This document shows, in pieces, positions 1 through 64,000 of a DNA stretch of 64,000 bases (position 1 is the first letter of the stretch; each line of letters starts with the position of its first letter). The notes beneath the pieces were generated by a model. That model saw nothing but the letters and a program-made list of their open reading frames with translations, did not search any database and was not told the DNA's origin. The stretch is from Candidatus Methanosuratincola subterraneus (lineage in GTDB: Archaea > Thermoproteota > Methanomethylicia > Methanomethylicales > Methanomethylicaceae). The translations under genes and the position numbers were made by a program. The stretch is taken from positions 307,188-371,187 of the forward strand of contig RXGA01000002.1 of the NCBI GenBank assembly GCA_004028775.1, in the 5' to 3' direction.

Positions 1-858
1 ATCAGGAACAATCTCCCCCACCTTGACGTTGACCACCATGTGATAATCGACCACAAGATAGGAAAGGGGTCGGCTGACCTGGTATGCAACTTCAACACGA
101 GGTATGGAAAGATATGCTCGAACGACACCTCCTTCGGCGTCGGTTACGCGCCCTTGGACACGCTCGAGAGGCTTGTATTCGACACTGAGAGGTACATCAA
201 CAGCCCGGAGACGAAAAAGAGGTTCCCCGAGGTTGGGGAGGACGTCAAGGTAATGGGGCTGAGGACCGGGAGAGAGATCAAGATAACCATAGCGGCAGCC
301 ACGATCTCGAAGAATGTGCCTGATCTATCCCACTACCTGTCTGTCAAGGAGGAGCTGAAGTCAGCGGTCGAGGACTTTATCGCCAGGAAATGCGACACGC
401 CTGTAGAGGTCTTCCTGAACAACGCTGATTTGCCTGAGAAGGGGATAGTCTACCTCACGGTGACAGGGACCAGCGCCGAGATGGGGGACGACGGCGAGAC
501 AGGGAGGGGGAACAGGGCCAACGGGCTTATCACGCCACAGAGGCCAATGTCGCTGGAGGCTGCAGCCGGCAAGAATCCGGTGAGCCACGTGGGTAAGATT
601 TACAACGTGCTGGCTGGGAGGATAGCCGAGAAGATAGCCGAGATAAAGGGGGTGGACGAGGCATACGTCAAGATAGTCAGCCAGATCGGCAGGGCAATAG
701 ACGACCCCCACATGGCCAATGTGCAGCTAGTTATGGAGAGGGGATCCCTAGTGACGAGCAACATACAGGGCGAGATCAGGGGGATCGTTGAGAACTCCCT
801 TGACTCGATAGCCGAGATCACAGAGGCAATTCTTGAGAAGAGAGTGACCCTCTTCTGA
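1..858 (+). CDS. mat: S-adenosylmethionine synthetase, archaeal type (5' truncated)
   Basis: The product makes S-adenosylmethionine from methionine and ATP in the cytoplasm. The frame is open from base 1, so the gene begins before the window; the GTG at 40 is internal. The 285 visible residues carry the archaeal AdoMet synthetase signature around [14 protein letters not shown] and a later Gly-rich stretch ([13 protein letters not shown]), and end normally at [13 protein letters not shown]. Archaeal members are about 400 residues, so roughly the last 70% is seen. The 3' end overlaps the tail of the converging DUF460 gene by 41 bp. Family assignment is confident; nothing can be said about its promoter. 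Confidence 0.93.
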
Positions 859-2806
859 GGGTTTCCTTCATCCTTTCTTTCTTGTACTCCTCAAAGAGGG
901 CCCTGATCCTGTCCGGGCGCGACTTCATACCACCTTCCATGGCGGAGCACCCCTCGCGGATCATCTTCTCGAGGGACTCCCTTTCGATCACCAGCGTTTC
1001 GTCTACAACAAAGCCGTCATTCTTGCCCCTGACCGCAAAGGGCACCCCCAATTCCCAAAGCCTTGATTGCACGCCTGCGCTGGGCTGATCGTCGAGGATC
1101 AGGAACACGTTGCCGAAAGGCTTGAAAGCCGATTCGAGATCGCCTTCCGCCGGAGATATGGATTCAAGGTAGATCAAGGCTCGCCCGCCGACCTCTTCCG
1201 GCGGCGGCACCGCCTCGGCGATCCTCCTTGCCCGCCTTACGGGGATTGATCGCCCCTCGGCTATCGTGCAGATCGCAGACCTCAGCCGCTGCCGCTCGGA
1301 CTTGAGCGAGTCCACCTCTGCCCTGAGCCGGGTTGTCTCGTCTAGAAGTGACTTGATCCTCCTTTCGAGCTCGTAGCTCTCCAAAGCCCGGGGCTGCCTG
1401 TACTCGAGGCGCGTGAGCCGCATCTCATCCTCGAGCTCTTCTATCCTTGAGGACAGCTGCCGGATCTTTTCTATCAGCGCATCCCTCTCAGTGCGGAGAT
1501 CCTCGAACTTCGACTCGAGGATCCTTATCCTCTCGCGCTCCCCGCTCGCCCTCGCCTTCTTGGCGGCCGGCCGCACAGGATTGGGCGACCGGCTCCTGGA
1601 AATGGCGTCGCTTATGCTGATCCCCCTGATCACAAGCGCCTTCACCTCTTCAAGGTCCACCTGATCGCTGCTTGCGCGCGCATGCGAGGCGCACTGCTCA
1701 AGCTTGTTCCTGAATGAGGAGAATGCCTTGAAGGCCGCGGCGAGTGAGTCCCTCTGGTGCGCGTCCTCAACAACTATCCCCTGCTCGTCGGAGAGGATCC
1801 CAGCAATCTCGGACTTCTCAGAGGTCCGCATCGGGCGGTCGGGGGAGAAGACCATTGCGCTGTGCACCGCCGCGAGCTTCGTGACCATGTCAGGAGGCGG
1901 AGAGACGTCGCTTGCAAAGACTAGAGCCCTACCCAGCGAGGCAAGGCTCCTCGCTATCTGCCCCCTCGTCATTCCCCTCCCGCTCATGAGGCGGAGTACC
2001 CGACCGTTCAGATCCATCACGGCGACCCCAGTGACCATGCCAGGGTCGACGCCCACGATCAGGTATCTTTTGACTGCCTCTCTCCTGCTCTCCTCAAGCA
2101 AGGGCATATACTCAAATGACTTTGTGTAAAGCGGGGTTATTTTAACATTCACGCTCGAGGTCCTGATCTGGCGGACTATACCGAATAGCTGGTTCCTCGG
2201 GGAATACACCGTGAAGGAGGCGCCGACGACCCCGTGCGCCCCTTTTTTAATCGCGAGGTCGAACTCAATCCCCTTGGACTCAAGGGCAGACTTGACCCCT
2301 TCAACAAGGCTCTGGACGGCCCCCTCGACGCTCCGCCTGTACCGCTCTGAGCTCATGCCGCCTGGCCCGTACCGGCGCTTCCTCGATATGGTTATCCTCG
2401 TCTCCGGTCCATAAACCCTCACGGCGAAGCCGATCCCTGCGGCTGCCGCCCTGGCACATGCTTCTGCAGATTTGAGGGGGTTCAGCTTTTCCCCGTCCGA
2501 GAAGCCTATCCGCTTGCCTACTGCCGAGAGGGGTAGGAAACCCTCCTTCGGGGATCCGGTCACTTGGACGAGTTCGGCCTTCAGCAATTTACCGGCAAAG
2601 CGCCTGATCTCGCCCTCGTCGCCGATCTCGTAGATGTTGTCAACAGCCACAGCATCGACCTCAAAATCGAGGGCTGCCTTTGTCACCTCATCCGGACTCA
2701 TAAGCTCGCGCCTGAGCAGGACCTCGCCGCCGCGCATGATCACTGCGGAAAAGCCCTTCCCGGATGGGTGGCGGTCGATGCCAATGACTTTCGAGTACTT
2801 AATCAT
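818..2806 (-). CDS. DUF460 (COG2433) RNase H-like coiled-coil protein
   Basis: A 662-residue protein of the archaeal DUF460 family. Residues 1-110 start with a GID motif (D11), and a second RNase H/RuvC-like fold begins near residue 247 with VGVDPGMVTG (D254) and continues to EDAHQRDSLAAA (D353). Residues 423-520 are a charged coiled coil, followed by a C-terminal domain of about 130 residues. The family is predicted to contain RuvC/YqgF-type nuclease folds, but its biological role is not established. ATG 2806 is chosen because a TATA-like element lies 20-30 nt upstream, which gives a leaderless transcript. The gene is transcribed towards and overlaps the mat terminus. Confidence 0.85.
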   Translation of the reverse strand: MIKYSKVIGIDRHPSGKGFSAVIMRGGEVLLRRELMSPDEVTKAALDFEVDAVAVDNIYEIGDEGEIRRFAGKLLKAELVQVTGSPKEGFLPLSAVGKRIGFSDGEKLNPLKSAEACARAAAAGIGFAVRVYGPETRITISRKRRYGPGGMSSERYRRSVEGAVQSLVEGVKSALESKGIEFDLAIKKGAHGVVGASFTVYSPRNQLFGIVRQIRTSSVNVKITPLYTKSFEYMPLLEESRREAVKRYLIVGVDPGMVTGVAVMDLNGRVLRLMSGRGMTRGQIARSLASLGRALVFASDVSPPPDMVTKLAAVHSAMVFSPDRPMRTSEKSEIAGILSDEQGIVVEDAHQRDSLAAAFKAFSSFRNKLEQCASHARASSDQVDLEEVKALVIRGISISDAISRSRSPNPVRPAAKKARASGERERIRILESKFEDLRTERDALIEKIRQLSSRIEELEDEMRLTRLEYRQPRALESYELERRIKSLLDETTRLRAEVDSLKSERQRLRSAICTIAEGRSIPVRRARRIAEAVPPPEEVGGRALIYLESISPAEGDLESAFKPFGNVFLILDDQPSAGVQSRLWELGVPFAVRGKNDGFVVDETLVIERESLEKMIREGCSAMEGGMKSRPDRIRALFEEYKKERMKETLRRGSLSSQELPL

Positions 2807-2821
2807 AACGGATCAACTAAA

Positions 2822-2834
2822 AGCATATATATTA
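2822..2834 (-). promoter_or_regulatory. TATA element of the DUF460 gene
   Basis: On the minus strand this AT block reads aatatatatgc, about 20-28 nt before ATG 2806. That is the spacing expected for an archaeal TATA box driving a leaderless mRNA. Only position and sequence support it. Confidence 0.5.
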
Positions 2835-2923
2835 CAATGTAACCGAGTGTATACGAGAACCTGACGCTTATTAAAATTTGTCGTTGTAGTTTTTCATATT
2901 TTCTAATTGCCCCTAATCACTGT

Positions 2924-2940
2924 GACGAAACATTTAAAAG
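2924..2940 (+). promoter_or_regulatory. BRE/TATA element of the small HTH gene
   Basis: The sequence gacgaaa (BRE-like) is followed directly by catttaaaag (TATA box). Transcription would begin near 2961, and the next ATG with a Shine-Dalgarno sequence is at 2986. The low-GC intergenic region suits a divergent promoter pair with the DUF460 gene. Confidence 0.6.
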
Positions 2941-2985
2941 ATAGACTCTTTCGCATATTATTTGAGAATAAAAAAGGTGTTAAGT

Positions 2986-3291
2986 ATGAGCGGAGTAATT
3001 GAAAAAACAGAAAATGAAGGAAACATAATGACTGTGGAAGGGGAAAACATCGCCAAGGTTGCAATGGCTCTCTCATCCCCGACAAGGATACAGATACTCA
3101 ACTTCATAAAGTCCAGGGAGGTCGACATGCAAGAGATCGCAGAGCTGATAAAGCAGAGCAAGGCGAATGCCAGCGCACAGATGAGGATACTCGAGGAAGT
3201 GGGCCTTGTCAAGACCTCCTACAAGCCGGGGATAAGAGGAGTGAAGAAGGTCTGCAGCACTGACGTTAAGGAGATTAGGTTCAAGTTCTAA
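2986..3291 (+). CDS. Small winged-helix (ArsR-like) regulator
   Basis: A 101-residue protein consisting almost only of a winged helix-turn-helix. An N-terminal strand (MTVEGENIAKVAMAL) is followed by SSPTRIQILNFIKSREVDM, a recognition-helix region (IAELIKQSKANASAQMRILE) and a wing ending in VKEIRFKF. It resembles ArsR-type single-domain regulators but has no cysteine metal site; its one Cys lies in the wing. The ATG at 2986 is preferred over the TTG at 2962 because an aaggtg ribosome-binding site sits 7 nt before it. Its targets are unknown. It is divergent from DUF460 and convergent with pyrG. Confidence 0.8.
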   Translation: MSGVIEKTENEGNIMTVEGENIAKVAMALSSPTRIQILNFIKSREVDMQEIAELIKQSKANASAQMRILEEVGLVKTSYKPGIRGVKKVCSTDVKEIRFKF

Positions 3292-3400
3292 ACTTGGGTC
3301 TTATTTCCTTAATTCTTCAATCCCCTCACCTGCTTACTTAAATAGGCAGGAAAATTCCTAATACTTGTTTTATCACCGCTGATCCGTCAGCCAATGGAGA

Positions 3401-5017
3401 TCAGGCTGATAGACAGGCAGGCTTCCCTGCGGCAGCGCTTACGAACCCCAGATACGGCATGGATGGCCTGCCCGGCCTGGACCTGAACTCTGGGTGAGAC
3501 TGGGTGCCAAGGAAGAACGGGTGATCGGGCAGCTCTAGGAACTCCACCCTCCTCCTGTCCTCGGACCAGCCGCTGAAGACCATGCCGCTCTCGCTGAGAG
3601 GCCCCCAGTACTTCGGGTTGACCTCGTACCTGTGCCGGTGCCTCTCGACGACAACATCTGAGTTGTACAGGCGGTGGACCATTGTCCCGGGCTCCACGAG
3701 TATCCTGTAGGATCCCAGCCGCATCGTCCCCCCTAGCATTTGGAGCTGCTTCTGCTCAGGCAGGAGATCGATCACAGGGTGGGGGGTCTTCGGGTCAACC
3801 TCGGTGGTATTCGCGCCCTCGAGACCGAGAACATTCCTTGCATACTCGACAACTGCGAGCTGGAAGCCGTAGCAGATCCCGAGGAGCGGCTTCTTGTTCA
3901 CGCGGGCATAGTGCACGGCGCGTATCTTCCCCTCCGTCCCCCTCGACCCGAAGCCAGGGAGTATCATGATGCCATCGTATCCGCCGAGCTGCTCAACCTT
4001 CGAAGGATCCTTCTCAAACTGGGTCGTCTCGACCCAATCCGTAGATACACGGCAGCCGACTTTGGCTCCAGCGTGCTTCAGGGCCTCGGTTATGCTAACA
4101 TACGAGTCGGAAAGCTTCGTGTACTTCCCGCACATGGCAATCTTCAGTGGGGTCGAGGCCTTCATGAACTCGTCCACTATGGAGATCCACGGCGCCCAGT
4201 CAGGGGTCCTGCCGTTGAGCGCCAGTTTCTTTACGATGTACTCGCCCATGCCCTGCTCGTCGAGGTTCATCGGGATCTGGTAGAGGCATTCAGCATCATA
4301 GGATGTGAAGACGGCCTCGATGGGAACGCTGCCGAAGAGCGCTATCTTCCGCCTGACGTCATTGTCCAAGGGGACCCTGCACCTAGCCACAATGATGTCA
4401 GGCTGGATGCCTATCCGCCTCATCTCCTGGACGCTGTGCTGGCAGGGCTTGCTCTTCTGCTCGTTCGTTGAGTTGAGGATCGGCACGAGCGCGACATGGA
4501 CGAAGAGCGTGTCGCCTGGATCCTCCTCTAGCCGCATCTGCCTGACAGCCTCCAGGAACGGGAGCCCCTCGATGTCCCCTATGGTCCCGCCTATCTCGAC
4601 CAGGAAGACGTCTGCACCGGAGGATTTGGCGGCCGACCTGATGGCGCCCTTGATCTCGTCGGTCACGTGGGGGATTATCTGCACGCACTGACCGAGGTAC
4701 TCCCCCTTCCGCTCCTTCTCTATCACTGCAGCGTAGACTTTGCCTGTCGTGATGTTGCTAAGCTTAGAGAGGTTTATGTCAAGGAACCTCTCGTAGTGCC
4801 CGAGGTCGAGGTCGGTCTCCCCCCCATCCTCGGTCACGAATACCTCCCCGTGCATGAAAGGGTTCATTGTCCCAGCGTCTACGTTGACATATGGGTCGAT
4901 CTTCATTGCCGAGACCGAATACCCTCTCGCCTGCAGCATCTTTCCTATCGAGGAGGTCGTTATGCCCTTACCGACGCTGCTCAGGACGCCGCCGGTGATG
5001 AACACGAACTTTACCAT
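3401..5017 (-). CDS. pyrG: CTP synthase
   Basis: CTP synthase converts UTP to CTP using ATP and glutamine-derived ammonia. The 538 residues match the normal family length. The N-terminal synthetase domain starts with VFITGGVLSSVGKGI (P-loop-like) and DPYVNVDAGTMNP. The C-terminal class I glutamine amidotransferase domain carries nucleophile C382 (GICYGFQ) and the dyad H508/E510 (GTQSHPEF). The usual GICLG is GICYG here. It is a single gene with its own promoter region; Dph6 lies upstream on the same strand. Confidence 0.97.
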   Translation of the reverse strand: MVKFVFITGGVLSSVGKGITTSSIGKMLQARGYSVSAMKIDPYVNVDAGTMNPFMHGEVFVTEDGGETDLDLGHYERFLDINLSKLSNITTGKVYAAVIEKERKGEYLGQCVQIIPHVTDEIKGAIRSAAKSSGADVFLVEIGGTIGDIEGLPFLEAVRQMRLEEDPGDTLFVHVALVPILNSTNEQKSKPCQHSVQEMRRIGIQPDIIVARCRVPLDNDVRRKIALFGSVPIEAVFTSYDAECLYQIPMNLDEQGMGEYIVKKLALNGRTPDWAPWISIVDEFMKASTPLKIAMCGKYTKLSDSYVSITEALKHAGAKVGCRVSTDWVETTQFEKDPSKVEQLGGYDGIMILPGFGSRGTEGKIRAVHYARVNKKPLLGICYGFQLAVVEYARNVLGLEGANTTEVDPKTPHPVIDLLPEQKQLQMLGGTMRLGSYRILVEPGTMVHRLYNSDVVVERHRHRYEVNPKYWGPLSESGMVFSGWSEDRRRVEFLELPDHPFFLGTQSHPEFRSRPGRPSMPYLGFVSAAAGKPACLSA

Positions 5018-5083
5018 ATGGACGCCTCAACAAACACCAATTATCTCCACCCAGTCGGTTTAAAAAGGTATTTCTCGCCGATC

Positions 5084-5770
5084 CTAACGCTTTTTGACCA
5101 GCTCAATCCCCGTTATCTGGACATATCCGGAGGTCCTTTGCCAAGACTTGATCGCGGAGGTGATCCTTATCCTGCTTTTGAAAAGCGGCATGTCGCAGAC
5201 GAATGTCTCGTACTCCCCGCCCTCCCCCGATACATTGATCCCGTGCTTTGAATGCAAGCGGAGCAGGTCCTCGAGCGCATCATGATCCAAACGCCTCCCC
5301 AGCCACTCTGGGCCGAGGCCCTCTGCAGAGACAGAGGTGAAGTAGATCTCGAAGCCGAGCCCGATCATCTCCCTGATCAGGGCCTCCTCGTCCTGATCCC
5401 AAAGGGGATGGAGGTGAAGCAGCCCAGCCCGCTTGCATACCTCATCGACCCTCTCCTTCTGGTACCTGCTCGCTATCGCGCCAGTTACGATCGCGTCTAT
5501 CCGGTGAACCTCGGCTATCCCGGGGAGCGCCTCTGCAAGCTCCAAGACCTCCAGCTCCTTGATGCCCGAGACTTTGACTTCCACCCATGGCACTCCTATG
5601 CACTCTGCCTGGTGGCGCGCCAGAGCTACATTTGGGACGTGGAACATGTAAGAGTCCGCCCGGATCGGGGATGCAGTGATGAGGCAAGCCAGATCGTGCC
5701 CATCCGACTTTACCCTCAAGGCTGCAAGGTTGCTGTCCTTGCCGCCTGAGTATAGCGCTGCGACTCTCAT
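5084..5770 (-). CDS. dph6: Dph6-family ATP-binding protein (diphthine-ammonia ligase)
   Basis: This N-type ATP pyrophosphatase family protein is expected to perform the last step of diphthamide synthesis on elongation factor 2, amidating diphthine. Evidence is the PP-loop YSGGKDSNLAAL at residues 7-18, the family motif VTGAIASRYQKERV, and the C-terminal GEGGEYETFVCDMP that typifies the DUF71/Dph6 group. ATG 5770 is chosen over 5791 because a gaggt site lies about 7 nt before it; this also clears the upstream gene's stop at 5781. It gives 228 residues, normal for archaeal members. It lies 10 nt after the DUF1614 gene and is probably co-transcribed with it. Confidence 0.88.
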   Translation of the reverse strand: MRVAALYSGGKDSNLAALRVKSDGHDLACLITASPIRADSYMFHVPNVALARHQAECIGVPWVEVKVSGIKELEVLELAEALPGIAEVHRIDAIVTGAIASRYQKERVDEVCKRAGLLHLHPLWDQDEEALIREMIGLGFEIYFTSVSAEGLGPEWLGRRLDHDALEDLLRLHSKHGINVSGEGGEYETFVCDMPLFKSRIRITSAIKSWQRTSGYVQITGIELVKKR

Positions 5771-5780
5771 CTCGAAAACC

Positions 5781-6473
5781 TCAGAATGCAAGCATCACCG
5801 CGAGGAGCCCGGTGAGGAAGATCCCGTCGAAGGTGCCTGCGCCGCCTATGCTCATGTTCCCTGCCCCCATGGATCTTATGTCTTTCAGGTGGAGCAGGTC
5901 CGCACCAATCAGCGTCCCTATCGTGCCCCCAGCATACGCAACCACCACCGAATACTGCCCCCCGAATGCCAGGGCAGAGACCGCGGCGACCAGAGGGGGG
6001 ATGAACATCGGCGTGACTATCCCTACGCCGCTTACAGGCTTCGCAATGAAGTAGACCACCAAGGAAACGACAACGGTGGAGACGAGGGCTGGGGCGGCGG
6101 CCCCGGGGTTTGCCAAGAGGAGATAGGCGGAGAGGATGATCGGCATTATCGCCCCCCCAAGGTTTATCGAGAGGACGCTCTCGAGGACCCTCCTCTCGAC
6201 TGTGGGGACAGGGTAAGGTATCCCGAAGAAGTAGACGTACCTGACGGTGGGCGCGGCGGATGCGACCCTGCTCCGCCAGATGGGGATGTTTATCGAGCTG
6301 CCCGCGAGGCTGAGGAGGAGGAATGTAAGGAAAGAGCCCCACCCGAGTCCGTAATTCTTCAGCGCCTGCCCGACCAGCCCCAAGATCATCAAGGGCGCAA
6401 GGATTATTATCAGGAAGAAGAACGCTAAGAGTACGACCCCGATGGTGGGTAGAACGAAAGCCTGCCTGCTCAT
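5781..6473 (-). CDS. DUF1614-like integral membrane protein
   Basis: A 230-residue, very hydrophobic protein with about six transmembrane segments. The first is VLLAFFFLIIILAPLMILGL. Conserved features include IPYPVPTVERRVLE, a Gly-rich GGTIGTLIGADLLHL and the C-terminal GAGNMSIGGAGTFDGIFLTG, all characteristic of the archaeal DUF1614 group. No biochemical role is known. The frame stays open upstream to 6902, but ATG 6473 starts where homology-like sequence begins and leaves room for a shared divergent promoter. It precedes dph6 by 10 nt. Confidence 0.78.
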   Translation of the reverse strand: MSRQAFVLPTIGVVLLAFFFLIIILAPLMILGLVGQALKNYGLGWGSFLTFLLLSLAGSSINIPIWRSRVASAAPTVRYVYFFGIPYPVPTVERRVLESVLSINLGGAIMPIILSAYLLLANPGAAAPALVSTVVVSLVVYFIAKPVSGVGIVTPMFIPPLVAAVSALAFGGQYSVVVAYAGGTIGTLIGADLLHLKDIRSMGAGNMSIGGAGTFDGIFLTGLLAVMLAF

Positions 6474-6502
6474 CAACACTACCTTGTGCAAATACCGGGC
6501 AA

Positions 6503-6514
6503 AAACATATAACT
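6503..6514. promoter_or_regulatory. Shared TATA region between divergent genes
   Basis: The block aaacatataact is the only AT-rich element between the DUF1614 gene (minus) and the gene at 6532 (plus). It is about 22-28 nt before ATG 6532, which suggests a leaderless mRNA, and about 35 nt before ATG 6473 on the other strand. Confidence 0.5.
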
Positions 6515-6531
6515 TTTTGGATGGACTAGTC

Positions 6532-7356
6532 ATGATCATGGAAAGCCAAAGGATCCTCGTCACGCTCACCCCACCCGAGGCGAAGAGGCTAATAGGCAGG
6601 GGCGTCTCCTCGCTGCCCCAGGTGAGGCGTGCAATGGCCGATGGCACTGTCGTGATCGCCCCAGGAACAACCAATGCGTACGTGTATGAAGAGATCACCG
6701 GCGAGAGGATAGACAGGGGGCGGTTCGCCATCGGGATTGTGACGGGCCGCGGAACCTGCGTCTCGAAGGCATCAGCGCGGATGCCTGAGGTCGTCATCTC
6801 CAACGGCGTGGAGACGGGGCAGAGGATCAAGGATGTGCTCGATGATCTTGGCCCCCAAGATGTCTTCATCAAGGGGGCTAACGCGGTGGATCCTTGGGGC
6901 AACGCAGGAGTCTACCTCGGATCACCCACCGGCGGCACCATGGGCATGAGCATAGGGACGCTGCTTGCCAGGGGCGTCCAGGTTGTCGTGCCGGTTAGCC
7001 TCGAGAAGCTTGTCCCGTTACCGATTTCTGACATAATCCCGGAGATGGGGAACAGGAGGTTCGCAGCTGCGATGCGCATGCCCGTTGGGATGATGCAGAT
7101 CCCGGGCAGGGTGGTGACCGAGATGGAAGCCGTAAGGACCCTCTTCGGGTGCAGGTGCATACCGGTCGGTGGAGGGGGCGTAAACGGGGCCGAGGGGGGC
7201 AGGTGCTATGTGGTCGAGGGCGACGCCGTGTCGATCGAGGAGGCTTGGAAATCGCTCCTCTCGATAAAGGGCGAGCCAGCACTCCAGGTGGAGGAAGAGA
7301 GCTGCTACGAGTGCAGGATGAGCTGTTCCCATAAAATAACGCCGTTAAGTTATTAA
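6532..7356 (+). CDS. Conserved archaeal protein of unknown function
   Basis: I do not recognise a characterised family. The 274 residues look like a soluble Rossmann-like protein: an N-terminal LTPPEAKRLIGRGVSSLP, then GTVVIAPGTTNAYVYEEITG, GIVTGRGTC, IKGANAVDPWGNAGVYLGSP, Gly-rich TGGTMGMSIGTLLARGVQ, and EMEAVRTLFGCRCIPVGGGG. The C-terminus has a Cys cluster, CYECRMSC, that could bind metal. The frame opens earlier, but ATG 6532 follows a TATA box at leaderless distance; ATG 6538 is the alternative. It stands alone between the DUF1614 gene and sufC. A nucleotide- or substrate-binding role is only a guess from the Gly-rich motifs. Confidence 0.7.
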   Translation: MIMESQRILVTLTPPEAKRLIGRGVSSLPQVRRAMADGTVVIAPGTTNAYVYEEITGERIDRGRFAIGIVTGRGTCVSKASARMPEVVISNGVETGQRIKDVLDDLGPQDVFIKGANAVDPWGNAGVYLGSPTGGTMGMSIGTLLARGVQVVVPVSLEKLVPLPISDIIPEMGNRRFAAAMRMPVGMMQIPGRVVTEMEAVRTLFGCRCIPVGGGGVNGAEGGRCYVVEGDAVSIEEAWKSLLSIKGEPALQVEEESCYECRMSCSHKITPLSY

Positions 7357-7411
7357 GCGTTTGAGGAGAGCTACTATGAGTGCAAGTTCGATTGTTTTGG
7401 GGGCATGAAAA

Positions 7412-8164
7412 GTGCTGCTCAGTGTCCAAGATCTCCACGTGACCGTGGAAGGGAAGGAGCTTCTGAAAGGGATAGACCTGGAAATGGAGTACGGCGAGAT
7501 AGTGGCGATAATGGGGCACAATGCCTCAGGCAAGACGACACTCGCCCTCACTCTGGCCGGTTTCCCGCAGTACCAGGTGAGCAAGGGCAAGATACTCTTT
7601 GAGGGGGAAGACATCACCTCGAAGAGCATCGACGAGCGGGCAAGGATGGGGATGGCCCTTGCGTTCCAGTCCCCGCCGGCAATCAGGGGGATAAAGCTCG
7701 GGCACATGATCTCGCTGTCCGCAGGGATGAACCCCTGGCAGCCGAAGCCCGGGGACGACCCCGACCTCCCCAAGAAGATCCTGAGGAAGGTGAACCTGGA
7801 GCCGGAGAAGTACCTCGACAGGGAAGTGAACGTCGGCTTCTCAGGGGGGGAGAGGAAGAGGTCAGAGCTCGCGCAGATATTCGCAATGAAGCCCAAGCTG
7901 ATGATACTTGACGAGCCCGACAGCGGAGTGGACATCGACTCGCTGAAGGTGCTCGGGAACAGCCTGCAGGAGTACTTCAGGACGGAAAAGTGCAGCATGA
8001 TGATAATCACGCACCACCGGCACATCCTCCAGTATCTGAAGCCGAGCAGGATGCACATCCTCTCAGGCGGGAAGATCGCGCTAACAGGCAGCTACGAGGA
8101 GCTGATGCCAAAGATAGAGGAGCTGGGGTATGAGAGGCTGATAAAGGAGGCTTCGAACACATGA
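7412..8164 (+). CDS. sufC: Fe-S cluster assembly ATPase SufC
   Basis: ABC-type ATPase of the SUF iron-sulfur assembly scaffold, cytosolic and partner of SufB. It has 250 residues with a Walker A variant GHNASGKTT (35-43), the Q-loop in AFQSPP, the ABC signature FSGGERKR (143-150) and Walker B MILDEPDSG (164-172). The start is GTG 7412 after a ggggg stretch. It overlaps sufB by 4 bp (ATGA), so translation is coupled. There is no SufD, SufE or SufS nearby, so this is the two-gene SufBC form found in many archaea. Confidence 0.96.
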   Translation: MLLSVQDLHVTVEGKELLKGIDLEMEYGEIVAIMGHNASGKTTLALTLAGFPQYQVSKGKILFEGEDITSKSIDERARMGMALAFQSPPAIRGIKLGHMISLSAGMNPWQPKPGDDPDLPKKILRKVNLEPEKYLDREVNVGFSGGERKRSELAQIFAMKPKLMILDEPDSGVDIDSLKVLGNSLQEYFRTEKCSMMIITHHRHILQYLKPSRMHILSGGKIALTGSYEELMPKIEELGYERLIKEASNT

Positions 8165-9393
8165 GCGATGAATGGAGGAAGAAGTACAGGCTTGAGGCGC
8201 TCCAGGCGGTAACCAAGCGGGCGACCTTTGGGAACGACATTGACCTCAGCGACTTCGTCACAATCCCCAAGGGCGAGAGAGGTATCGACGAGGACGTGAA
8301 GAAGAAGGGACTCGAAGTGGGTGTCGACGTTGAGGGGAAGAAGGGAGGGACATACTTCCAGGTCGACCATTCCGTGCTGCTCAGCCAGATTGCATCGAGG
8401 ATCAAGGGCGTCGAGATGATGACCACAGACGAGGCCCTCAACAAGTACGACTGGCTGAAGGGCTACTACTGGAAGGCGCTCTCGGTCTCGCAGGACAAGT
8501 ACACGGCGATAGCGGAGCTCAGGCAGACCAAGGGGTACTTCATCAGGTCTGCCCCGAACGAGAAGGTCGAGCAGCCGATCCAGGCCTGCCTGTACATAGG
8601 CACGGAGGGCGTCCTCCAGGCGCCCCACAATATAATAATCGCCGAGGAGGGGTCCGAGCTCAACGTGATCACAGGTTGCACCGCAGACAGCAGGGTCAAG
8701 ACGGTCGCCCACGTCGGCGTGAGCGAGTTCTATGTTAAGAAGAACGCCACCCTCGTCTTCACGATGATACACAGCTGGTCCGACGAGGCGTACGTTAGAC
8801 CCAGGACGGGCGTTATAGTCGAGGAGGGCGGCACATTCATCTCCAATTACGTGATGATAAAGCCGGTGAGGGACATCCAGAGCTACCCGACAGCACACCT
8901 GGTAGGCAAGGACGCGAAGGCGAAGTTCAACTCGATAATCTACGCAAGCAAGGACTCGATAATCGACCTCGGGAACAGGATTTACCTGATGGCGGAAGGG
9001 ACATCCGGGGAGTCAATATTCAAGGTGGTCTCGACTGGGACATCGAAGGTCTACAACAGGGGGCAGATAATAGGTCAGAACAGGAACACCAAGGGGCACC
9101 TTGAGTGCAGGGGGATGATACTCTGCCCGACTTCCTCGATTACCGCTATACCCGAGCTCGTCGCCGAGCACTCGGACACTGAGCTCTCGCACGAGGCTGC
9201 GATCGGCAGGCTCCAGGAGGAGCAGCTCCACTACCTCATGGCCAGGGGCATCCAACCGGAGCAGGCGATTGGTGTGCTCGTCAAGGGCTTCCTCGATCCG
9301 GGCCTCCCGGGTCTCCCGGAGCGGCTGCAGGAGGAGATAAGGGCGAAGCTGGCGCTGCTGGAGAGGAAGAGCAGCCCCCAGGAGCCTTGCTGA
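8161..9393 (+). CDS. sufB: Fe-S cluster assembly scaffold SufB
   Basis: The 410-residue SufB/SufD-family scaffold forms a right-handed beta-helix on which Fe-S clusters are assembled with SufC. Family motifs are visible: PHNIIIAEEGSELNVITGC in the middle, GTSKVYNRGQIIGQNRNTKG, the conserved LECRGMILCPTS, and the C-terminal LSHEAAIGRLQEEQLHYLMA and RGIQPEQAIGVLVKGF that contact the ATPase. The ATG lies in the ATGA overlap with sufC. The C-terminal tail after residue 380 is Lys/Glu-rich. A T10 tract follows 31 nt downstream as a terminator. Confidence 0.95.
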   Translation: MSDEWRKKYRLEALQAVTKRATFGNDIDLSDFVTIPKGERGIDEDVKKKGLEVGVDVEGKKGGTYFQVDHSVLLSQIASRIKGVEMMTTDEALNKYDWLKGYYWKALSVSQDKYTAIAELRQTKGYFIRSAPNEKVEQPIQACLYIGTEGVLQAPHNIIIAEEGSELNVITGCTADSRVKTVAHVGVSEFYVKKNATLVFTMIHSWSDEAYVRPRTGVIVEEGGTFISNYVMIKPVRDIQSYPTAHLVGKDAKAKFNSIIYASKDSIIDLGNRIYLMAEGTSGESIFKVVSTGTSKVYNRGQIIGQNRNTKGHLECRGMILCPTSSITAIPELVAEHSDTELSHEAAIGRLQEEQLHYLMARGIQPEQAIGVLVKGFLDPGLPGLPERLQEEIRAKLALLERKSSPQEPC

Positions 9394-9424
9394 ACAGGCT
9401 CCGCACCTGCTTTTTTGTCACTGA

Positions 9425-9434
9425 TTTTTTTTTT
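9425..9434 (+). terminator. T10 tract after sufB
   Basis: Ten consecutive T residues 31 nt after the sufB stop, preceded by a second T6 run at about 9411. Oligo-T alone terminates archaeal RNA polymerase. It also separates sufB from the converging birA. Confidence 0.7.
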
Positions 9435-9470
9435 GCCCAACTTTGCGCCCGGGCAGCCAAAAAGCGAGAA

Positions 9471-10427
9471 TCAGGTGGTGCTTTTTATGGTCACGTCGCC
9501 AGAATAGACCTTCTCGACGCCTCCCTCAGTCTCGACCAGGAGGGCCCCGTCCTGGGCTACGTCAAGAGCCTTCCCTTCGATGATCCTGCCGTAGGAGCTT
9601 ATCGTCACCGGCGCACCCAGGGTGCAGGAGAAGAGGCGCCAAGCATCCAGTATTCCGCTTATCGAAGAGGGCAGCCCCTCGTACATCGCCTCGGCGTGCA
9701 TCAGTATTGTCGAAAGCAGCTCCGCCCGGTCCAGCCGCCTCCCCAATATGTCGAGCGTGGAGACGGCCCTTTCCTTGACCTCATCCGGCAGATCCGCGGT
9801 GGAGAAGTTTACGTTGAGTCCGATGCCCGCGATGACATACTCCACTTTCTCGGGATCAGAGGAGGCCTCCAGGAGTATGCCGCATATCTTCCTCCCCCTG
9901 ACAAGAACGTCATTCGGCCACTTGAGGGATGCGGGTATTCCGTGCAGCATCAGGGCCCTAGCTACTGCTACGCCGAACATGAGTGTTAGAATGGAAACCT
10001 GGTGAATCGGCAGGGAGGGGCGCAGCAGGAGGCTGAACCAAAGACCGCCTGGCGGAGATGACCAGCACCGGGATGCCCTGCCCTTACCGGACCGCTGCTC
10101 AAGGGCAACTACGAGCGTGCCCTCCGCCGCCCCCTGCTCAGCCAGCCCCCTCAGGAAGTTCTGCGTCGAGTCGACCGTGTCCAGCAGTGTCGGGTTCCTG
10201 CCGAGCACGCGGGTCCTGAGCCTTGCCAGGATCTCCAGGGGGAGAAGCCCGTCGAACCTGGGCACAAGCACGTAGCCCTTCCCCCTCACGGATTCTATGA
10301 GGTAACCCTCTTTCCTAAGGCGCGCGATCTGCTTCGACACCGCCGCCCTCGACACCCCCATCTGGGAAGCGGCAACCGATCCTGAGAAGAACTTGCCCTC
10401 TGCCAGAAGCCGATCCAGGGGGCGCAA
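9471..10427 (-). CDS. birA: Biotin-protein ligase with N-terminal HTH (BirA)
   Basis: The enzyme activates biotin with ATP and transfers it to the Lys of a carrier protein. The 318 residues comprise an HTH domain (1-55, ASQMGVSRAAVSKQIARLRK), a catalytic domain with the biotinyl-AMP loop QRSGKGRASRCW (111-122), KWPND (169-173) and the catalytic Lys region GRKICGILLE (K180), and a C-terminal SH3-like domain (about 270-318). The HTH suggests it may also be a biotin-responsive repressor, as in E. coli. It is the last gene of the minus-strand biotin block and its target BCCP lies 3.4 kb upstream, a clear functional link. Confidence 0.95.
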   Translation of the reverse strand: MRPLDRLLAEGKFFSGSVAASQMGVSRAAVSKQIARLRKEGYLIESVRGKGYVLVPRFDGLLPLEILARLRTRVLGRNPTLLDTVDSTQNFLRGLAEQGAAEGTLVVALEQRSGKGRASRCWSSPPGGLWFSLLLRPSLPIHQVSILTLMFGVAVARALMLHGIPASLKWPNDVLVRGRKICGILLEASSDPEKVEYVIAGIGLNVNFSTADLPDEVKERAVSTLDILGRRLDRAELLSTILMHAEAMYEGLPSSISGILDAWRLFSCTLGAPVTISSYGRIIEGKALDVAQDGALLVETEGGVEKVYSGDVTIKSTT

Positions 10428-10458
10428 GGTGTTTCGCCAATAAAAAATATGGAAGGGT

Positions 10459-11658
10459 TTAGATAATCCCTTTCTTCTTGAACTCCTCTATTTCGGCCTC
10501 TGAGTACCCGAGCGAGGTGAGTATCTCCTTGTTGTGCTGGCCAAGCAGCGGCGCAGGGTCGAACCTCTTTATCGGGGACTCGGAGAACTTTATCGGGCAG
10601 CCAGCCACCCTCACCTTCCCGTACTGGGGCTGGTCGAGCTCGATTATCATCTCCCTCGCGTTCACGTGCGGATCCTCGACAGCCTCGCCGACGTTGTAGA
10701 CCGGCGCAGAAGGCACGTCGTTCTCCAGCAGGAGCTTCGCGACCTCCCACCTAGTCCTTGGCTTCGTGTATTCCTCGATCATCTGCTTAAGTATCGGCTC
10801 GTTCGCGCACCTGTGCGGGTTGGTGTCGAAGCGCGGATCGGTAATCCACTCAGGCTTGCCTATCGCCGTGCAGAACCTCTTGAATATTGCGTCATTCCCA
10901 GCGGCGATCACGACGTAGCCGTCCTTTGCTTGGAAGATGTCGAACGGGGTGATCGTTGGGTGCTTCGAGCCGATCCTTGTCGGAATCTTACCCTCGAGGG
11001 TGTACCTGACCACTGCGTTCTCCAGAACTGCAACCATCGAGTCTACCTGGGCAACATCCACCTTCTGGCCCTTGCCTGTGCACTCGCGGTACCTGAGCGC
11101 TGCCAGGACGCCGATCGCCAGGAACATCCCGGAGACGATGTCGCCTATGGACGAGCCAGCCCGCGCTGGGGGCTTGTCCGGCCATCCGTTCATGTCCATG
11201 AAGCCGCCCATCGCCTGGCCAATTATGTCATAGCTGGGCCACTTGCTGTAAGGTCCGGTGTGCCCGAATCCCGATCCGCATGCGTAGATGAGCTTGGGGT
11301 TAACCTTCTTCAGGTCCTCATAACCCAGACCCCACTCGTCAAGCGTGCCCGGCTTGAAGTTCTCTATCAGGACGTCGCTCCTCTTGACGAGCTCCTTCAG
11401 GATCTCCCTCCCCTTGGGGTCTTTCAGGTTGAGCGTTATGCCCTTGTGGTTCCTGTGGATGCTCACGTAGTAGGCACTCTTGTCGGGCCCCTGGACGTTG
11501 GGAAAGAACGGGCCCCACTCCCGGTTCATGTCGCCGTATATCGGCCTCTCTACCTTGATGACTTCTGCCCCTAGGTCTGCTAGGACCATACCGCAGTACG
11601 GTCCGAATAGGGCTCCTGTCAGACTAAGGACTCTAATACCCTCTAGTGGTCTCTTCAC
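10459..11658 (-). CDS. CaiB/BaiF family III CoA transferase
   Basis: A 399-residue family III CoA transferase, which moves CoA between organic acids through an enzyme aspartyl-CoA thioester. Motifs are LEGIRVLSLTGALFGPYCG, ADLGAEVIKVERP, the catalytic Asp D173 in SSIGDIVSGM, and GKGQKVDVAQVDSMVA. The start is GTG 11658 behind a strong aggagg site. It sits between the acyl-CoA carboxylase genes and birA on the same strand, so its acyl substrate may feed or drain the carboxylase. The real substrate cannot be read from sequence. It has its own upstream AT-rich promoter region (11690-11720). Confidence 0.92.
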   Translation of the reverse strand: MKRPLEGIRVLSLTGALFGPYCGMVLADLGAEVIKVERPIYGDMNREWGPFFPNVQGPDKSAYYVSIHRNHKGITLNLKDPKGREILKELVKRSDVLIENFKPGTLDEWGLGYEDLKKVNPKLIYACGSGFGHTGPYSKWPSYDIIGQAMGGFMDMNGWPDKPPARAGSSIGDIVSGMFLAIGVLAALRYRECTGKGQKVDVAQVDSMVAVLENAVVRYTLEGKIPTRIGSKHPTITPFDIFQAKDGYVVIAAGNDAIFKRFCTAIGKPEWITDPRFDTNPHRCANEPILKQMIEEYTKPRTRWEVAKLLLENDVPSAPVYNVGEAVEDPHVNAREMIIELDQPQYGKVRVAGCPIKFSESPIKRFDPAPLLGQHNKEILTSLGYSEAEIEEFKKKGII

Positions 11659-11841
11659 AATGGTTCCTCCTTTTGTTGTAGGGAAACAGCACCATATAGA
11701 TAAAAATTGCGATTTTCTATGGAGTCGGGCTGGGCAGCTTTGGACCGCAGGCGGTGAGCAGCATTAATCGCAACAAGAATCAAGTGGAAAATGGTAAGAG
11801 CTTCGGTTAAAAGACTCGAAACAAGGGAAAAAAGGAAAAAA

Positions 11842-13416
11842 TTATACGGGGATGTTCCCGTGCCTCTTCGGGGGCCTTGCCTGGAGATCCCTCTTGGTAG
11901 AGAGAGCGTCTAGCGCCTTGATGAGCATTGGGCGGGTCTCCTTCGGCAGGATCACCGCGTCGACGTAGCCCATGTTTGCAGCTATGTACGGATTCGCGAA
12001 CTTGTTCCTGTATTCCGCGGCTAGCCTGTTTGTGATCTCCTTGACTTCCTCGGGAGTCTTCGCCTTCATGAGCTCGTTCCTGTGGATGATCTCGACTGCA
12101 CCCTCAGGACCCATCACAGCGATCTCCGCGGTCGGCCAGGCGAACACGACATCCGCGCCCAGGTGCCTGCTGCACATTGCGATGTAGCCGCCACCGTAGC
12201 TCTTGCGCATGATCACGGTCAACTTCGGGACCGTCGCTTCGGAGTATGCATAGATGACCTTTGCACCATGCCTGATGACGCCGCCGTGCTCCTGCTTCGT
12301 CCCCGGCAGGTAGCCCGGCACATCAACGAAGGTGATCAGCGGGATGTTGAATGCGTCGCAAGTCCTGACGAATCGGGCTATCTTGTCAGAAGAGTCGATA
12401 TCAAGGCAACCCGCATAGACCATCGGTTGATTTGCAATTACGCCGACGCTCCTTCCGTTGAGCCTCGCGAACCCTATGACTGCGTTTGGAGCGTACATGG
12501 GCTGGAGCTCGTAGAATGAGCCCTTGTCGAACACGAAGTTGATGACGTCGTGTACGTCGTATGGCTTCTTCGGATCCGCAGGCACTACCTCGTTAAGTGC
12601 CTCGTCCATCCTGTCCGGCGGATCTCCGCACTCGACTATAGGCGCGTCGTCCATGTTGTTAGATGGCAGGTAGCTCAGAAGCGTCTTGATGTGCTTGATA
12701 CAGTCCTCGTCATTCTCGCATGCCATTGTCGCGACACCGCTCAGCTTTGCGTGCGCCTCTGCGCCTCCCAGAGCCTCGAAGGTCACGTCCTCGCCGATTG
12801 CCGCCTTGACTACCTTTGGCCCGGTAATGAACATGTAGCTAGTCTTCTTGACCATGTAGATGAAGTCCGCAAGTGCAGGCGAGTAGACTGCGCCGCCCGC
12901 GCATGGACCCATGATTGCAATGATCTGCGGGATCACTCCGGATGCCATGACGTTCCTGTAGAATATCTCGCCATATCCGGCTAGCGAGTTGATCCCTTCT
13001 TGGATCCTGGCTCCGCCCGAGTCGTTTAGCCCGATCACAGGGCAACCTGCCTTGAGCGCCATGTCCTGGATTTTGGTTATCTTCTTCGCCTGCATCTCGC
13101 TGAGCGATCCGCCAACGAATGTGAAGTCCTGCGAGTAGACGAATACGGTCCTGCCGTTGATCGTGCCATATCCGGTGACGACAGCATCACCGAGCGCCTT
13201 CTTCTTCTCCATGCCGAAGTCATAGCACCTGTGGACAACGAACTCGTCGATCTCGACAAAGCTGCCCGGGTCAAGGAGCTTCTCGATCCGCTCCCTGGCG
13301 GTCAGCTTCCCGGCGGCGTGCTGCTTGTCGATCGCCTCCTTTCCTCCACCAAGCTTCTTCTTCTCTTTTAGATCTGCCAATTCCTTGAATTTCTCCGGTA
13401 AGGTTTGGAATGCCAT
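11842..13416 (-). CDS. pccB: Acyl-CoA carboxylase, carboxyltransferase subunit
   Basis: Beta subunit that transfers the carboxyl group from carboxybiotin to acetyl- or propionyl-CoA. The 524 residues contain crotonase-fold oxyanion motifs: [30 protein letters not shown], and in the C-terminal half [19 protein letters not shown] and [15 protein letters not shown] 13416 is preferred to 13440 because ggaggag lies 8-9 nt upstream; this removes the overlap with the BCCP stop at 13433. Archaeal members often accept both acetyl- and propionyl-CoA. It is the third gene of the biotin block. Confidence 0.95.
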
Positions 13417-13432
13417 TTCTTGGTCTCCTCCA

Positions 13433-13843
13433 TTACTCAAACACTATCAGCGTGTCCCCAACGTTCACGAACTTCCCTGGGGCCACCTTGATCTCCTTAA
13501 CCTTGCCTGCCCTGTTGGACTTTATCGGGTTCTCCATCTTCATCGTCTCGAGGGTCAGCAGGACGTCGCCAGGCTTTACTTCGTCACCGGGCTTGCACTT
13601 GATCGTCATCACAGTCCCAGGCATGGCTGCGCAGAGGTTGCCCGCAGCGGGCGCACCGCCTGCACCACCTGCCCCTCCGGCTGCGCCCGCAGCCTGGAGG
13701 GACGGGGACATCAGGTCGGCTATGTTTATCTTGAAGAGCTCGTCGTTGACCTTGACGTCGTAGAGCCCGTAGGCGCGCTCGGTCAGGTCAACGCTGTACT
13801 GCACATTCCCAAGGCTCAACTGGAATTTGCTTGTCTTTGCCAT
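13433..13843 (-). CDS. Biotin carboxyl carrier protein
   Basis: A 136-residue biotin carrier of acyl-CoA carboxylase. A short N-terminal domain (1-45) is followed by an Ala/Gly/Pro hinge (50-67) and a biotinyl domain with the canonical ETMKMENP, where K102 is the biotinylation site. The paired MPGTV and [11 protein letters not shown] strands are typical. It lies 17 nt downstream of the biotin carboxylase gene and 16 nt before the carboxyltransferase start, so the three are one operon. It is the expected substrate of the BirA at 9471. Confidence 0.95.
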
Positions 13844-13860
13844 TCAGAACACCCCTCAAT

Positions 13861-15447
13861 TCAACGGGCAGACTTAACTCTGCCTGAGATCACCCAGCCG
13901 CTGCTCACGGGCTGCCTCTGAGGCTTGCTGTTGATGTACGAGGCTATAGCGGCTGCAAGGGCGACTGTCTTCTTGTCGGTCACGGGAGCCCCTGCCGCTG
14001 CTGGCGCCTCAGCCGGCTTCGCTGCGAGCTTTGCAAGCACGTTCTCCTTGCTCTTCTTCCAGGCGTTGTCTGCATCCACCTGGGTCTTTACCTTGTCGAG
14101 TATGTTCCTCTCTGCGATGAGCTCGGTGTGCAGGTGCCCAGCTATGAACTCTTCGTCCCTCATCATCACCTTGTGGAACGGGATCACGGTCTGGATGCCC
14201 TCGATCACGAACTCGTCAAGGGCGCGGCGCATCCTCATGATCGCCTCCATCCTGTCCCTGCCCCAGGTCAGCAGCTTCACCGCAAGCGAGTCGTAGAACG
14301 GCGGGATGGTGTAGCCTGCATAAATTCCACTGTCGACCCTTATTCCTATGCCGCCGGGCTCGATGTAGTTGGTTATCAGACCGATCGAAGGAACGAAGTT
14401 GTTCAGCGGGTCCTCCGCGTTGATGCGGCATTCGATCGCATGCCCGGTTATCTTCACATCGTTCTGACCGTAGGACATCGGCTCGCCGGACGCGATCTTG
14501 AGCTGCTCCTTCACAATGTCGATGCCGGTAACCAGCTCTGTGACCGGGTGCTCGACTTGGAGCCTGCTGTTGACCTCGAGGAAGTAGAATTCCTTGGTCA
14601 CGTCAGAGTAGAGGAACTCGCACGTTCCTGCGTTCTCGTACCCTGCTACCTTCGCGACCTTGACGGCGGTCTCGCCCATCCTCCTCCTCAGGTCCGGATC
14701 AAGGTACATGACCGGGGATGGCGCCTCCTCGATGAGCTTCTGGTGCCTCCTCTGGATCGAGCACTCCCTCTCTCCGAGGTAGATGCAGTTGCCCTTCTTG
14801 TCCGCGAGTATCTGGATCTCGATGTGCCTCGGCCTCTCGATGTACTTCTCGATGTAGACCTCGGGCCTCGAGAATGCTGAGGCTGCCAGGCGCTGCGCCT
14901 TCTTGATCGCCTCGATCAGGTCGTCCTTGGACCTGCACACCTGCATCCCGATGCCGCCGCCTCCGCCCGCGGGCTTGACCATCACAGGGTATCCCGCCTT
15001 CTCTGCGGTCTCTAGCGCATCCTTGTCGTCCTGGACCGCATCCAGCGCACCTGGGACGATTGGGATGCCCGCCTTCTCCATGCTCCTCCTGGCGCCTAGC
15101 TTGTCGCCGAGGAGCTCCTGGGCCTTCGCCTTTGGCCCGATGAACTCTATTCCTGCTTCCTCGCACATCCTGACGAACTTTGCGTTCTGGGCAAGGAAGC
15201 CGTATCCGGGGTGGATGCCCTCTGCGCCTGTCTGCTTTGCGACCTCGATGATCTTCTCCATCTTGAGGTAGCTCTGAGCCGCAGGGCCGGGACCGATGGG
15301 CACCGCCTCATCAGCATAGTATACGAACTTTGCGTTTGCATCCGCGTCGGAATAAACCGCCACGGTCTTGATCTCCATCTCCTTGCACGCCCTTATGACA
15401 CGAAGGGCGATCTCTCCTCTGTTGGCTACAAGGACCTTTTTCAACAA
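13861..15447 (-). CDS. pccA: Biotin carboxylase subunit of acyl-CoA carboxylase
   Basis: ATP-grasp enzyme that carboxylates biotin on the carrier with bicarbonate. The 528 residues show [17 protein letters not shown], the ATP-binding loop [33 protein letters not shown] and [16 protein letters not shown]. The start is TTG 15447 behind taggagg, with a TATA box at 15491-15500. Beyond the usual end (about 450 residues) there is an Ala/Pro linker and a C-terminal segment ([12 protein letters not shown], then [14 protein letters not shown]) resembling the tail of OadG-type gamma subunits, which may anchor partner subunits. It leads the biotin operon. Confidence 0.95.
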
Positions 15448-15490
15448 GTCTTTTTCCTCCTAATGTAGGATGCGTTAAAATTCTGCGTCA

Positions 15491-15500
15491 AGTATATATC
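15491..15500 (-). promoter_or_regulatory. TATA box of the acyl-CoA carboxylase operon
   Basis: The minus-strand sequence gatatatact lies about 45-50 nt upstream of the TTG start of the biotin carboxylase, with an aggagg ribosome-binding site in between. It is the only good TATA candidate for the operon. Confidence 0.6.
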
Positions 15501-15640
15501 TCTTATGCGAAGCTCCCTGTCGCTGACCCGCACCGAAGTGCCCCAGAATTAAGGCGTCAGTTCGCCCATCAGCCTCTCACAGCTGGTGCTCAAGAGACCA
15601 TCGTCACTTCATCCGCCAGATTATAGATCGAACGTCTGCT

Positions 15641-15647
15641 AAAAAAA
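15641..15647 (-). terminator. T7 tract after hypB
   Basis: Seven A on the plus strand give a T7 tract on the minus strand, 9 nt past the hypB stop codon. A similar T7 tract (plus-strand A7 at 16617-16623) follows the Lrp gene. Confidence 0.5.
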
Positions 15648-15655
15648 GGTGACGT

Positions 15656-16342
15656 TCAGAGACCTAGTGCCTGGGCCAGGTCGTCGATGCCCTCGCCTGT
15701 CCTGGCGCTGGTGACGACGACCCTGATCTTCGGGTTAGCGTCGAGGGCGTCTTTGACGAGCGCGCCGACATCGATGCCCATCGGGCCGGACATGTCCTTC
15801 TTGTTTATGACCGCAACCTCAGCAGACCTGAATATGTCTGCCTTCTTCTTTATCATGTACTCACCTTCGGTCACGCTCACGACCACAGCCCTCAGGTGGG
15901 ACCCGAGCGGGAACTCGGCAGGGCAAATCAGGTTCCCGACATTCTCTATGAGTATGAGGTTGACGCCCTCGCGGATCAGCTTCTTGGCTGCCTTCCTCAC
16001 GATCGGGGCGTCGAGGTGGCACTCCCTTCCCGTGTTTATCTGGATCGATGGAACGCCGTGCCTGGATACCCTCTCGGCGTCTATGTCCGTAGCGGTGTCC
16101 CCGGCTATGACGCCTATGCGGTACTTGCCTTTCAGGCTCTCTACGAGCCTCTCGATTATGGAGGTCTTGCCCGAGCCTATTGACCCCATGAAGTCGACAA
16201 CTCGGACGCCAGCCCTGTCAAAAGTCCTTCGGTTGAGGGCGGCCATCCGCTCGTTTGCCTTTATGAAGTCCTCCTCGAGCTCAACGTCGAGCACTTCGTC
16301 GTCGTCAGCCTTAATCACCAGAGGCTTTGGCAACCAGTCCAC
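15656..16342 (-). CDS. hypB: Hydrogenase/urease nickel insertion GTPase HypB
   Basis: HypB is the GTPase that delivers nickel to [NiFe]-hydrogenase with HypA. The sequence has Walker A GSIGSGKT (53-60), the metal-site pair C108-H109 (GRECHLDAPIV), C140 in NLICPAEFPLG, and the guanine motif INKKD. The frame opens at TTG 16363, but the only TATA (16364-16373) would initiate near 16343, so GTG 16342 is taken as a leaderless start (228 residues). No hydrogenase or other hyp gene is in the window. The gene is divergent from a 51-residue zinc ribbon. Confidence 0.93.
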   Translation of the reverse strand: MDWLPKPLVIKADDDEVLDVELEEDFIKANERMAALNRRTFDRAGVRVVDFMGSIGSGKTSIIERLVESLKGKYRIGVIAGDTATDIDAERVSRHGVPSIQINTGRECHLDAPIVRKAAKKLIREGVNLILIENVGNLICPAEFPLGSHLRAVVVSVTEGEYMIKKKADIFRSAEVAVINKKDMSGPMGIDVGALVKDALDANPKIRVVVTSARTGEGIDDLAQALGL

Positions 16343-16363
16343 CGAAAGAGATACTGCAGTCAA

Positions 16364-16373
16364 GTTTATAATG
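16364..16373. promoter_or_regulatory. Bidirectional TATA between hypB and the zinc-ribbon gene
   Basis: The sequence gtttataatg is TATA-like on both strands. Initiation on the minus strand would fall at the hypB GTG (16342). On the plus strand it would fall near 16393, 16 nt before the small zinc-ribbon gene. Confidence 0.5.
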
Positions 16374-16408
16374 TCTTCCCTCTTTCAGATTCAACTCGAA
16401 GTGTCTTT

Positions 16409-16564
16409 ATGGGCGACATACTTGTGTGTCCGAACTGCGGGAGCAGGTTCAGCCTGATGTACTCCAGGACTTTTGCTTGCACCGGATGCAACGAGGTCAC
16501 ATTCGGAAGGTGCGGCTACGCAAAGTGCCCAAGGTGCGGGAAGGAATTCAAGCTTCCGGGATAG
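16409..16564 (+). CDS. 51-residue double zinc-ribbon protein
   Basis: This small gene has seven cysteines in zinc-ribbon spacing: CPNC (C7, C10), CTGC (C24, C27), then C35, and CPRC (C40, C43). It ends KEFKLPG. It starts MGDILVCPNCGSRFSLMYS. Codon use is like its neighbours and the region has no other ORF. It shares a TATA box with divergent hypB, which suggests a link with nickel or metalloenzyme maturation, but that is inference only. HypA also has a zinc ribbon, yet this protein lacks the HypA N-terminal His. I know of no named family. Confidence 0.72.
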   Translation: MGDILVCPNCGSRFSLMYSRTFACTGCNEVTFGRCGYAKCPRCGKEFKLPG

Positions 16565-16634
16565 CATGATTCAGCCAGGCGGCAGATCGCCCGGCGGATG
16601 CCAGTGCATCGGACCGAAAAAAAGAATGCGCCGA

Positions 16635-17102
16635 TCAGATGCTCAGCCCCACGTTCTCCTTGATCTCCTTGAGAACGATTGCGGTCTCGGTGCTGAGCAC
16701 GCCCTCGACCCTGCCCATCTTGTCGATCACTTCGGAGAGCGCGTCCTTCCCCGGGACGTCGACCCTGCATATCAGGTAGTACGGTCCGGTGACGTCGAAT
16801 GCCTCAGTGACCTCGGGGAGGTCCCTGATCAGCTTCGCGACCTCGGCGTACTTCTTCGGGTCCGCCTTCACCAGTATGAATGCCGAGAGGGGCTTCCCGA
16901 CCTTCTGCGGGTCGACGATCGCCCTGAACGACTTTATCACGCCGCTCTGCTGGAGCCCCTTCACCCGGAGGAACACGGTGGCCTCGCTGACGCCAGCCTC
17001 CTTTGCTATCTTGGAGAACGGGGTGCGGGCGTTGGACTGGAGGGTTTTGATTATTAGCTTGTCAAGGGCATCGAGTTCTGAGGACATGGGCCGATCACTC
17101 AT
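16635..17102 (-). CDS. Lrp/AsnC family transcriptional regulator
   Basis: A 155-residue Lrp/AsnC regulator with an N-terminal HTH (ELDALDKLIIKTLQSNART, then KIAKEAGVSEATVFLRVKGL) and a C-terminal RAM effector domain (AFILVKADPKKYAEVAK, then DVTGPYYLICRVDVPG). Such proteins form octamers that sense amino acids. ATG 17102 is chosen because aggtgat, complementary to the 16S 3' end, lies exactly 7 nt upstream. GTG 17114 and ATG 17087 are alternatives. A T7 tract follows the gene. Its regulon is unknown. Confidence 0.92.
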   Translation of the reverse strand: MSDRPMSSELDALDKLIIKTLQSNARTPFSKIAKEAGVSEATVFLRVKGLQQSGVIKSFRAIVDPQKVGKPLSAFILVKADPKKYAEVAKLIRDLPEVTEAFDVTGPYYLICRVDVPGKDALSEVIDKMGRVEGVLSTETAIVLKEIKENVGLSI

Positions 17103-17223
17103 CCCTTGGATCACCTTAAGCCTTTTTAGGGGATATTAAGGCTTTGGTGCGAGGATTTTAGATCAGTGAAGGCAAAAACAAACATTTTTGTGTCTGGCGG
17201 GATCGAACTGACTGGCGCCTGGC

Positions 17224-18015
17224 TTATGGGCTCCTCCCGCCCCTGCAGGAAAGGAGGTGCATGATGAGGCACTGGTCCGGGGGTATGTACGCCTCGCCGA
17301 TGCCGTATCCGCTGCCGTACGTGACTGGGGCATCCCTGATCAGAGCGACTGGCCTCGACTCGTCTGTCTCGCCCATGACCAGCTGCGCTGCGGAAGCCAG
17401 GTTGTCGGCCACCATGAACCTCTTGAGGCGGAGGGGCCTGCCGTAGAGGTCTGGCTTCCCCCTCAGGTCCTCGACCGCCCTGAATCCGGCTATGCCAATC
17501 GCGACGCCGCTGTTCCCCATCCTCAGCGGGAGCGTCCTGCTGTCGATTATAAGGATGCCAACGTCGAGCCCTCTCCTTGAGAATGAGGCCTTCAGCCCCT
17601 CTGCAGCAGCCTGCGGATCCTCGGGCCAAAGGGCGACGTAGCCCGGCGGGGAGTTGGACTGGTCCACTCCGGCGTTCGCAACGAGTATGCCTCTCTTGAT
17701 CGTGGCGAGTGCGTGCTCGACCCCGCCCAGGATCTGGTCGGCCTCCCTGATCACGACCTCGACGAATGCCGGGTCCATCGAGTGGCGCGCGGCGAGATCG
17801 ATTGCAGCCGGGGATGGGCGGACATCCGAGAGGCGAACGAGCCTGCCCATGGCCGTGGCTACAGCCTTGGCTGAGAACGCGAGTATGTCGCCGCCCCTGA
17901 TCTCAATCCCAGAGGACTCCGCCCCCTCGATAGTTAGCTCGACGAGGTCGTCCCCCGGCCTGACCACCCTTGTCCTTATGCCCCAGATCTCCAAACTGGA
18001 TCCCCTCCCTTCCAT
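17224..18015 (-). CDS. cofE: Coenzyme F420-0:L-glutamate ligase
   Basis: GTP-dependent ligase that adds glutamates to coenzyme F420-0. The 263 residues follow the CofE pattern: GIRTRVVRPGDDLVELTIEG at the start, RGGDILAFSAKAVATAMGR, LVANAGVDQSNSP (the conserved NAGID-like motif), IIDSRTLPLRMGNSGVAIG, and DNLASAAQLVMGETDESRP near the end. The frame is open far upstream, but ATG 18015 is where family-like sequence begins. It is the only F420 gene here and shows the organism uses this deazaflavin. It is divergent from purA. Confidence 0.92.
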   Translation of the reverse strand: MEGRGSSLEIWGIRTRVVRPGDDLVELTIEGAESSGIEIRGGDILAFSAKAVATAMGRLVRLSDVRPSPAAIDLAARHSMDPAFVEVVIREADQILGGVEHALATIKRGILVANAGVDQSNSPPGYVALWPEDPQAAAEGLKASFSRRGLDVGILIIDSRTLPLRMGNSGVAIGIAGFRAVEDLRGKPDLYGRPLRLKRFMVADNLASAAQLVMGETDESRPVALIRDAPVTYGSGYGIGEAYIPPDQCLIMHLLSCRGGRSP

Positions 18016-18152
18016 CCGCCCGATCGCCCCGGCTTGCCAGCCCACCCATTGATGAGGCGGACCAGCCACCCGCCCTGCCAGATCCCCGGGCACTGCGAAG
18101 GGCAAGTGCCGAGGCAGGCAGGCGCGCAGACAATGTATCCACTCGCCGGGGG

Positions 18153-18170
18153 CATATAATCTTTTTATAC
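18153..18170 (+). promoter_or_regulatory. TATA region of purA
   Basis: Two overlapping TATA-like elements, catataatc and tttttatac, lie 31-48 nt before the purA ATG, with a ggtgg ribosome-binding site just before the start codon. Confidence 0.55.
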
Positions 18171-18200
18171 GGACCTGCGCTGTATTCGACTGGTGGTAAA

Positions 18201-19230
18201 ATGGCAGTGACTGTGGTCGTTGGCGGCTTCTACGGAGACGAGGGGAAAGGGTCACCGCTGCGGGGATCCCCCCAGAGGTAAGATAGCCGCCTATATGGGC
18301 TTCAAGGACAACTACGCCCTGGCAGTCAGGACTGGGTCGATAAACGCAGGGCACACGATAGTCGAGGGCGGGAAGGAGGTCAAGCTGAGGATAATCCCGT
18401 GCGCCTACGTCAACAGGAGGACCAGGCTCCTCATAGCAGCCGGGGCGCTGTACAGCATCGAGACGCTGAAGAAGGAGATCGCCATCACCGGGGCCGAGGG
18501 GAGGCTCGGGGTGGACCGGAACAGCGGCGTGATACTCCCCGAGCACATCGAGAGGGAGCGGAAGGACGAGTTCCTGATGAAGAAGGTAGGCTCGACCGGG
18601 TCCGGCGTCGGGGCAGCGATGGTCGACAGGGTGCTCCGGACGATGAGGCTCGCCCGCGACTTCGACGAGCTCAAGCCATACCTCACTGACGTGGAGAGGG
18701 AGGTCCACGACTGCGCAAAGTCAGGCGGCAGGGTCCTCCTGGAGGGCACGCAGGGGCTCTACCTCTCGCTGTTCCACGGGGATCCGCCGTACGTCACAAG
18801 CAGGGACGTCTCGGCCTCGGCAGTCTGCAGCGAGGTCGGCGTGGGCCCTAAGGACGTTGACGATGTCGTGGTAGTCTTCAAGTCCTACGTGACCAGGGTA
18901 GGCGGCGGCCCGCTCGAGGGGGAGATCCCTGAGGACGAGGCTGCGAGGAGGGGCTGGCTGGAGGTCGCCACTGTGACCGGAAGGAAGAGGAGGGCGGCCC
19001 CGTTTAACTATGCGCTCGCGGAGAGGTCGCTGAGGATAAACGGGGGGACGCAGATAGCGCTCACGAAGCTGGACGCGATTTTCCCTGAGTGCAGGGGGGC
19101 GCGGAGCTATGAGGGCCTGCCTGACAGGGCGAAATCATTCGTCAAGGAGATTGAGCAGAACCTGGGCGTCCCGGTCACGATCATAGGGACCGGGCCAGGA
19201 ACCGAGGACATAGTCGACAGGCGCCTGTGA
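18201..19230 (+). CDS. purA: Adenylosuccinate synthetase, interrupted by a 28-nt BHB intron
   Basis: PurA condenses IMP with aspartate using GTP, the first step towards AMP. The gene is in two frames: 18201-18251 encodes MAVTVVVGGFYGDEGKG, then 28 extra bases shift the frame and reach a stop at 18279. The rest continues as KIAAYMGFKDNYALAVRTGS to the normal C-terminus. Joining 18201-18247 to 18276-19230 gives 333 residues, the usual archaeal length, and restores the P-loop GDEGKGK. Further family motifs are NAGHTIV, GSTGSGVGAA and LEGTQGLYLSLFHG. No other damage is seen, so the gene looks functional after splicing. Start ATG 18201 follows ggtgg. Confidence 0.9.
18248..18275 (+). other. Candidate archaeal protein-coding (BHB) intron in purA
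   Basis: The exon GGGG at 18242-18245 pairs with intron CCCC at 18270-18273 as the 4-bp core. The 5' bulge is AA/A (18246-18248) and the 3' bulge is AG/A (18274-18276), each cut after its second base. The intron folds as 18249-18253 with 18265-18269 plus CC/GG and a 5-nt loop. Excision gives GGG-AAA-GGT-AAG, restoring frame and P-loop. The exon-side helix is weak: only a distant 6-bp GGCGGC/GCCGCC match at 18222-18227 and 18286-18291. The same geometry fits all three tRNA introns in this window. Confidence 0.75.
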
Positions 19231-19296
19231 GCCGCGCCCAGGCGCACCCATAATATTCCCTTTTTTGTGGTCTGCCCCAATTTCTTAACCGACGGA

Positions 19297-19818
19297 TCAC
19301 CGATCCCGGTCCCGCCGCTGAACTCGGGTGCATCGCTTTAGCTCGCCCCTGATTTTCGAGATCAGCTGGGCAGCCTTCGAGTCTGAGGCGGCAAGCGCCG
19401 CGCCTGCGACCTCTGGCGACCCGGACTCAAGGGCAGAGAGCGCACCCTCGAGGTCGGACTTCAGCCCCGCCGCGAGCCTAGCTTTCTGCGCGGATCTCGA
19501 TGATGGCGCAGATGAATCAACCATCTCGACTCCGATCGAGAGCCCCTTCTGTATGAGCAGGAGGGCATACTGAATCTCGAGCCTGCACCTGAGCGCCGAC
19601 GCATAGGCCCGCCGTAGGCCGTTCTCCGTGGCCGCAGCATTGCCTCCGCCCGGAGAAGCATGTAGTGCTGGATCCTCGGCTCCCCCGGGCCCCTGGGCCC
19701 CGCTTCCCGGATTGCCATTTTCAACGACCAAGGGGAGGAGCGTCTGGGCGTGCGCAAGGGCTGTTGAGACCGAGGAGAGGGCCTTTTTGGTTATCTCCTC
19801 CTTCATCTCCGGGTTCAT
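19297..19818 (-). CDS. Uncharacterised Ala-rich helical protein
   Basis: I do not recognise this 173-residue protein. An N-terminal helix (EEITKKALSSVSTALAHAQT) is followed by a Gly/Pro/Ala-rich low-complexity stretch (about 33-60), then two or three Ala/Leu-rich amphipathic helices (LRRAYASALRCRLEIQYALL and later) and a basic C-terminus (KRCTRVQRRDRDR). It is probably soluble. It lies 19 nt downstream of glmS on the same strand, so it may be co-transcribed. A helical-bundle nucleic-acid or partner-binding role is possible but unsupported. ATG 19818 is the only good start. Confidence 0.6.
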   Translation of the reverse strand: MNPEMKEEITKKALSSVSTALAHAQTLLPLVVENGNPGSGAQGPGGAEDPALHASPGGGNAAATENGLRRAYASALRCRLEIQYALLLIQKGLSIGVEMVDSSAPSSRSAQKARLAAGLKSDLEGALSALESGSPEVAGAALAASDSKAAQLISKIRGELKRCTRVQRRDRDR

Positions 19819-19837
19819 GGAATCGCATCACCCTGCG

Positions 19838-21646
19838 CTAGAGGACTGTGACGGACTTTGCCAGGTTCCTCGGCCTGTCCGGGTCCAGCCCCCGGTAAGT
19901 TGCCACGTAGTACGCGAGCGCCTGGAGAGGCACCGTGCAGAGGACCGGGTACAGGTACTCGGGCGACTCCGGAACCTCGAAGTGCTCGTCCGAAACCTCA
20001 ACCAGCTCGCCGTCCCCCTCGGTGAGCACTGAGAATATCTCGGCACCCCTGGCCTTCATCTCCATCACATTGCCGATGATCCTCTGCCTAGACGAGTCCT
20101 TCGGAGCGACGAAGACGCAGAGGAAACCCGGCTCGACGAGCGAGATCGGGCCGTGCTTCGACTCCCCAGCGGGGTACCCCTCTGCGTGGATGTAGCTTAT
20201 CTCCTTGAGCTTGAGCGCCCCCTCCATGGCGGTGGCAACGTTCATCCCCCTCCCGAGGAAGTAGGCATCCCTCCTGTCCGCGTACTTGAGGGCGATCTCC
20301 CGAAGCCGATCAAGCCTCCCCAGAATCGAGCTTATCTTCGCGGGCAGGGAAGCCATCTCGGAAACCACGCCCTCGTAATCCGCCCTTGAGAGGGATCCGG
20401 AAGCGAGCGCCGCCCTGAACGAGAGCATCTCCAGCGCGACGAGCTGGGTCAGGAAAGACTTGGTCGCAGCGACGCCTATCTCTGGCCCGCCCTGCGTGCA
20501 GAGGTATGCGTCCGAGAGGGACGTTATCGAGGAGGAGAGCGTGTTCGTTATCCCCAGCACGCGGGCGCCGAGCCTCTTGGCGTGCCTGATCGCGCCGAGC
20601 GTGTCTGCAGTCTCGCCGGACTGCGAGACCCCAACCACCACAGCCTCCCCGAGGGGCTGCCCCTTCAGGTGCTCCTCGAACTCAGACGATATGATCGCCC
20701 TGGCGTCGAACCCCAAGGAGTTGAGCAGGTAGGAGGCGCAGAGGCAGGCGTGGTAAGACGTCCCCGAACCAGTGAGGAGGATCCGCTTCCCCAGGAGGAG
20801 CGACGCCGCACGCGCCACGTACTCTGCAGAGATCCTGAGCGTGTTCGAGACGGCGAGCGGCTGCTCGTGAATCTCCTTGAGCATGAAGTGCGCATACCCT
20901 CCCCTGTCGACGGCAGCCAAGTCCCAGTCCACTCCCACCGCGCATGGGTCTATCTGCTCGCCGCTTGCGCTCTCCAGCGTGAAGCCGCCCCGCGTCAGAG
21001 TGGCGAGGCTCCCTTCCGGCATGAGGAAGAACCGGGTTGCATACTTCACCAGCGCGGGTATGTCCGATGCGCAGTATACCCCTTTGGGGCCAATGCCGAG
21101 TATGAGCGGGCTCTCCCTCCTGAAGCAGACGATCCTGTCCGGCTCCGCGGAGCTCAAGGCCGCCACTGCCATCGACCCCCTCGTCTGACTGGAAGCGCTT
21201 GCCAGCGCCCCCTTTAGCCCAATCCCGGACCTTACGCCCTCCTCGACAAGGTGCGCTATCACCTCGGAGTCGGTGTTTGAGGAGAAGGCATGCCCCCTTG
21301 CCTGGAGCCCGGCGCGCAGCTCCAGGAAGTTCTCCAGGACCCCGTTGTGGACTATCGCTATCGACCCGGTGCAGTCGAGGTGCGGGTGTGCATTCTCCTT
21401 GCATGGCGCCCCGTGCGTCGCCCACCTGGTGTGGCCTATCCCCACCTCTATTCGAGAGTCGAGCGAGTCGAGGTCTACCCTGCGGACGAAATCATCGATG
21501 CTGCCCTTGTCCTTCATCACAATGATCCTGCCCTCGGAGATGAAGGCAAACCCCACCGAGTCGTATCCACGGTACTCAAGCCGCCTCAGGCCGTCGACGA
21601 GCACTGGGACGGCCGCTTCGCAGATGCAACCGAATATCCCGCACAA
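19838..21646 (-). CDS. glmS: Glutamine-fructose-6-phosphate aminotransferase
   Basis: GlmS makes glucosamine-6-phosphate from fructose-6-phosphate and glutamine, the entry to amino-sugar and surface-glycan synthesis. The 602 residues start with CGIFG after the initiator, making Cys2 the N-terminal nucleophile. The amidotransferase domain (RRLEYRGYDSVG, GIGHTRWATHG) is followed by two SIS isomerase domains (TGSGTSYHACL and GVSQSGETADTLG) and the conserved C-terminus NLAKSVTVL. The initiator is TTG 21646. No ribozyme-like leader is seen in the 108 nt upstream. Catalytic residues are intact. Confidence 0.97.
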   Translation of the reverse strand: MCGIFGCICEAAVPVLVDGLRRLEYRGYDSVGFAFISEGRIIVMKDKGSIDDFVRRVDLDSLDSRIEVGIGHTRWATHGAPCKENAHPHLDCTGSIAIVHNGVLENFLELRAGLQARGHAFSSNTDSEVIAHLVEEGVRSGIGLKGALASASSQTRGSMAVAALSSAEPDRIVCFRRESPLILGIGPKGVYCASDIPALVKYATRFFLMPEGSLATLTRGGFTLESASGEQIDPCAVGVDWDLAAVDRGGYAHFMLKEIHEQPLAVSNTLRISAEYVARAASLLLGKRILLTGSGTSYHACLCASYLLNSLGFDARAIISSEFEEHLKGQPLGEAVVVGVSQSGETADTLGAIRHAKRLGARVLGITNTLSSSITSLSDAYLCTQGGPEIGVAATKSFLTQLVALEMLSFRAALASGSLSRADYEGVVSEMASLPAKISSILGRLDRLREIALKYADRRDAYFLGRGMNVATAMEGALKLKEISYIHAEGYPAGESKHGPISLVEPGFLCVFVAPKDSSRQRIIGNVMEMKARGAEIFSVLTEGDGELVEVSDEHFEVPESPEYLYPVLCTVPLQALAYYVATYRGLDPDRPRNLAKSVTVL

Positions 21647-21754
21647 GGTACCACACCAAGCCGGACCGCAGAGAGCCAGTTTTGATCAGCAGACTGGTTT
21701 TAACAAGATTATCTATCCCCGGGATAAAAAGGGTTGCGCGGGCATGCGGGTATG

Positions 21755-23734
21755 TCACTCCGCCCGCTTCCTTATCTCCTCATCCAGCAGGGAGAAGAGG
21801 AGCTTCCCGTCGACCTTCCCTCGGTACTCCTTCATCAGGTCCCCCATCAGCCTGCTCTTTGCTCGCTCGCCCTCGCGCCTTACCAGGTCGAGGTTCCTCT
21901 CCACGACCGCGGCGACCGCGGAACGGACCTCCTCAGGGCTGACCGAGCCGACCGAGAGGGCTTTGAGCGCGTCTTCGACGCCCTTCCCCCTGTTCGCGGA
22001 GAGCCACCTGAAGATCTCCGGGACGGCTTCCTTCGGTATCTTGCCCGAGCTGGCGCCCAGCAGGACCTGCTTTATGTCGCCCGGGTCGAAGGAGTCGACG
22101 TCCACGCCCTCCCGCCTGAGCATCTTGAACGTGTACTCGAAGGTGGCTGCGACGAAGGACGGGTCTGCCCCTCCCTCCCTGACAATGGACTCGAACTCTG
22201 CGGCATAGGGCGAGTCGACTACCAGGAGCGCGAGATCCCTGCTCAGCCCGTACTCCTTCCGGTACCGATCAGCCTTTGACTCGAGCGTCTCAGGGAGCGA
22301 GCGCTTAACCTCCTCGAAGCGCGACGGGCTGACGACGATCGAAGGGACGTCGGTCTCAGGGTACATCCTGGCGGACCCGGGCATCGGGCGCATGAACCTT
22401 GTCGTCCCGTCCTGGTTCGCTGCCCTCACCTCGGGGGGGATGCCCCGCAGCGCCTCAGACGCCCTCTCGACCACGGCCTCCAGGGCGGCCCTGCAAGCCG
22501 GCTCTGGCGCTGCGACCAGGACGGCGCAGTCAGACTCGGACGCGCCGAGCGCCTGCCTCACGGATGAGACCTCGTCCGCTGTGATCCCGTACGCCGGGAG
22601 CTCGTCGGTGTGGAAGATCCCGCCCACGCCAGCCCTCGCCTTCGCCCTGTCTGAGAGCTCGGTGCCGAACCTCCTCCCCGGCTGGACCTCTTCCTTCAGG
22701 AGCCCGCCGTACCCGCGGAGGAGGAGGCCCATCACCCTCCCCCCGGAGTCGATCGCCCTCCGCAGGACCTTGCTGCCGGTCCCCTTGAGGATCCCGGTGA
22801 GGTCCTCGAACTGGGATCCGGAGGGGTCGGGCGCCCCCCGCCTCAGAAGCTCAGCCCTTATCTCGAGCAGGCGGCGCTGGCGCATGGCCTCGTAGTCGAC
22901 AGCAGAGGAGATCATCCCAAGCTCCTGCACGCCCTTGATCTCGATCCTCGTCCCGCCCTCCACCGAGACGTTCAGGTCCTGCCTGATCGCGCCGATCCCG
23001 CGCTTCACCTTCCCGGTCGCCTTCAGGATCCTCCCGATCGCGAGCGCGGCCTCCTCGGCCTCGGCACCGCTGTGCATGTCAGGCCCCGTGGTCACCTCGA
23101 CGAGCGGTATCCCGAGCCTGTCAAGCCTGTATACCACGGTGCCCCCGGGCTCCTCGGAGACCTTCCTCGCGGCGTCCTCCTCGAGGCACAGGGACTGTAT
23201 CGTGACCTTCTTCCCGCCGACATCGATCCATCCGTCGAGGGCGACCTTGGCGGTCCTCTGGAAGCCGGTCGTGTTCGAGCCGTCGATGACTATCTTGCGC
23301 ATCACGTGGATCTCGTCGACGGGCTTCATGTTCATCATTGCGGCTACCGTGAGGGCGACCGAGACCGCCTCGCCGTTCAGCCCGTGGGGCGGCTCCTCGT
23401 CAAGCTCGACGAGGCAGGCAGACCCGTAGTGCCCCTGGTAGACGAAGCGCTTCCCCCTGGTCGACTCGAAGAGCGCGGCGCGGTCGACCTGGCCCATCTC
23501 GCTGTGGGTGGGGCGGAGCCTCCTGACGACGGAGTAGTCTGGATCCCGGTCCGAGAGGGCGGTCGGGCACCCGCAGAAGAGCTTGTGCCTGGTGTCGAGC
23601 TGCTGGTGGATCTCGATCCCGACCTTCACCCCGCCCCCTGATCCGGCTTGCCCGGATGCGGCAGCGGGGCCCGGCGGGGCAGCCACTTCCCGATCCGCAG
23701 AACTTCCCATGTGCCGATCTTCATCACTCGCCAT
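21755..23734 (-). CDS. gatE: Glutamyl-tRNA(Gln) amidotransferase subunit E
   Basis: GatE is the tRNA-binding kinase/transamidase subunit that, with GatD, turns Glu-tRNA(Gln) into Gln-tRNA(Gln); it is specific to archaea. The 659 residues show the GatB-like cradle (VGIEIHQQLDTRHKLFCGCP, RPTHSEMGQ, HYGSACLVELDEEPP), an inserted AspRS-like GAD domain, and the C-terminal helical YqeY-like tail. An N-terminal stretch of about 28 residues is Ala/Gly/Pro-rich. ATG 23734, behind ggggtg, overlaps the gatD stop by 11 bp; ATG 23710 is the alternative. The presence of GatDE implies that GlnRS may be absent. Confidence 0.95.
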   Translation of the reverse strand: MASDEDRHMGSSADREVAAPPGPAAASGQAGSGGGVKVGIEIHQQLDTRHKLFCGCPTALSDRDPDYSVVRRLRPTHSEMGQVDRAALFESTRGKRFVYQGHYGSACLVELDEEPPHGLNGEAVSVALTVAAMMNMKPVDEIHVMRKIVIDGSNTTGFQRTAKVALDGWIDVGGKKVTIQSLCLEEDAARKVSEEPGGTVVYRLDRLGIPLVEVTTGPDMHSGAEAEEAALAIGRILKATGKVKRGIGAIRQDLNVSVEGGTRIEIKGVQELGMISSAVDYEAMRQRRLLEIRAELLRRGAPDPSGSQFEDLTGILKGTGSKVLRRAIDSGGRVMGLLLRGYGGLLKEEVQPGRRFGTELSDRAKARAGVGGIFHTDELPAYGITADEVSSVRQALGASESDCAVLVAAPEPACRAALEAVVERASEALRGIPPEVRAANQDGTTRFMRPMPGSARMYPETDVPSIVVSPSRFEEVKRSLPETLESKADRYRKEYGLSRDLALLVVDSPYAAEFESIVREGGADPSFVAATFEYTFKMLRREGVDVDSFDPGDIKQVLLGASSGKIPKEAVPEIFRWLSANRGKGVEDALKALSVGSVSPEEVRSAVAAVVERNLDLVRREGERAKSRLMGDLMKEYRGKVDGKLLFSLLDEEIRKRAE

Positions 23735-25208
23735 CCGCGACACCCCCGTCGTACTCGCTCCTCTCGGAGAGCTCCCCTGCCAGGTTCGCAGTGAAGAGCT
23801 CCCGTATCTTATCGTGGTCCTCGGTCTGCCCAAGCACCCACATGAGCTTGACCAGGGCGGTCTCGGGCAGCATGTCTCCTGCTGGGATAACCCCCATGCC
23901 GAGGAGCTCCCTCCCGGTGCTGTAGACGTTCATGTTGACCCTCCCGTTTATGCACTGGGACGCCATTACGACCGTGAGCCCGCTGTCGACCGCCCTCCTT
24001 ACCTGGTGGAAGACCTTGTCCGGGACGTGCCCGAGACCAGTCCCCTCGAGCACTATCCCCCTGAACCCCCTGTGGATTATCGGGTCGAATATGTCCGGCG
24101 GCATGCCGGGGAATGACTTGATCAGGACAACATCCTCGTCGAAGTGGGGCTTCAGCTCCAGCTCCCCTGGCGAACCGCGGGGGCGGCAGCCCGGGCCATC
24201 AACTCCGGCGGCTGCGGCGACCTCGATCCTGCCGTCCTTGACGTAGGCGAGCGGCCTCGAGTTCACCGACCTGAACGCGTCGCGCCTGCTCGTGTGCATC
24301 TTCCTCGCCCTCGTCCCACGGTGGATCACGAGCAGGTCGTCAGACGGGGACGCGTGCATCAGCACCCCGACCTCTGCGAATGGCGCGTATGCGGCGGCGG
24401 TGACCGCGCCCTTGAGGTTCAGAGCGGCGTCGGAGGAGGGGCGGTCGGACGAACGCTGGGATCCGACGAGGATGACCGGCACGGGGAGGTTCCTCAGCGC
24501 GAAGCTGAGGGCTGCGGCGGTGTAGCCCATCGTGTCCGTCCCGTGCGTGACGACGACCCCCTGGGCGCCCGCCTTTATCTGCTTGTAAACGGATTCCGCT
24601 ATCGAGCTCCAGTGCTTCGGGGACATGTTCTCGCTCAGTATGCTGAAGAGTATCTCGGTCCGTATGCTCGCAACCTCGCCCAGCTCAGGCACCGCCTGGT
24701 AGAGGTCGGCTGCGGAGAGGGCTGGGCTGACCGCGCCTGTCCTGTAGTCGACCCTGCTCGCTATCGTGCCGCCCGTGCTGATGATCGCGACCTGCGGGAG
24801 GGCAGGGTTCGGCGGCGGAAGGGAAGCCTCCGGCTGCGGGCGCGGCGGCTCCTGATCGGGGACACGGAGGATCTCGATCGACCCTATCGAGACCCCGACG
24901 TTGTAACCGTCTGGAAGCTTCACCACTATGTGCTCGTCGTCCTCGAGCTCGGATCTCGGCATAAGCACCCCGGATAGCTCTATCCTCCCGTCCTTGACGA
25001 GGACCCTGTCCCCGACCTTCAGCCCCTTCGACCTTATCAGCTCGAGCACCTTCCCCCTGTACCCGGACTCCGAATCCGAGCCTGTGCCGGGCCTGCGGGG
25101 CTGCTGAGGCTGAGGGGGGCTAGGAGGGATGGGCTGACCCGCCCCCGCGCCAGCGCCTGCACGAGTGCCTGCGCCCGGATCTGCTCCTGGACCTTGACTG
25201 GAACCCAT
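23724..25208 (-). CDS. gatD: Glutamyl-tRNA(Gln) amidotransferase subunit D
   Basis: Asparaginase-like subunit that frees ammonia from glutamine for GatE. In its 494 residues, an unusual Gly/Ala/Pro-rich low-complexity segment (1-48) precedes the GatD N-terminal barrel (50-115). The amidohydrolase domain has catalytic-threonine motifs STGGTIAS (144-151) and VVVTHGTDTMGYTA, plus the NLKGAV and MASQCINGRVNMNVY motifs. A second Pro-rich linker (118-137) joins the two. Start ATG 25208 follows aggtgg. It overlaps gatE, and the pair is coupled. The N-terminal extension looks disordered and is not typical of the family. Confidence 0.95.
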   Translation of the reverse strand: MGSSQGPGADPGAGTRAGAGAGAGQPIPPSPPQPQQPRRPGTGSDSESGYRGKVLELIRSKGLKVGDRVLVKDGRIELSGVLMPRSELEDDEHIVVKLPDGYNVGVSIGSIEILRVPDQEPPRPQPEASLPPPNPALPQVAIISTGGTIASRVDYRTGAVSPALSAADLYQAVPELGEVASIRTEILFSILSENMSPKHWSSIAESVYKQIKAGAQGVVVTHGTDTMGYTAAALSFALRNLPVPVILVGSQRSSDRPSSDAALNLKGAVTAAAYAPFAEVGVLMHASPSDDLLVIHRGTRARKMHTSRRDAFRSVNSRPLAYVKDGRIEVAAAAGVDGPGCRPRGSPGELELKPHFDEDVVLIKSFPGMPPDIFDPIIHRGFRGIVLEGTGLGHVPDKVFHQVRRAVDSGLTVVMASQCINGRVNMNVYSTGRELLGMGVIPAGDMLPETALVKLMWVLGQTEDHDKIRELFTANLAGELSERSEYDGGVADGE

Positions 25209-25314
25209 TTCATAGCCACCTGAACCAGCGATTCAGGAGTTATTTGGTCTGCGGTCAGAAATAACCTTTCCCTGCGCGCCCGGGAGAGGGGTTTGGCGGC
25301 AGAAGCATGCGACA

Positions 25315-25323
25315 TTTTTATAA
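25315..25323 (+). promoter_or_regulatory. TATA box of the S26e-trmY unit
   Basis: The sequence ttttataag lies about 50 nt before the TTG start of the ribosomal protein gene, followed by a ggagg ribosome-binding site. Confidence 0.5.
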
Positions 25324-25371
25324 GCAGAACCGTCGATTACTGACCAAGCAAACCATAATGGAGGACTTGAA

Positions 25372-25659
25372 TTGCCGAAGAAGCGGAAGAGCCGAGGGCG
25401 TAGCAAGGGTGACAAGGGCAAGTCGTCGAGGGTCCAGTGCGACCTCTGCGGGGCGTGGATCCCCAGGGACAAGGTCATAAAGGTGACGAAGCCGGTCTCG
25501 CTGCTGGAGCCGCAGCTCGCGAAGGACCTAATGAAGCAGGGTGCGCAGATATACAGGAGGGTAGTCACGAAGAACTACTGCGTCAAGTGCGCGATCAGCA
25601 AGCGCGTCGTCAAGGTCCGCGCGAAGGACGAGAGGAGGCATGCGGAGTCCCTTAGCTAG
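25372..25659 (+). CDS. rps26e: Small ribosomal subunit protein S26e (eS26)
   Basis: eS26 is a 30S protein near the mRNA exit channel, found in eukaryotes and TACK/Asgard-type archaea but missing in most Euryarchaeota. The 95 residues have the basic N-terminus KKRKSRGRSKG and a zinc site CDLC (C23, C26) with CVKC (C70, C73). The motif LCGAWIPRDKVIKV is typical. The initiator is TTG 25372 after ggagg. It lies 12 nt upstream of trmY. This gene is a useful taxonomic marker here. Confidence 0.93.
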   Translation: MPKKRKSRGRSKGDKGKSSRVQCDLCGAWIPRDKVIKVTKPVSLLEPQLAKDLMKQGAQIYRRVVTKNYCVKCAISKRVVKVRAKDERRHAESLS

Positions 25660-25671
25660 GGGCGCCGTTCC

Positions 25672-26247
25672 TTGATTTTGCTCAGGTCTTTTATACTGAA
25701 GGCTTCGGAGGGGCGCACTGCCCCTGACTTTTCCATCAAGTCGCTGGCTGGGAGCGGGGGGAGGATGGACCTGGTCTGCAGGTGCATAATTGCCGCGCTC
25801 CTATCGCCAGAACCGGACGGGATTGACAGGGGCTGCAGGATCACAGTGGTCCTCGAGGGGCCCCCCGATCCGCCGCTGAGCGTAGAGTTCGACGGCGCAG
25901 GCATGGATCGGGCACCCGAGGGAGAGGTAGAGGCGGCGGAGATGCTGGTGGCTGCGATGGCGGGCAGGGCCCCGCGCGGCGTCTCAGCGACCAGGGAGGA
26001 TTTCGGGCAGGCCGTGAGGAGGCACTCCAGGGAAGGTTTCTCCCTGTATTACTTGCACGAGGATGGAGAGGACTTTTCGGAGTCGGAGTTCGGCGAAAAG
26101 GCGGCTTTCGTGCTGGGCGACCAGAAGGGCATAGACCCCAAGGGTGAGCGCTGCCTCGACTCAATGGGCGCGAAGAGGGTGAGCCTAGGCCCGCATCCGT
26201 ACCTCGCGAGCCACTGCATAACGATCGTGAGGGGGATGGTGCCCTGA
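25672..26247 (+). CDS. trmY: tRNA pseudouridine(54) N1-methyltransferase TrmY
   Basis: SPOUT methyltransferase that makes N1-methylpseudouridine at position 54 of archaeal tRNAs. The 191 residues carry family motifs: TAPDFSIKSLAGSGGRMDLV near the start, RCIIAALL, VVLEGPPDPPLSVEF, YYLHEDGEDF, FVLGDQKGI, and the knot-forming C-terminus RVSLGPHPYLASHCITIV. The start is TTG 25672, 12 nt after rps26e, so the two are co-transcribed. Both mapped tRNAs have a TTCAAAT loop with T54, consistent with it acting on them. Confidence 0.92.
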   Translation: MILLRSFILKASEGRTAPDFSIKSLAGSGGRMDLVCRCIIAALLSPEPDGIDRGCRITVVLEGPPDPPLSVEFDGAGMDRAPEGEVEAAEMLVAAMAGRAPRGVSATREDFGQAVRRHSREGFSLYYLHEDGEDFSESEFGEKAAFVLGDQKGIDPKGERCLDSMGAKRVSLGPHPYLASHCITIVRGMVP

Positions 26248-26307
26248 TGGTCCTGCGGCAGGGGATTGTGAACAGGATGCGCGCGGGACCGGGGGGTACT
26301 GATCGCG

Positions 26308-26634
26308 ATGGCCTATGAGAGGCTGGTTGAGAAGATAACGAGGGAGAACCTCTGGCTCTACGTGATGCGCCTGCTGATGGACCGCCCGATGTACGCGTAT
26401 GAGATAAGGGAGAGGATCTCGGAGGAGTTCGGGTTCGAGCCTGCAACTATAACGGTCTACGTCGTCCTGTATGCGATGGAGCGGGAGGGGCTACTCTCCA
26501 GCTTTAAAGAGGAATCGGCGGGGAAGAAGGTCGCACGCAGGTACTACCGCCCGACCGAGAAGGGGATCGAGACGTTCCGGAGGGGGGTGGATCTCCTGAA
26601 GGAGACTGCCAGGCGCCTATCCCCGCCGGGCTGA
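26308..26634 (+). CDS. PadR-family transcriptional regulator
   Basis: A 108-residue winged helix of the PadR family: ENLWLYVMRLLMDRPMYAYE, then IRERISEEFGFEPATITVYV, VLYAMEREGLLSSF, and the wing RRYYRPTEKGIETF. It is short, without the long C-terminal dimerisation helices of PadR group 1, so it is a group 2-like regulator. It lies 60 nt downstream of trmY and could be read from the same transcript. The ligand is unknown. Confidence 0.88.
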   Translation: MAYERLVEKITRENLWLYVMRLLMDRPMYAYEIRERISEEFGFEPATITVYVVLYAMEREGLLSSFKEESAGKKVARRYYRPTEKGIETFRRGVDLLKETARRLSPPG

Positions 26635-26788
26635 TCGGTCTTGGGAGCAATCTCAGACCAGCCGTTTTTGGGAATTGTCCGTTTTGTAGATCGGCTGGTT
26701 GGATGGATGGGGGGAAGGGTGGCTGGAGGTGGAGGCTCTGGGCGCCGCGTCTGGGAAAGCCGCGGGCTCTGCAAGTAAAGCGAAAAGG

Positions 26789-27358
26789 CTAGGAGAGGGA
26801 CCTCCAGATGTGGTAGAGCCGCTGCAGGACGGTCATGTTCGTGAGCAGCGCGAGGACAAGGATCCCGATGTCGAGGATCCCGAGGATCGCGGTTGCTGCT
26901 ACCAGCACCATCCTCTCGGCCCGCTCCATCAGACCGACGGCGGACATCCTGACCTGCTCGACCTCTCCCCTCGCCCTCACGTAGCTGACCATGACGGACC
27001 CGATCATGGCTGCCATCCCCGCGATCGGGTTGCAGAGGCCGGAGATGGCGATCGCTCCGAGTACTGCAAGGTCTGAGTACCGGTCCAGGGTCGAGTCCAG
27101 GACGCCTCCCCACTTGGTGACCCTCCCGGAGGCTCGGGCGACGGCGCCGTCGATTATGTCGAAGAACCCGGAGATCAGCAGCACGACCCCGCCAAGCACA
27201 GGCATGGATCGGTAGAATGCATAGGCAGCCACGAGCGAGACGAGGAATCCCATGAGAGTGATGGCGTTAGGCGGCACCCGCGACCTCGCCAGCGCGGAGG
27301 CCAGCGGTCGCAATACCCTCGAGACGGCGTTCCTCACCCTGTTGAGCATGAAGCGCAC
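26789..27358 (-). CDS. CDP-alcohol phosphatidyltransferase (archaeal lipid headgroup)
   Basis: A membrane enzyme that attaches an alcohol headgroup to CDP-archaeol. The 189 residues show the full family motif: D67, D70-G71, A74-R75, G84, D88 and D92. About six membrane helices follow. Archaeal relatives make archaetidylinositol-phosphate or archaetidylglycerol-phosphate; sequence alone does not decide. M4 is another possible start. It is divergent from guaA subunit B across a 57-nt region. Confidence 0.88.
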   Translation of the reverse strand: MRFMLNRVRNAVSRVLRPLASALARSRVPPNAITLMGFLVSLVAAYAFYRSMPVLGGVVLLISGFFDIIDGAVARASGRVTKWGGVLDSTLDRYSDLAVLGAIAISGLCNPIAGMAAMIGSVMVSYVRARGEVEQVRMSAVGLMERAERMVLVAATAILGILDIGILVLALLTNMTVLQRLYHIWRSLS

Positions 27359-27415
27359 CTACCGCTGATCGGGTCTGCACTAACTTTAAGATTAACCTTG
27401 CCGTAGAGAGCGCTG

Positions 27416-28606
27416 TTGGGGGTTTGCAAGATTTCTGATCCTGGAGCGGTTGAGGCTTTTGACCCTGCAAGATTCACGGAAGAGAAGGTCGCCGAGATCA
27501 GGAGGTTCGTAGGCGACGGCAAGGCTGCGATAGCAACCTCGGGCGGGGTCGACAGCACGGTCTGCGCAGCTCTGGCGCACCGCGCGCTCGGGGAGAGGCT
27601 CGTCTGCTTCTTCCTCGACACGGGCTTCATGAGGGAGGGGGAGGTCGAGGAGGTCAAGGGGATACTCACCTCGCTTGGGCTCCCGCTCAGGATCCTCGCC
27701 GTGAGCGACAGGTTCATGGCGGCGCTCAAGGGCAAGTCGGACGCGGAAGCCAAGCGGATCGCATTCAGGGAGACTTTCTACACGGTTCTTGGGGAGGCGG
27801 CTAAAGCCGAGGGTTGCGACGTGCTCATCCAAGGGACGATAGCGCCGGACTGGATCGAGACCGCGGGCGGGATAAAGACTCAGCACAACGTCCTCGAGCA
27901 GCTCGGCGTGGACACTAAAACTTCGTTCGGGTTCAGGCTCCTCGAGCCGCTCCTGGAGCTATACAAGGACCAGGTGAGGAGGCTCGCGGTCCACCTGGGC
28001 GTGAGGCTTGACGCATCGCAGAGGCAGCCATTCCCGGGGCCCGGGCTCATGGTCAGGTGCATCGGGGAGGTCACAGAGGAGAAGATGGAGGTCCTCAGGA
28101 AGGCGACCGCGGTCGTGGAGGGGGAGCTCTCGAGGCTGGATCCGCCCCCGAAGCAGTACTTCGCCGCGGTCACGGAAGACGACCGGAGGGAGGCTGACTC
28201 GAGGATGGCGAGGTCGGCGGTCGGGCCAAACGGGAGGGCGTGGTACCTCGGGGCACGGGTGACAGGCGTTAAGGGCGACGAGAGGGCTTACGGGAGGATG
28301 GTAGTCGTGGAGCCGGGGGATCAGGCAGATCCAGCGGATCTCCTGGGGATCGTGGAGAGGGTGATCCACGAGGACTGGGGCGTCGTGAGGGTGCTCTTGG
28401 CGGTCGAGGGCAGGGGCGGCGAAAAGGGGGGATACGCGGTGATAGTCAGGGCGGTCGAGACAAGGGACTTTATGACGGTGAAGCCGACCCCGGTCCCGCG
28501 GGCAGCACTGAAGAGGATCGCGTCAAGGGTGATGGAGGACCCCCGCGTCGGGTTGGTCTGCTATGACATCACCTCGAAGCCACCGGCGACAGTGGAGTTC
28601 GAGTGA
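27416..28606 (+). CDS. guaAB: GMP synthase, ATP-pyrophosphatase subunit (subunit B)
   Basis: This subunit adenylates XMP and aminates it with ammonia from subunit A. The 396 residues contain the PP-loop TSGGVDSTV (41-49), VLIQGTIAPDWIET, QRQPFPGPGLMVRCIGEVT, and the dimerisation domain ending VCYDITSKPPATVEFE. At 396 residues it is longer than the roughly 310-residue euryarchaeal form, with the extra length in 230-345. TTG 27416 is the chosen start. In archaea subunits A and B are separate genes; A follows 88 nt downstream with its own TATA-like element. Confidence 0.93.
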   Translation: MGVCKISDPGAVEAFDPARFTEEKVAEIRRFVGDGKAAIATSGGVDSTVCAALAHRALGERLVCFFLDTGFMREGEVEEVKGILTSLGLPLRILAVSDRFMAALKGKSDAEAKRIAFRETFYTVLGEAAKAEGCDVLIQGTIAPDWIETAGGIKTQHNVLEQLGVDTKTSFGFRLLEPLLELYKDQVRRLAVHLGVRLDASQRQPFPGPGLMVRCIGEVTEEKMEVLRKATAVVEGELSRLDPPPKQYFAAVTEDDRREADSRMARSAVGPNGRAWYLGARVTGVKGDERAYGRMVVVEPGDQADPADLLGIVERVIHEDWGVVRVLLAVEGRGGEKGGYAVIVRAVETRDFMTVKPTPVPRAALKRIASRVMEDPRVGLVCYDITSKPPATVEFE

Positions 28607-28694
28607 CGGCTAGTTTATTTACCCCTTTTTATCCGATTTTTCGAGGAGGCGTCCGCGCGGATCCTGGATTCGGCGGGATAGGAGCGGGGCAAGG

Positions 28695-29264
28695 ATGGAG
28701 ATACCTGTCATCTTCCTGGGCGGGCAGTACAACCACCTGATAGTCAGGGCGCTGAAGGAGATAGGGGTCTCGAGCAGGCTAGTCCTGCCCCAAGCCGCTA
28801 TGGATGCGGTGAAGGGTGCGAACGGGCTGATCATGGGAGGCGGACCATACAGCGTGAACGACGGGCTTGCCAGGTTCGGGGCCCTCCCAGAGATAGTCGA
28901 GAGCGCGGGGTTCCCCATTCTCGGCATCTGCCTCTCGCACCAGCTGATAGGCAAGATTCTGGGGGGCGAGGTCGTCAAGGGGAGGAGACCGGAGTACGGC
29001 AGGACCGTGATCAGGGTCATCGATGAGGACGACATACTTGCAGGGGTCGGGAGCGAATTCGTCGCCTGGGCGTCCCACAACGATGAGGTGGTCAGGACGG
29101 GCAGGGAGAGGTTCACCGTACTGGCTGAGAGCGAGTTCTGCGGCGTGGAGGCCCTCAGGGCTGAAGGCAGGGAGGTCTACGGCGTCCAGTTCCACCCGGA
29201 GGTGGCTGAGACCCCGGTGGGGAAACAGATACTCAAGAATTTCGCGGGAATCTGCAAGTCATAG
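28695..29264 (+). CDS. guaAA: GMP synthase, glutamine amidotransferase subunit (subunit A)
   Basis: Class I glutamine amidotransferase that supplies ammonia to the ATP-pyrophosphatase subunit. The 189 residues have the full triad C79 (GICLSHQ), H167 and E169 (GVQFHPEV). The MGGGPYSVND motif takes the place of the usual GGP oxyanion segment. ATG 28695 follows a TATA-like ctttttatcc at about 28625-28634. It is the last gene before the pilus region and converges with the giant prepilin gene. Confidence 0.94.
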   Translation: MEIPVIFLGGQYNHLIVRALKEIGVSSRLVLPQAAMDAVKGANGLIMGGGPYSVNDGLARFGALPEIVESAGFPILGICLSHQLIGKILGGEVVKGRRPEYGRTVIRVIDEDDILAGVGSEFVAWASHNDEVVRTGRERFTVLAESEFCGVEALRAEGREVYGVQFHPEVAETPVGKQILKNFAGICKS

Positions 29265-29439
29265 GGCAGCTCATCCGCGACGACCGCAGGTTCAATCAAC
29301 GCCCATCTGGGCAGGGGCTGCGCATTTGCGATTGGCATCTCATTTGAAGCATATTGCAGAGTCATTTGGATAAGAAATTGGAACCGATTCAAGACAGGCG
29401 TTTGAATAGAAAAAAGAGAGAGAAGGAGCGAATCCTTGA

Positions 29440-32400
29440 TCAGAAGAGGTGCTGGCTGGCCCAAGTTGTGTCTGAGGATCCGTATCTGAAGGCAGAGTTG
29501 AGCTGCGTCAACAGGCTGTTCAGCCCGTCGATTGTGAATCCGGGCAGGAGGGAGGAGATCTCTGCCCCTCCTAAGACCTGGTTCGCAATGCTGAGTACCT
29601 CGGCAACGCTCATCCCGTTTACCGACGCGCTGTAGTTATAGACCCTCAGGCTGCCGAAGCCTAGAGGGAAGATGCTTATGGACCTCTCGCTGAACCTGAC
29701 GTTGAGCTCTAGTGCCAGGACGTTGGCTCCGAACTGACCCCCTGGGTAGGTTGCCGGATCGATGTAGTCGGCTGCGAGTTGGCTAACTGGGTATGTATTA
29801 ACCAAGTAGGATCTCATTGTCGTTACGTTCGACCAGATTATCGAGTAGTTGTCGGCCGTCCCGGGGCGCCCGATCTCCGCGAACCCGGATGGGTAGGCAG
29901 CGCTGAAGTTCCCGGCTGTGAGGGTCGGCTCCGTGCCCCACTGCTGCCTGGTGTAAGTTATGTAGAGTCCGGCGAAGAAGCTCCTCTTGAAGCCGAACGA
30001 CTGTCCGGAGACGCTCGACTGGAGGTCTATCTTCGAGGACGAAGCAGTAGTGTTGGACCATCCCTGGGGTACCGCGGCGGCGAGCGTATAGTTCCCGCCT
30101 GGGACATTGGTGAACGCGAATGCCCCAGACTGGTCGGTCACGGTGGTGAAGTTGCCCCCTGATCCCGTGAGTGTGACTGCCCAGCCGGCGAGGTAGTAGT
30201 CCGCGGAGTCAAAGCCGTTCTGGTTCGGGTCGAAGAAGACGAAGCCGGTCACGTTGAACCGGTTGTACCTCACGCCGAAGTTGTTGTTAGTCGAGTCCCT
30301 ATCGGTGACGTTCACGGTTATCCTCGAGGCGGTCGTGTTGGTCCAGCCCGGCTGCAGGATCGCCAGGACGGTGTAAGTCCCGTTCGGGACGCCCGAGAAG
30401 TAGAACTCCCCAGTTTCGAGGGTGGTGGACTTCTTCCACGGGGTAGCGGTCGAGTTGTAGGTGCCGTTGTAGAGCCACACACTCCAGCCCTGGAGACCGA
30501 GATCGCCCTCCTCCAGCACCCCATCCCCATCAGTATCGTTGAAGACGATTCCGCTAACCACGTACGTCGGGGATGGCGGGACATAGCTGGCGCCCAGCTT
30601 TATCCCGGATACAGATGACGAGGTGATTGCTACTGCGGCGGGCATGGTGGTGCTCACCCACCGATCCTTTAGCAGGAGCGAGACAAGGTAGTTGCCAGGG
30701 CCCAGCCCAAAGGCGGTGAACGCGCCGTCACCCCCTGATGCCACGACTTGGACAGGGATGCCGGTCGACGCGTCCGAGACCATCACCTGCCAGTCCGCCA
30801 TGGGCGGATCATAGGCGTTCCTTATCCCATTCGCGTCGGTATCGTTGAAGACCAGCCCGCTTATGGAGTAGTTCCATGGGAGTGCGGTGGAGACGAAGCC
30901 GAAGTTGAAGCTGGCTGAAGAGTTCACCACATATTGGAGCCTGGGAGTCGAGTTAGTGTATCCCAGCTCCAGGGCTGCTATAATCGTGTAGTTCGATCCT
31001 GCGTTCAGGGATCCAAATGAGTAGAACCCGTCGGCGCCTGTGACCGCGAACCTCGCCGGAGAGCCCGAGCCATCATAGATCCCTTCGTAGAGCAGGACCG
31101 TCCAGCCCTCTAGCGGCTCGTCTGAGAGGGGATCATAGTAGCCGTCCGAGTCGGAGTCCTGGAAGATAGTGCCGTAGACCGTGAAGGTAACTGGGGCACC
31201 CGACTTGTGTAATCCGAAGTCCCGCCAGACCGGCGTGTCGGAAATTACCACAGAGTACCAGACGGGGGTGGTGTTAATCCATCCGGACTGGCGCACGATC
31301 GTCAAGTTGTAGGTCCCCGGCGCAAGCCCGGAGAATGAGAAGAGGCCCTGAGCTCCAGTCAGATAGGTGTACACAGGAAGGTTGTTCGAGTCGAGCAGAA
31401 TAACCTGCCAGCCAGGCATGGGCAGATCGACGTAAGGATCGAATGCACCATTGGAATCAGTGTCGTTGTAGACGCGACCGCTGATGCTGAGCTGCACCTG
31501 CCCCCCTCCAGTGCCCACGTAGAAGTTGCCAAAATCGACATTGGAGACCGGAGACGATGACACGGAAACCACCTTAAGAAGCGAGGTGGTGTTGACCCAA
31601 CCTTCCCTAAGTATCTGCTCAACCGCGTACGTCCCTGGCGTTAGATCCGCTATCGTGTAGACGCCGCCCGAGTCGGTCGGATCAGCCAAGTACATCGGAC
31701 CGCCAAGCCTGCTGTAGACCACATCCCAGCCTTCAAGTGGAAGGTCACCAGGCGGGATGAAGAAGCCGTTCCGGTCGGTGTCGTTGTAGACGCGACCGCT
31801 GATATTGAGCGCAGTGGGCGGAGGGAAGCCAATGAATTTTACCCCAAAGTCCAAGCCACTTACCGCGGAGCCGTTGACCACGACTGGCATGCTCCACGAG
31901 GTGGTGTTGGTCCAGCCCGCCCTGAGGATTACGGAGACCTCGTAGGTCCCTGGAAGGAGGTCGAAGAAGTATGATCCGTCAGCGGCAGTCCTGGTGGCGT
32001 ACATGGGACCGCCGACAGCACGCACAGAGACGTACCAGTCCTGGAGACCGAGTTCGCCGGCATCTGGATCCCCGTTGAAGTTTGTGTCGTTGAATACAAT
32101 GCCGCTGACACGGTACCTCGGAACAGGCGTCTCAAAGAACCACCCAAAATCTACATCACTTTTTGAGCTGGACTTGATCATCACAACGAGCTCGGAGGGG
32201 GTCGTGTTGGTCATCAACACTCCGCCTGGGAGAGAGAGACGCGGGGCGGTCACAGTATAGTAGCCCTTGTCAAGCCCGCCATAAGAGTACTTTCCGTATT
32301 GGTCGATGTAAGCCGGGATGCGACTCCCGTTTCCAAAAGATATCTCCACGAAATAGCCCTCAAACGAGAAGGGGACATCTACGGATCCGTTGTATACGCC

Positions 32401-32958
32401 ATCCCTGTCCCTGTCCTCGAAAACGATGCCGCTGATCGAGTACTTGGTGATTATCCCCTCGCTTGGACCTGAGGATCCCCCGGACTCCTCAGCTGTTGGG
32501 AGGAGGTAAGTGGACCACGTCTTGAAACCGGACTTGGTCACTATGCTGAAGAGCACAGGGGTGCCGAGGTACTTCTTGTCAATCGAAAAGCTCACGTTGA
32601 TTATATCGCCCGGGGACATCGGACCGTATGATTCCCAGTCGACATGCGGGGCGGAGATAAGGGTCCGGTACACAGTCTCGACGTAAAGTGCGTTGACAGT
32701 TGCGTTGACCGACCCGGAGTTGAGTATGAAGAGGGTGCAATTATAATTCGATTCACTTACCTTTATGACGTCTACTTTGACCACGTCGAGGCGCTCCATT
32801 ATTTTCCCCGCCGAGTCCTCTGGAAGGGAGAACGGGGGGATTGAGCTGTAAAGTACGAAAGCCGTGCTTACTGCAATACCTATGAGGAGTATGGTCGTTA
32901 CGATAACAGAAACCCCTCTTGATGAAGGCAAATAATAACACCTATGACAATAAAACAT
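29440..32958 (-). CDS. Giant prepilin-like adhesin with eight SdrD-B-type repeats
   Basis: A surface protein of 1172 residues. The N-terminus has a class III (type IV prepilin) signal: SSRG at 12-15 with cleavage before V16, then a hydrophobic helix SVIVTTILLIGIAVSTAFV. After about 150 residues come eight repeats of 90-110 residues, each starting like VSGIVFNDTNFNG and ending like PGTYEVSVILRAGWTNTT, the SdrD B/prealbumin-like fold with DxDxDG calcium-type loops. The last about 150 residues are a different domain. Many N-x-T/S sites suggest N-glycosylation. ATG 32958 is used; TTG 32931 has a better aggtg site and gives the same mature protein. It is probably a pilus-associated adhesin. Confidence 0.85.
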   Translation of the reverse strand: MFYCHRCYYLPSSRGVSVIVTTILLIGIAVSTAFVLYSSIPPFSLPEDSAGKIMERLDVVKVDVIKVSESNYNCTLFILNSGSVNATVNALYVETVYRTLISAPHVDWESYGPMSPGDIINVSFSIDKKYLGTPVLFSIVTKSGFKTWSTYLLPTAEESGGSSGPSEGIITKYSISGIVFEDRDRDGVYNGSVDVPFSFEGYFVEISFGNGSRIPAYIDQYGKYSYGGLDKGYYTVTAPRLSLPGGVLMTNTTPSELVVMIKSSSKSDVDFGWFFETPVPRYRVSGIVFNDTNFNGDPDAGELGLQDWYVSVRAVGGPMYATRTAADGSYFFDLLPGTYEVSVILRAGWTNTTSWSMPVVVNGSAVSGLDFGVKFIGFPPPTALNISGRVYNDTDRNGFFIPPGDLPLEGWDVVYSRLGGPMYLADPTDSGGVYTIADLTPGTYAVEQILREGWVNTTSLLKVVSVSSSPVSNVDFGNFYVGTGGGQVQLSISGRVYNDTDSNGAFDPYVDLPMPGWQVILLDSNNLPVYTYLTGAQGLFSFSGLAPGTYNLTIVRQSGWINTTPVWYSVVISDTPVWRDFGLHKSGAPVTFTVYGTIFQDSDSDGYYDPLSDEPLEGWTVLLYEGIYDGSGSPARFAVTGADGFYSFGSLNAGSNYTIIAALELGYTNSTPRLQYVVNSSASFNFGFVSTALPWNYSISGLVFNDTDANGIRNAYDPPMADWQVMVSDASTGIPVQVVASGGDGAFTAFGLGPGNYLVSLLLKDRWVSTTMPAAVAITSSSVSGIKLGASYVPPSPTYVVSGIVFNDTDGDGVLEEGDLGLQGWSVWLYNGTYNSTATPWKKSTTLETGEFYFSGVPNGTYTVLAILQPGWTNTTASRITVNVTDRDSTNNNFGVRYNRFNVTGFVFFDPNQNGFDSADYYLAGWAVTLTGSGGNFTTVTDQSGAFAFTNVPGGNYTLAAAVPQGWSNTTASSSKIDLQSSVSGQSFGFKRSFFAGLYITYTRQQWGTEPTLTAGNFSAAYPSGFAEIGRPGTADNYSIIWSNVTTMRSYLVNTYPVSQLAADYIDPATYPGGQFGANVLALELNVRFSERSISIFPLGFGSLRVYNYSASVNGMSVAEVLSIANQVLGGAEISSLLPGFTIDGLNSLLTQLNSAFRYGSSDTTWASQHLF

Positions 32959-33090
32959 GAACACCAATTTATCTTCTTTGCTTTTTCTGAAAGAAAAATT
33001 AGGATTTAGTAATGATTTTTTTAAATTTTTGTATTTTAGTAGAACTCCGATGCACATTGGGCTTGGTCTGAAACAATAAAGTGAAAAAGG

Positions 33091-33996
33091 TCAGGGGTAG
33101 AAGGCGGCGTTCGCTATGTTGAGCCTGAGGTAGACAGGGCCCTCGTACCCCACGGTCTTGAAGAATACGGTCACCTCGTGGACCGAGTACTTGTCGCCAG
33201 GGATTACGATGTAAACATCTTTCGTGCTGTCGATCCACTTGTCGTTGAAGCTCTCACCCACCCAGGCCGGATACGATCCGTTTATTTGGAAGTTAACGAG
33301 CGAATTGCCGTCTATGAGGAACCTTATAGTGGCGTCCTGCGTCGCGTCAGTGGTCTTTACGAGTACTGCCCTGGCTATGAATCCGATTACGTTCGTCGAG
33401 TTGTAGTAGTAGTTCGAGATCACGGCTGCGTCGTCGGTCCATTCCCAGTCGATCCTCAGGTCGTAGAAGTAGCTTGTGCCTATCAGGGTGCTCTGGTTGA
33501 GCTGGGTTGGAGGAATGCCCTCGTTCTCTTGGCTGGTGGTGTTCCAGTACCAGCTGACGGTCCAAGTCCTCTTCTGTATCCGCTCCATCATGTCGGCGTA
33601 GGACCCGCTGAAGATATTTCCACGCAGCGTTACGACCCTGAACGAGCCGTCAGTCTTAGACCAATCGAACGAGGGGAAGGTCACGCTGGAGAATGGCGGG
33701 ACGCCCCGCTGCCCCGTCCACAACAAATCGTGTCCGCTCCAGATCTGGGTCACTACAACAACCTCGGAAGTGGGGTTCTGGACCGAGATGGCGGTCTCGT
33801 TGATCGGGGTCACGACGAGGACCTCATGGGCCCTAAGCTGCTCCTCCCTCATGTCCACCCTCACGTTCTCGACGTACTTGTTCAGCTCGCTCGTCCAGAC
33901 AAAAGAGTAGGAGGCGACGAGCGCGAATATGAGGACGAAGATTGTCATCCCAACGACCGTGCTGACGCCCTTTTTACGCGTACTGCCTGTGGACAT
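33091..33996 (-). CDS. Large pilin-like protein with class III signal
   Basis: A 301-residue secreted protein. The prepilin signal is RKKG at 7-10 with cleavage before V11, then VSTVVGMTIFVLIFALVASY. The large C-terminal part is beta-rich with several NxS/T sites (NQST, NYYYNST, NGSYP). ATG 33996 is chosen because ggtgat lies 6 nt upstream; the TTG at 34002 is less likely. The upstream pilin gene's stop at 34003 is 6 nt away, so the two are coupled. At this size it is more likely a minor or tip pilin than the main subunit. Confidence 0.8.
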   Translation of the reverse strand: MSTGSTRKKGVSTVVGMTIFVLIFALVASYSFVWTSELNKYVENVRVDMREEQLRAHEVLVVTPINETAISVQNPTSEVVVVTQIWSGHDLLWTGQRGVPPFSSVTFPSFDWSKTDGSFRVVTLRGNIFSGSYADMMERIQKRTWTVSWYWNTTSQENEGIPPTQLNQSTLIGTSYFYDLRIDWEWTDDAAVISNYYYNSTNVIGFIARAVLVKTTDATQDATIRFLIDGNSLVNFQINGSYPAWVGESFNDKWIDSTKDVYIVIPGDKYSVHEVTVFFKTVGYEGPVYLRLNIANAAFYP

Positions 33997-34002
33997 GGTC
34001 AA

Positions 34003-34443
34003 TCACCCAAGGAAGTAGTAATTCTCGAAGTAGTTGCCCAGCTTTGACACGACGCGCACGAGCTGGGGTTCGCCCGCAGAGATCTCCCTGTCGAGCACCC
34101 CGGTGACAAAGCCAGATCCGTACGGCGGGATGCTGCTTTCAACAAGGCTGCCCAGGGCGGTCCCGTTTATGTAGAGGGCTGCGATCCGCAAATTGGTCTG
34201 CCCGTAGTTGTATATGGCCACGCGAACGTTGGTATTTCCTGCAGAGACTGTGAACAGGACGTCTGTGATCACAAAGTTTTCCCTGACGGCATCAGAGTCC
34301 ACCTTGCTGGACTCCATGTAAGCCGAGGTTATGTTCGAGAAGTAGCCGAGTGAGTACAGGAAGACCCCGAAGCCTATCGTTGTGACTATCAGGATCATGA
34401 GGATTACCGCGATGATCTCGCTAACGCCCTTTATGGATCTCAA
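34003..34443 (-). CDS. Pilin-like protein with class III signal
   Basis: A 146-residue protein. The signal IKG at 4-6 is cleaved before V7, followed by the hydrophobic helix SEIIAVILMILIVTTIGFGV and a short beta domain with NITS and NGT glycosylation sites. The initiator is TTG 34443 behind aggtg. It sits between the main pilin and the larger pilin-like gene on the same strand. The NYGQTNLRIAALYING segment resembles the pilin beta-sandwich of archaeal type IV pilins and archaellins. Confidence 0.8.
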   Translation of the reverse strand: MRSIKGVSEIIAVILMILIVTTIGFGVFLYSLGYFSNITSAYMESSKVDSDAVRENFVITDVLFTVSAGNTNVRVAIYNYGQTNLRIAALYINGTALGSLVESSIPPYGSGFVTGVLDREISAGEPQLVRVVSKLGNYFENYYFLG

Positions 34444-34530
34444 GTATGGGCACCTGCAAATAATTATTCAGGAAATAGTATTTAAATTAACTGATAATAG
34501 GCAAAAATCAAAAAATAAAAAATAATTAAA

Positions 34531-34959
34531 TTAACTACTTGGTTTCAGGACGTTGAATTCCAAAGGTGTACCGTCAGAAAAGACTAGCTTGATTACATGG
34601 GTCCCTGGACCAAGGTCCGTCGCATCGACTGTCAAGGTTGTAACGTTTCCAACAGCAAAGTTTCCACTTGGGCTATAACCATTGCTTTTTAATACACCAT
34701 CAATATACAAAGATGACAAGCTAACCTGTTTTGTACCGATATTCCTGATGTAGATAGTGAAGCTTTGATCTTCGGGATCATAATTATATGTATCTATAGA
34801 GAATTGTGCAGTTCCACTCTGCCCAGTGCCGACGCCACCGATGAAGCCCATGACGAAGCTGTAGGTCACGACAGCAGCTGCCACGGCAATGATGATTAGA
34901 AGCAGTGTTGCAATTATAGGCGAGACTCCTTTTCTTGCTTTCAGAGAGAATTTCCTCAT
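34531..34959 (-). CDS. Archaeal type IV pilin (probable major subunit)
   Basis: A 142-residue classical archaeal pilin: KARKG at 7-11 with cleavage before V12, then VSPIIATLLLIIIAVAAAVV and a glycine-rich turn. The C-terminal beta domain ends DGTPLEFNVLKPSS. It has the strongest promoter of the cluster, a TATA at 34998-35008 and an aggtga site 6 nt before ATG 34959, and the lowest GC of the pilus genes. Both suit a highly expressed major pilin. The signal is the most canonical of the four prepilins here. Confidence 0.88.
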   Translation of the reverse strand: MRKFSLKARKGVSPIIATLLLIIIAVAAAVVTYSFVMGFIGGVGTGQSGTAQFSIDTYNYDPEDQSFTIYIRNIGTKQVSLSSLYIDGVLKSNGYSPSGNFAVGNVTTLTVDATDLGPGTHVIKLVFSDGTPLEFNVLKPSS

Positions 34960-34997
34960 TTTTATTCACCTATTATGATATAAAATATATATATCGG

Positions 34998-35008
34998 ATA
35001 TATAAACT
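34998..35008 (-). promoter_or_regulatory. TATA box of the pilin cluster
   Basis: On the minus strand the block reads gtttatatatcc, about 40-50 nt upstream of the major pilin ATG in the most AT-rich stretch of the locus. Confidence 0.6.
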
Positions 35009-35095
35009 TAATTTAATCGATCGGATTTTGGGTTGATCGCTGCGCGAGTGAAGGATAGCCGGTCGCAGCGATTCTCAAGGGGGACGGACGGGTTT

Positions 35096-35629
35096 ATGCG
35101 AAGGGGTTTGAAAGGGGGGTACGCGCTCGTGATCCTCTTTGGAGGGGGGAGGGTGCGCTACGGCAGCAGGGAAGCGGATCTCGTCGCCGGTCCATATGTC
35201 TACTCGGGGTCCGCGCTCAACGGCATCCAGGGTAGGATCGATCGCCACCAGAAGAAGTTCTACGGGATCGGCGGGAAGAACCACTGGCATATAGACGCCC
35301 TGCTGGCGGGGTGCTCAGCCGTAGCCGCGATATCCGCGCGGTCGGAGGAGAGGGTCGAGTGCAGGCTAGCCTCCGCGCTATCCTCATTGCCTGGGATGAG
35401 CCCTGTCGAGGGGTTCGGGTCCACTGACTGCCGCGCGGGTTGCAAGGGGCACCTGATCAGGTCCAGCCTTGGCTTCGAGGAGACCGCGGACATGGTGAGG
35501 GGGGCTTTCCGGGCGCTTGGTCTTGATCCGATCGATTGCAGCCGGTGGGAGCGATCCACCGAACCTGATCAGAGAATGGCAGAGACTATCCAGAAGATGA
35601 GGTCCCATCCGTCTAGGGCGATCAAGTAG
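35096..35629 (+). CDS. DUF123 (GIY-YIG-like) nuclease-family protein
   Basis: A 177-residue member of the archaeal DUF123/COG1833 family, related to GIY-YIG endonucleases. The motif GGYALVILFGGGRVRYG corresponds to the GIY segment; AGPYVYSGSALNGIQGRIDR corresponds to the YIG segment with catalytic Arg. NHWHIDALLAGC is the family hallmark. ATG 35096 is chosen over the TTG at 35033. The 3' end overlaps the prepilin peptidase gene by 61 bp (convergent). It interrupts the pilus locus and has no obvious link to it. Function is unknown. Confidence 0.82.
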   Translation: MRRGLKGGYALVILFGGGRVRYGSREADLVAGPYVYSGSALNGIQGRIDRHQKKFYGIGGKNHWHIDALLAGCSAVAAISARSEERVECRLASALSSLPGMSPVEGFGSTDCRAGCKGHLIRSSLGFEETADMVRGAFRALGLDPIDCSRWERSTEPDQRMAETIQKMRSHPSRAIK

Positions 35630-36288
35630 CCTGCTAGGAAGAAGACGATCATCGGTATCGCGGGCGTGACCCAGACGTACTGGCGCCCTTCATCGATATG
35701 CTTCACTTCGTCCTCGTCGGTCACTCTCGAGAAGAGCTTAAGCGTGGCCCCGCCAGATCCGTCCGGCACCTCCATCAGGTTGAAGTGGACCTTCTTTGCA
35801 GCCGAGGGGGAGACCCTGAACCCCGTCAGGATGGCTGCAGCCTTCCTTGCCCGCGAAGCGCTTATCCCGTCGAAAAACGCCTTCCCTGCGAGGCGCCAAG
35901 CCAAATTGATGACGAGGCAGGCAGGTACAAGGAGGATCGAGAGGAGGAGGGAGTTGCCGAGCACGGTCAGAGGGAAGAAGGGCGAGAGCTGCGAGACAGG
36001 GGAGAACGGGAAAGCCACGGCGATCGCCAGCAACGCCTTCGCATCCGCCCCGCCGTAGAGCCCCAGGTAGTAGACCCCGAAAGCCAGCGCCGCAGTGATC
36101 GCCACGCTGAAAGCGGCAAGCACGTATGGGTACCCATCCACTGTGGCTGCTTCGAGCAGCGTCAGCGCAGCGCCGGCGGCTCCCCCCACTATCCATACCC
36201 AGTCGTCGATCTCCCTGGTCTTCAGGTCCTGGTATGAGGCGAAGGCTAGCATCGCGCCGACTACGACCGCCTTGATCTCGAAGATCAT
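35569..36288 (-). CDS. Prepilin/preflagellin peptidase (FlaK/EppA type)
   Basis: Membrane aspartic protease that cleaves class III signals before pilin export. The 239 residues carry catalytic D21 (ASYQDLKTREIDDW) and D82 in LYGGADAKALLA, the GxGD-type site, plus about six membrane helices. A soluble segment of about 70 residues lies between the last helices. ATG 36288 is chosen because aggt lies 8 nt upstream; the frame is open to 36450. It is divergent from the secretion ATPase and surely processes the four prepilins encoded at 29440-34959. Confidence 0.9.
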   Translation of the reverse strand: MIFEIKAVVVGAMLAFASYQDLKTREIDDWVWIVGGAAGAALTLLEAATVDGYPYVLAAFSVAITAALAFGVYYLGLYGGADAKALLAIAVAFPFSPVSQLSPFFPLTVLGNSLLLSILLVPACLVINLAWRLAGKAFFDGISASRARKAAAILTGFRVSPSAAKKVHFNLMEVPDGSGGATLKLFSRVTDEDEVKHIDEGRQYVWVTPAIPMIVFFLAGYLIALDGWDLIFWIVSAIL

Positions 36289-36463
36289 TGATAGACCTTC
36301 TCCTTTGGGAGAAGTATCCTTCCGGAGGATATTTAGCCTTTCCAATTTGTCCCCCGCGTTCGCGCCATCCAAGAGTTTCGACTGGAACGGCCCCGGGGAT
36401 AGGCGGCCGGTCTGCAGCGGCCCCTGCTTTGGGATCCACCAGATATTCAATTTTTCGCAAGAA

Positions 36464-36475
36464 GTATTTATAAAG
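36464..36475 (+). promoter_or_regulatory. TATA box of the pilus assembly operon
   Basis: The sequence gtatttataaag lies about 65 nt before ATG 36537 in an AT-rich spacer and probably drives the three-gene ATPase/platform operon. A roughly 35-nt leader would follow. Confidence 0.6.
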
Positions 36476-36536
36476 AAAAAGAGGGCAATAAGAATAATAA
36501 AGGATAGAATTCATTAGAACATAGAGTGGGTTTTGA

Positions 36537-38024
36537 ATGGGCACAGCTTTGGAAAGCACTGCATTCAAGGCGACTTATGCCGTCAAGGAGCCTTTCGTTT
36601 ATGCAGCGATTGTGGAAGATCCGGCAACGAAGGAGATCCTTTACAGGGTCATTGAGCCTACACTCACCCCTGAGGACAAGTTGGTCCTGGAGAAGATTAA
36701 GCACATCATGCTACAGGAGCTAGAGGTCGATGTGACCGAACTGAACGAGGAGAAGGCCCCCAAGATAATCGAGGCAGAGACTAGGAGGATCATCAAGGAG
36801 TACAAGATCAAGGTCACGGAAGAGACGCTCAACAAGATCTTCTACTACCTGACGAGGGATCTCCTCGGGTACGAGAGGCTCGACCCCTTGATGCAGGACC
36901 ACATGATAGAGGACATATCCTGCGACGGTGCAAGGATCCCGATTTACATCTGGCACAGGGAGTGGGAGTCAATCCCCACCAACGTAATGTATGACGACCC
37001 GGAGACTCTGAACAGGGCCGTCGTGAGGCTTGCCTACAAGTGCGGCAGGCACATCTCGATAGGAAACCCAATACTCGACGGATCGCTCCCCGACGGGAGC
37101 AGGGTGAATGCCACCTACGGCACCGAGATCTCGAAGAAGGGGGCGACCTTCACTATAAGGCGGTTCAGGGCAGACCCCCTCACCATAGTCGACCTCATAG
37201 CGCTCAAGACAGTCTCCCCCGACCTGGCTGCCTTCCTCTGGTACGCGATCGAGAACAAGAGCTCGGTCCTCATCGCAGGCGGAGTCGCCTCCGGGAAGAC
37301 GACCCTCCTCAACTGCATCTCCATGTTCATAAGGCCTGACCTGAAGCTCGTCTCCATCGAGGAGACCCCCGAGCTGAACATTCCCCACATAAACTGGATC
37401 CCGATGACGACGAGGCAGGGCTTCGGGAAGAAGGAGGCTGACATCACGCTCTTTGACCTACTCAAGAATGCTCTCAGGCAGAGGCCAGACTACATAATCG
37501 TGGGAGAGGTGAGGGGCAAGGAAGCATACACGCTCTTCCAGGCGCTTGCGACAGGTCACGGAGTACAGGCGACAATCCACGGGGACAACCCCCAGAGCGT
37601 CATCAAGCGGCTCGAGTCCGAGCCAATGAACGTCCCGAGACCGCTCATCGGGCTCATTGACCTCATAGTGATGCAGAACAGGCTCAGGCTCGGGGACAAG
37701 CCCGTGAGAAGGACTGTGGACGTCACTGAGGTCGGCGGATACGACCCTGACTCAAACAAGCTGGTGATGAACCAGCTCGCGAAGTGGAACCCGCAGGACG
37801 ACTCGTTCATCATAAAGACCGAGAGCCTCCTACTGAAGAAGATCGCAGAAAAGAAAGGGATCACAGTAGAGGAGGCCATGGCGGACATCAAGAAGAGGAA
37901 GGTCATATTCAAGTGGCTCGAGAGCAAGGGCATGCGCAGGTATAAGGAGATTGGCGCGATGATGCGCGAGTTCTATGCCGATCCGGAGAGGATCTACCGG
38001 AAGGCAATGGTGGAGAGTCTATGA
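36537..38024 (+). CDS. Type IV pilus assembly ATPase (GspE/TadA/FlaI-like)
   Basis: Cytoplasmic hexameric ATPase powering pilus assembly. In its 495 residues, an N-terminal domain (1-200) with LTRDLLGYERLDPLMQD precedes the catalytic core: Walker A GGVASGKTT (248-256), the Asp box near 275 (SIEETPEL), Walker B RPDYIIVGEVRG (316-327) and the His box ATGHGVQATIHGDNPQ. The short N-terminal extension is typical of archaeal type IV pilus ATPases. It overlaps the next gene by 4 bp (ATGA). No archaellum genes (flaG, flaF, flaH) are seen, which argues for a pilus, not an archaellum. Confidence 0.93.
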   Translation: MGTALESTAFKATYAVKEPFVYAAIVEDPATKEILYRVIEPTLTPEDKLVLEKIKHIMLQELEVDVTELNEEKAPKIIEAETRRIIKEYKIKVTEETLNKIFYYLTRDLLGYERLDPLMQDHMIEDISCDGARIPIYIWHREWESIPTNVMYDDPETLNRAVVRLAYKCGRHISIGNPILDGSLPDGSRVNATYGTEISKKGATFTIRRFRADPLTIVDLIALKTVSPDLAAFLWYAIENKSSVLIAGGVASGKTTLLNCISMFIRPDLKLVSIEETPELNIPHINWIPMTTRQGFGKKEADITLFDLLKNALRQRPDYIIVGEVRGKEAYTLFQALATGHGVQATIHGDNPQSVIKRLESEPMNVPRPLIGLIDLIVMQNRLRLGDKPVRRTVDVTEVGGYDPDSNKLVMNQLAKWNPQDDSFIIKTESLLLKKIAEKKGITVEEAMADIKKRKVIFKWLESKGMRRYKEIGAMMREFYADPERIYRKAMVESL

Positions 38025-39187
38025 GCCAGACTAAGGGGGCATCGCTTCCAGACGTGCTGCTGTTGTGCCTCATAGCGATACTCGTTGCCTTCACAGTCTC
38101 TTTCCTACTGATATTCAGGGCAATTGGCGCGATAAACGCGTTCGGTGCCTCCCTCGGGGTCTCGCTCCTGGCGGCTGTGGCAGTCTTCGGGATCACTTAC
38201 ACTTACCCGAGGCTCTCCAGCCACATCAAGCTTAAGGAAAAGGTGAAGGTCGAGGAGATAGAGAAGGGGATAATGGGCAAAGAAGAGGGGAAGAAAAAAG
38301 AGAAGAAGTCCAAGTTCGAGTTCCCCGACATTGGCGCATTCGCCTACAAGATCTTCGGGGGGGCTGCCGAGAAGATCCACCCCCAGATGAAGGATCTCGA
38401 CTGCAACCTGAGGCGCGCGCTGATAAGGTCCACCGCCGAGAAGTACATCGCGAAGATGATCCTGGTCACTGCAATAATCTTTGCAGCGACTTTCGCGGTC
38501 ACGACCCCTATCCTCATCAGGTGGGCGATGCCCTTTATAGCGTTGGGGATGGGGCTCAGCCTCGCGGCTATCGCAGGGGCAGTCGGATTCATGGTCATGT
38601 ACATATACCCATCCCTGGCTGCTGGGAGCAGGAGGTCAAAGATAGACGCCTCGCTGAACTTCACGACGCAGTACATGGCAATCCTCGCTGGGGCGGAGGT
38701 CACCCCGGAAAGGATATTCAAGAGCCTGATGAACTCGGACGTGGACCAGGTCATAAAAGACGAGATAGGGGAGATAATAAAGAGGATGGACATATTCGGG
38801 GAGGACTTTTACACAGCCCTGAATAGCCGGATCATGGAAACCCCTTCGAGGAAGTTCGCCGACCTGCTCAAGGGGATGCTTGCAGTGGGCAGCATGGGTG
38901 GGAACCTGAGGAGGTACCTCCACCTCCAAGGCAAGACTTTCATGAGGCAGAGGAGGATCGACCTGAAGAGGCAGCTCGACGGACTTGGGATCCTAGCTGA
39001 GATCTACATCTCGATGGGCGTCGTCCTCCCAATAATCATCATAATCATGCTCGCCACCATGTCATTCATAGGCAGCAGCGGCATAGACTCGCTGATGTGG
39101 ATGTACGTCACCACGTTCGTCCTGATACCGGCGACCTCCGCGCTGATGCTGCTGATAATCGACACGTCAGTGCCGAAGGAGGAGTGA
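38021..39187 (+). CDS. Pilus assembly platform protein 1 (TadC/FlaJ-like, T2SSF domain)
   Basis: A 388-residue polytopic membrane protein: two N-terminal membrane helices (12-60), a very basic cytoplasmic segment (KEEGKKKEKKSKFEF), a T2SSF-type domain (TTQYMAILAGAEVTPERIFK, then SMGGNLRRYLHLQGKTFMRQ), and paired membrane helices in the middle and at the C-terminus. It would anchor the ATPase at the membrane. It overlaps the ATPase gene (ATGA), and its partner follows after 7 nt. Confidence 0.88.
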   Translation: MSQTKGASLPDVLLLCLIAILVAFTVSFLLIFRAIGAINAFGASLGVSLLAAVAVFGITYTYPRLSSHIKLKEKVKVEEIEKGIMGKEEGKKKEKKSKFEFPDIGAFAYKIFGGAAEKIHPQMKDLDCNLRRALIRSTAEKYIAKMILVTAIIFAATFAVTTPILIRWAMPFIALGMGLSLAAIAGAVGFMVMYIYPSLAAGSRRSKIDASLNFTTQYMAILAGAEVTPERIFKSLMNSDVDQVIKDEIGEIIKRMDIFGEDFYTALNSRIMETPSRKFADLLKGMLAVGSMGGNLRRYLHLQGKTFMRQRRIDLKRQLDGLGILAEIYISMGVVLPIIIIIMLATMSFIGSSGIDSLMWMYVTTFVLIPATSALMLLIIDTSVPKEE

Positions 39188-39194
39188 TTCGGGA

Positions 39195-40025
39195 ATGCCA
39201 TACACCACAAAAAGGAAGAAACAGCTGGTATACGCACTTTCGCTCGGTCTTGGGTTCGGGATAGGGATCTACGGCGCCTGGACGCTCCTCTTCGTAAACC
39301 CGAGGCTTGGGGACTACTTGATAGGGGCAGCCATCATCGCAGGGCTCTTGCCATACTCCGTGCTCAACTTCCTAGAGAACAGGTGGAAGCGTTCCATCGA
39401 CAAGAGGATCCCGGAGCTCCTCGAGGACATCGCCGAGGGTCAGATGACAGGGCTCACATTCCTGAGGGCGATAGAGGCCTCAGCGATGAAGAATTATGGC
39501 GCTGTGACAGACGAGCTGAAGAGGATACTTGCCCACGTGAAGCTAGGCGGGACGATAGAGGAGGGCTTCATGAGGTTCGCCGAGAGGGTCGGGTCTAGGA
39601 TGGTGAGGAGGGCCAGCGGGATAATGGTTGAGACCACGAGGGCTGGAGGCGACATCGCCAGGATCATCAGGAGCCTTGCGGCATACATGAGGCAGATCGA
39701 GGAGATCAACCTCGAGAGGAAGTCGACGATGAAGGTCTACATATACATAGTCTACATCGCGTTCGGCGTATTCGTCGCGACTGTTATAATCCTACTAAAC
39801 CAGTTCTTCTGGCCCATGGTCGGGTTCGGTCAGACCATATTCTCGCCGCAGGCTGATTTTGAGACCTACAGGAGGATCTTCTACTACATGGCGATGATCC
39901 AAGGGGTCTTTGGCGGGATCATCGCGGGCAAGCTCGGCGAGGGGTACTTGGCATCCGGACTGAAGCACTCGATAATAATGGTCCTTGCAACGATCTTGGT
40001 CTTCGTCTCGATAATCGTGGGCTGA
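39195..40025 (+). CDS. Pilus assembly platform protein 2 (TadB-like, T2SSF domain)
   Basis: A second, shorter platform protein of 276 residues with two N-terminal membrane helices, one T2SSF domain (DIAEGQMTGLTFLRAIEAS, then AGGDIARIIRSLAAYMRQIE) and C-terminal helices ending FVSIIVG. Two separate T2SSF proteins instead of one long FlaJ is the TadB/TadC-like arrangement found in several archaeal pili. It starts 7 nt after platform 1 and is translationally linked. The operon ends here. Confidence 0.88.
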   Translation: MPYTTKRKKQLVYALSLGLGFGIGIYGAWTLLFVNPRLGDYLIGAAIIAGLLPYSVLNFLENRWKRSIDKRIPELLEDIAEGQMTGLTFLRAIEASAMKNYGAVTDELKRILAHVKLGGTIEEGFMRFAERVGSRMVRRASGIMVETTRAGGDIARIIRSLAAYMRQIEEINLERKSTMKVYIYIVYIAFGVFVATVIILLNQFFWPMVGFGQTIFSPQADFETYRRIFYYMAMIQGVFGGIIAGKLGEGYLASGLKHSIIMVLATILVFVSIIVG

Positions 40026-40076
40026 TCTCGAACTTTTTTCTTATACCTAGCTAAAAGATGGGAGGCTTGTCAAGGA

Positions 40077-41066
40077 TCAGCTCTTTGTTATATTCGAGAC
40101 GACCTCCTTTATTGCAGGGATGACTTCCTGGATCGTCTTCCCCTCGATTATATTGATATTGTAGACAGAGGCGATCTTCTTCCCGTTCTCGACGATTCCA
40201 GGTATCGTGATCAAGTAAGCGGCATCAGGCTTAGTGTCCACGACCTTGGCGAATATGCTCAGCACAGCGGTCTCGTCAACCGGCTTCTCCGAGAGCTGGA
40301 GGTCGAAGGCATACTTCTTCCCGTTTTTGTTTGTGCATACTATGCTGAATATGTGGCTGTACCCGGATGACCCGACGATTGTCCCAGGGGACTTGGCGTC
40401 CAATGAAGCATCGGTCATGATTTTTATGAGAGGGGTCAGGAGCATGTGGCGCCTGGCGAACTCGTCCAGGATCTCTGGCTTTATCTTAAGCTCGTTCACC
40501 GAAGAGATCACGAGCTCTTGGGTCGTGAAACTCTTCCCGCAGCCAAGGCACAGGTATGTGTTCTTCGGCGTGTCGAACTGCTTGCCGCAGCTTAAGCAGC
40601 TGTACCAAACCCCGACGGTCCTGTATTCGCCCTCCTTGACCGGCCGCTTGCAGGACGGGCAGACCATCGCCTCGCCGCCTTTCCTGTAGTTTGAGAAGGG
40701 CGCGATTATGCCGTCGCTGAGGTGCTCAATGAGCAAGTCCTTCGAGAGCCTAGTCGAGTTGCAGAAAGGGCAGTGGAACCTGACGGTCGTGTACTCCGAG
40801 TTGCAGAAGGGGCACCTCACGACCTGCTCCTTGTAGTCCTCGGCTGCAAGGCCCATCTGGACAAGCTTCTTTGCGAAGGAGATCGATTCCACAGACGTTA
40901 GCTTGAGCGCCTCCATTATGTCCGGGTAATGGTAGCCCATCACGATCTCGAAGGCGGGCGGGATAGCTGTCTTCTTCTTACTAACCAGGTACTCGAACAA
41001 CTTTGTCACTTGCTCGTCGCTGGTTATGACGGAATACACATCAGCAGGGACAGCAGCTGCAGCCAA
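40077..41066 (-). CDS. Multi-zinc-ribbon protein with winged helix and C-terminal nuclease-like domain
   Basis: A 329-residue cytoplasmic protein. Residues 10-80 look like a winged helix. Next come zinc ribbons: C85/C88 with C99/C102, C136/C139 with C157/C160, and C173/C176. The C-terminal 100 residues (GKKYAFDLQLSEKPVDETAV, then PDAAYLITIPGIVENGKKIA) have the strand-helix pattern of PD-(D/E)xK-like or receiver-like folds seen in some archaeal regulators. TTG 41066 follows aggtg. It is next to the pilus operon in convergent orientation. Whether it regulates the pilus is inference. Confidence 0.75.
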   Translation of the reverse strand: MAAAAVPADVYSVITSDEQVTKLFEYLVSKKKTAIPPAFEIVMGYHYPDIMEALKLTSVESISFAKKLVQMGLAAEDYKEQVVRCPFCNSEYTTVRFHCPFCNSTRLSKDLLIEHLSDGIIAPFSNYRKGGEAMVCPSCKRPVKEGEYRTVGVWYSCLSCGKQFDTPKNTYLCLGCGKSFTTQELVISSVNELKIKPEILDEFARRHMLLTPLIKIMTDASLDAKSPGTIVGSSGYSHIFSIVCTNKNGKKYAFDLQLSEKPVDETAVLSIFAKVVDTKPDAAYLITIPGIVENGKKIASVYNINIIEGKTIQEVIPAIKEVVSNITKS

Positions 41067-41160
41067 GTATCAAGCACCTTTTGATCAGTCTACAGACAGT
41101 CTTCTACAACTTCGGTATATTTTTAAGTTTTGATCGAAAAAGGCTTTCGAGGACCCAGAT

Positions 41161-41300
41161 ACATTTATCTTTCCCCTGCGGCGGTCTTTCTATTGGCAAT
41201 GACTTCGAATTCGGGTCCGGACCATGGATGAAGGCAGTAGGCGAAAGCCGAATGCATTGACTGGCATGATGTGCCGGGCTATTTGAGCCCGAGGGGCGGA
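41161..41300 (+). ncRNA. Candidate structured RNA between two protein genes
   Basis: A BRE/TATA-like stretch (ccagatacatttatc, 41154-41168) precedes about 110 nt with a palindrome (ggtccggacc) and three hairpins in tandem: GGC-GAAA-GCC (GNRA loop, about 41239), GGCA-TGATG-TGCC, and CGGGCT-ATTTG-AGCCCG. No ORF of note is present. It lies in a 241-nt gap between minus-strand genes. It does not match RNase P or SRP RNA motifs I know. C/D or H/ACA boxes are not convincing. Treat as a candidate only. Confidence 0.3.
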
Positions 41301-41307
41301 TCGGGGA

Positions 41308-41751
41308 CTATTCGTCCTCTTCCAGCTCCTCGTCTGGTTCGGCTTCCTTTGGCTTGGTCGCCTCGATCGCGAGCTCTGTGATTATCTCCTCTACCTTCTC
41401 GTCGACGACAGGGGCGACCACGATGACCTCCCTGTCCACGTAGTCATCCTCCTGCCACTCGTTGTCAAAGGAGATTACGTAGACGGGTACATTGAACATC
41501 ACGCTGCCGTTCGTGGTCCTGGACATGTCGTACTTGGAGTAGAGGTCGTACTGCTCCTTCGAGATGGGGAGCTTCACCGAGACCGGGTACAAGTCCCTGA
41601 TCACGATGAAGTCCGAGGTCTCGATCGCCCATAGCGAGACCGCGTCGGCGACGATCTTCCTGACCGCCTGCGTTATCTCCGAGTCGACGGTGGTCTTCGA
41701 GACGAGCGATCCTTCCCTCGACCTAAGTACAAGGGTCTTGGACAAGTGCAT
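41308..41751 (-). CDS. Conserved archaeal protein (DUF2286-like), acidic tail
   Basis: A 147-residue soluble protein. The pattern TLVLRSREGSLVSKTTVDSE, then AIETSDFIVIRDLYPVSVKL and EVIVVAPVVDEKVEE, recalls the archaeal DUF2286 family, but I hold that name loosely. The last about 20 residues are almost all acidic (PKEAEPDEELEEDE). It lies 4 nt downstream of the next small gene on the same strand, so the two form a unit. Function is unknown. Confidence 0.65.
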   Translation of the reverse strand: MHLSKTLVLRSREGSLVSKTTVDSEITQAVRKIVADAVSLWAIETSDFIVIRDLYPVSVKLPISKEQYDLYSKYDMSRTTNGSVMFNVPVYVISFDNEWQEDDYVDREVIVVAPVVDEKVEEIITELAIEATKPKEAEPDEELEEDE

Positions 41752-41755
41752 GCCC

Positions 41756-42064
41756 TCACTGCGCCTTTATCGCTTCGGTCAGCAGCTGGATCCCCTTCTC
41801 GATGTCGGGCATCCCATCGCTCTTGTCCGGGATGCGGGACATGATGTACTTGACCGTCCCGTCCTCAAGCTTGAGGAAGATCTGGGGGATGTCGATCCCC
41901 CCGAACTCGTCCTTCACCCCGTGCGCGATTAGGAAGTCGTAATCCTCCTTCTTGACCTCGAGCGGCACGTTCTGAGCTTTAGAGACTGCGTCGCAGACCT
42001 TCATCGCGTACTGGCCTGCCTTCTCCCAGTCGGCTGTGACAAGTATTATCGATTCGACTTTCAT
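41756..42064 (-). CDS. Small thioredoxin-fold-like protein without CxxC
   Basis: A 102-residue protein: VESIILVTADWEKAGQYAMK, then a helix, EDYDFLIAHG, and GGIDIPQIFLKLEDGTVKYI. The strand-helix-strand order and the cis-Pro-like IPQIFLKLEDG resemble a thioredoxin fold, but there is no CxxC, so redox activity is unlikely. ATG 42064. It is 4 nt upstream of the DUF2286-like gene and 58 nt downstream of thrS, on the same strand as both. Not recognised as a named family. Confidence 0.6.
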   Translation of the reverse strand: MKVESIILVTADWEKAGQYAMKVCDAVSKAQNVPLEVKKEDYDFLIAHGVKDEFGGIDIPQIFLKLEDGTVKYIMSRIPDKSDGMPDIEKGIQLLTEAIKAQ

Positions 42065-42122
42065 ATGCCAACACCTGATCTGAAATCCTGTGAACGGACG
42101 GATATTAAATACCCATCGATCA

Positions 42123-44009
42123 TCAGGAAAACCTCGGCTTCATTGAGAGCATCATCGGGAGGTAAGACGGGAGGCATGGGCGGTCGCCAACGCGCTCGCG
42201 CAGCATCGCTATGAGACCTGGAAAATCGGTGCCCTTCACGCCCTCGCCGCGTACCCGGACCGAGAGCGACTGCGGCTGCGAGGACGCCTCCTTTTCCCCG
42301 ACGACGAGGACAAACGGGATCCATTCCACCTCAGCCTCCCTGATCTTCTTCGAGACGGACTCCTCCCTGTCGTCTACGTCTGCCCTGAACCCCTCAGCTG
42401 CGATGCGCTCGGCGAGCCCCTTCGCGAACCCGACGTAGGCGCTGCTCACGGGTATGACCCTGACTTGGATCGGGCTGAGCCAGACGGGCAGCATCGGCGG
42501 CTTGCCCTTGGCCTGGTCCTTCGCAGCCTGCTCCAGGATCGCGCCCATCCACCTCTCGATCGATCCAAGGGAGCTGTGCAGGATGATGCAACCCCTCCTC
42601 TTCCCGCTCTCGTCGGTGTACTCTATCCCGTACCTTGCGGCGTCCTCTACGTCGAGCTGGACCGTGACGAGCTGGGTGTTGCCCCCGACGGAGTCGATCG
42701 CCTGGTACTCGTGCTTGAGGACCCAGTAGTGCTTCATCTCCGGGAGGACCTCGATCAGCGCGGGCTTCCCCACGATCTTGAGGAGCGAGACGAACCAGTC
42801 CCTGTGCTCCTCGTAGAAGTACTTCACGACCCTGAAAGCGACGGCGTACTCGATCTCCATCGACTGGGTGAGGCGGGTGTACTTCCTGAAGAGCTCAGTG
42901 TACTCATTCCTTCCCTGCTCCAGGTCGGCGCAGAAGCAGTGGAGGTCGGGCATCGTGAAGTTCCTGAGGCGCTTCAGCCCGACGCACTCTCCGCTCTGCT
43001 CGAGCCTGAATGAAGGCGAAAGCTCGTAGACCCTGATCGGGAGCTGCCGGTAGCTCATCGTGACCCCCTTCATCATGCGGAATAGCCCAAAGTCGCCGGC
43101 GAACCGCAGGCAGAACTCCTTCTTGTCAACGGTGAGGCGGTAGTCCTTCTCCCTGAACTTCTCAGCCTGGTCTGCGATGTCCGGCTCGTCGAGGCGATAC
43201 AGGAACGGGGTCTCGATCTTGAATGCGCGGAGGTCCCTGACCGCGATGTCGTAGGCGAGCTCCTCGAGGCTGTCCTTTATCAGCGTACCCTTCGGGTAGA
43301 ACCTGAAGTGCCCGATGTCGGATGCGGGCTCGTAGTCGACGAGCTCGAGCTTCTTCATCAGCTTGACGTGCGCAGGCGCGCCCCTGTCCTCCTTGATCCC
43401 TGCCTCGTTCTTTATGAGCTGGATGAGGGGGGGCTCGACATTCAGATTAAGGAAGGTCTCCGGGGAAGCCAGGTCGATCCTGAACTCCTGCCCCTCTGGT
43501 GTAAGGACCAGGAACTCGCTCCTCTGGGCAGCCTCCGCCCCGGTTTCTTCGCCTTCAACCTCCCTTTCTTTTGCGGCTCCCAGCCCGCCGGCTGTGATGG
43601 TCCTGGAGAGCTCGCTGAGCGGGTGACCCTTGCACTTTATCTCGAAGGACTTGTACCACCCGAACGGGGCCCTTATGACCTCGACGGACCCGCGGAGGGC
43701 ATCCTCGGTCCTCTTCAGGATCTCCATCGCAGAGTCTGGGCGGGAGAGGGACGACGAGAGGTGGGCGTACGGGTAGATCACTACCCTGCCAGCCTTGACC
43801 GACGCGGCGTGCTCGAGTATGGCTGCAGCCGCGTTCTTCGCTATCTCATCGGGCGACTCCTCGTCGGACTTCTCAACGGTCGAGAATGCTACGAGGCACT
43901 CCTCGACCCTTTCCTTTTTCCCCTGGCTCTCGATCCGCTCCGGGTTCGGCATCGCGGGCTCGAGAGCGGTGAACTCGATATAGTCGGCGTGGATCAACAG
44001 CAGACGCAT
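42123..44009 (-). CDS. thrS: Threonyl-tRNA synthetase, archaeal type
   Basis: Class II synthetase that charges tRNA-Thr. The 628 residues begin with MRLLLIHADYIEFTALEPA, the archaea-specific N-terminal editing domain related to D-aminoacyl-tRNA deacylase, in place of the bacterial TGS/N2 pair. The catalytic core has motif 2 SFRLEQSGECVGLKRLRNFT, DLHCFCAD, and motif 3 ILHSSLGSIERWMG. A C-terminal anticodon domain (WLSPIQVRVIPVS) follows. ATG 44009, with gaggcg 8 nt upstream, is preferred to 44057. A TATA lies at 44079-44090. Confidence 0.94.
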   Translation of the reverse strand: MRLLLIHADYIEFTALEPAMPNPERIESQGKKERVEECLVAFSTVEKSDEESPDEIAKNAAAAILEHAASVKAGRVVIYPYAHLSSSLSRPDSAMEILKRTEDALRGSVEVIRAPFGWYKSFEIKCKGHPLSELSRTITAGGLGAAKEREVEGEETGAEAAQRSEFLVLTPEGQEFRIDLASPETFLNLNVEPPLIQLIKNEAGIKEDRGAPAHVKLMKKLELVDYEPASDIGHFRFYPKGTLIKDSLEELAYDIAVRDLRAFKIETPFLYRLDEPDIADQAEKFREKDYRLTVDKKEFCLRFAGDFGLFRMMKGVTMSYRQLPIRVYELSPSFRLEQSGECVGLKRLRNFTMPDLHCFCADLEQGRNEYTELFRKYTRLTQSMEIEYAVAFRVVKYFYEEHRDWFVSLLKIVGKPALIEVLPEMKHYWVLKHEYQAIDSVGGNTQLVTVQLDVEDAARYGIEYTDESGKRRGCIILHSSLGSIERWMGAILEQAAKDQAKGKPPMLPVWLSPIQVRVIPVSSAYVGFAKGLAERIAAEGFRADVDDREESVSKKIREAEVEWIPFVLVVGEKEASSQPQSLSVRVRGEGVKGTDFPGLIAMLRERVGDRPCLPSYLPMMLSMKPRFS

Positions 44010-44144
44010 CCGATTCGCCTCTTTTTGCTGATTTCCTGACGGACGGTTCTGGTACAATGGGTTTTATCTTGCGCCGTCAGTATATAAACATGACACGGGC
44101 AAATCCGCCACAGGACTAGAGACGAGTTGCGCCCCACATTCTAA

Positions 44145-44183
44145 GGCTGAACGCTGGAGGATGCCCAGTACTCCTCCTCAGCC
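44145..44183. repeat. Stem-loop with two nested stems
   Basis: GGCTGA (44145-44150) pairs with TCAGCC (44178-44183), and inside it GGAG (44156-44159) pairs with CTCC (44171-44174). The two-step stem in an intergenic region may belong to a small RNA or a gene remnant. Confidence 0.45.
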
Positions 44184-44310
44184 TAGGTCGTTTTGCGATC
44201 GATTTTTGGCAGCGCCGGAGAGGCAGGGTACGCCAGTGTTTGCTGCGTGAAGGACCTGGAGGGCGCAAGGGAATTCGCGCGGGAGCTGACTAATAAGTAG
44301 GCAGGGGATC

Positions 44311-44349
44311 ATTACTTTGGGGTTACAAATTTTCCTATCCTAAAGTAAT
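44311..44349. repeat. 11-bp inverted repeat with 17-nt spacer
   Basis: ATTACTTTGGG at 44311-44321 and CCTAAAGTAAT at 44339-44349 match as an inverted repeat at 10 of 11 positions. It could be an operator or the ends of a degraded element; no transposase is nearby. Confidence 0.45.
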
Positions 44350-44615
44350 AAAGCAGATCACAAGGCATCACACTTCCTGCAAGAGGCTGAACCTAGAAGG
44401 GTAAAGACCGCACCCAACAAAAGGCACAATGGGATGACTAGTTACTGGAAGGATCTCTGGCGGAAGGTATGCATAAAGACTGCAGCTTTGGTAAAAAGAG
44501 GGCGAACCGGGGCTTTTCGGCGATCTTTGCTTTGTCGGGTATGGGCGTCCCCGCCCGGTCCAGGTTCACCCATCCGGTCGCTTGCATCATCCGATTAGCA
44601 CTTGCGACTGGCGTG

Positions 44616-46643
44616 CTATTTCCTCTTTCTGCGCCTCATCAGCATGAATATTATTGTACCCGCCACGAAGGCTGCAATTACGATTCCGGCGATAAATATC
44701 AAGAGATCCGAGGACAGCGTTTCGACCTTTGCTATGGCTACTGTGAAAGTCGATGTTTGGTTTGCGCTAACGCTTACCGTAACGCTCTTTGTTTCATAGC
44801 CTTCTTTAGCGATGCTGAAGACATATGTGCCCGCTACGATGTCATTGAAGCTCGCGAGACCGTTCTGATCTGTGGTGGAGGAGACAGGGGATGCGCCACT
44901 CGGTTGGGAGGTCGAGGTAACTGTGGCTGCACTTACGGGGTTTCCAGAACCGTCCCTGACGTACAGGCGTAGGCTCCCCCTTTGGATGACTGTTGTAACT
45001 ATTACTGTGGTGCTTCCATATCCAGTAATGTACCCGGTCTTCGTAGCGTTTGCAGTGATCGTAATCATGGTATTTGAGTTAACTTTGGGAGCTGTGAAAA
45101 CGGCGGAATATTGACCATCTGACTCGTTCGTGACAGCTGAGAACGTGCCGCCGTTGTTAGAGGACAGTTTAACGGTCACTCCTGTGGCTGGAGCGGTGTT
45201 GTTAAATTTCACCAAAATCCTTATCGTAGATTTTGCTTCAGAGTCGATCGTCCCTGGTTCCGCTGATACCGTAACTGTCAATGGGATCTCGTCTATCAGG
45301 CTAGTTGTCATTCTCGCCTGAGCTGAATAGTAGCCTGCAGACTGGGCAGTCAGGTCGGTTGAGCCTGCGAGGAAGGTTGAATTGAAAGTTGCAACTGAGT
45401 AAGTCGTTCCGTATGGAATAACCAGGCGGGGGGCAGGTATTCCAAAGTCGGGCTTCGAGGAGAAGAGGTCGACCAAGACGTCGCCCTCTGGATCTTTAGC
45501 AGGATTGCCGCCGGAGTCCTGGAGCTGGACGACCACTGCGGTGTACTGCCGGTTGTCAGCGGGAAGGCTTGAAGGGACGCAGTAGATGGAAAGTTTTGAG
45601 GGGACTGGCCCGACCGTCGTTATCGATTGACTGGCACTTGTTAGATTGGTCGCCACAGCAGTAATTGTTGTTGAGCCAGACTTGAAGGTTGAATTGAATC
45701 TTGCAATCGCGAATGTCTGTCCTGTAGGTATTGTTATCGACTCGGTGACTGTGCCTATGCCTATATTGGACGAGGAGAGGCTGACAACAACATTGCTGGT
45801 GGCGTTAGCTATTATGCCCTTCGAGTCCTTGAGTTGGACTGCCACTATGTCGTAAAAGATGCCGTCGGCAGGCACTTTCTGGGGGGAAATGTAAACCGCA
45901 AGCTTGGTGGCTGGTTCAATACTGTAAGATTGTGTTTTAACCGTTGCTGATCCAGTTACATAGCCTGATGCTATAGCAGTGACGGTCGTGGATCCGTTTA
46001 CGTTTGTAGTATTGAATTTGGCAATAACGTAAGTGCTGCCGCTTGGGATGATCGCGTATGGTTCCACTGTGCCTACTGTAGTGTTCGACGAGAAGAGGCT
46101 TACGTTCACATTCCCAATAGGAGCTTTAGCAGGATTGCCGCCGGAGTCCTGGAGCTGGACGACCACTGCGGTGTACTGCCGGTTGTCAGCGGGAAGGAAC
46201 TCTGGGAGGACGTAGACTACCAACTTGTAGGGGACTGGACCTACGGTCGTCATGGATGCCATAACAGTTTCGAACCCCGAGGCTGTCGCCGTTATCGTGG
46301 TGGTTCCCGGCGTGTATGTCGAATAGAACTTGGCTACGGCGTAAGTTTCTCCAGCCCGGATAGTAATCATTGGATCAACCGTGCCTACGTAAATCGAGGA
46401 TGAGGAGAGGTAGATTTCGATGTCTCGGTTAGCCCTGGCAGGCAAACCCTTCGAGTCCTGGAGCTGGACGTAGATCGTCTCATAGACATTATTGTCAGCA
46501 AGCACTTTCGGGGGACCGACGTAGATTTTCAATTTTGTTGGCGCTTGCACTGCAGCATAAACGGAGGATCCACTGGCTACCAGTTGAATGGAAATTATGG
46601 CCAATAAGACGAAAGCCAGTATTGAAGATTCCTTATTTGACAT
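44616..46643 (-). CDS. Ig-repeat surface protein with C-terminal membrane anchor
   Basis: A 675-residue exported protein. The signal peptide is ILAFVLLAIISIQLVASGSS, followed by four invasin/filamin-like repeats of about 105 residues (each TKLKIYVGPPKVLADNNVY-like, then VYVQLQDSKG- and ITIPTGQTFAIARFNST-type segments). A Big-1-like domain and a carboxypeptidase-regulatory-like domain (GSLRLYVRDGSGNPVSAATV) come next. It ends in a membrane helix and RRRKRK. Many NxT/S sites suggest glycosylation. ATG 46643 is used although the frame opens 48 nt earlier. Two repeats share 74 identical bases. Function is probably cell-surface structure or adhesion. Confidence 0.82.
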   Translation of the reverse strand: MSNKESSILAFVLLAIISIQLVASGSSVYAAVQAPTKLKIYVGPPKVLADNNVYETIYVQLQDSKGLPARANRDIEIYLSSSSIYVGTVDPMITIRAGETYAVAKFYSTYTPGTTTITATASGFETVMASMTTVGPVPYKLVVYVLPEFLPADNRQYTAVVVQLQDSGGNPAKAPIGNVNVSLFSSNTTVGTVEPYAIIPSGSTYVIAKFNTTNVNGSTTVTAIASGYVTGSATVKTQSYSIEPATKLAVYISPQKVPADGIFYDIVAVQLKDSKGIIANATSNVVVSLSSSNIGIGTVTESITIPTGQTFAIARFNSTFKSGSTTITAVATNLTSASQSITTVGPVPSKLSIYCVPSSLPADNRQYTAVVVQLQDSGGNPAKDPEGDVLVDLFSSKPDFGIPAPRLVIPYGTTYSVATFNSTFLAGSTDLTAQSAGYYSAQARMTTSLIDEIPLTVTVSAEPGTIDSEAKSTIRILVKFNNTAPATGVTVKLSSNNGGTFSAVTNESDGQYSAVFTAPKVNSNTMITITANATKTGYITGYGSTTVIVTTVIQRGSLRLYVRDGSGNPVSAATVTSTSQPSGASPVSSTTDQNGLASFNDIVAGTYVFSIAKEGYETKSVTVSVSANQTSTFTVAIAKVETLSSDLLIFIAGIVIAAFVAGTIIFMLMRRRKRK
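45494..45567. repeat. 74-bp identical direct repeat, copy 1
   Basis: Identical over 74 bp to 46124-46197, 630 bp (210 codons) away within the same gene. It encodes the TAVVVQLQDSGGNPAK region of the fourth Ig repeat. Confidence 0.9.
46124..46197. repeat. 74-bp identical direct repeat, copy 2
   Basis: Second copy of the repeat at 45494-45567, in the second Ig repeat. The flanking bases differ, so the identity marks recent duplication or gene conversion. Confidence 0.9.
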
Positions 46644-46733
46644 GATGACCAACTTTAATATTTTATTTCCTAGCTTACATATATTAATCATTTGGATTTA
46701 AATATAACTTGGGTTTTTAATGCGATGTATGCA

Positions 46734-46765
46734 CCTAGGAGCGCCAGACGGTATGTGCTCCTAGG
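46734..46765. repeat. Perfect 9-bp inverted repeat
   Basis: CCTAGGAGC (46734-46742) and GCTCCTAGG (46757-46765) form a perfect stem with a 14-nt loop in the 309-nt gap upstream of the Ig-repeat gene and before the small ORF at 46953. Apart from this and the next hairpin, plus a TATA near 46912, I see nothing else in the gap. Confidence 0.55.
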
Positions 46766-46780
46766 ACTAACAGCGTCTCC

Positions 46781-46799
46781 AAGGGTTCGCCCTTTTGAT
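46781..46799 (+). terminator. UUCG hairpin followed by T4
   Basis: AAGGG-TTCG-CCCTT forms a stable tetraloop hairpin, followed by further T residues. This looks like an intrinsic terminator or the 3' end of a small RNA that would start before the 9-bp inverted repeat at 46734. Confidence 0.4.
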
Positions 46800-46952
46800 C
46801 TGGTAAAATAGCCCGATGCGGGACTTTCGAATTTGGCAAGTTGAGCTTAAGCTTTAATGTGATATTCCAGAATTCCTTGCACAGAAAAACATCCGGGGGC
46901 GATGGTGGGATAAATTTTTAAGCCTTGTCCTGTAGGGTATTTTGTGGTCCAG

Positions 46953-47102
46953 ATGCGGTTGGAAGGCTGCAAGAAGTACAGCAATACCAGGGCGGACATG
47001 CTCAGGATGAAGCAGGAGCTGAAGGCAGAGTACAAGGAAGCGATACTCCAGCTCAGGTTCTTCAACCTGCTCAGGTATGACAGGGCTGGAATGGCAAGCT
47101 AA
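46953..47102 (+). CDS. 49-residue basic helical small protein
   Basis: This short ORF begins MRLEGCKKYSNTRADMLRMK, continues as one long Lys/Glu/Leu helix and ends YDRAGMAS. A TATA-like aaatttttaag lies at 46912-46922, about 35 nt upstream, and codon use (AGG, CTC, CTG) is like the neighbouring genes. I do not recognise it. It converges with polB. A nucleic-acid-binding or regulatory peptide is possible, but there is no direct evidence. Confidence 0.5.
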   Translation: MRLEGCKKYSNTRADMLRMKQELKAEYKEAILQLRFFNLLRYDRAGMAS

Positions 47103-47131
47103 ATTCCTTTTTTATGCAGCTGGGATCGTTG

Positions 47132-49957
47132 CTACCTCGAGAAGAAGTCAAGCCGCTTCACGCCGACTATCTCCTCGAAGTCTATGTTCAGGGCCTCGAG
47201 GACCTGCCCGAAAGTGCTCTCGATGTGCCCGACGTATTTATCGACGTCCACCTCGTCGATCCTCGCGAGCTGGACCGGCTTCACCCCCAGCGGTCCCTGG
47301 ACCTTAACGAATGAGATCAGGTCTCCGGGCTTCACCTCCTTCCCCTTCTCCTCGAGGAGCTTCGCTGCCTTGACGTGCTGGGGCGTGGTCTTGTCGTACC
47401 TGTCGAGCGGCCTCGAGATCATCACCTTGAAGACCAGGTCGTCGAGCGGTATCCTCCTTGCCTTCAGGTCGCTGTAGCACCGCTGGACGATCGCCTTGAT
47501 CTTTGACTTCGCTGCCTCGAAGTCCTGCGGGGACTTCACCTCCCTGAGGACCTGGGTCATCTCGACGAACGCGTTCTTGATGAAAGGGGGAGTGTTGCGC
47601 TTCTTACCCATCAGCCCCTTTATGTCCACGACTCCGCTGTCGAGGACGCCGAGGTAGTTCTTCTTCCTCCCGGAGAAGGTGACGAAGGTGTACCGCTTGT
47701 CGATCTCAAGGTCGATCCCGAACTTCGACTCAGCCCAGGAGAGGAGCGAGGAGATCTGCTCCTTCGTTGGCTGGTGGAGGAAGATCGAGTCGGTGTCGGA
47801 GTAGAGGACTTTCATGCCGAGCCCCTTTGCCTTCTCTATCGTCTCCGTGATGATGCTCCTGCCGATTGCGGTCGTGCTGTCTGCGAGGGGGAGGCAGTAG
47901 AGCGGGAAGATCTCGGCTCCGAAGACGCCGTACGAGGCATTCAGAAAAACCTTCAATGCCTGCTGGACTACCTTGTAGTACCCCCTTTCTTCATCAGAAA
48001 GCGAAGGATCCTTGGACTTCGGCTTGAACCACCTCACCCTGACGTCCCTGAGCAGCCCAACAACGTGTGCCATCATACCGACGCGCCTGGTGCAGACCCA
48101 GTGGTCGGTGTCGGGCACGAGGTTCTTCCTGCACTCGGGGTGGGGGCACCTCACCGTCTCGTAGCTAAGGTTCCACCTAGAGATGATGCTCGGGTACAGG
48201 CTAGCGAAGTCGAGGACGATGACGTTGAAGAAGACCCCGGACTCGGGCTTAATCACGAGGGCCCCCTTGTACTTCTTCCCCTTGATCACGGCGGTCGTCG
48301 ATGATCCGCCCTTCGCGAGGCTGATGTCCTCCTTCTTAGGGATCAGGTAGTTCCCCTTCCTGTGCTCGTCGTAGAAGAGGCTCCTGATCCAGCTCGAGAC
48401 CCCCTGCCGCGTCGCGTCCTCCATAGAGACCCGGGAGATCCTCATTATGAGCGTGATCAGGTTCATCACGAGGCTCGAGTGCTCGGTCGTGAGGCGCAGC
48501 GTTATCAGCGAGTCCCTGAAGCAGTAGTTCGCGAGGGAGAGGTAGTCGAGCTCGTTTATGCTCTTCTCCAGCTGTATCTTCTTGATCCCCAGCAGGGCCT
48601 CTGAGATCGCGTCGAGGGTGAGCTCCTTGTAGGCGTTCCCGAAGGCGTAGATCTGGATGGCGTGGTTGTGGAAGAACTTGTAAAGGTCGACGTGGACGCC
48701 CACGGGGAGCAGGGCGATCTCCCTGCCCATCACTATCGGGATCTCCTCCCTCCTCATCCCGAGGACCTGGGCGCGCTTCCACAGGTAGTGGAGGTCGAAG
48801 TTGTCGCCGTTGAACGTCAGGACGATCGGGTAGTCGACGAGCAGCTGGAAGACCTCCCTTATCAGGTCGATCTCCCTGTCGAAGTAGATTAGGGAGGCGT
48901 CTTCTGGGAGCTCCTTCGGCCGCTCGGCACCCCCCCGGTCGCCGTCGAAGCCTTCCCTCCGAAGGATGAGGACCTGCTTCCTCCCGTCCGACCCAGCAGC
49001 CGAGACGCATATGACAGGGTTGGCGGCCACCTGGGGGTCGGGCACCCTGTCCTGGGCCTCGGTCTCGACCTCGATGTCGATTGCGACCCTCCTGTAGTCG
49101 GGGACCGGGCTCGAGAATATCGGGAACCACTCGGTGAGCGAGTCGAGGAAGGCAGGGGTCGCGCCAGGGAAGGCCCTCTTGAGCGCGTCGATCGGGACCG
49201 GCTGAGCCTCCGGGACGAGCGATCCACCACTGATCCGGTAGTAGTAGCCTGGGACGAGCCTCCTGTCGTAGACGAAGCACTCGTGGTACCTGATCCTGTC
49301 CTCCCAGGATCTCTCCCCGAGGAGGTCCCTTATCCCGGTCCCCCTCCCGCCGACCGATGTGGGGTCCTTGGCTGCGACCTTGGTCATTCTGACAGCCTTG
49401 TCCTGGAGGAGGTCGTGCTTCTCGATCTCCCGGCACCCACCGGGGTCGAAGCCGGGGTGGGAGGCAGCCTCTGAGGAGAGGAGCTCGTCGAGGCTCATGT
49501 CGGTCAGGAGGTACGGCTGGTGCCCAGTGTTGTCGTACCAGAAGACCACGCGCTGCCGCTCTAGATCGTAGAGCTTCGCAAGCGCCTTCCCCCTGTTACC
49601 GCTGTAGGAGACCGAGAGGAGGACGCAGCTCCCGGTCTCCGAAGGGGTCTCGGCCTCGAACTTGGTCTGCGCAATTATCTCCTCGGCTTCCTCAGCCTCG
49701 TGAGCAGGGATCCCTTCGGCTTCGGCATCAGCATCCGCTTCAGCCTCAGCAGCCTCAGTCTCGGCATCCACCTCATCGGGCTCGGTTGCATCTTCCCTCT
49801 CGATCCTATCCCCTTCGCCGCGAGGGGGGCGTCCGACCCGCGGACTTCTATGAGGCTCAGATTCCCTCCCTGTGCCTGAAGGGGTGCCGCTCGGGCTCGG
49901 GCGAGGAGGCTGGCGGCGCTTCTGCGAGTCGGGGATGAAGGTGTCGAGACCGGGCAT
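47132..49957 (-). CDS. polB: Family B DNA polymerase with proofreading exonuclease
   Basis: Replicative-type DNA polymerase of 941 residues. The exonuclease is intact: Exo I D294/E296 (AIDIEVETE), Exo II TFNGDNFDLH (381-390), Exo III YCFRDSL (D482). Polymerase motifs A DFASLYPSII (583-592), B KVFLNASYGVFG (669-680) and C YSDTDS (719-724, D721/D723) are intact. Three Cys (C604, C609, C622) sit after motif A. The first 108 residues are unusual: a Pro/Arg/Gly stretch then a Glu/Ala/Asp-rich run, probably disordered. The C-terminal end RLDFF is faintly PCNA-box-like. It is a single gene on its strand. Confidence 0.95.
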   Translation of the reverse strand: MPGLDTFIPDSQKRRQPPRPSPSGTPSGTGRESEPHRSPRVGRPPRGEGDRIEREDATEPDEVDAETEAAEAEADADAEAEGIPAHEAEEAEEIIAQTKFEAETPSETGSCVLLSVSYSGNRGKALAKLYDLERQRVVFWYDNTGHQPYLLTDMSLDELLSSEAASHPGFDPGGCREIEKHDLLQDKAVRMTKVAAKDPTSVGGRGTGIRDLLGERSWEDRIRYHECFVYDRRLVPGYYYRISGGSLVPEAQPVPIDALKRAFPGATPAFLDSLTEWFPIFSSPVPDYRRVAIDIEVETEAQDRVPDPQVAANPVICVSAAGSDGRKQVLILRREGFDGDRGGAERPKELPEDASLIYFDREIDLIREVFQLLVDYPIVLTFNGDNFDLHYLWKRAQVLGMRREEIPIVMGREIALLPVGVHVDLYKFFHNHAIQIYAFGNAYKELTLDAISEALLGIKKIQLEKSINELDYLSLANYCFRDSLITLRLTTEHSSLVMNLITLIMRISRVSMEDATRQGVSSWIRSLFYDEHRKGNYLIPKKEDISLAKGGSSTTAVIKGKKYKGALVIKPESGVFFNVIVLDFASLYPSIISRWNLSYETVRCPHPECRKNLVPDTDHWVCTRRVGMMAHVVGLLRDVRVRWFKPKSKDPSLSDEERGYYKVVQQALKVFLNASYGVFGAEIFPLYCLPLADSTTAIGRSIITETIEKAKGLGMKVLYSDTDSIFLHQPTKEQISSLLSWAESKFGIDLEIDKRYTFVTFSGRKKNYLGVLDSGVVDIKGLMGKKRNTPPFIKNAFVEMTQVLREVKSPQDFEAAKSKIKAIVQRCYSDLKARRIPLDDLVFKVMISRPLDRYDKTTPQHVKAAKLLEEKGKEVKPGDLISFVKVQGPLGVKPVQLARIDEVDVDKYVGHIESTFGQVLEALNIDFEEIVGVKRLDFFSR

Positions 49958-50103
49958 CAGTATCCCAGAGAAGAGTAGGGCAGTCGTCTATTATTGCTTA
50001 TCGTTCACGGGCTGCAGCACAGGCTACCCAACGATTGACCTGAGCCCAGATGTGTGATCGGGGTCGGCGCGCTGCACGGGGCAGGAGCTCCGGAAAAAAG
50101 GGG

Positions 50104-50319
50104 TCATCCTGAGAGGCGCCACTTCTCGAGCCTGTCCTCCTTCGAGTGTACTTTCTTGAACTCCTTGTAGTGCTGCTCGCAGAGGTAGAGCCTGGCGGAT
50201 TCATTTATGGCATAGCCTGCCTGCTTCATCTCAGCCGCATAGGACGGCGATAGGGAACGGACTGCGTTGTTCCCGCACCCGGAGACTGAGCAGAGCTCGC
50301 CTTTCTTGACCTTGCCCAT
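50104..50319 (-). CDS. Small zinc-finger protein (71 residues)
   Basis: A basic protein with a likely zinc site C10, C15, C47, H50 (ELCSVSGCGNNAVRSLSPSY, then LYLCEQHYKEF). ATG 50319 follows ggtga, with an AT-rich TATA region at 50336-50348 shared with the tRNA promoter side. The family occurs in archaea without known function; nucleic-acid binding is plausible from the charge. It is divergent from tRNA-Arg(GCG). Confidence 0.7.
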   Translation of the reverse strand: MGKVKKGELCSVSGCGNNAVRSLSPSYAAEMKQAGYAINESARLYLCEQHYKEFKKVHSKEDRLEKWRLSG

Positions 50320-50404
50320 AATCGACCCTCACCAAATATTATATTTATTAGCCTTATATCTACCTCTGTAGTGGGCTCGTGGTCTAGCATGGATCAGGAC
50401 GCAG

Positions 50405-50466
50405 ACCCTGCTCTTGGTGAAGCACGGGCACAAAAGATGCCGAAGATCAATGGGGCAGGGGCGGAA
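50405..50466 (+). other. 62-nt tRNA intron at position 29/30
   Basis: BHB structure: exon CGC (50400-50402) pairs with intron GCG (50461-50463), with an A-G mismatch at the outer pair. The 5' bulge is AG/A and the 3' bulge AA/G. A perfect 6-bp intron helix, CCCTGC (50406-50411) with GCAGGG (50455-50460), abuts the core. Position 29/30 is a non-canonical site that needs a broad-specificity splicing endonuclease. Confidence 0.82.
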
Positions 50467-50474
50467 GCCTGCGG

Positions 50475-50489
50475 ATCCTGCCAGCGGAA
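50475..50489 (+). other. 15-nt tRNA intron at position 37/38
   Basis: The exon CTGC (positions 32-35) pairs with intron GCGG (50484-50487). The 5' bulge is GG/A and the 3' bulge AA/A, each cut after the second base. Excision gives the normal 7-nt anticodon loop CTGCGGA. Confidence 0.85.
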
Positions 50490-50528
50490 AGCCTGATATC
50501 TCGGGTTCAAATCCCGACGGGCCCACCA

Positions 50529-50835
50529 ATCTGCCATTTCCTCAGTGCCTCACTTCCCCCTTCGAAGGCCAAGTCGCCAACAGTGCTGCCCCCACTTTCC
50601 AGGCATGCTTCAAGAGCTTGCGACCTATAGCCGCTTTCATCACTCATTTCCTTGTGCTGTGGTGAAACCCACCACTTATCTCGCCAAGAGAGCGTCATGG
50701 GTCGTGCCGAACTGCATGCGGATCAAATGCATGCCTCAAGGCATCGCCCTCGTCGGGCGTTCTAACGCCGCGAACATTAAGGACTAATGAGTAGCATTAT
50801 CTTTTGGGACATCATCAATTATCGCGGCGATGTGA
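50529..50835. other. 307-nt region downstream of tRNA-Arg(GCG), no gene seen
   Basis: No convincing ORF. A short minus-strand frame (50507-50644) runs into the tRNA and is not accepted. Repeated catgc motifs and an AT-rich end near 50795-50830 (possible promoter for the next gene) are the only features. No copy of the tRNA 3' end that would mark an integrated element is visible. Confidence 0.5.
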
Positions 50836-51423
50836 TTGAAGGCAAAAACAATCATCCTCTTGGCATCAGCATTGTTTATCGCGGGTGCAATCGCGGCTTT
50901 ATACCCGCAGGCGCATTTCCCATCGGAGAGGTTGACTGAAGGCTTCGAAACCGGATTTGGCGGATGGGATCCGGACGCAGACGTTCCGATTGATCCGAAT
51001 ACGGGCGGACCTGTAGACTGGGATGTGGCGCGCTCGACGGATGTTTCCAGGTCTGGGATGTACTCCATGAAACTCTTCATCGATGGGAGGCAGGACGACG
51101 GGGCAGTCTGGATTGAGAGGAAATTGCTCCTGAAGGAGGGGGCGCGGCGCGTCAACATCACATTTGGTCTTTACAGCCAATCAGAGAGCTTCAATACGAT
51201 TGCAGTGGTCTGCGCATATGCCGGATTCGAGGACCCGGAGCGCGAGGGGGATCTGTCAGTACTTGCACCAGCCAACGAGGTGGCAGGGTGGAAGAGGTAC
51301 AGCCTCGTGGTCAACATCGACGGCGGCAAGGCTCAGGAGTTGTGGGTCGCAGCAGGAATTTCGGTGCGCTGGGAAACTTGCATGACGTACTACCTTGACG
51401 ACATCACCGTAGAGGTCACGTGA
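50836..51423 (+). CDS. Secreted beta-sandwich (carbohydrate-binding-like) protein
   Basis: A 195-residue exported protein. The signal peptide TIILLASALFIAGAIAALYP is followed by a domain typical of galactose-binding/jelly-roll folds: EGFETGFGGWDPDADVP, then ARSTDVSRSGMYSMKLFIDG, VNITFGLYSQSESFN and the C-terminal YYLDDITVEVT. A repeated-Asp segment (50-62) may bind calcium. The initiator is TTG 50836. It converges with the CAP-domain gene, and both are predicted extracellular. The ligand is unknown. Confidence 0.72.
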   Translation: MKAKTIILLASALFIAGAIAALYPQAHFPSERLTEGFETGFGGWDPDADVPIDPNTGGPVDWDVARSTDVSRSGMYSMKLFIDGRQDDGAVWIERKLLLKEGARRVNITFGLYSQSESFNTIAVVCAYAGFEDPEREGDLSVLAPANEVAGWKRYSLVVNIDGGKAQELWVAAGISVRWETCMTYYLDDITVEVT

Positions 51424-51528
51424 TGGATCAGTCGTTCTCCAGATGGAAAGGCCGTCGGAAAGAGATGCATTTTGCATACGGGGAGGGCTGGCGAGCACCT
51501 CTCCCAACTCCGCGTTTTGTCCACACTT

Positions 51529-53232
51529 TCACCCTACGAGGATCGTGTACGAGAGGACGGGGATCTCGCCGGAGTACCGATCCGGATCATACGGATGCTG
51601 AACGCCCAGGGTATTGGACGCATATAAGACAACAGTGTAAAGCCCAGGGCCCGCGATCGAGCCCAGGCCGGAGGCGTTGAACGCTACCGAGAAGCTCTGC
51701 CCCGAGACAGACCATTTGCTCGGCCTGATCGTCTGGAGCCCAGGGTAGAACATCGGCGGGGGCGCCACGCCAGCGACCAGGCTCCCCAGGCTGTAGCTCT
51801 CCTCGCCCACGAGCACGCGCAGAGAGGGGTTGTAGGAGAAGTTGTCGTGATCGCCCGGGTCGCTGTAATAGATCACCACGGACTTGAGCATGGATCCGTT
51901 CATGGTGAGGCTGCCCGAGCAGGAGAAGACGCCGCCCGAAACATGCGGCGGGCTGGACCAGCTGACCCATTCCTTGACCATGTGGATGACGAGGAAGAGG
52001 CGGGATCCGTTCCAGGCGACGCCCACCTCGGCGCGGTTGTTGGTGGGGTCGAGGAGAGAGTCCCTGTGCCCCCAGCCGCTCGCTGCGTCGTCATAGATCA
52101 TGTCATGGACCAGCTCCCGGGAGCTGTTGACTGCGCGGTCGGCGTCCAAGGGCGGGGAGTAGTAGTAGCCGATGTTTTCCTCGATGTAGTAGGCGCCGCC
52201 CAGCGAGGTGTAGTGATAGTTGGGGAGGCGCCCAGACAGGTCGTAGTGGTTGAAGTACCCTCCCGCGAGCATGTCCTGTGCCCTGTAGTTGGCCGCCACA
52301 TACTCAAGCGACGGTTCCACCAAGGGCAATCCGAGCGCTGCCCTGGCGGAGTTGATCTCCCCCAGGACTGCGGATCCCACTACCTGCATGAACGATGAGA
52401 CTGTGAATGACCAGGTCGCGCTCGCCGTGTTGTTCGAGAGGTCGCTGAGCGTGAGGGCTACCTCGCACCTGCCGAGCGGGAGGGTGGAGGTGTACTCCAC
52501 TTCGGTCAGGGTGATCCTAGTAGGGACGACCTCAGAGCCGTTAACAAAGATCCTGACCGAGGAGAGGTTGACCATTCTGTCGTCAGAGTACCTGGCGATG
52601 ATCTTCACAGGGTTCATTACCTGGGCGCCCTCAGGCGGGCCCGTGTAAAGGATCTCGGGCGGCGTGGTGTCAGGGACTGCCTTCTGGGCGGGGATGGTCA
52701 GCAATCCCTGCGAGAATGCGACGTAGACTGCTAGCACAATCAACACCGCCGCAGCGGTGGCTGCAGCAATGTGCTTCCTCGACTTTCTCTGCGGCGGAAG
52801 GGCCTGTAAATCTGGGGGTATTTCGGGCTGCTCTGCCCTCATGGCGGCTGCCGATGGCTTGCTGTAGTGGCTCACGGACGGGAATATCCCCTTGACTATC
52901 CGGAGGACCTGCGGGTTGATGCCGTTGAGCTCCCCCCAGGCGACCTCGTCCGGGTTCTTGTACCTTGAGAGGTCCCGCCTCCAGTGCGAGATGAGCCTCT
53001 GCTCGACGCTATCCCAGCCTTCCCTCTCCACATCTTCGCGGTACAGGGATCCTATAGATGACAGCTCCTCCCAGACTGCGCTCGTCACCTTCCTGACCAA
53101 GGAGAGGTCTCCAGGGTACCAGAGGCTCTCTGCCAAGTACTTCAGCACCCACTCCCTGTGCGGGTTGTTGGAGAGGTAGTCTTCCAGCCCCATCGCCTGA
53201 TCGCCTGCGGTTCCCGGGCTTTTTGCCGGCAC
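51529..53232 (-). CDS. Membrane-anchored CAP (SCP/PR1) domain protein
   Basis: A 567-residue protein with a cytoplasmic N-terminal helical domain (1-140, GWDSVEQRLISHWRRDLSR), a membrane helix (about 151-170), an Ig-like domain (TPPEILYTGPPEGAQVMNPV onward, 190-280), and a CAP domain (EINSARAALGLPLVEPSLEY, HYDLSGRLPNYHY, EENIGYYY, GWGHRDSLLDP) with the His and Glu cavity residues. A beta-rich tail follows. GTG 53232 is taken because a TATA at 53251-53260 gives a leaderless start; ATG 53193 has an aggcgat site. The N-terminal cytosolic domain is unusual for a CAP protein. Confidence 0.82.
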   Translation of the reverse strand: MPAKSPGTAGDQAMGLEDYLSNNPHREWVLKYLAESLWYPGDLSLVRKVTSAVWEELSSIGSLYREDVEREGWDSVEQRLISHWRRDLSRYKNPDEVAWGELNGINPQVLRIVKGIFPSVSHYSKPSAAAMRAEQPEIPPDLQALPPQRKSRKHIAAATAAAVLIVLAVYVAFSQGLLTIPAQKAVPDTTPPEILYTGPPEGAQVMNPVKIIARYSDDRMVNLSSVRIFVNGSEVVPTRITLTEVEYTSTLPLGRCEVALTLSDLSNNTASATWSFTVSSFMQVVGSAVLGEINSARAALGLPLVEPSLEYVAANYRAQDMLAGGYFNHYDLSGRLPNYHYTSLGGAYYIEENIGYYYSPPLDADRAVNSSRELVHDMIYDDAASGWGHRDSLLDPTNNRAEVGVAWNGSRLFLVIHMVKEWVSWSSPPHVSGGVFSCSGSLTMNGSMLKSVVIYYSDPGDHDNFSYNPSLRVLVGEESYSLGSLVAGVAPPPMFYPGLQTIRPSKWSVSGQSFSVAFNASGLGSIAGPGLYTVVLYASNTLGVQHPYDPDRYSGEIPVLSYTILVG

Positions 53233-53341
53233 TGAGATACCCGAATGGAATATGGTATATCAGCCTTTTGGGATTGAGGGATTGGGCAGGAAAAGGTTTT
53301 TCTGAAGGGCAGAGGAATGGAGCGAGAGGTCAGTTTGTGTT

Positions 53342-55291
53342 ATGAGCGGCCCCTTTGCCGAGTTCAGGGATGAGTGCACCAGGCTGGTAAAGGCAGCCCT
53401 AGAGAGGGAGGGGATGCCTGCAGAGGATGTGAGGTTGGCAACCCCGAGCGATCCTTCGCTCGGCGAGCTGAGCTTCTCGACCTTCGCACTCGCGAAGAAG
53501 GTCAGGGGCGACCCGAGGGCTATAGCATCGAGGATCGCTGCAGCCGCCCATGGGGGCGCATGGAGGCTCGTCGGGAAGGTCGAGGCGGCCGGCGCCGGCT
53601 ATGTCAACTTCTACATCGAGCCGAAGGCTTTCGCAGAGGAGCTGATCAGGTCAGTCAGCACAGAGGGATCGGGCTATGGCACATCCAGGGGAGATGGTGA
53701 GAAAGTTCTCGTTGAGCACACGAGCGTCAACCCGATCCACCCGATACACATAGGGGGCGCCAGGAACGCTGTCATAGGCGACTGCTTGTCAAGGGTGCTG
53801 AAGGCGGCGGGGAAGGATGTCAGGAGGCACTTCTACATCGACGATGTCGGGCTGCAAGTCTCCCAGGCGGCTTACGGGCTGAGCATGCTGGGCGGGGAGG
53901 AGGCGGTCAGGTCCGCCGCGAAGGGGAAGCGCGACCACTTCATTGGCTTCGTCTACGCGTCTACGAGCTGCGCAATGAACATCAGGGCGCTGAAGGGAGA
54001 GATAGAGCGGCTAAAGGCGGAGGGCAAGGACGAGGAGGCGAGGTTGAAGATCAGGGAGCTCGACGACTGGGTCTCTGTCTCGGCAGAGCTGAGGGAGAAG
54101 GACGCTGAGACTTTCGACAGGATACTCGGGGGGGTAAACGCCTCAGCGGATCCTGAGGGGGAGGTCGCGGAGCTCCTGAAGAGGTACGAGTCCAAGGACC
54201 CGGCTGCAGTTTCCCTGATCAGGGGGCTCTGCGACGCGGCGCTCGAGGGATTCAGGGAGACGCTCGGGCGCGTGGGCATTGTGTTCGACAGCTGGGACTG
54301 GGAGAGCGAGACGGCCTCCTGGAATGGGGGGGCCAAGGAGGTGGTTGAGAGGCTCTCCAGAACTGGGTTCACGAAGCTAGAGGACGGGACCGTGGTGCTC
54401 GACTGCGAGGCGGTGGTCGAGAGGTTCGGGCTGAGGGAGAAGTATGGCATCAAGACCGAGGTCCCGCCGCTGACGCTGATGCGCTCGGACGGGACGACGC
54501 TCTACACGACCCGGGACATAGCCTATACCCTTTGGAAGTTCGGGCGCGCAGACAGGGTGATCAATGTGATATCGATCGAGCAGAAGCTCCCGCAGCTCCA
54601 GCTGAAGATCGCGCTGCATGCGCTCGGGATGGGGGATGATGCAGAGAGGCTGATGCATTACAGCTACGAGCTCGTCCACCTGCCCGGATACAAGATGTCC
54701 GGGAGGCGCGGCAGGTACGTCACGTTCGACGAGGTGCTGGAGGAGGCGGTACAGAGGGCGTACAGGGAGGTGACCGAGAGGTCCCCGCACCTCAGCGAGG
54801 AGGAGAGGCGGAGGATCTCGGAGGTCGTCGGGGTAGGGGCGGTCAGGTATGCCCTGGCGGCTGTCGCGCCGCAGAAGCCGATCACCTTCACATGGGACAG
54901 GGTGATCAACTTCGAGCAGAACAGCGCCCCGTTCATCCAGTATGCGCATGCCAGGGCGTGCAACATTCTTGTCAAGGCAGGCGAGGGCTGGAGGGGGGCC
55001 GCGGTCGACTACTCTGCGCTCTGCTCGAAGCATGAGAGGGAGCTCGTGATCATGCTCTCGAAGTTCCCTGAGGTGGTAGAGGAGGCAGCAAGGAGCCTGA
55101 GGCCAGAGGAGATCGCAGAGTACGCAAACGAGCTGGCGTCCAAGTTCAACCTGTTCTACGACAACGTGCCGGTGCTCAAGGCGGAGGGCGAGGGGGCGAA
55201 GAACGCCAGGCTGCGGCTGGTGGACTCGACGAGGATCGTGCTCTCGAACGCGCTCGCGCTCCTCGGGGTGAAGGCGCCGGAGAGGATGTAA
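53342..55291 (+). CDS. argS: Arginyl-tRNA synthetase
   Basis: Class I synthetase that charges tRNA-Arg. The 649 residues show the N-terminal Add1 domain, the HIGH-type NPIHPIHIGGARNAVIGD (H136), KMSGR (451-455, equivalent to KMSKS), and the ArgRS tail with the DALR anticodon domain (NSAPFIQYAHARACNILVKA). ATG 53342. It lies within 3-7 kb of two intron-containing tRNA-Arg genes, so the arginine decoding genes cluster. It has a normal length and an intact active site. Confidence 0.96.
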   Translation: MSGPFAEFRDECTRLVKAALEREGMPAEDVRLATPSDPSLGELSFSTFALAKKVRGDPRAIASRIAAAAHGGAWRLVGKVEAAGAGYVNFYIEPKAFAEELIRSVSTEGSGYGTSRGDGEKVLVEHTSVNPIHPIHIGGARNAVIGDCLSRVLKAAGKDVRRHFYIDDVGLQVSQAAYGLSMLGGEEAVRSAAKGKRDHFIGFVYASTSCAMNIRALKGEIERLKAEGKDEEARLKIRELDDWVSVSAELREKDAETFDRILGGVNASADPEGEVAELLKRYESKDPAAVSLIRGLCDAALEGFRETLGRVGIVFDSWDWESETASWNGGAKEVVERLSRTGFTKLEDGTVVLDCEAVVERFGLREKYGIKTEVPPLTLMRSDGTTLYTTRDIAYTLWKFGRADRVINVISIEQKLPQLQLKIALHALGMGDDAERLMHYSYELVHLPGYKMSGRRGRYVTFDEVLEEAVQRAYREVTERSPHLSEEERRRISEVVGVGAVRYALAAVAPQKPITFTWDRVINFEQNSAPFIQYAHARACNILVKAGEGWRGAAVDYSALCSKHERELVIMLSKFPEVVEEAARSLRPEEIAEYANELASKFNLFYDNVPVLKAEGEGAKNARLRLVDSTRIVLSNALALLGVKAPERM

Positions 55292-55602
55292 CAGGCTTGC
55301 CTCATTGGCGATACTCCTGCGTGGTCTGCGCCTGTGCGGCCAACCGTTTGCCGTGAGTGCGGACGCCTCTTGGCAGCTTTTGAGGGATGAATACCTGCAC
55401 GCTCCTACTTTGCCTGAGAGCTGGAGAGCAGGATGGACTGAAGAAGCCGCCAATGCTCCAAATGGGAGTGTATATGAAAATATGCATTCCTAGAAACGGC
55501 TATCCAAATACTTGAGGATGCACATCGAGCTCGTCGGAGAGATGGGCTGGGAAAGAAATCGCGTTCTGCACGAAGGGATTTATTGGCGCAGGAGATAGTA
55601 TA
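55292..55602. other. 311-nt region between argS and the aldehyde oxidoreductase unit
   Basis: It contains one open 62-codon frame (55305-55493), but its CGT/CGC arginine codons differ from the AGG-rich neighbours and it lacks a ribosome-binding site, so it is not accepted. The last 30 nt hold the promoter of the ferredoxin gene. Confidence 0.5.
55573..55595 (+). promoter_or_regulatory. Promoter element A (ferredoxin/AOR)
   Basis: AAGGGATTTATT followed by GGCGCAGGAGA. It almost repeats at 57863-57886 upstream of the aldolase gene (21 of 23 positions, with one T inserted). It includes a TATA-like atttatt and a ggaga site 8 nt before ATG 55603. Confidence 0.55.
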
Positions 55603-56031
55603 ATGCAGTGTTCTGGGGGTTGGATTTTGGTAAAGAGGCTCTCTGTCGTAGACGTTGATTTGTGCGTCGGGTGCCAGAGCTGCATGTTCGCCTGCAACAG
55701 GAGGTTCGGCGAGGCCGGGCTTGGCAGATCAGCGATCCACATACAATCGGCGGGGGGGATAGAGCGCGGGTTCGTGGTCAGGGTCTGCCGCGCATGCCCG
55801 GACCCGCCCTGCTCGAAGGTGTGCCCGACAGGCGCGCTCATAAGGAGGGAGGGGGGCGGGGTGCGCCTCAACTACGCGAAGTGCATCGCCTGCGGGAACT
55901 GCGTGAGGGGGTGCACCCTCGGGGCGATCTTCTGGGACGTGGAGCTGGACAAGCCAACGGTCTGCGTCTACTGCGGCTACTGCGCGGGCTTCTGCCCGTA
56001 CGGCGTGATCAGGATGGAGGAGGTGGCGTGA
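55603..56031 (+). CDS. Four-cluster ferredoxin subunit of aldehyde oxidoreductase
   Basis: A 142-residue polyferredoxin. Four CxxCxxC-type motifs bind four [4Fe-4S] clusters: C21/24/27/31, C62/65/70/74, C94/97/100/104 and C121/124/127/131, like the HydN/DmsB class. It overlaps the aldehyde oxidoreductase start by 1 bp (TGATG), so it is co-translated and likely its electron acceptor. Start ATG 55603 has ggaga 8 nt upstream; TTG 55627 is possible. It is soluble, with no signal. Confidence 0.9.
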   Translation: MQCSGGWILVKRLSVVDVDLCVGCQSCMFACNRRFGEAGLGRSAIHIQSAGGIERGFVVRVCRACPDPPCSKVCPTGALIRREGGGVRLNYAKCIACGNCVRGCTLGAIFWDVELDKPTVCVYCGYCAGFCPYGVIRMEEVA

Positions 56032-57800
56032 TGGCAGGCAGCGAAAACGCAGGGGACCTCTCGAGGATCCTGTATGTAGACCTAGCGAGGAGGACCTACT
56101 GGGTCGAGGAGAGGCCGGAGCTCTTCACAGAGCATTTCGGCGGCGCGGGCGCTGGAATAAGGCTGCTTTCTGAAGAGTGCCCGCAGGGTACGGACCCGCT
56201 CTCGCCGAAGAACCCCATAGTACTCGCGGTCGGGCTCATGAACGGGGTATTCCCGTTGGCCTCTAAGACCGTCGCGATGTTCAAGTCACCGCTGACAGGG
56301 AACCTGGGAGAGAGCCACGCAGGCGGTAGGTCGAGCATCGCGATCAGGATGGCTGGCTACGGTGCGGTAGTGATCAGGGGAAAGAGCGAGTCCCCAGTGT
56401 ACCTCACCATAGATGAGGATGGGGCGAAGTTCAGGGACGCCTCGGCGCTCTGGGGCATGAACAGTGCCTCCACCGTCGGAAGGATAATCAGGGAGGTCGA
56501 GCCGGGCGCGGGCGTAAGGACGATAATGCGGATCGGCAAGGCAGGGGAGAGGCTCATCCCCTATGCGTATGTCACGACCGAGACGTACAGGCACTTCGGC
56601 AGGCTCGGGCTTGGGGCGGTCTTCGGGAGCAAGAACTTGAAGGCGGTTGTGGTCTCGGGCAAGAAGTCGCTCAAGTTCAAGGACCCAAAGGCATACAGGG
56701 CCCTCTACGAGGAGCTCTTCAACACATTCTGCAAGTCGCCGCTGATGTGCAAATACCACGAGCTGGGGACGCCGATGAACGTGCTCCCGCTGAACATGAC
56801 GGGCTCGCTGCCCTCCAGGAACCTCCAGTCGAACAGGTTCTCAGGCGCCCAGGAGCTCTCGGGGGAGAACATGGCAGAGAAGTACCTGGGGAGGAGGACC
56901 GCGTGCGCCCACTGCCCTGTGAGCTGCATACACATCGCGGCGCTCCGGGAGCCGTACGAGAGCGAACCGTACTTCTACAAGACAAAGATGATCTCGTACG
57001 ACTACGAGCCGATCTATGCGCTGGGCGCGATGCTCGATCTGAAGAGCCCCGAGGGTTACCTCAAGCTCATGGACACGGTTGAGGAGCTCGGGCTCGACGC
57101 GATGTCGACCGGGGTGGTCCTAGCCTGGGCAACAGAGGCAATGGAGAGGGGAATAGTCAAGGAAAGCGACGCGGGCGGGCTGGCGCTCAAGTGGGGCGAC
57201 CATGATACGTACATCAAGGCAGCAAAGCGGATAGTTAGCATGGAAAACGAGTTCTTCCAGGCGCTGGCGAAGGGGGTGAGGTACGCCTCATCAAAGTACG
57301 GCGGGGAGGATTTCGCACTTGAGTTCGGCGGCAATGAGATGCCAGGTTACCACACAGGGCCCGTAGCCCACCTCGGATACTTGACTGGGGCGAGGCACAG
57401 CCACCTCGACGGAGCAGGGTACAGCATCGACCAGAGGATGTACAAGGAGGGGTTGAAGTACACGCCGGAGTATGCAGCGAAGGAGCTCTTCGAAGAGGAG
57501 TCCTGGAGGCAGGTCCTCTCGAGCCTGGTCGTCTGCTACTTCGCTAGGGGGGTCTACACCCCGGAGGCGGTTTCGCGGTGCCTGAGGGTGCTCGGGCTGG
57601 AGCGTAGCGCGGAGGATCTCAAGGAACGCGGCAGGGCCATCCTGAGGCAGAAGTACGCCTTCAAGTACAGGGAAGGGTTCAGCCTAAGGGATCTCCGGAT
57701 ACCCAAGAGGATCTGCGAAACGCCGACGCCCCTTGGGTCAATCACCGAGGAGATGATCAGGGCAGGGCTCGAAGAGTTCGAGAGGCTCGTCATGGGGTGA
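56031..57800 (+). CDS. aor: Tungsten-dependent aldehyde:ferredoxin oxidoreductase family
   Basis: This enzyme oxidises aldehydes to acids using a tungsten bis-pterin and a [4Fe-4S] cluster. The 589 residues show the N-terminal pterin domain (EHFGGAGAGIRLLSEECPQG, HAGGRSSIAIRMAGY, GRLGLGAVFGSKNLKAV) and the cluster site C292-C295-C299 (CAHCPVSC) with C502 (LVVCYFARGVYT) as the fourth ligand. Length and motifs are normal. The physical link to a dedicated polyferredoxin points to a multi-subunit AOR. The aldehyde (formaldehyde, acetaldehyde or glyceraldehyde-3-phosphate) cannot be told; glycolytic genes follow. Confidence 0.92.
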   Translation: MAGSENAGDLSRILYVDLARRTYWVEERPELFTEHFGGAGAGIRLLSEECPQGTDPLSPKNPIVLAVGLMNGVFPLASKTVAMFKSPLTGNLGESHAGGRSSIAIRMAGYGAVVIRGKSESPVYLTIDEDGAKFRDASALWGMNSASTVGRIIREVEPGAGVRTIMRIGKAGERLIPYAYVTTETYRHFGRLGLGAVFGSKNLKAVVVSGKKSLKFKDPKAYRALYEELFNTFCKSPLMCKYHELGTPMNVLPLNMTGSLPSRNLQSNRFSGAQELSGENMAEKYLGRRTACAHCPVSCIHIAALREPYESEPYFYKTKMISYDYEPIYALGAMLDLKSPEGYLKLMDTVEELGLDAMSTGVVLAWATEAMERGIVKESDAGGLALKWGDHDTYIKAAKRIVSMENEFFQALAKGVRYASSKYGGEDFALEFGGNEMPGYHTGPVAHLGYLTGARHSHLDGAGYSIDQRMYKEGLKYTPEYAAKELFEEESWRQVLSSLVVCYFARGVYTPEAVSRCLRVLGLERSAEDLKERGRAILRQKYAFKYREGFSLRDLRIPKRICETPTPLGSITEEMIRAGLEEFERLVMG

Positions 57801-57862
57801 TTGGATTTGGAAGCAGTCCATTCGAAGCCGCCCATCGCACGCCCCTTATTTCCTGCCACGCA

Positions 57863-57886
57863 AAGGGATTTATTTGGTGCGGGAGA
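57863..57886 (+). promoter_or_regulatory. Promoter element A (aldolase)
   Basis: AAGGGATTTATTTGG followed by TGCGGGAGA. It is the twin of the element at 55573-55595, placed 22 nt before ATG 57909. A shared activator or a common promoter type is likely for the AOR unit and the aldolase-kinase unit. Confidence 0.55.
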
Positions 57887-57908
57887 AGGTAGAGGGTAGT
57901 GCATTGAT

Positions 57909-58715
57909 ATGCCCTGGGATAGCTGCTCTGGCATTGGTAAAAAGGTAAGGCTAAGCAGGATACTTAAGTCCGGCAAGGCGGCGGTCTTCGCATTCGACCA
58001 CGGGTTCGAGCACGGGCCCTCTGACTTCACGCCCGAAAGGTCGAACCCGAGGAAAGTGGTCGAGCTTGCAGTCGAGTCAGGATTCGACGCAATCATGCTC
58101 ACCAGAGGTGTAGCGCAGGCGACCGCAGATCTCTGGGCGGGCAGGGTGCCCGTCATAGTGAAGCTGACCGGGAAGACCTCGCTCAGGCCTCCGGACATGC
58201 AGATGCAGCAGTACAGGATTGGGTTCGTGGAAGACGCCGTTGCGATGGGCGCGGACGGGGTGGCTGCGACCGTCTACTGGGGAGCGCCCGGGGAGGATGC
58301 CATGGCCGAGGAGTTCGCCGCGATAGTCTCGGAGAGCGAAAGGTTCGGCTTGCCAGTGATGATCTTGGCATACCCGCGTGGCCCTTCGATAATAGACAGG
58401 CACGACGAGTACATAATTAAGTACGCCTCGAGGGCAAGCGTCGAGATAGGCGCAGACATAATCAAGACCCACTACACGGGGAGCACCGAGAGCTTCAGGC
58501 GCGTGGTCGAGTCGGTGCCGGTCCCCGTCCTGATGAGCGGGGGCGCGAAGACCGAAGACCCGAAGGAGTTCTTGAGGATAGTCAAGAGCGTCATGGACGC
58601 CGGGGGCGCCGGGGTGGTGGTCGGGAGGAACGTCTTCCAGAGCCAGGATTTTGTGGGGACTGCCAGGGCAATCCTCGAGGTCGTCCACAAGGGAATGGAT
58701 CCCGATAGGCTCTGA
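57909..58715 (+). CDS. fba: Class I (DhnA-type) fructose-1,6-bisphosphate aldolase
   Basis: Archaeal-type aldolase cleaving or forming fructose-1,6-bisphosphate through a Schiff base. The 268 residues show AVFAFDHGFEHGPSDF, VKLTGKTSL, LAYPRGPSI, the Schiff-base Lys K186 in ADIIKTHYTG, and VLMSGGAKTEDPKEF with GAGVVVGRNVFQ for phosphate binding. The closely related ADH synthase is an alternative, but the spacing fits aldolase. ATG 57909. It is followed by a PfkB kinase after 14 nt. Confidence 0.88.
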   Translation: MPWDSCSGIGKKVRLSRILKSGKAAVFAFDHGFEHGPSDFTPERSNPRKVVELAVESGFDAIMLTRGVAQATADLWAGRVPVIVKLTGKTSLRPPDMQMQQYRIGFVEDAVAMGADGVAATVYWGAPGEDAMAEEFAAIVSESERFGLPVMILAYPRGPSIIDRHDEYIIKYASRASVEIGADIIKTHYTGSTESFRRVVESVPVPVLMSGGAKTEDPKEFLRIVKSVMDAGGAGVVVGRNVFQSQDFVGTARAILEVVHKGMDPDRL

Positions 58716-58729
58716 CAGGGGTGGCGGAG

Positions 58730-59635
58730 ATGGGGATGATCTTGGCCGCAGGTCACATACTTGCGGACATCAGGGTAAGGGTCGACGAGATAAGCAGCAG
58801 CGACCAGTTCAACGAGGTGAAGGAGCTCAGCTACGGGGTCGGAGGGTCCGCTGCCAACGTCTCTATTGGGGTGAGGCGGCTCGGCGGGTGCTGCATGCTC
58901 CTCGGGAAGATCGGGATGGACGAGTTCGGCAGGATGGCTGTGGACGAGCTCTTACGGGAGAGGGTCCCGCTGGACGAGGTCAAGGTCGACCTGGTCAACC
59001 GCACCGGGTACACTATAATAATAATCAACAGGCACGGCGAGGTCTTCATGTTCGGCCGCAAGGAAGCGGCAGAGACGCTAGAGCCGGATGACATTGCCAA
59101 CATCAGCATGAAGGATTACCAGGCAGTCCACATTGCGAGCCTGAGGGTGGACACCGCCACGAGGATAGCCTCTCGTGCGAAGGAGGATGGGGCAATGGTC
59201 ACTTTCGATCCAGGGAGGCTCCTCATCAACAGGGGGATCGGGCACATCAGACCAGTCTTGGAGCGCGTGGACCTCCTGCTTCTGAACGGGAAGGAGGCCA
59301 AGGCGCTCACCGGGCACGACGACCCCGAGATGGCGGCAGCTTCGCTCATCAGGCAGGGGGCCAAGAGTGTGGCCGTCAAGCTAGGGGCGAAGGGCGTTTT
59401 CATCTCAGACGGCAGTTCTGGGAAGCTCATCCCAGCCTTCAAGGTGGACGCGATAGACACGACTGGAGCTGGAGACGCGTTCGCTGCTGGAATGATAATG
59501 GCCCTCAGCGAAGGGGAAGGGCTCACGGATGCAATAAGGTTCGCGAATGCGGTCGCGGCTCTGAAGGTGACGAGGCTCGGCTCCCACGAGGCACCAAGCA
59601 GGAAAGAGGTCGAGGAGTTCCTATCTAGGAACTGA
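58730..59635 (+). CDS. PfkB-family sugar kinase
   Basis: Ribokinase-fold kinase of about 301 residues. It has a GG-containing substrate loop (GVGGSAANVSIGVRRLG), LLGKIGMDEFGRMAV, NGKEAKALTGHDD, and the catalytic DTTGAGDAFAAG (243-254, base D249). The substrate could be a hexose, fructose-6-phosphate or a nucleoside; sequence does not settle it. ATG 58730 is taken, with GTG 58721 possible. It lies 14 nt after the aldolase, which argues for a role in sugar phosphate metabolism. Confidence 0.87.
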   Translation: MGMILAAGHILADIRVRVDEISSSDQFNEVKELSYGVGGSAANVSIGVRRLGGCCMLLGKIGMDEFGRMAVDELLRERVPLDEVKVDLVNRTGYTIIIINRHGEVFMFGRKEAAETLEPDDIANISMKDYQAVHIASLRVDTATRIASRAKEDGAMVTFDPGRLLINRGIGHIRPVLERVDLLLLNGKEAKALTGHDDPEMAAASLIRQGAKSVAVKLGAKGVFISDGSSGKLIPAFKVDAIDTTGAGDAFAAGMIMALSEGEGLTDAIRFANAVAALKVTRLGSHEAPSRKEVEEFLSRN

Positions 59636-59737
59636 CTCCACACCCCCGCGCAGAGAATCTATGGCGAGGATGCCCATTTTTAGTTTGAAAATAAAGTATT
59701 TTTCTGCCAATCCAGCAATGTTAATTGGGGAAGCTGC

Positions 59738-60256
59738 TTGGTTTGGTTCAGGGTTGCAGGCCCAGACGATTTGCCGAAGCTCAGCTCCAGGATTCTGAAC
59801 GCTCTCGATCGGTCGAGCGACATCTACCAGGAGAATGTGGCTAAATTCGGGATACCTGAGGATTACGTGAAAAGGGCGTTCTCTGAGGGGGCGCTGAGGG
59901 GGGCTGCGTCCAAAGGCTCAAAGTTCTACCTTGCATTGGAGAGGGATGAGATACTCGGCTTCTGCCAGATGGTGCCGAAGGGGGGAGAGAGGGCAGAGTT
60001 GGACAGGATAGTTATGTTCCCGGGGCACACGGGGAGGGGGCTCGGCAGCCGGCTTCTCGAGTTCTCCGTCGAGGATCAGGCGAGAGAGGGCAGGAGGGAG
60101 ATAATCGTCTACGCAGGGAGGGATGAGCGCAGGGCCAGGGCATTCTACGAGAAGAACGGGTTCGAGTTCACGGGGGAGGTCAGCGTGGATGCCCCATGGG
60201 GGAAGCGGATAGAGCTCGCAGTGTACAGGCTCGAAATCGGACGGAAGATAAGATAG
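59738..60256 (+). CDS. GNAT-family N-acetyltransferase
   Basis: A 172-residue acetyl-CoA-dependent acetyltransferase. Its motifs are an N-terminal RVAGPDDLPKLSSRI, the central strand YLALERDEILGFCQMVPKGG, the acetyl-CoA loop AELDRIVMFPGHTGRGLGSR, the motif B ARAFYEKNGFEFTGEVSVDA, and the C-terminal basic KIR. The initiator is TTG 59738 after gggg. It may acetylate a protein terminus, an amine or an antibiotic; the substrate is unknown. It is not operonic with its neighbours. Confidence 0.88.
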   Translation: MVWFRVAGPDDLPKLSSRILNALDRSSDIYQENVAKFGIPEDYVKRAFSEGALRGAASKGSKFYLALERDEILGFCQMVPKGGERAELDRIVMFPGHTGRGLGSRLLEFSVEDQAREGRREIIVYAGRDERRARAFYEKNGFEFTGEVSVDAPWGKRIELAVYRLEIGRKIR

Positions 60257-60472
60257 CCGGCTAGACCAGCCTCTGAAAAGTAGCTTGCGTGAGGAGCGGG
60301 CAAGACAAGGTCTAAATTTTGGGCCTGCCGGAGGACACGGGCCCTCACCCCTCCTTAATTCAACTGCCTTCCATGAAAGCACGGGGTATGACCAAATAAC
60401 TAAAAACGAACTGCCGATCCATGATTTGGAAATTGCCAAGGAAAAACAGAAAGTACTTTTGTTGAGATTAGG

Positions 60473-60566
60473 CGGGTCCGGAGGGATTTGAACCCTCGAC
60501 CATCGGCTCTCCCCACGGTTTCCGTTCCGGAGGCCGACACCCTGATCCGGACTAGGCCACGGACCC
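60473..60566 (-). tRNA. tRNA-Arg (anticodon CCG) with one intron
   Basis: Acceptor GGGTCCG/CGGACCC, D stem GCCT/GGGT, anticodon arm TCGGC-CTCCGGA-GCCGA (after splicing), T arm GAGGG-TTCAAAT-CCCTC, discriminator G. The anticodon CCG reads CGG. Exons run from 60566 to 60527 and 60508 to 60473. CCA is not encoded (the next bases are CCT). Mature length is 76 nt. It is the second arginine tRNA in this window, on the minus strand, upstream of the small zinc-ribbon gene. Confidence 0.92.
60509..60526 (-). other. 18-nt tRNA intron at position 37/38
   Basis: Perfect BHB: exon CTCC (32-35) pairs with intron GGGG; the 5' bulge is GG/A; the intron hairpin is ACGG-AAA-CCGT; the 3' bulge is AG/A. Cutting after the second base of each bulge restores the 7-nt loop CTCCGGA. 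Confidence 0.9.
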
Positions 60567-60573
60567 ACACCCA

Positions 60574-60804
60574 TCACGCGAAGAGCGCTACCAGAACCAA
60601 GATCGCAAAGACCGCCACTATGTAGTAGAGGAGGTAGCGCTGGAACTTCTTCGACCGATTGATCTTCGACTGCTCCTTAACATATGCGGGCTTGCACTTG
60701 AGGCAGTAGTCCCTCCCCTTTACCTCAATGATCCTCCCGCAGTAGAGGCAGTGCCTGTGCGGGTAGATGTAGGGCTTTTTCGCGGTTTTTTCGCTCTCCG
60801 ACAA
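60574..60804 (-). CDS. DUF2116-like zinc-ribbon protein with C-terminal membrane helix
   Basis: A 76-residue tail-anchored protein: a zinc ribbon (C19, C22, C34, C37; HCLYCGRIIEVKGRDYCLKC), a basic linker (KINRSKKFQRY) and a C-terminal helix YYIVAVFAILVLVALFA. TTG 60804 is chosen because ggagg lies 7 nt before it. Upstream starts would overlap htpX. It lies 14 nt downstream of htpX on the same strand. A role in membrane protein quality control is only suggested by that neighbour. Confidence 0.7.
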   Translation of the reverse strand: MSESEKTAKKPYIYPHRHCLYCGRIIEVKGRDYCLKCKPAYVKEQSKINRSKKFQRYLLYYIVAVFAILVLVALFA

Positions 60805-60818
60805 TCCAAGTCCTCCGA

Positions 60819-61679
60819 TCACTGCATCGAACCTATGGTCAAGGCCATCGCCTTGAGCCGCTCTATCCTCTTCCAAGTCGAGGGGTGCGTCGAGAACATC
60901 TCCATCACTGCATCCCCCCTGAACGGGTTGACGATCCAGAGGGGGCTGGTTGACGGGTTGATATTGAGCCTGGTCCCGCCCCTCACCGTGCGCTCGATCT
61001 TCTCCAGTGCGCTCGCGAGCGACAGGGGCTTTCGGCTCAGCTGTGCGCCCTCCCTGTCAGCCTCGTATTCCCTTCCCCTGGAGATTGCAGTCTGTACCAG
61101 GAAGGCTGCAAGTGGCGCCAGGAAGCTCAGGATCAGCGCGATCATGTTCGCGTCCCTGTTCCTCGAGTCGCCGAAGAACGCTCCGAACCTCCCCATGAGC
61201 GCAAGGTAGCTGATCGCTCCGGCGATTGTGGCTGCTACGGACGCCACGAGAACGTCTCTGTGCTTCACATGGCTTATCTCGTGGCTGAGGACGCCCTCGA
61301 GCTCATTCTCGTTCAGCAGCTGGAGCAGCCCGGTTGTGACCGCAACGACAGACTTGCTGGGACCCCGCCCGGTAGCGAATGCGTTGGGCATGCTCGAGTT
61401 AACTATTGCAACCTTAGGCTTCGGCATACCTGCGCTCGCCGCCAGGGAGGAGACGATCCTGTGGAGCGCAGGGTACTCGTTCTCGCTGACCACCTTCGCC
61501 CTAGTCATTGAGAGGACTATCCTGTCGCTGTAGAGGTAAGAGATCGCGTTGATCGCTAATGCAAGCACCAGTGCGCCAAGCGTAACGATCTCCGGGCTGC
61601 CGAAGAGCCACCCCACAACGTAACCTAGCCCGACTAGGATCCCTGTAAGCAGGAACATCATTGCTGCGAGCCTGAGCAT
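60819..61679 (-). CDS. htpX: Membrane zinc metalloprotease HtpX
   Basis: A 286-residue M48 protease that degrades damaged membrane proteins. Two N-terminal helices are followed by the active site HEISH (H133, E134, H137), two further helices and the zinc ligand region SRGREYEADREGA. It starts MLRLAAMMFLLTGILVGLGY. It is membrane bound with the active site cytosolic. The downstream small zinc-ribbon gene follows in the same direction. It has a normal length. Confidence 0.94.
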   Translation of the reverse strand: MLRLAAMMFLLTGILVGLGYVVGWLFGSPEIVTLGALVLALAINAISYLYSDRIVLSMTRAKVVSENEYPALHRIVSSLAASAGMPKPKVAIVNSSMPNAFATGRGPSKSVVAVTTGLLQLLNENELEGVLSHEISHVKHRDVLVASVAATIAGAISYLALMGRFGAFFGDSRNRDANMIALILSFLAPLAAFLVQTAISRGREYEADREGAQLSRKPLSLASALEKIERTVRGGTRLNINPSTSPLWIVNPFRGDAVMEMFSTHPSTWKRIERLKAMALTIGSMQ

Positions 61680-61736
61680 TCAGACCACCCGAATCTCAAT
61701 CAGATGTATCGCTTATAAAAATATGGCTTATACGGT

Positions 61737-63542
61737 TTACTGCTTGTCCTCGCCAGTCACTTCAGTATAGTAGTACTCCCCGATCTCCTTCTGGTACCTG
61801 TCCAGCCAAGAGTCCTTCTTGTTCACGCGAGGCCGCCCGGTCTCAGGATCCCTCCTGAAGGTGATCCCAAGGTTCTTGAGGAAGTAGTTCATGCCTTTCC
61901 TGAGCCCCACCGGCGCTGAGGCGACACCGCTCCTGCCAGGGGATCCGCCAAAGACCATCACAGTGTCGGACAGGAGGTCGTTGGCCACGATGTCGTGCTC
62001 AACTACGAACGAGGCGACTCCCTTCTTCTCTGTGACCCTTCTTATAGCCCTTGCAACGACGAGCCTATGCTCGACGTCCAAGTGGGCGGTCGGCTCATCC
62101 AAGAGGTAGAGCTCGGCATCTCTGGAGAGGCAGACCGCCACAGCTGTGCGCTGCAGCTCGCCGCCGCTCATCGACTCCATGCTCCTGTCTAGGAGGGGCT
62201 CGATCTCCAGAGGGGCATAGATCTCGTCGATAAACCACTGTGTGCTCAGCAGTCCGGGGTCAATCGAATTGAGGATTTCCCTTAGAGTCTTCGTCGGACT
62301 GGGGACCACGTACTGGGGCTTGTAGCTTATCCGGAGACCGAAGTTGATTGGGGATCCCCCCTCGGGGAGGAGCTCGCCTGCGAGGACCCTGACGAAGGTA
62401 GTCTTTCCGGTCCCGTTCGGTCCAACAATCCCGACTACCTCGCCACGGTGTATCTCCCCGCCCTGCGCGTCCAGAACGAAGTCGCCACGGCTTATTCTGA
62501 AGTGCCCCCACCTCAGCATCACATCCTCAGACCGCCACTCAGTCGGGGTCGGCGAGAGGTGGAACCTTATTGGCGACGTCCTGAACCGGATGTTCTCGTC
62601 CGGGATGTAGCCGTTTAGGTATATATTGATCCCGACGCGGACGCCATGCGGCTTGGAAACGATGCCATAGACCCCTGGCTTTCCGTAGAATAGGCACACC
62701 TGCTCTGAGATGTAGTCAAGAACAGCGAGGTCGTGCTCCGCAACAATGACATACTTCTTCTCATCAGCCAGGGACTGGACCAGCTTTGCCATCGCCATCC
62801 GCTGGTAAACATCCAAGTAGCTCGAGGGCTCGTCGAATATGTATACATCGGCCTTCCTTACCGAGACAGCGGCGATCGCAACGCGTTGCAGCTCTCCGCC
62901 GCTTAGGGTATGGATGTCCTTGTCCATTATCGACTCGAGCGACAGGTAAGAAGATACTTCGTCGAGCGCATGCCGCTCGTCGATCCTCTCAAGAAGCTGC
63001 CTGACGGTTCCGGTGAGGCGCTTTGGGGCCTGGTCTATGTACTGCGGCTTGGTGACCACCCTCAGCTTCTTCTCCGAGAGCTTCTTGAAGTACTCCTGGA
63101 GCTCAGATCCCCTAAAGAACCGCAGTATGGACTTCCAGTCAGGCGGGCAGTCGTAAAGCCCGAGGTTAGGCATCATCTCGCCGCTCAGGATCTTTAGGGA
63201 TGTAGACTTCCCGGCTCCGTTCGGGCCAAGGAGACCGACAACCACGCCCTCTTTCGGGATCGGGAGGCGGTAGAGCTTGAATGTGTTCGGGCCGTACCTG
63301 TGCACGCAGACTTCCTCTAGCTCGTCTGGGAGGTTGACTATGTTCAGCGCCCCGAACGGGCACTTCTTCACGCAGATGCCGCAGCCCGTGCAGAGGTTCT
63401 CAGCGACTAGCGGCCGGTCCATCCCCGGCTCGTACTTTATCGCCTCGGCGCCAGTCCTCACTATGGGGCAGAACCGGATGCACTCCTTGCTGCACTCCCC
63501 CGGCTTGCAGAAGTCAGCGTCAAGTACCACGATACGCGCCAC
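61737..63542 (-). CDS. abcE1: Ribosome recycling ATPase ABCE1 (Rli1)
   Basis: ABCE1 splits terminated ribosomes. The 601 residues have two N-terminal [4Fe-4S] sites: C12/17/21/25 and C51/54/57/61. Two ABC domains follow, with Walker A GPNGAGKST (106-114) and GPNGTGKTT, signatures LSGGELQRVAI and MSGGELQRTAV, and Walker B DVYIFDEPSSYLD and ELYLLDEPTAHLD. The hinge lies near 325-355. It is conserved in all archaea and eukaryotes. It probably needs the SufBC-type cluster supply. Confidence 0.97.
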   Translation of the reverse strand: MARIVVLDADFCKPGECSKECIRFCPIVRTGAEAIKYEPGMDRPLVAENLCTGCGICVKKCPFGALNIVNLPDELEEVCVHRYGPNTFKLYRLPIPKEGVVVGLLGPNGAGKSTSLKILSGEMMPNLGLYDCPPDWKSILRFFRGSELQEYFKKLSEKKLRVVTKPQYIDQAPKRLTGTVRQLLERIDERHALDEVSSYLSLESIMDKDIHTLSGGELQRVAIAAVSVRKADVYIFDEPSSYLDVYQRMAMAKLVQSLADEKKYVIVAEHDLAVLDYISEQVCLFYGKPGVYGIVSKPHGVRVGINIYLNGYIPDENIRFRTSPIRFHLSPTPTEWRSEDVMLRWGHFRISRGDFVLDAQGGEIHRGEVVGIVGPNGTGKTTFVRVLAGELLPEGGSPINFGLRISYKPQYVVPSPTKTLREILNSIDPGLLSTQWFIDEIYAPLEIEPLLDRSMESMSGGELQRTAVAVCLSRDAELYLLDEPTAHLDVEHRLVVARAIRRVTEKKGVASFVVEHDIVANDLLSDTVMVFGGSPGRSGVASAPVGLRKGMNYFLKNLGITFRRDPETGRPRVNKKDSWLDRYQKEIGEYYYTEVTGEDKQ

Positions 63543-63566
63543 CTGTGCTTGCCCCCGAGAAGGACC

Positions 63567-63869
63567 CTATTCGAAGTCGCTGTCTTCAGATTCGCTTTCC
63601 TCTTCTTCCTCGAGCATTGACTCTGAATAGAGGTCATAGTTGTCGGCTATCAGCTCGTGCTCTTCCTCCTTCCGGCGCTTCCCCTTTACCTGGGAGGCCT
63701 CAACGATCAGGGTCGTCCTCCTCTTGCTCTCGTCTACAGGCTGCACAATCTTGTACCCTTTCGTCTCGGCGGTCGGTTTCTGAAAGCCGCACGACTTGCA
63801 TACCAAGAATATCTTCTCGTCCTTCTTCTCGGGCATCAGCAATTTCCCGCATTTTGGACAGAATTCCAC
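63567..63869 (-). CDS. RpoM/TFS-like N-terminal zinc ribbon with acidic tail
   Basis: A 100-residue protein. The first 30 residues match the RNA polymerase subunit M/transcription factor S N-terminal ribbon (C4, C7, C24, C27; EFCPKCGKLLMPEKK). The C-terminal TFIIS-type ribbon with the catalytic DE is absent. In its place is an all-acidic tail (EEEEESESEDSDFE). It is therefore not a full TFS cleavage factor and may be a regulator that occupies the same polymerase site. It lies 25 nt upstream of abcE1 on the same strand. Confidence 0.78.
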   Translation of the reverse strand: MEFCPKCGKLLMPEKKDEKIFLVCKSCGFQKPTAETKGYKIVQPVDESKRRTTLIVEASQVKGKRRKEEEHELIADNYDLYSESMLEEEEESESEDSDFE

Positions 63870-63905
63870 TTAGTTACCCCCAAACAAAACAGGAAGGGAA
63901 GAAGA

Positions 63906-64000
63906 TCACCACTCTTCTTCCTCGAAGTCTTCGTCTTCGTCCTCAGGCCATTCATCCTCTTCTTCGTCCTCAGGCCATTCATCCTCTTCTTCGTCCTCAG
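63906..64000 (-). CDS. C-terminal acidic tail of a truncated gene
   Basis: Stop TGA at 63908-63906. The frame is open to the window end. The visible residues are EDEEEDEWP repeated, then EDEDEDFEEEEW. The gene's body is outside the window, so its identity is unknown. The extremely acidic tail resembles that of the next gene (63567), which it precedes by 36 nt on the same strand. Confidence 0.6.
   Translation of the reverse strand, partial: EDEEEDEWPEDEEEDEWPEDEDEDFEEEEW
63941..64000. repeat. 27-bp tandem repeat, at least 2.2 copies
   Basis: Two identical 27-bp units (63941-63967 and 63968-63994) plus 6 bp of a third. Each encodes nine residues, EDEEEDEWP, within the acidic tail. Slippage-prone and likely to vary in copy number between strains. 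Confidence 0.8.

Follow-up and report, generated by a model that had tools for sequence, protein, structure and literature searches.

Here we describe a 28-nt interruption of purA in the methane-producing archaeon Candidatus Methanosuratincola subterraneus which, at a probability of roughly 94%, we read as a predicted bulge-helix-bulge (BHB) pre-mRNA intron excised by the tRNA-splicing endonuclease. It lies at 18248-18275 on the forward strand of the window, the 64,000-nt stretch of DNA that was analysed. All features of the gene given below are on the same strand.

The purA gene starts with ATG at 18201. Exon 1 (18201-18247, 47 nt) is read in frame as MAVTVVVGGFYGDEG, 15 codons, followed by two bases of the next codon, which encodes the P-loop lysine. 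Inside that codon (...GAC GAG GGG AA / A) the frame is broken for 28 nt, and it is regained at 18276 as A GGT AAG ATA GCC. Removal of the 28 nt joins exon 1 to exon 2 (18276-19230 including the stop codon, 955 nt), giving GDEGKGKIAAY and 333 residues, with GGGGAAAGGTAAG as the predicted mRNA junction. Against NF003295, the archaeal adenylosuccinate synthetase model, exon 2 by itself scores 450 bits (cut-off 368 bits), with the match beginning at model position 17, which means that the exon 1 portion is what is missing. An earlier note, made from the letters of this DNA, had proposed the same borders, a core helix at 18242-18245/18270-18273 and a restored P-loop in a 333-residue enzyme, and on rereading of the sequence each of these is correct. 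It had also held that a second intact purA would count against an intron; when the whole genome (1.51 Mb, 96.7% complete) was searched for members of the purA family, no copy besides the locus at 18201-19230 was found.

In the predicted fold, the core helix is made of GGGG at 18242-18245, within exon 1, and CCCC at 18270-18273, within the intron. It is flanked by a 5' bulge AAA (18246-18248) and a 3' bulge AGA (18274-18276), with the predicted cuts after the second base of each, that is, after 18247 and after 18275, and it leads into an intron hairpin of 7 pairs with one interruption (18249-18269). By itself the motif is no rarer than chance, and we reject it as stand-alone evidence: a count of 4-bp cores that have two 3-nt bulges and 5 or more inner pairs gives 54 and 48 for the two strands of the window, compared with 41-56 for each of six one-strand shuffles. 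A 41-nt stretch folds as first described, with ordinary stability (z -0.59), and a 68-nt stretch has a different lowest-energy fold, whose stability is also ordinary relative to shuffles (z 0.26). It is the comparison with relatives that places the purA insert above chance. The core and the bulges of the original reading stand, but the motif has to be refined to a relaxed one, given that no outer helix adjoins the core and the neighbouring exon bases are unpaired in 22 of the 22 rows tested. The insert would accordingly lack the helices on both sides that make up a strict BHB motif. A more distant outer helix between GGCGGCU in exon 1 and AGCCGCC in exon 2 was considered (88.6% of cells pair), yet it shows no covariation and is not supported. 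Self-splicing introns of group I or II, which are large catalytic RNAs, are excluded by the size of the inserts, and Rfam gave no match in the window except for the tRNA. A frame-continuity scan of the window for more mRNA introns was uninformative, given that it misses first exons as short as the one in purA.

The search of purA in related genomes for the same insertion, which the earlier note had suggested as a check, was carried out and found the P-loop Lys codon interrupted by 15-30 nt in at least 34 genomes from seven families and four classes of the phylum. The insert is thus real and, beyond this genome, patchily spread over four classes. NCBI places the genus Methanosuratincola in the class Methanosuratincolia of the phylum Thermoproteota. 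Among 40 genomes searched of this class, 31 match exon 2, with the P-loop interrupted in 21 and the site uninterrupted in 10; interrupted genes make up 16/17 in family f1 and 5/5 in family f6. The purA of M. petrocarbonis V4 carries an insert identical to the 28 nt described here. Protein searches blind to structure, run on 398 genomes of the phylum and 12 of a second class (matches in 319 and 11, respectively), added G118, G080, G059, G066 and G106 among the matches listed. On the same 398 genomes, a covariance model built from ten intron sequences added G391, G209 and G319 among the matches listed. A second model, built from 27, brought up five further f58 genomes among the matches listed for 250 genomes from the class that includes G391, and nothing beyond G209 and G319 in 81 genomes from the class of G209. 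Hence, 26 of the 34 genomes were reached by structure-blind protein searches and 8 by a structure model. The second model separates the two kinds of gene in the 398 genomes: 29 intron-bearing genomes score at least 62.7 bits, and the next match listed scores 48.8 bits (a 54-nt span from an uninterrupted gene). Two genomes with 84-nt model spans were dropped, G312 because its site reads uninterrupted and G316 on an open protein match over 2-332 and a 54-nt span. G454 has an intron-bearing purA on contig C48 (L117) as well as a match with an uninterrupted span on C137, which could reflect two strains, contamination or two copies.

The geometry is constant across these genomes. Every one of the 34 inserts has four of four core pairs (G-U allowed) and two 3-nt bulges, and cutting behind base 2 of both bulges restores GDEGKGK in every one. 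A 4-bp helix between 3-nt bulges, with borders after the second bulge base, is the BHB motif in its broad sense, and it is predicted in 34 of 34. The 5' bulge reads AAA throughout (34/34), the register of borders that could slide being fixed by this bulge, and the 3' bulge is AGA in 24, AAA in 9 and ATA in 1. The insert length is not a multiple of three in 25 of the 34, and each of the remaining nine has a stop codon in frame. The border takes one of two positions within the Lys codon: it follows base 2 in 24 rows (families f1, f58 and f45) and base 1 in 10 (f6, f37, f25 and f14).

Although the hairpins vary in sequence, they pair. In an alignment of ten sequences, all cells pair, and 11 cells are changed on both sides compared with 3.6 in shuffles, a value reached in 0 of 500. 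A fifteen-sequence alignment from f1 has 89.3% of cells paired compared with 76.9% in shuffles, and both sides have changed in 22 of its cells compared with 8.9 (again 0/500). Across 31 distinct introns, the first three pairs of the inner helix are formed in 93/93 cases, where permutation gives a mean of 65.9; for 14 chosen representatives the count is 42/42, compared with 28.0 on permutation. Two weaker measures are ordinary: the observed count of additional pair types is reached in 76/500 and 92/500 shuffles for the two alignments, and that of pairs changed on both sides in 129/500 for the ten-sequence set. The shuffles do not remove shared ancestry, but slid versions, which keep it, score far below the observed values. 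Despite the two ordinary measures, the hairpin appears to be kept by compensatory change. The bulge-helix-bulge and its borders, as first read from a single genome, have thus gained support from the shared geometry, the shared codon and the compensatory changes in relatives, and from the splicing enzymes that the genome encodes.

The genome has two genes of the splicing-endonuclease family, one of catalytic type and one of non-catalytic type. Subunit 1 is similar to the catalytic EndA subunit of Aeropyrum (3p1z_B, E 1.1e-48) and keeps DHAPF and RKKF. Subunit 2 has a proline at the position of a histidine in the aligned 1a79 chain, which we take to be catalytic there, as expected of a putative structural subunit. 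In subunit 1, K-P-K aligns with K44-P45-R46, residues of the Crenarchaea-specific loop discussed in the available part of PMC12397907, so that the catalytic subunit would carry the loop tied to relaxed substrates, in keeping with a purA core that has no helix on its exon side. RtcB is present as a single gene copy, and both an endonuclease and a ligase are thus encoded. We infer that the two subunits, assumed to work as a joint enzyme, form an (alpha-beta)2 endonuclease that accepts the relaxed purA motif.

In the proposed mechanism, the tRNA-splicing endonuclease would cut the purA pre-mRNA once in each bulge, behind base 2, and ligation of the exons would likely fall to RtcB, so that a working PurA would be encoded by the joined mRNA only; cleavage and ligation of the purA mRNA would then both take place in the cell. 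The exon itself may explain why the intron persists: its conserved Glu-Gly-Lys codons would supply a core strand and the 5' bulge, and for this reason the splice site could hardly decay while the enzyme is needed.

A different outcome of the same cut is conceivable, namely that the BHB is cleaved mainly as a regulatory brake on the purA mRNA, with splicing minor or conditional. Precedents exist, given that the accessible portion of PMC2738675 proposes a negative regulatory role for the cbf5 intron and that of PMC7714728 describes a Haloferax endonuclease that processes BHB sites in the 5' UTR of HVO_1309. However, we consider a brake very unlikely, as excision at the borders brings back the exact frame for all 34 inserts and an mRNA that is cut but left unjoined yields no enzyme from the only copy found.

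The chances are slimmer still that ribosomes hop over the insert on unspliced mRNA. Such translational bypassing, exemplified by T4 gene 60, uses matched take-off and landing codons. The gap in purA does contain a hairpin, and codons match in 18 of the 34 rows (exactly for the Lys codon in 5, in the first two bases of the Gly codon in 15), but neither match is present in the other 16. Furthermore, bypassing needs no pair of 3-nt bulges, yet these are kept in all 34 genomes, and the borders obey the endonuclease rule.

That leaves an assembly error or a decaying pseudogene, which the broken frame and the missing first exons in databases might suggest but which is hardly credible given 34 separate genomes (including G036, G032 and G013 with 1, 2 and 7 contigs), purifying selection on exon 2 (dN/dS 0.03-0.18 in 11 pairs) of the sole purA found in the genome, and a geometry that stays constant while insert sequence and length vary.

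Of the 41 best database proteins, 36 lack the P-loop motif, and of the 120 best, 47 do (2,952 matches in all); those without it mostly start after the motif or out of frame, although some perhaps come from a contig end. Hence, gene callers drop the first exon of purA, with part of the cases perhaps explained by contig ends. One protein with an intact P-loop, P0003, is 88.7% identical to an intron-bearing relative and comes from a contig of 1,474 bases; it was considered as a public copy of the spliced form and set aside, as intron loss and cDNA are indistinguishable.

To follow the history of the intron, trees were built from exon 2 only. The tree of 48 rows, which includes 24 of the 26 intron-bearing genes known at that stage, has at least 5 changes of the intron trait, 4 of them forced by well-supported branches, and the tree of 72 rows, with 31 of 34 intron rows, has at least 8, of which 7 are forced. 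The trees leave off L037, L041 and L105 (too short), L162 (no frame) and many other loci whose site is uninterrupted. The intron-free G009 is nested within f1, which makes at least one clean loss likely, and f14 and f58 are mixed. These trees do not separate one ancient intron with many losses from repeated gain or from transfer of purA. A bolder scenario, possible but on balance doubtful, is that the P-loop codon of purA is a recurrent target that gained BHB introns several times independently. The exon run GGG-AAA would be a ready-made half of the endonuclease duplex, and the splicing machinery would itself seed introns in active-site codons of this kind, through reverse splicing or through repair and recombination of cut mRNA; cbf5 would then have the same duplex with its strands swapped.

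According to the available part of PMC7714728 (2020), cbf5 is the only further archaeal BHB intron reported to date besides that paper's own 5'-UTR case, and we found no report of a purA intron in the open-licence literature searched. purA is thus likely to be the second host gene for BHB pre-mRNA introns and the second archaeal protein gene with such an intron in its coding sequence. If true, a second and widespread case turns a curiosity into a class, and the gain and loss of archaeal mRNA introns could then be traced on a tree. It would also show gene callers silently omitting the P-loop of a purine-synthesis enzyme. The splicing of purA is testable at once, given that a cultured methanogen of the genus, strain LWZ-6, is described in the accessible text of PMC12244365.

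The precedent of cbf5, on which the earlier note had drawn, is borne out, and it is the sole established coding-sequence case in the literature searched. In the portion of PMC2738675 that is available, pre-mRNA introns of 16-44 nt are described for cbf5 in Desulfurococcales and Sulfolobales, located just after base 1 of the catalytic Asp codon, with a BHB-like motif cut between the second and third bulge residues. For an archaeal virus, the same portion also notes insertions of 12 bp as putative, with no splicing demonstrated there. Among the 40 genomes searched in the class studied here, cbf5 is uninterrupted in the present genome and has an insert in 16 (L185-L200) from families f3, f4, f6, f7, f8 and f9. 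Fifteen of the 16 allow a cut that restores the product and has a complete 4-bp core, with inserts of 19-23 nt between base 1 and base 2 of the catalytic Asp codon; L194 has no such cut with a full core and 3 of 4 pairs by eye. All five f6 genomes with a purA intron also have a cbf5 insert, L194 among them. The inserts occupy the known crenarchaeal site described in PMC2738675, and they extend the cbf5 intron from the two orders named there to six families of this class.

The window also contains a tRNA-Arg(CCG) gene on the reverse strand (60473-60566), with an 18-nt intron at 60509-60526 that was read by eye: a CUCC/GGGG core, bulges GGA and AGA, a 4-bp hairpin and a 3-nt loop. The purA intron resembles such archaeal 37/38-type tRNA introns in its 4-bp core, two 3-nt bulges and compact hairpin; in the tRNA, however, the anticodon stem serves as outer helix, and purA has no helix there. 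As with HVO_1309 in Haloferax, an mRNA is the predicted substrate of the splicing endonuclease, but the BHB sites described in the accessible part of PMC7714728 lie in a 5' UTR and that of purA lies inside the reading frame. The closest likeness is to the cbf5 introns, for which splicing has been demonstrated, whereas that of purA is predicted. Both are short, need no open reading frame, have a relaxed BHB-like motif with the same cut rule, interrupt an active-site codon and are patchily present with losses. Their duplexes are nearly alike, but the strands of the core are swapped between them: in purA the exon supplies GGGG-AAA or AGGG-AAA and the intron CCCC or CCCU followed by AGA, and in cbf5 the exon supplies CCCU-AGA and the intron GGGG with a bulge such as AAA. 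Given the different host gene, and the Lys codon of a P-loop instead of a catalytic Asp codon, the predicted intron of purA is of the same kind as that of cbf5 but a different intron.
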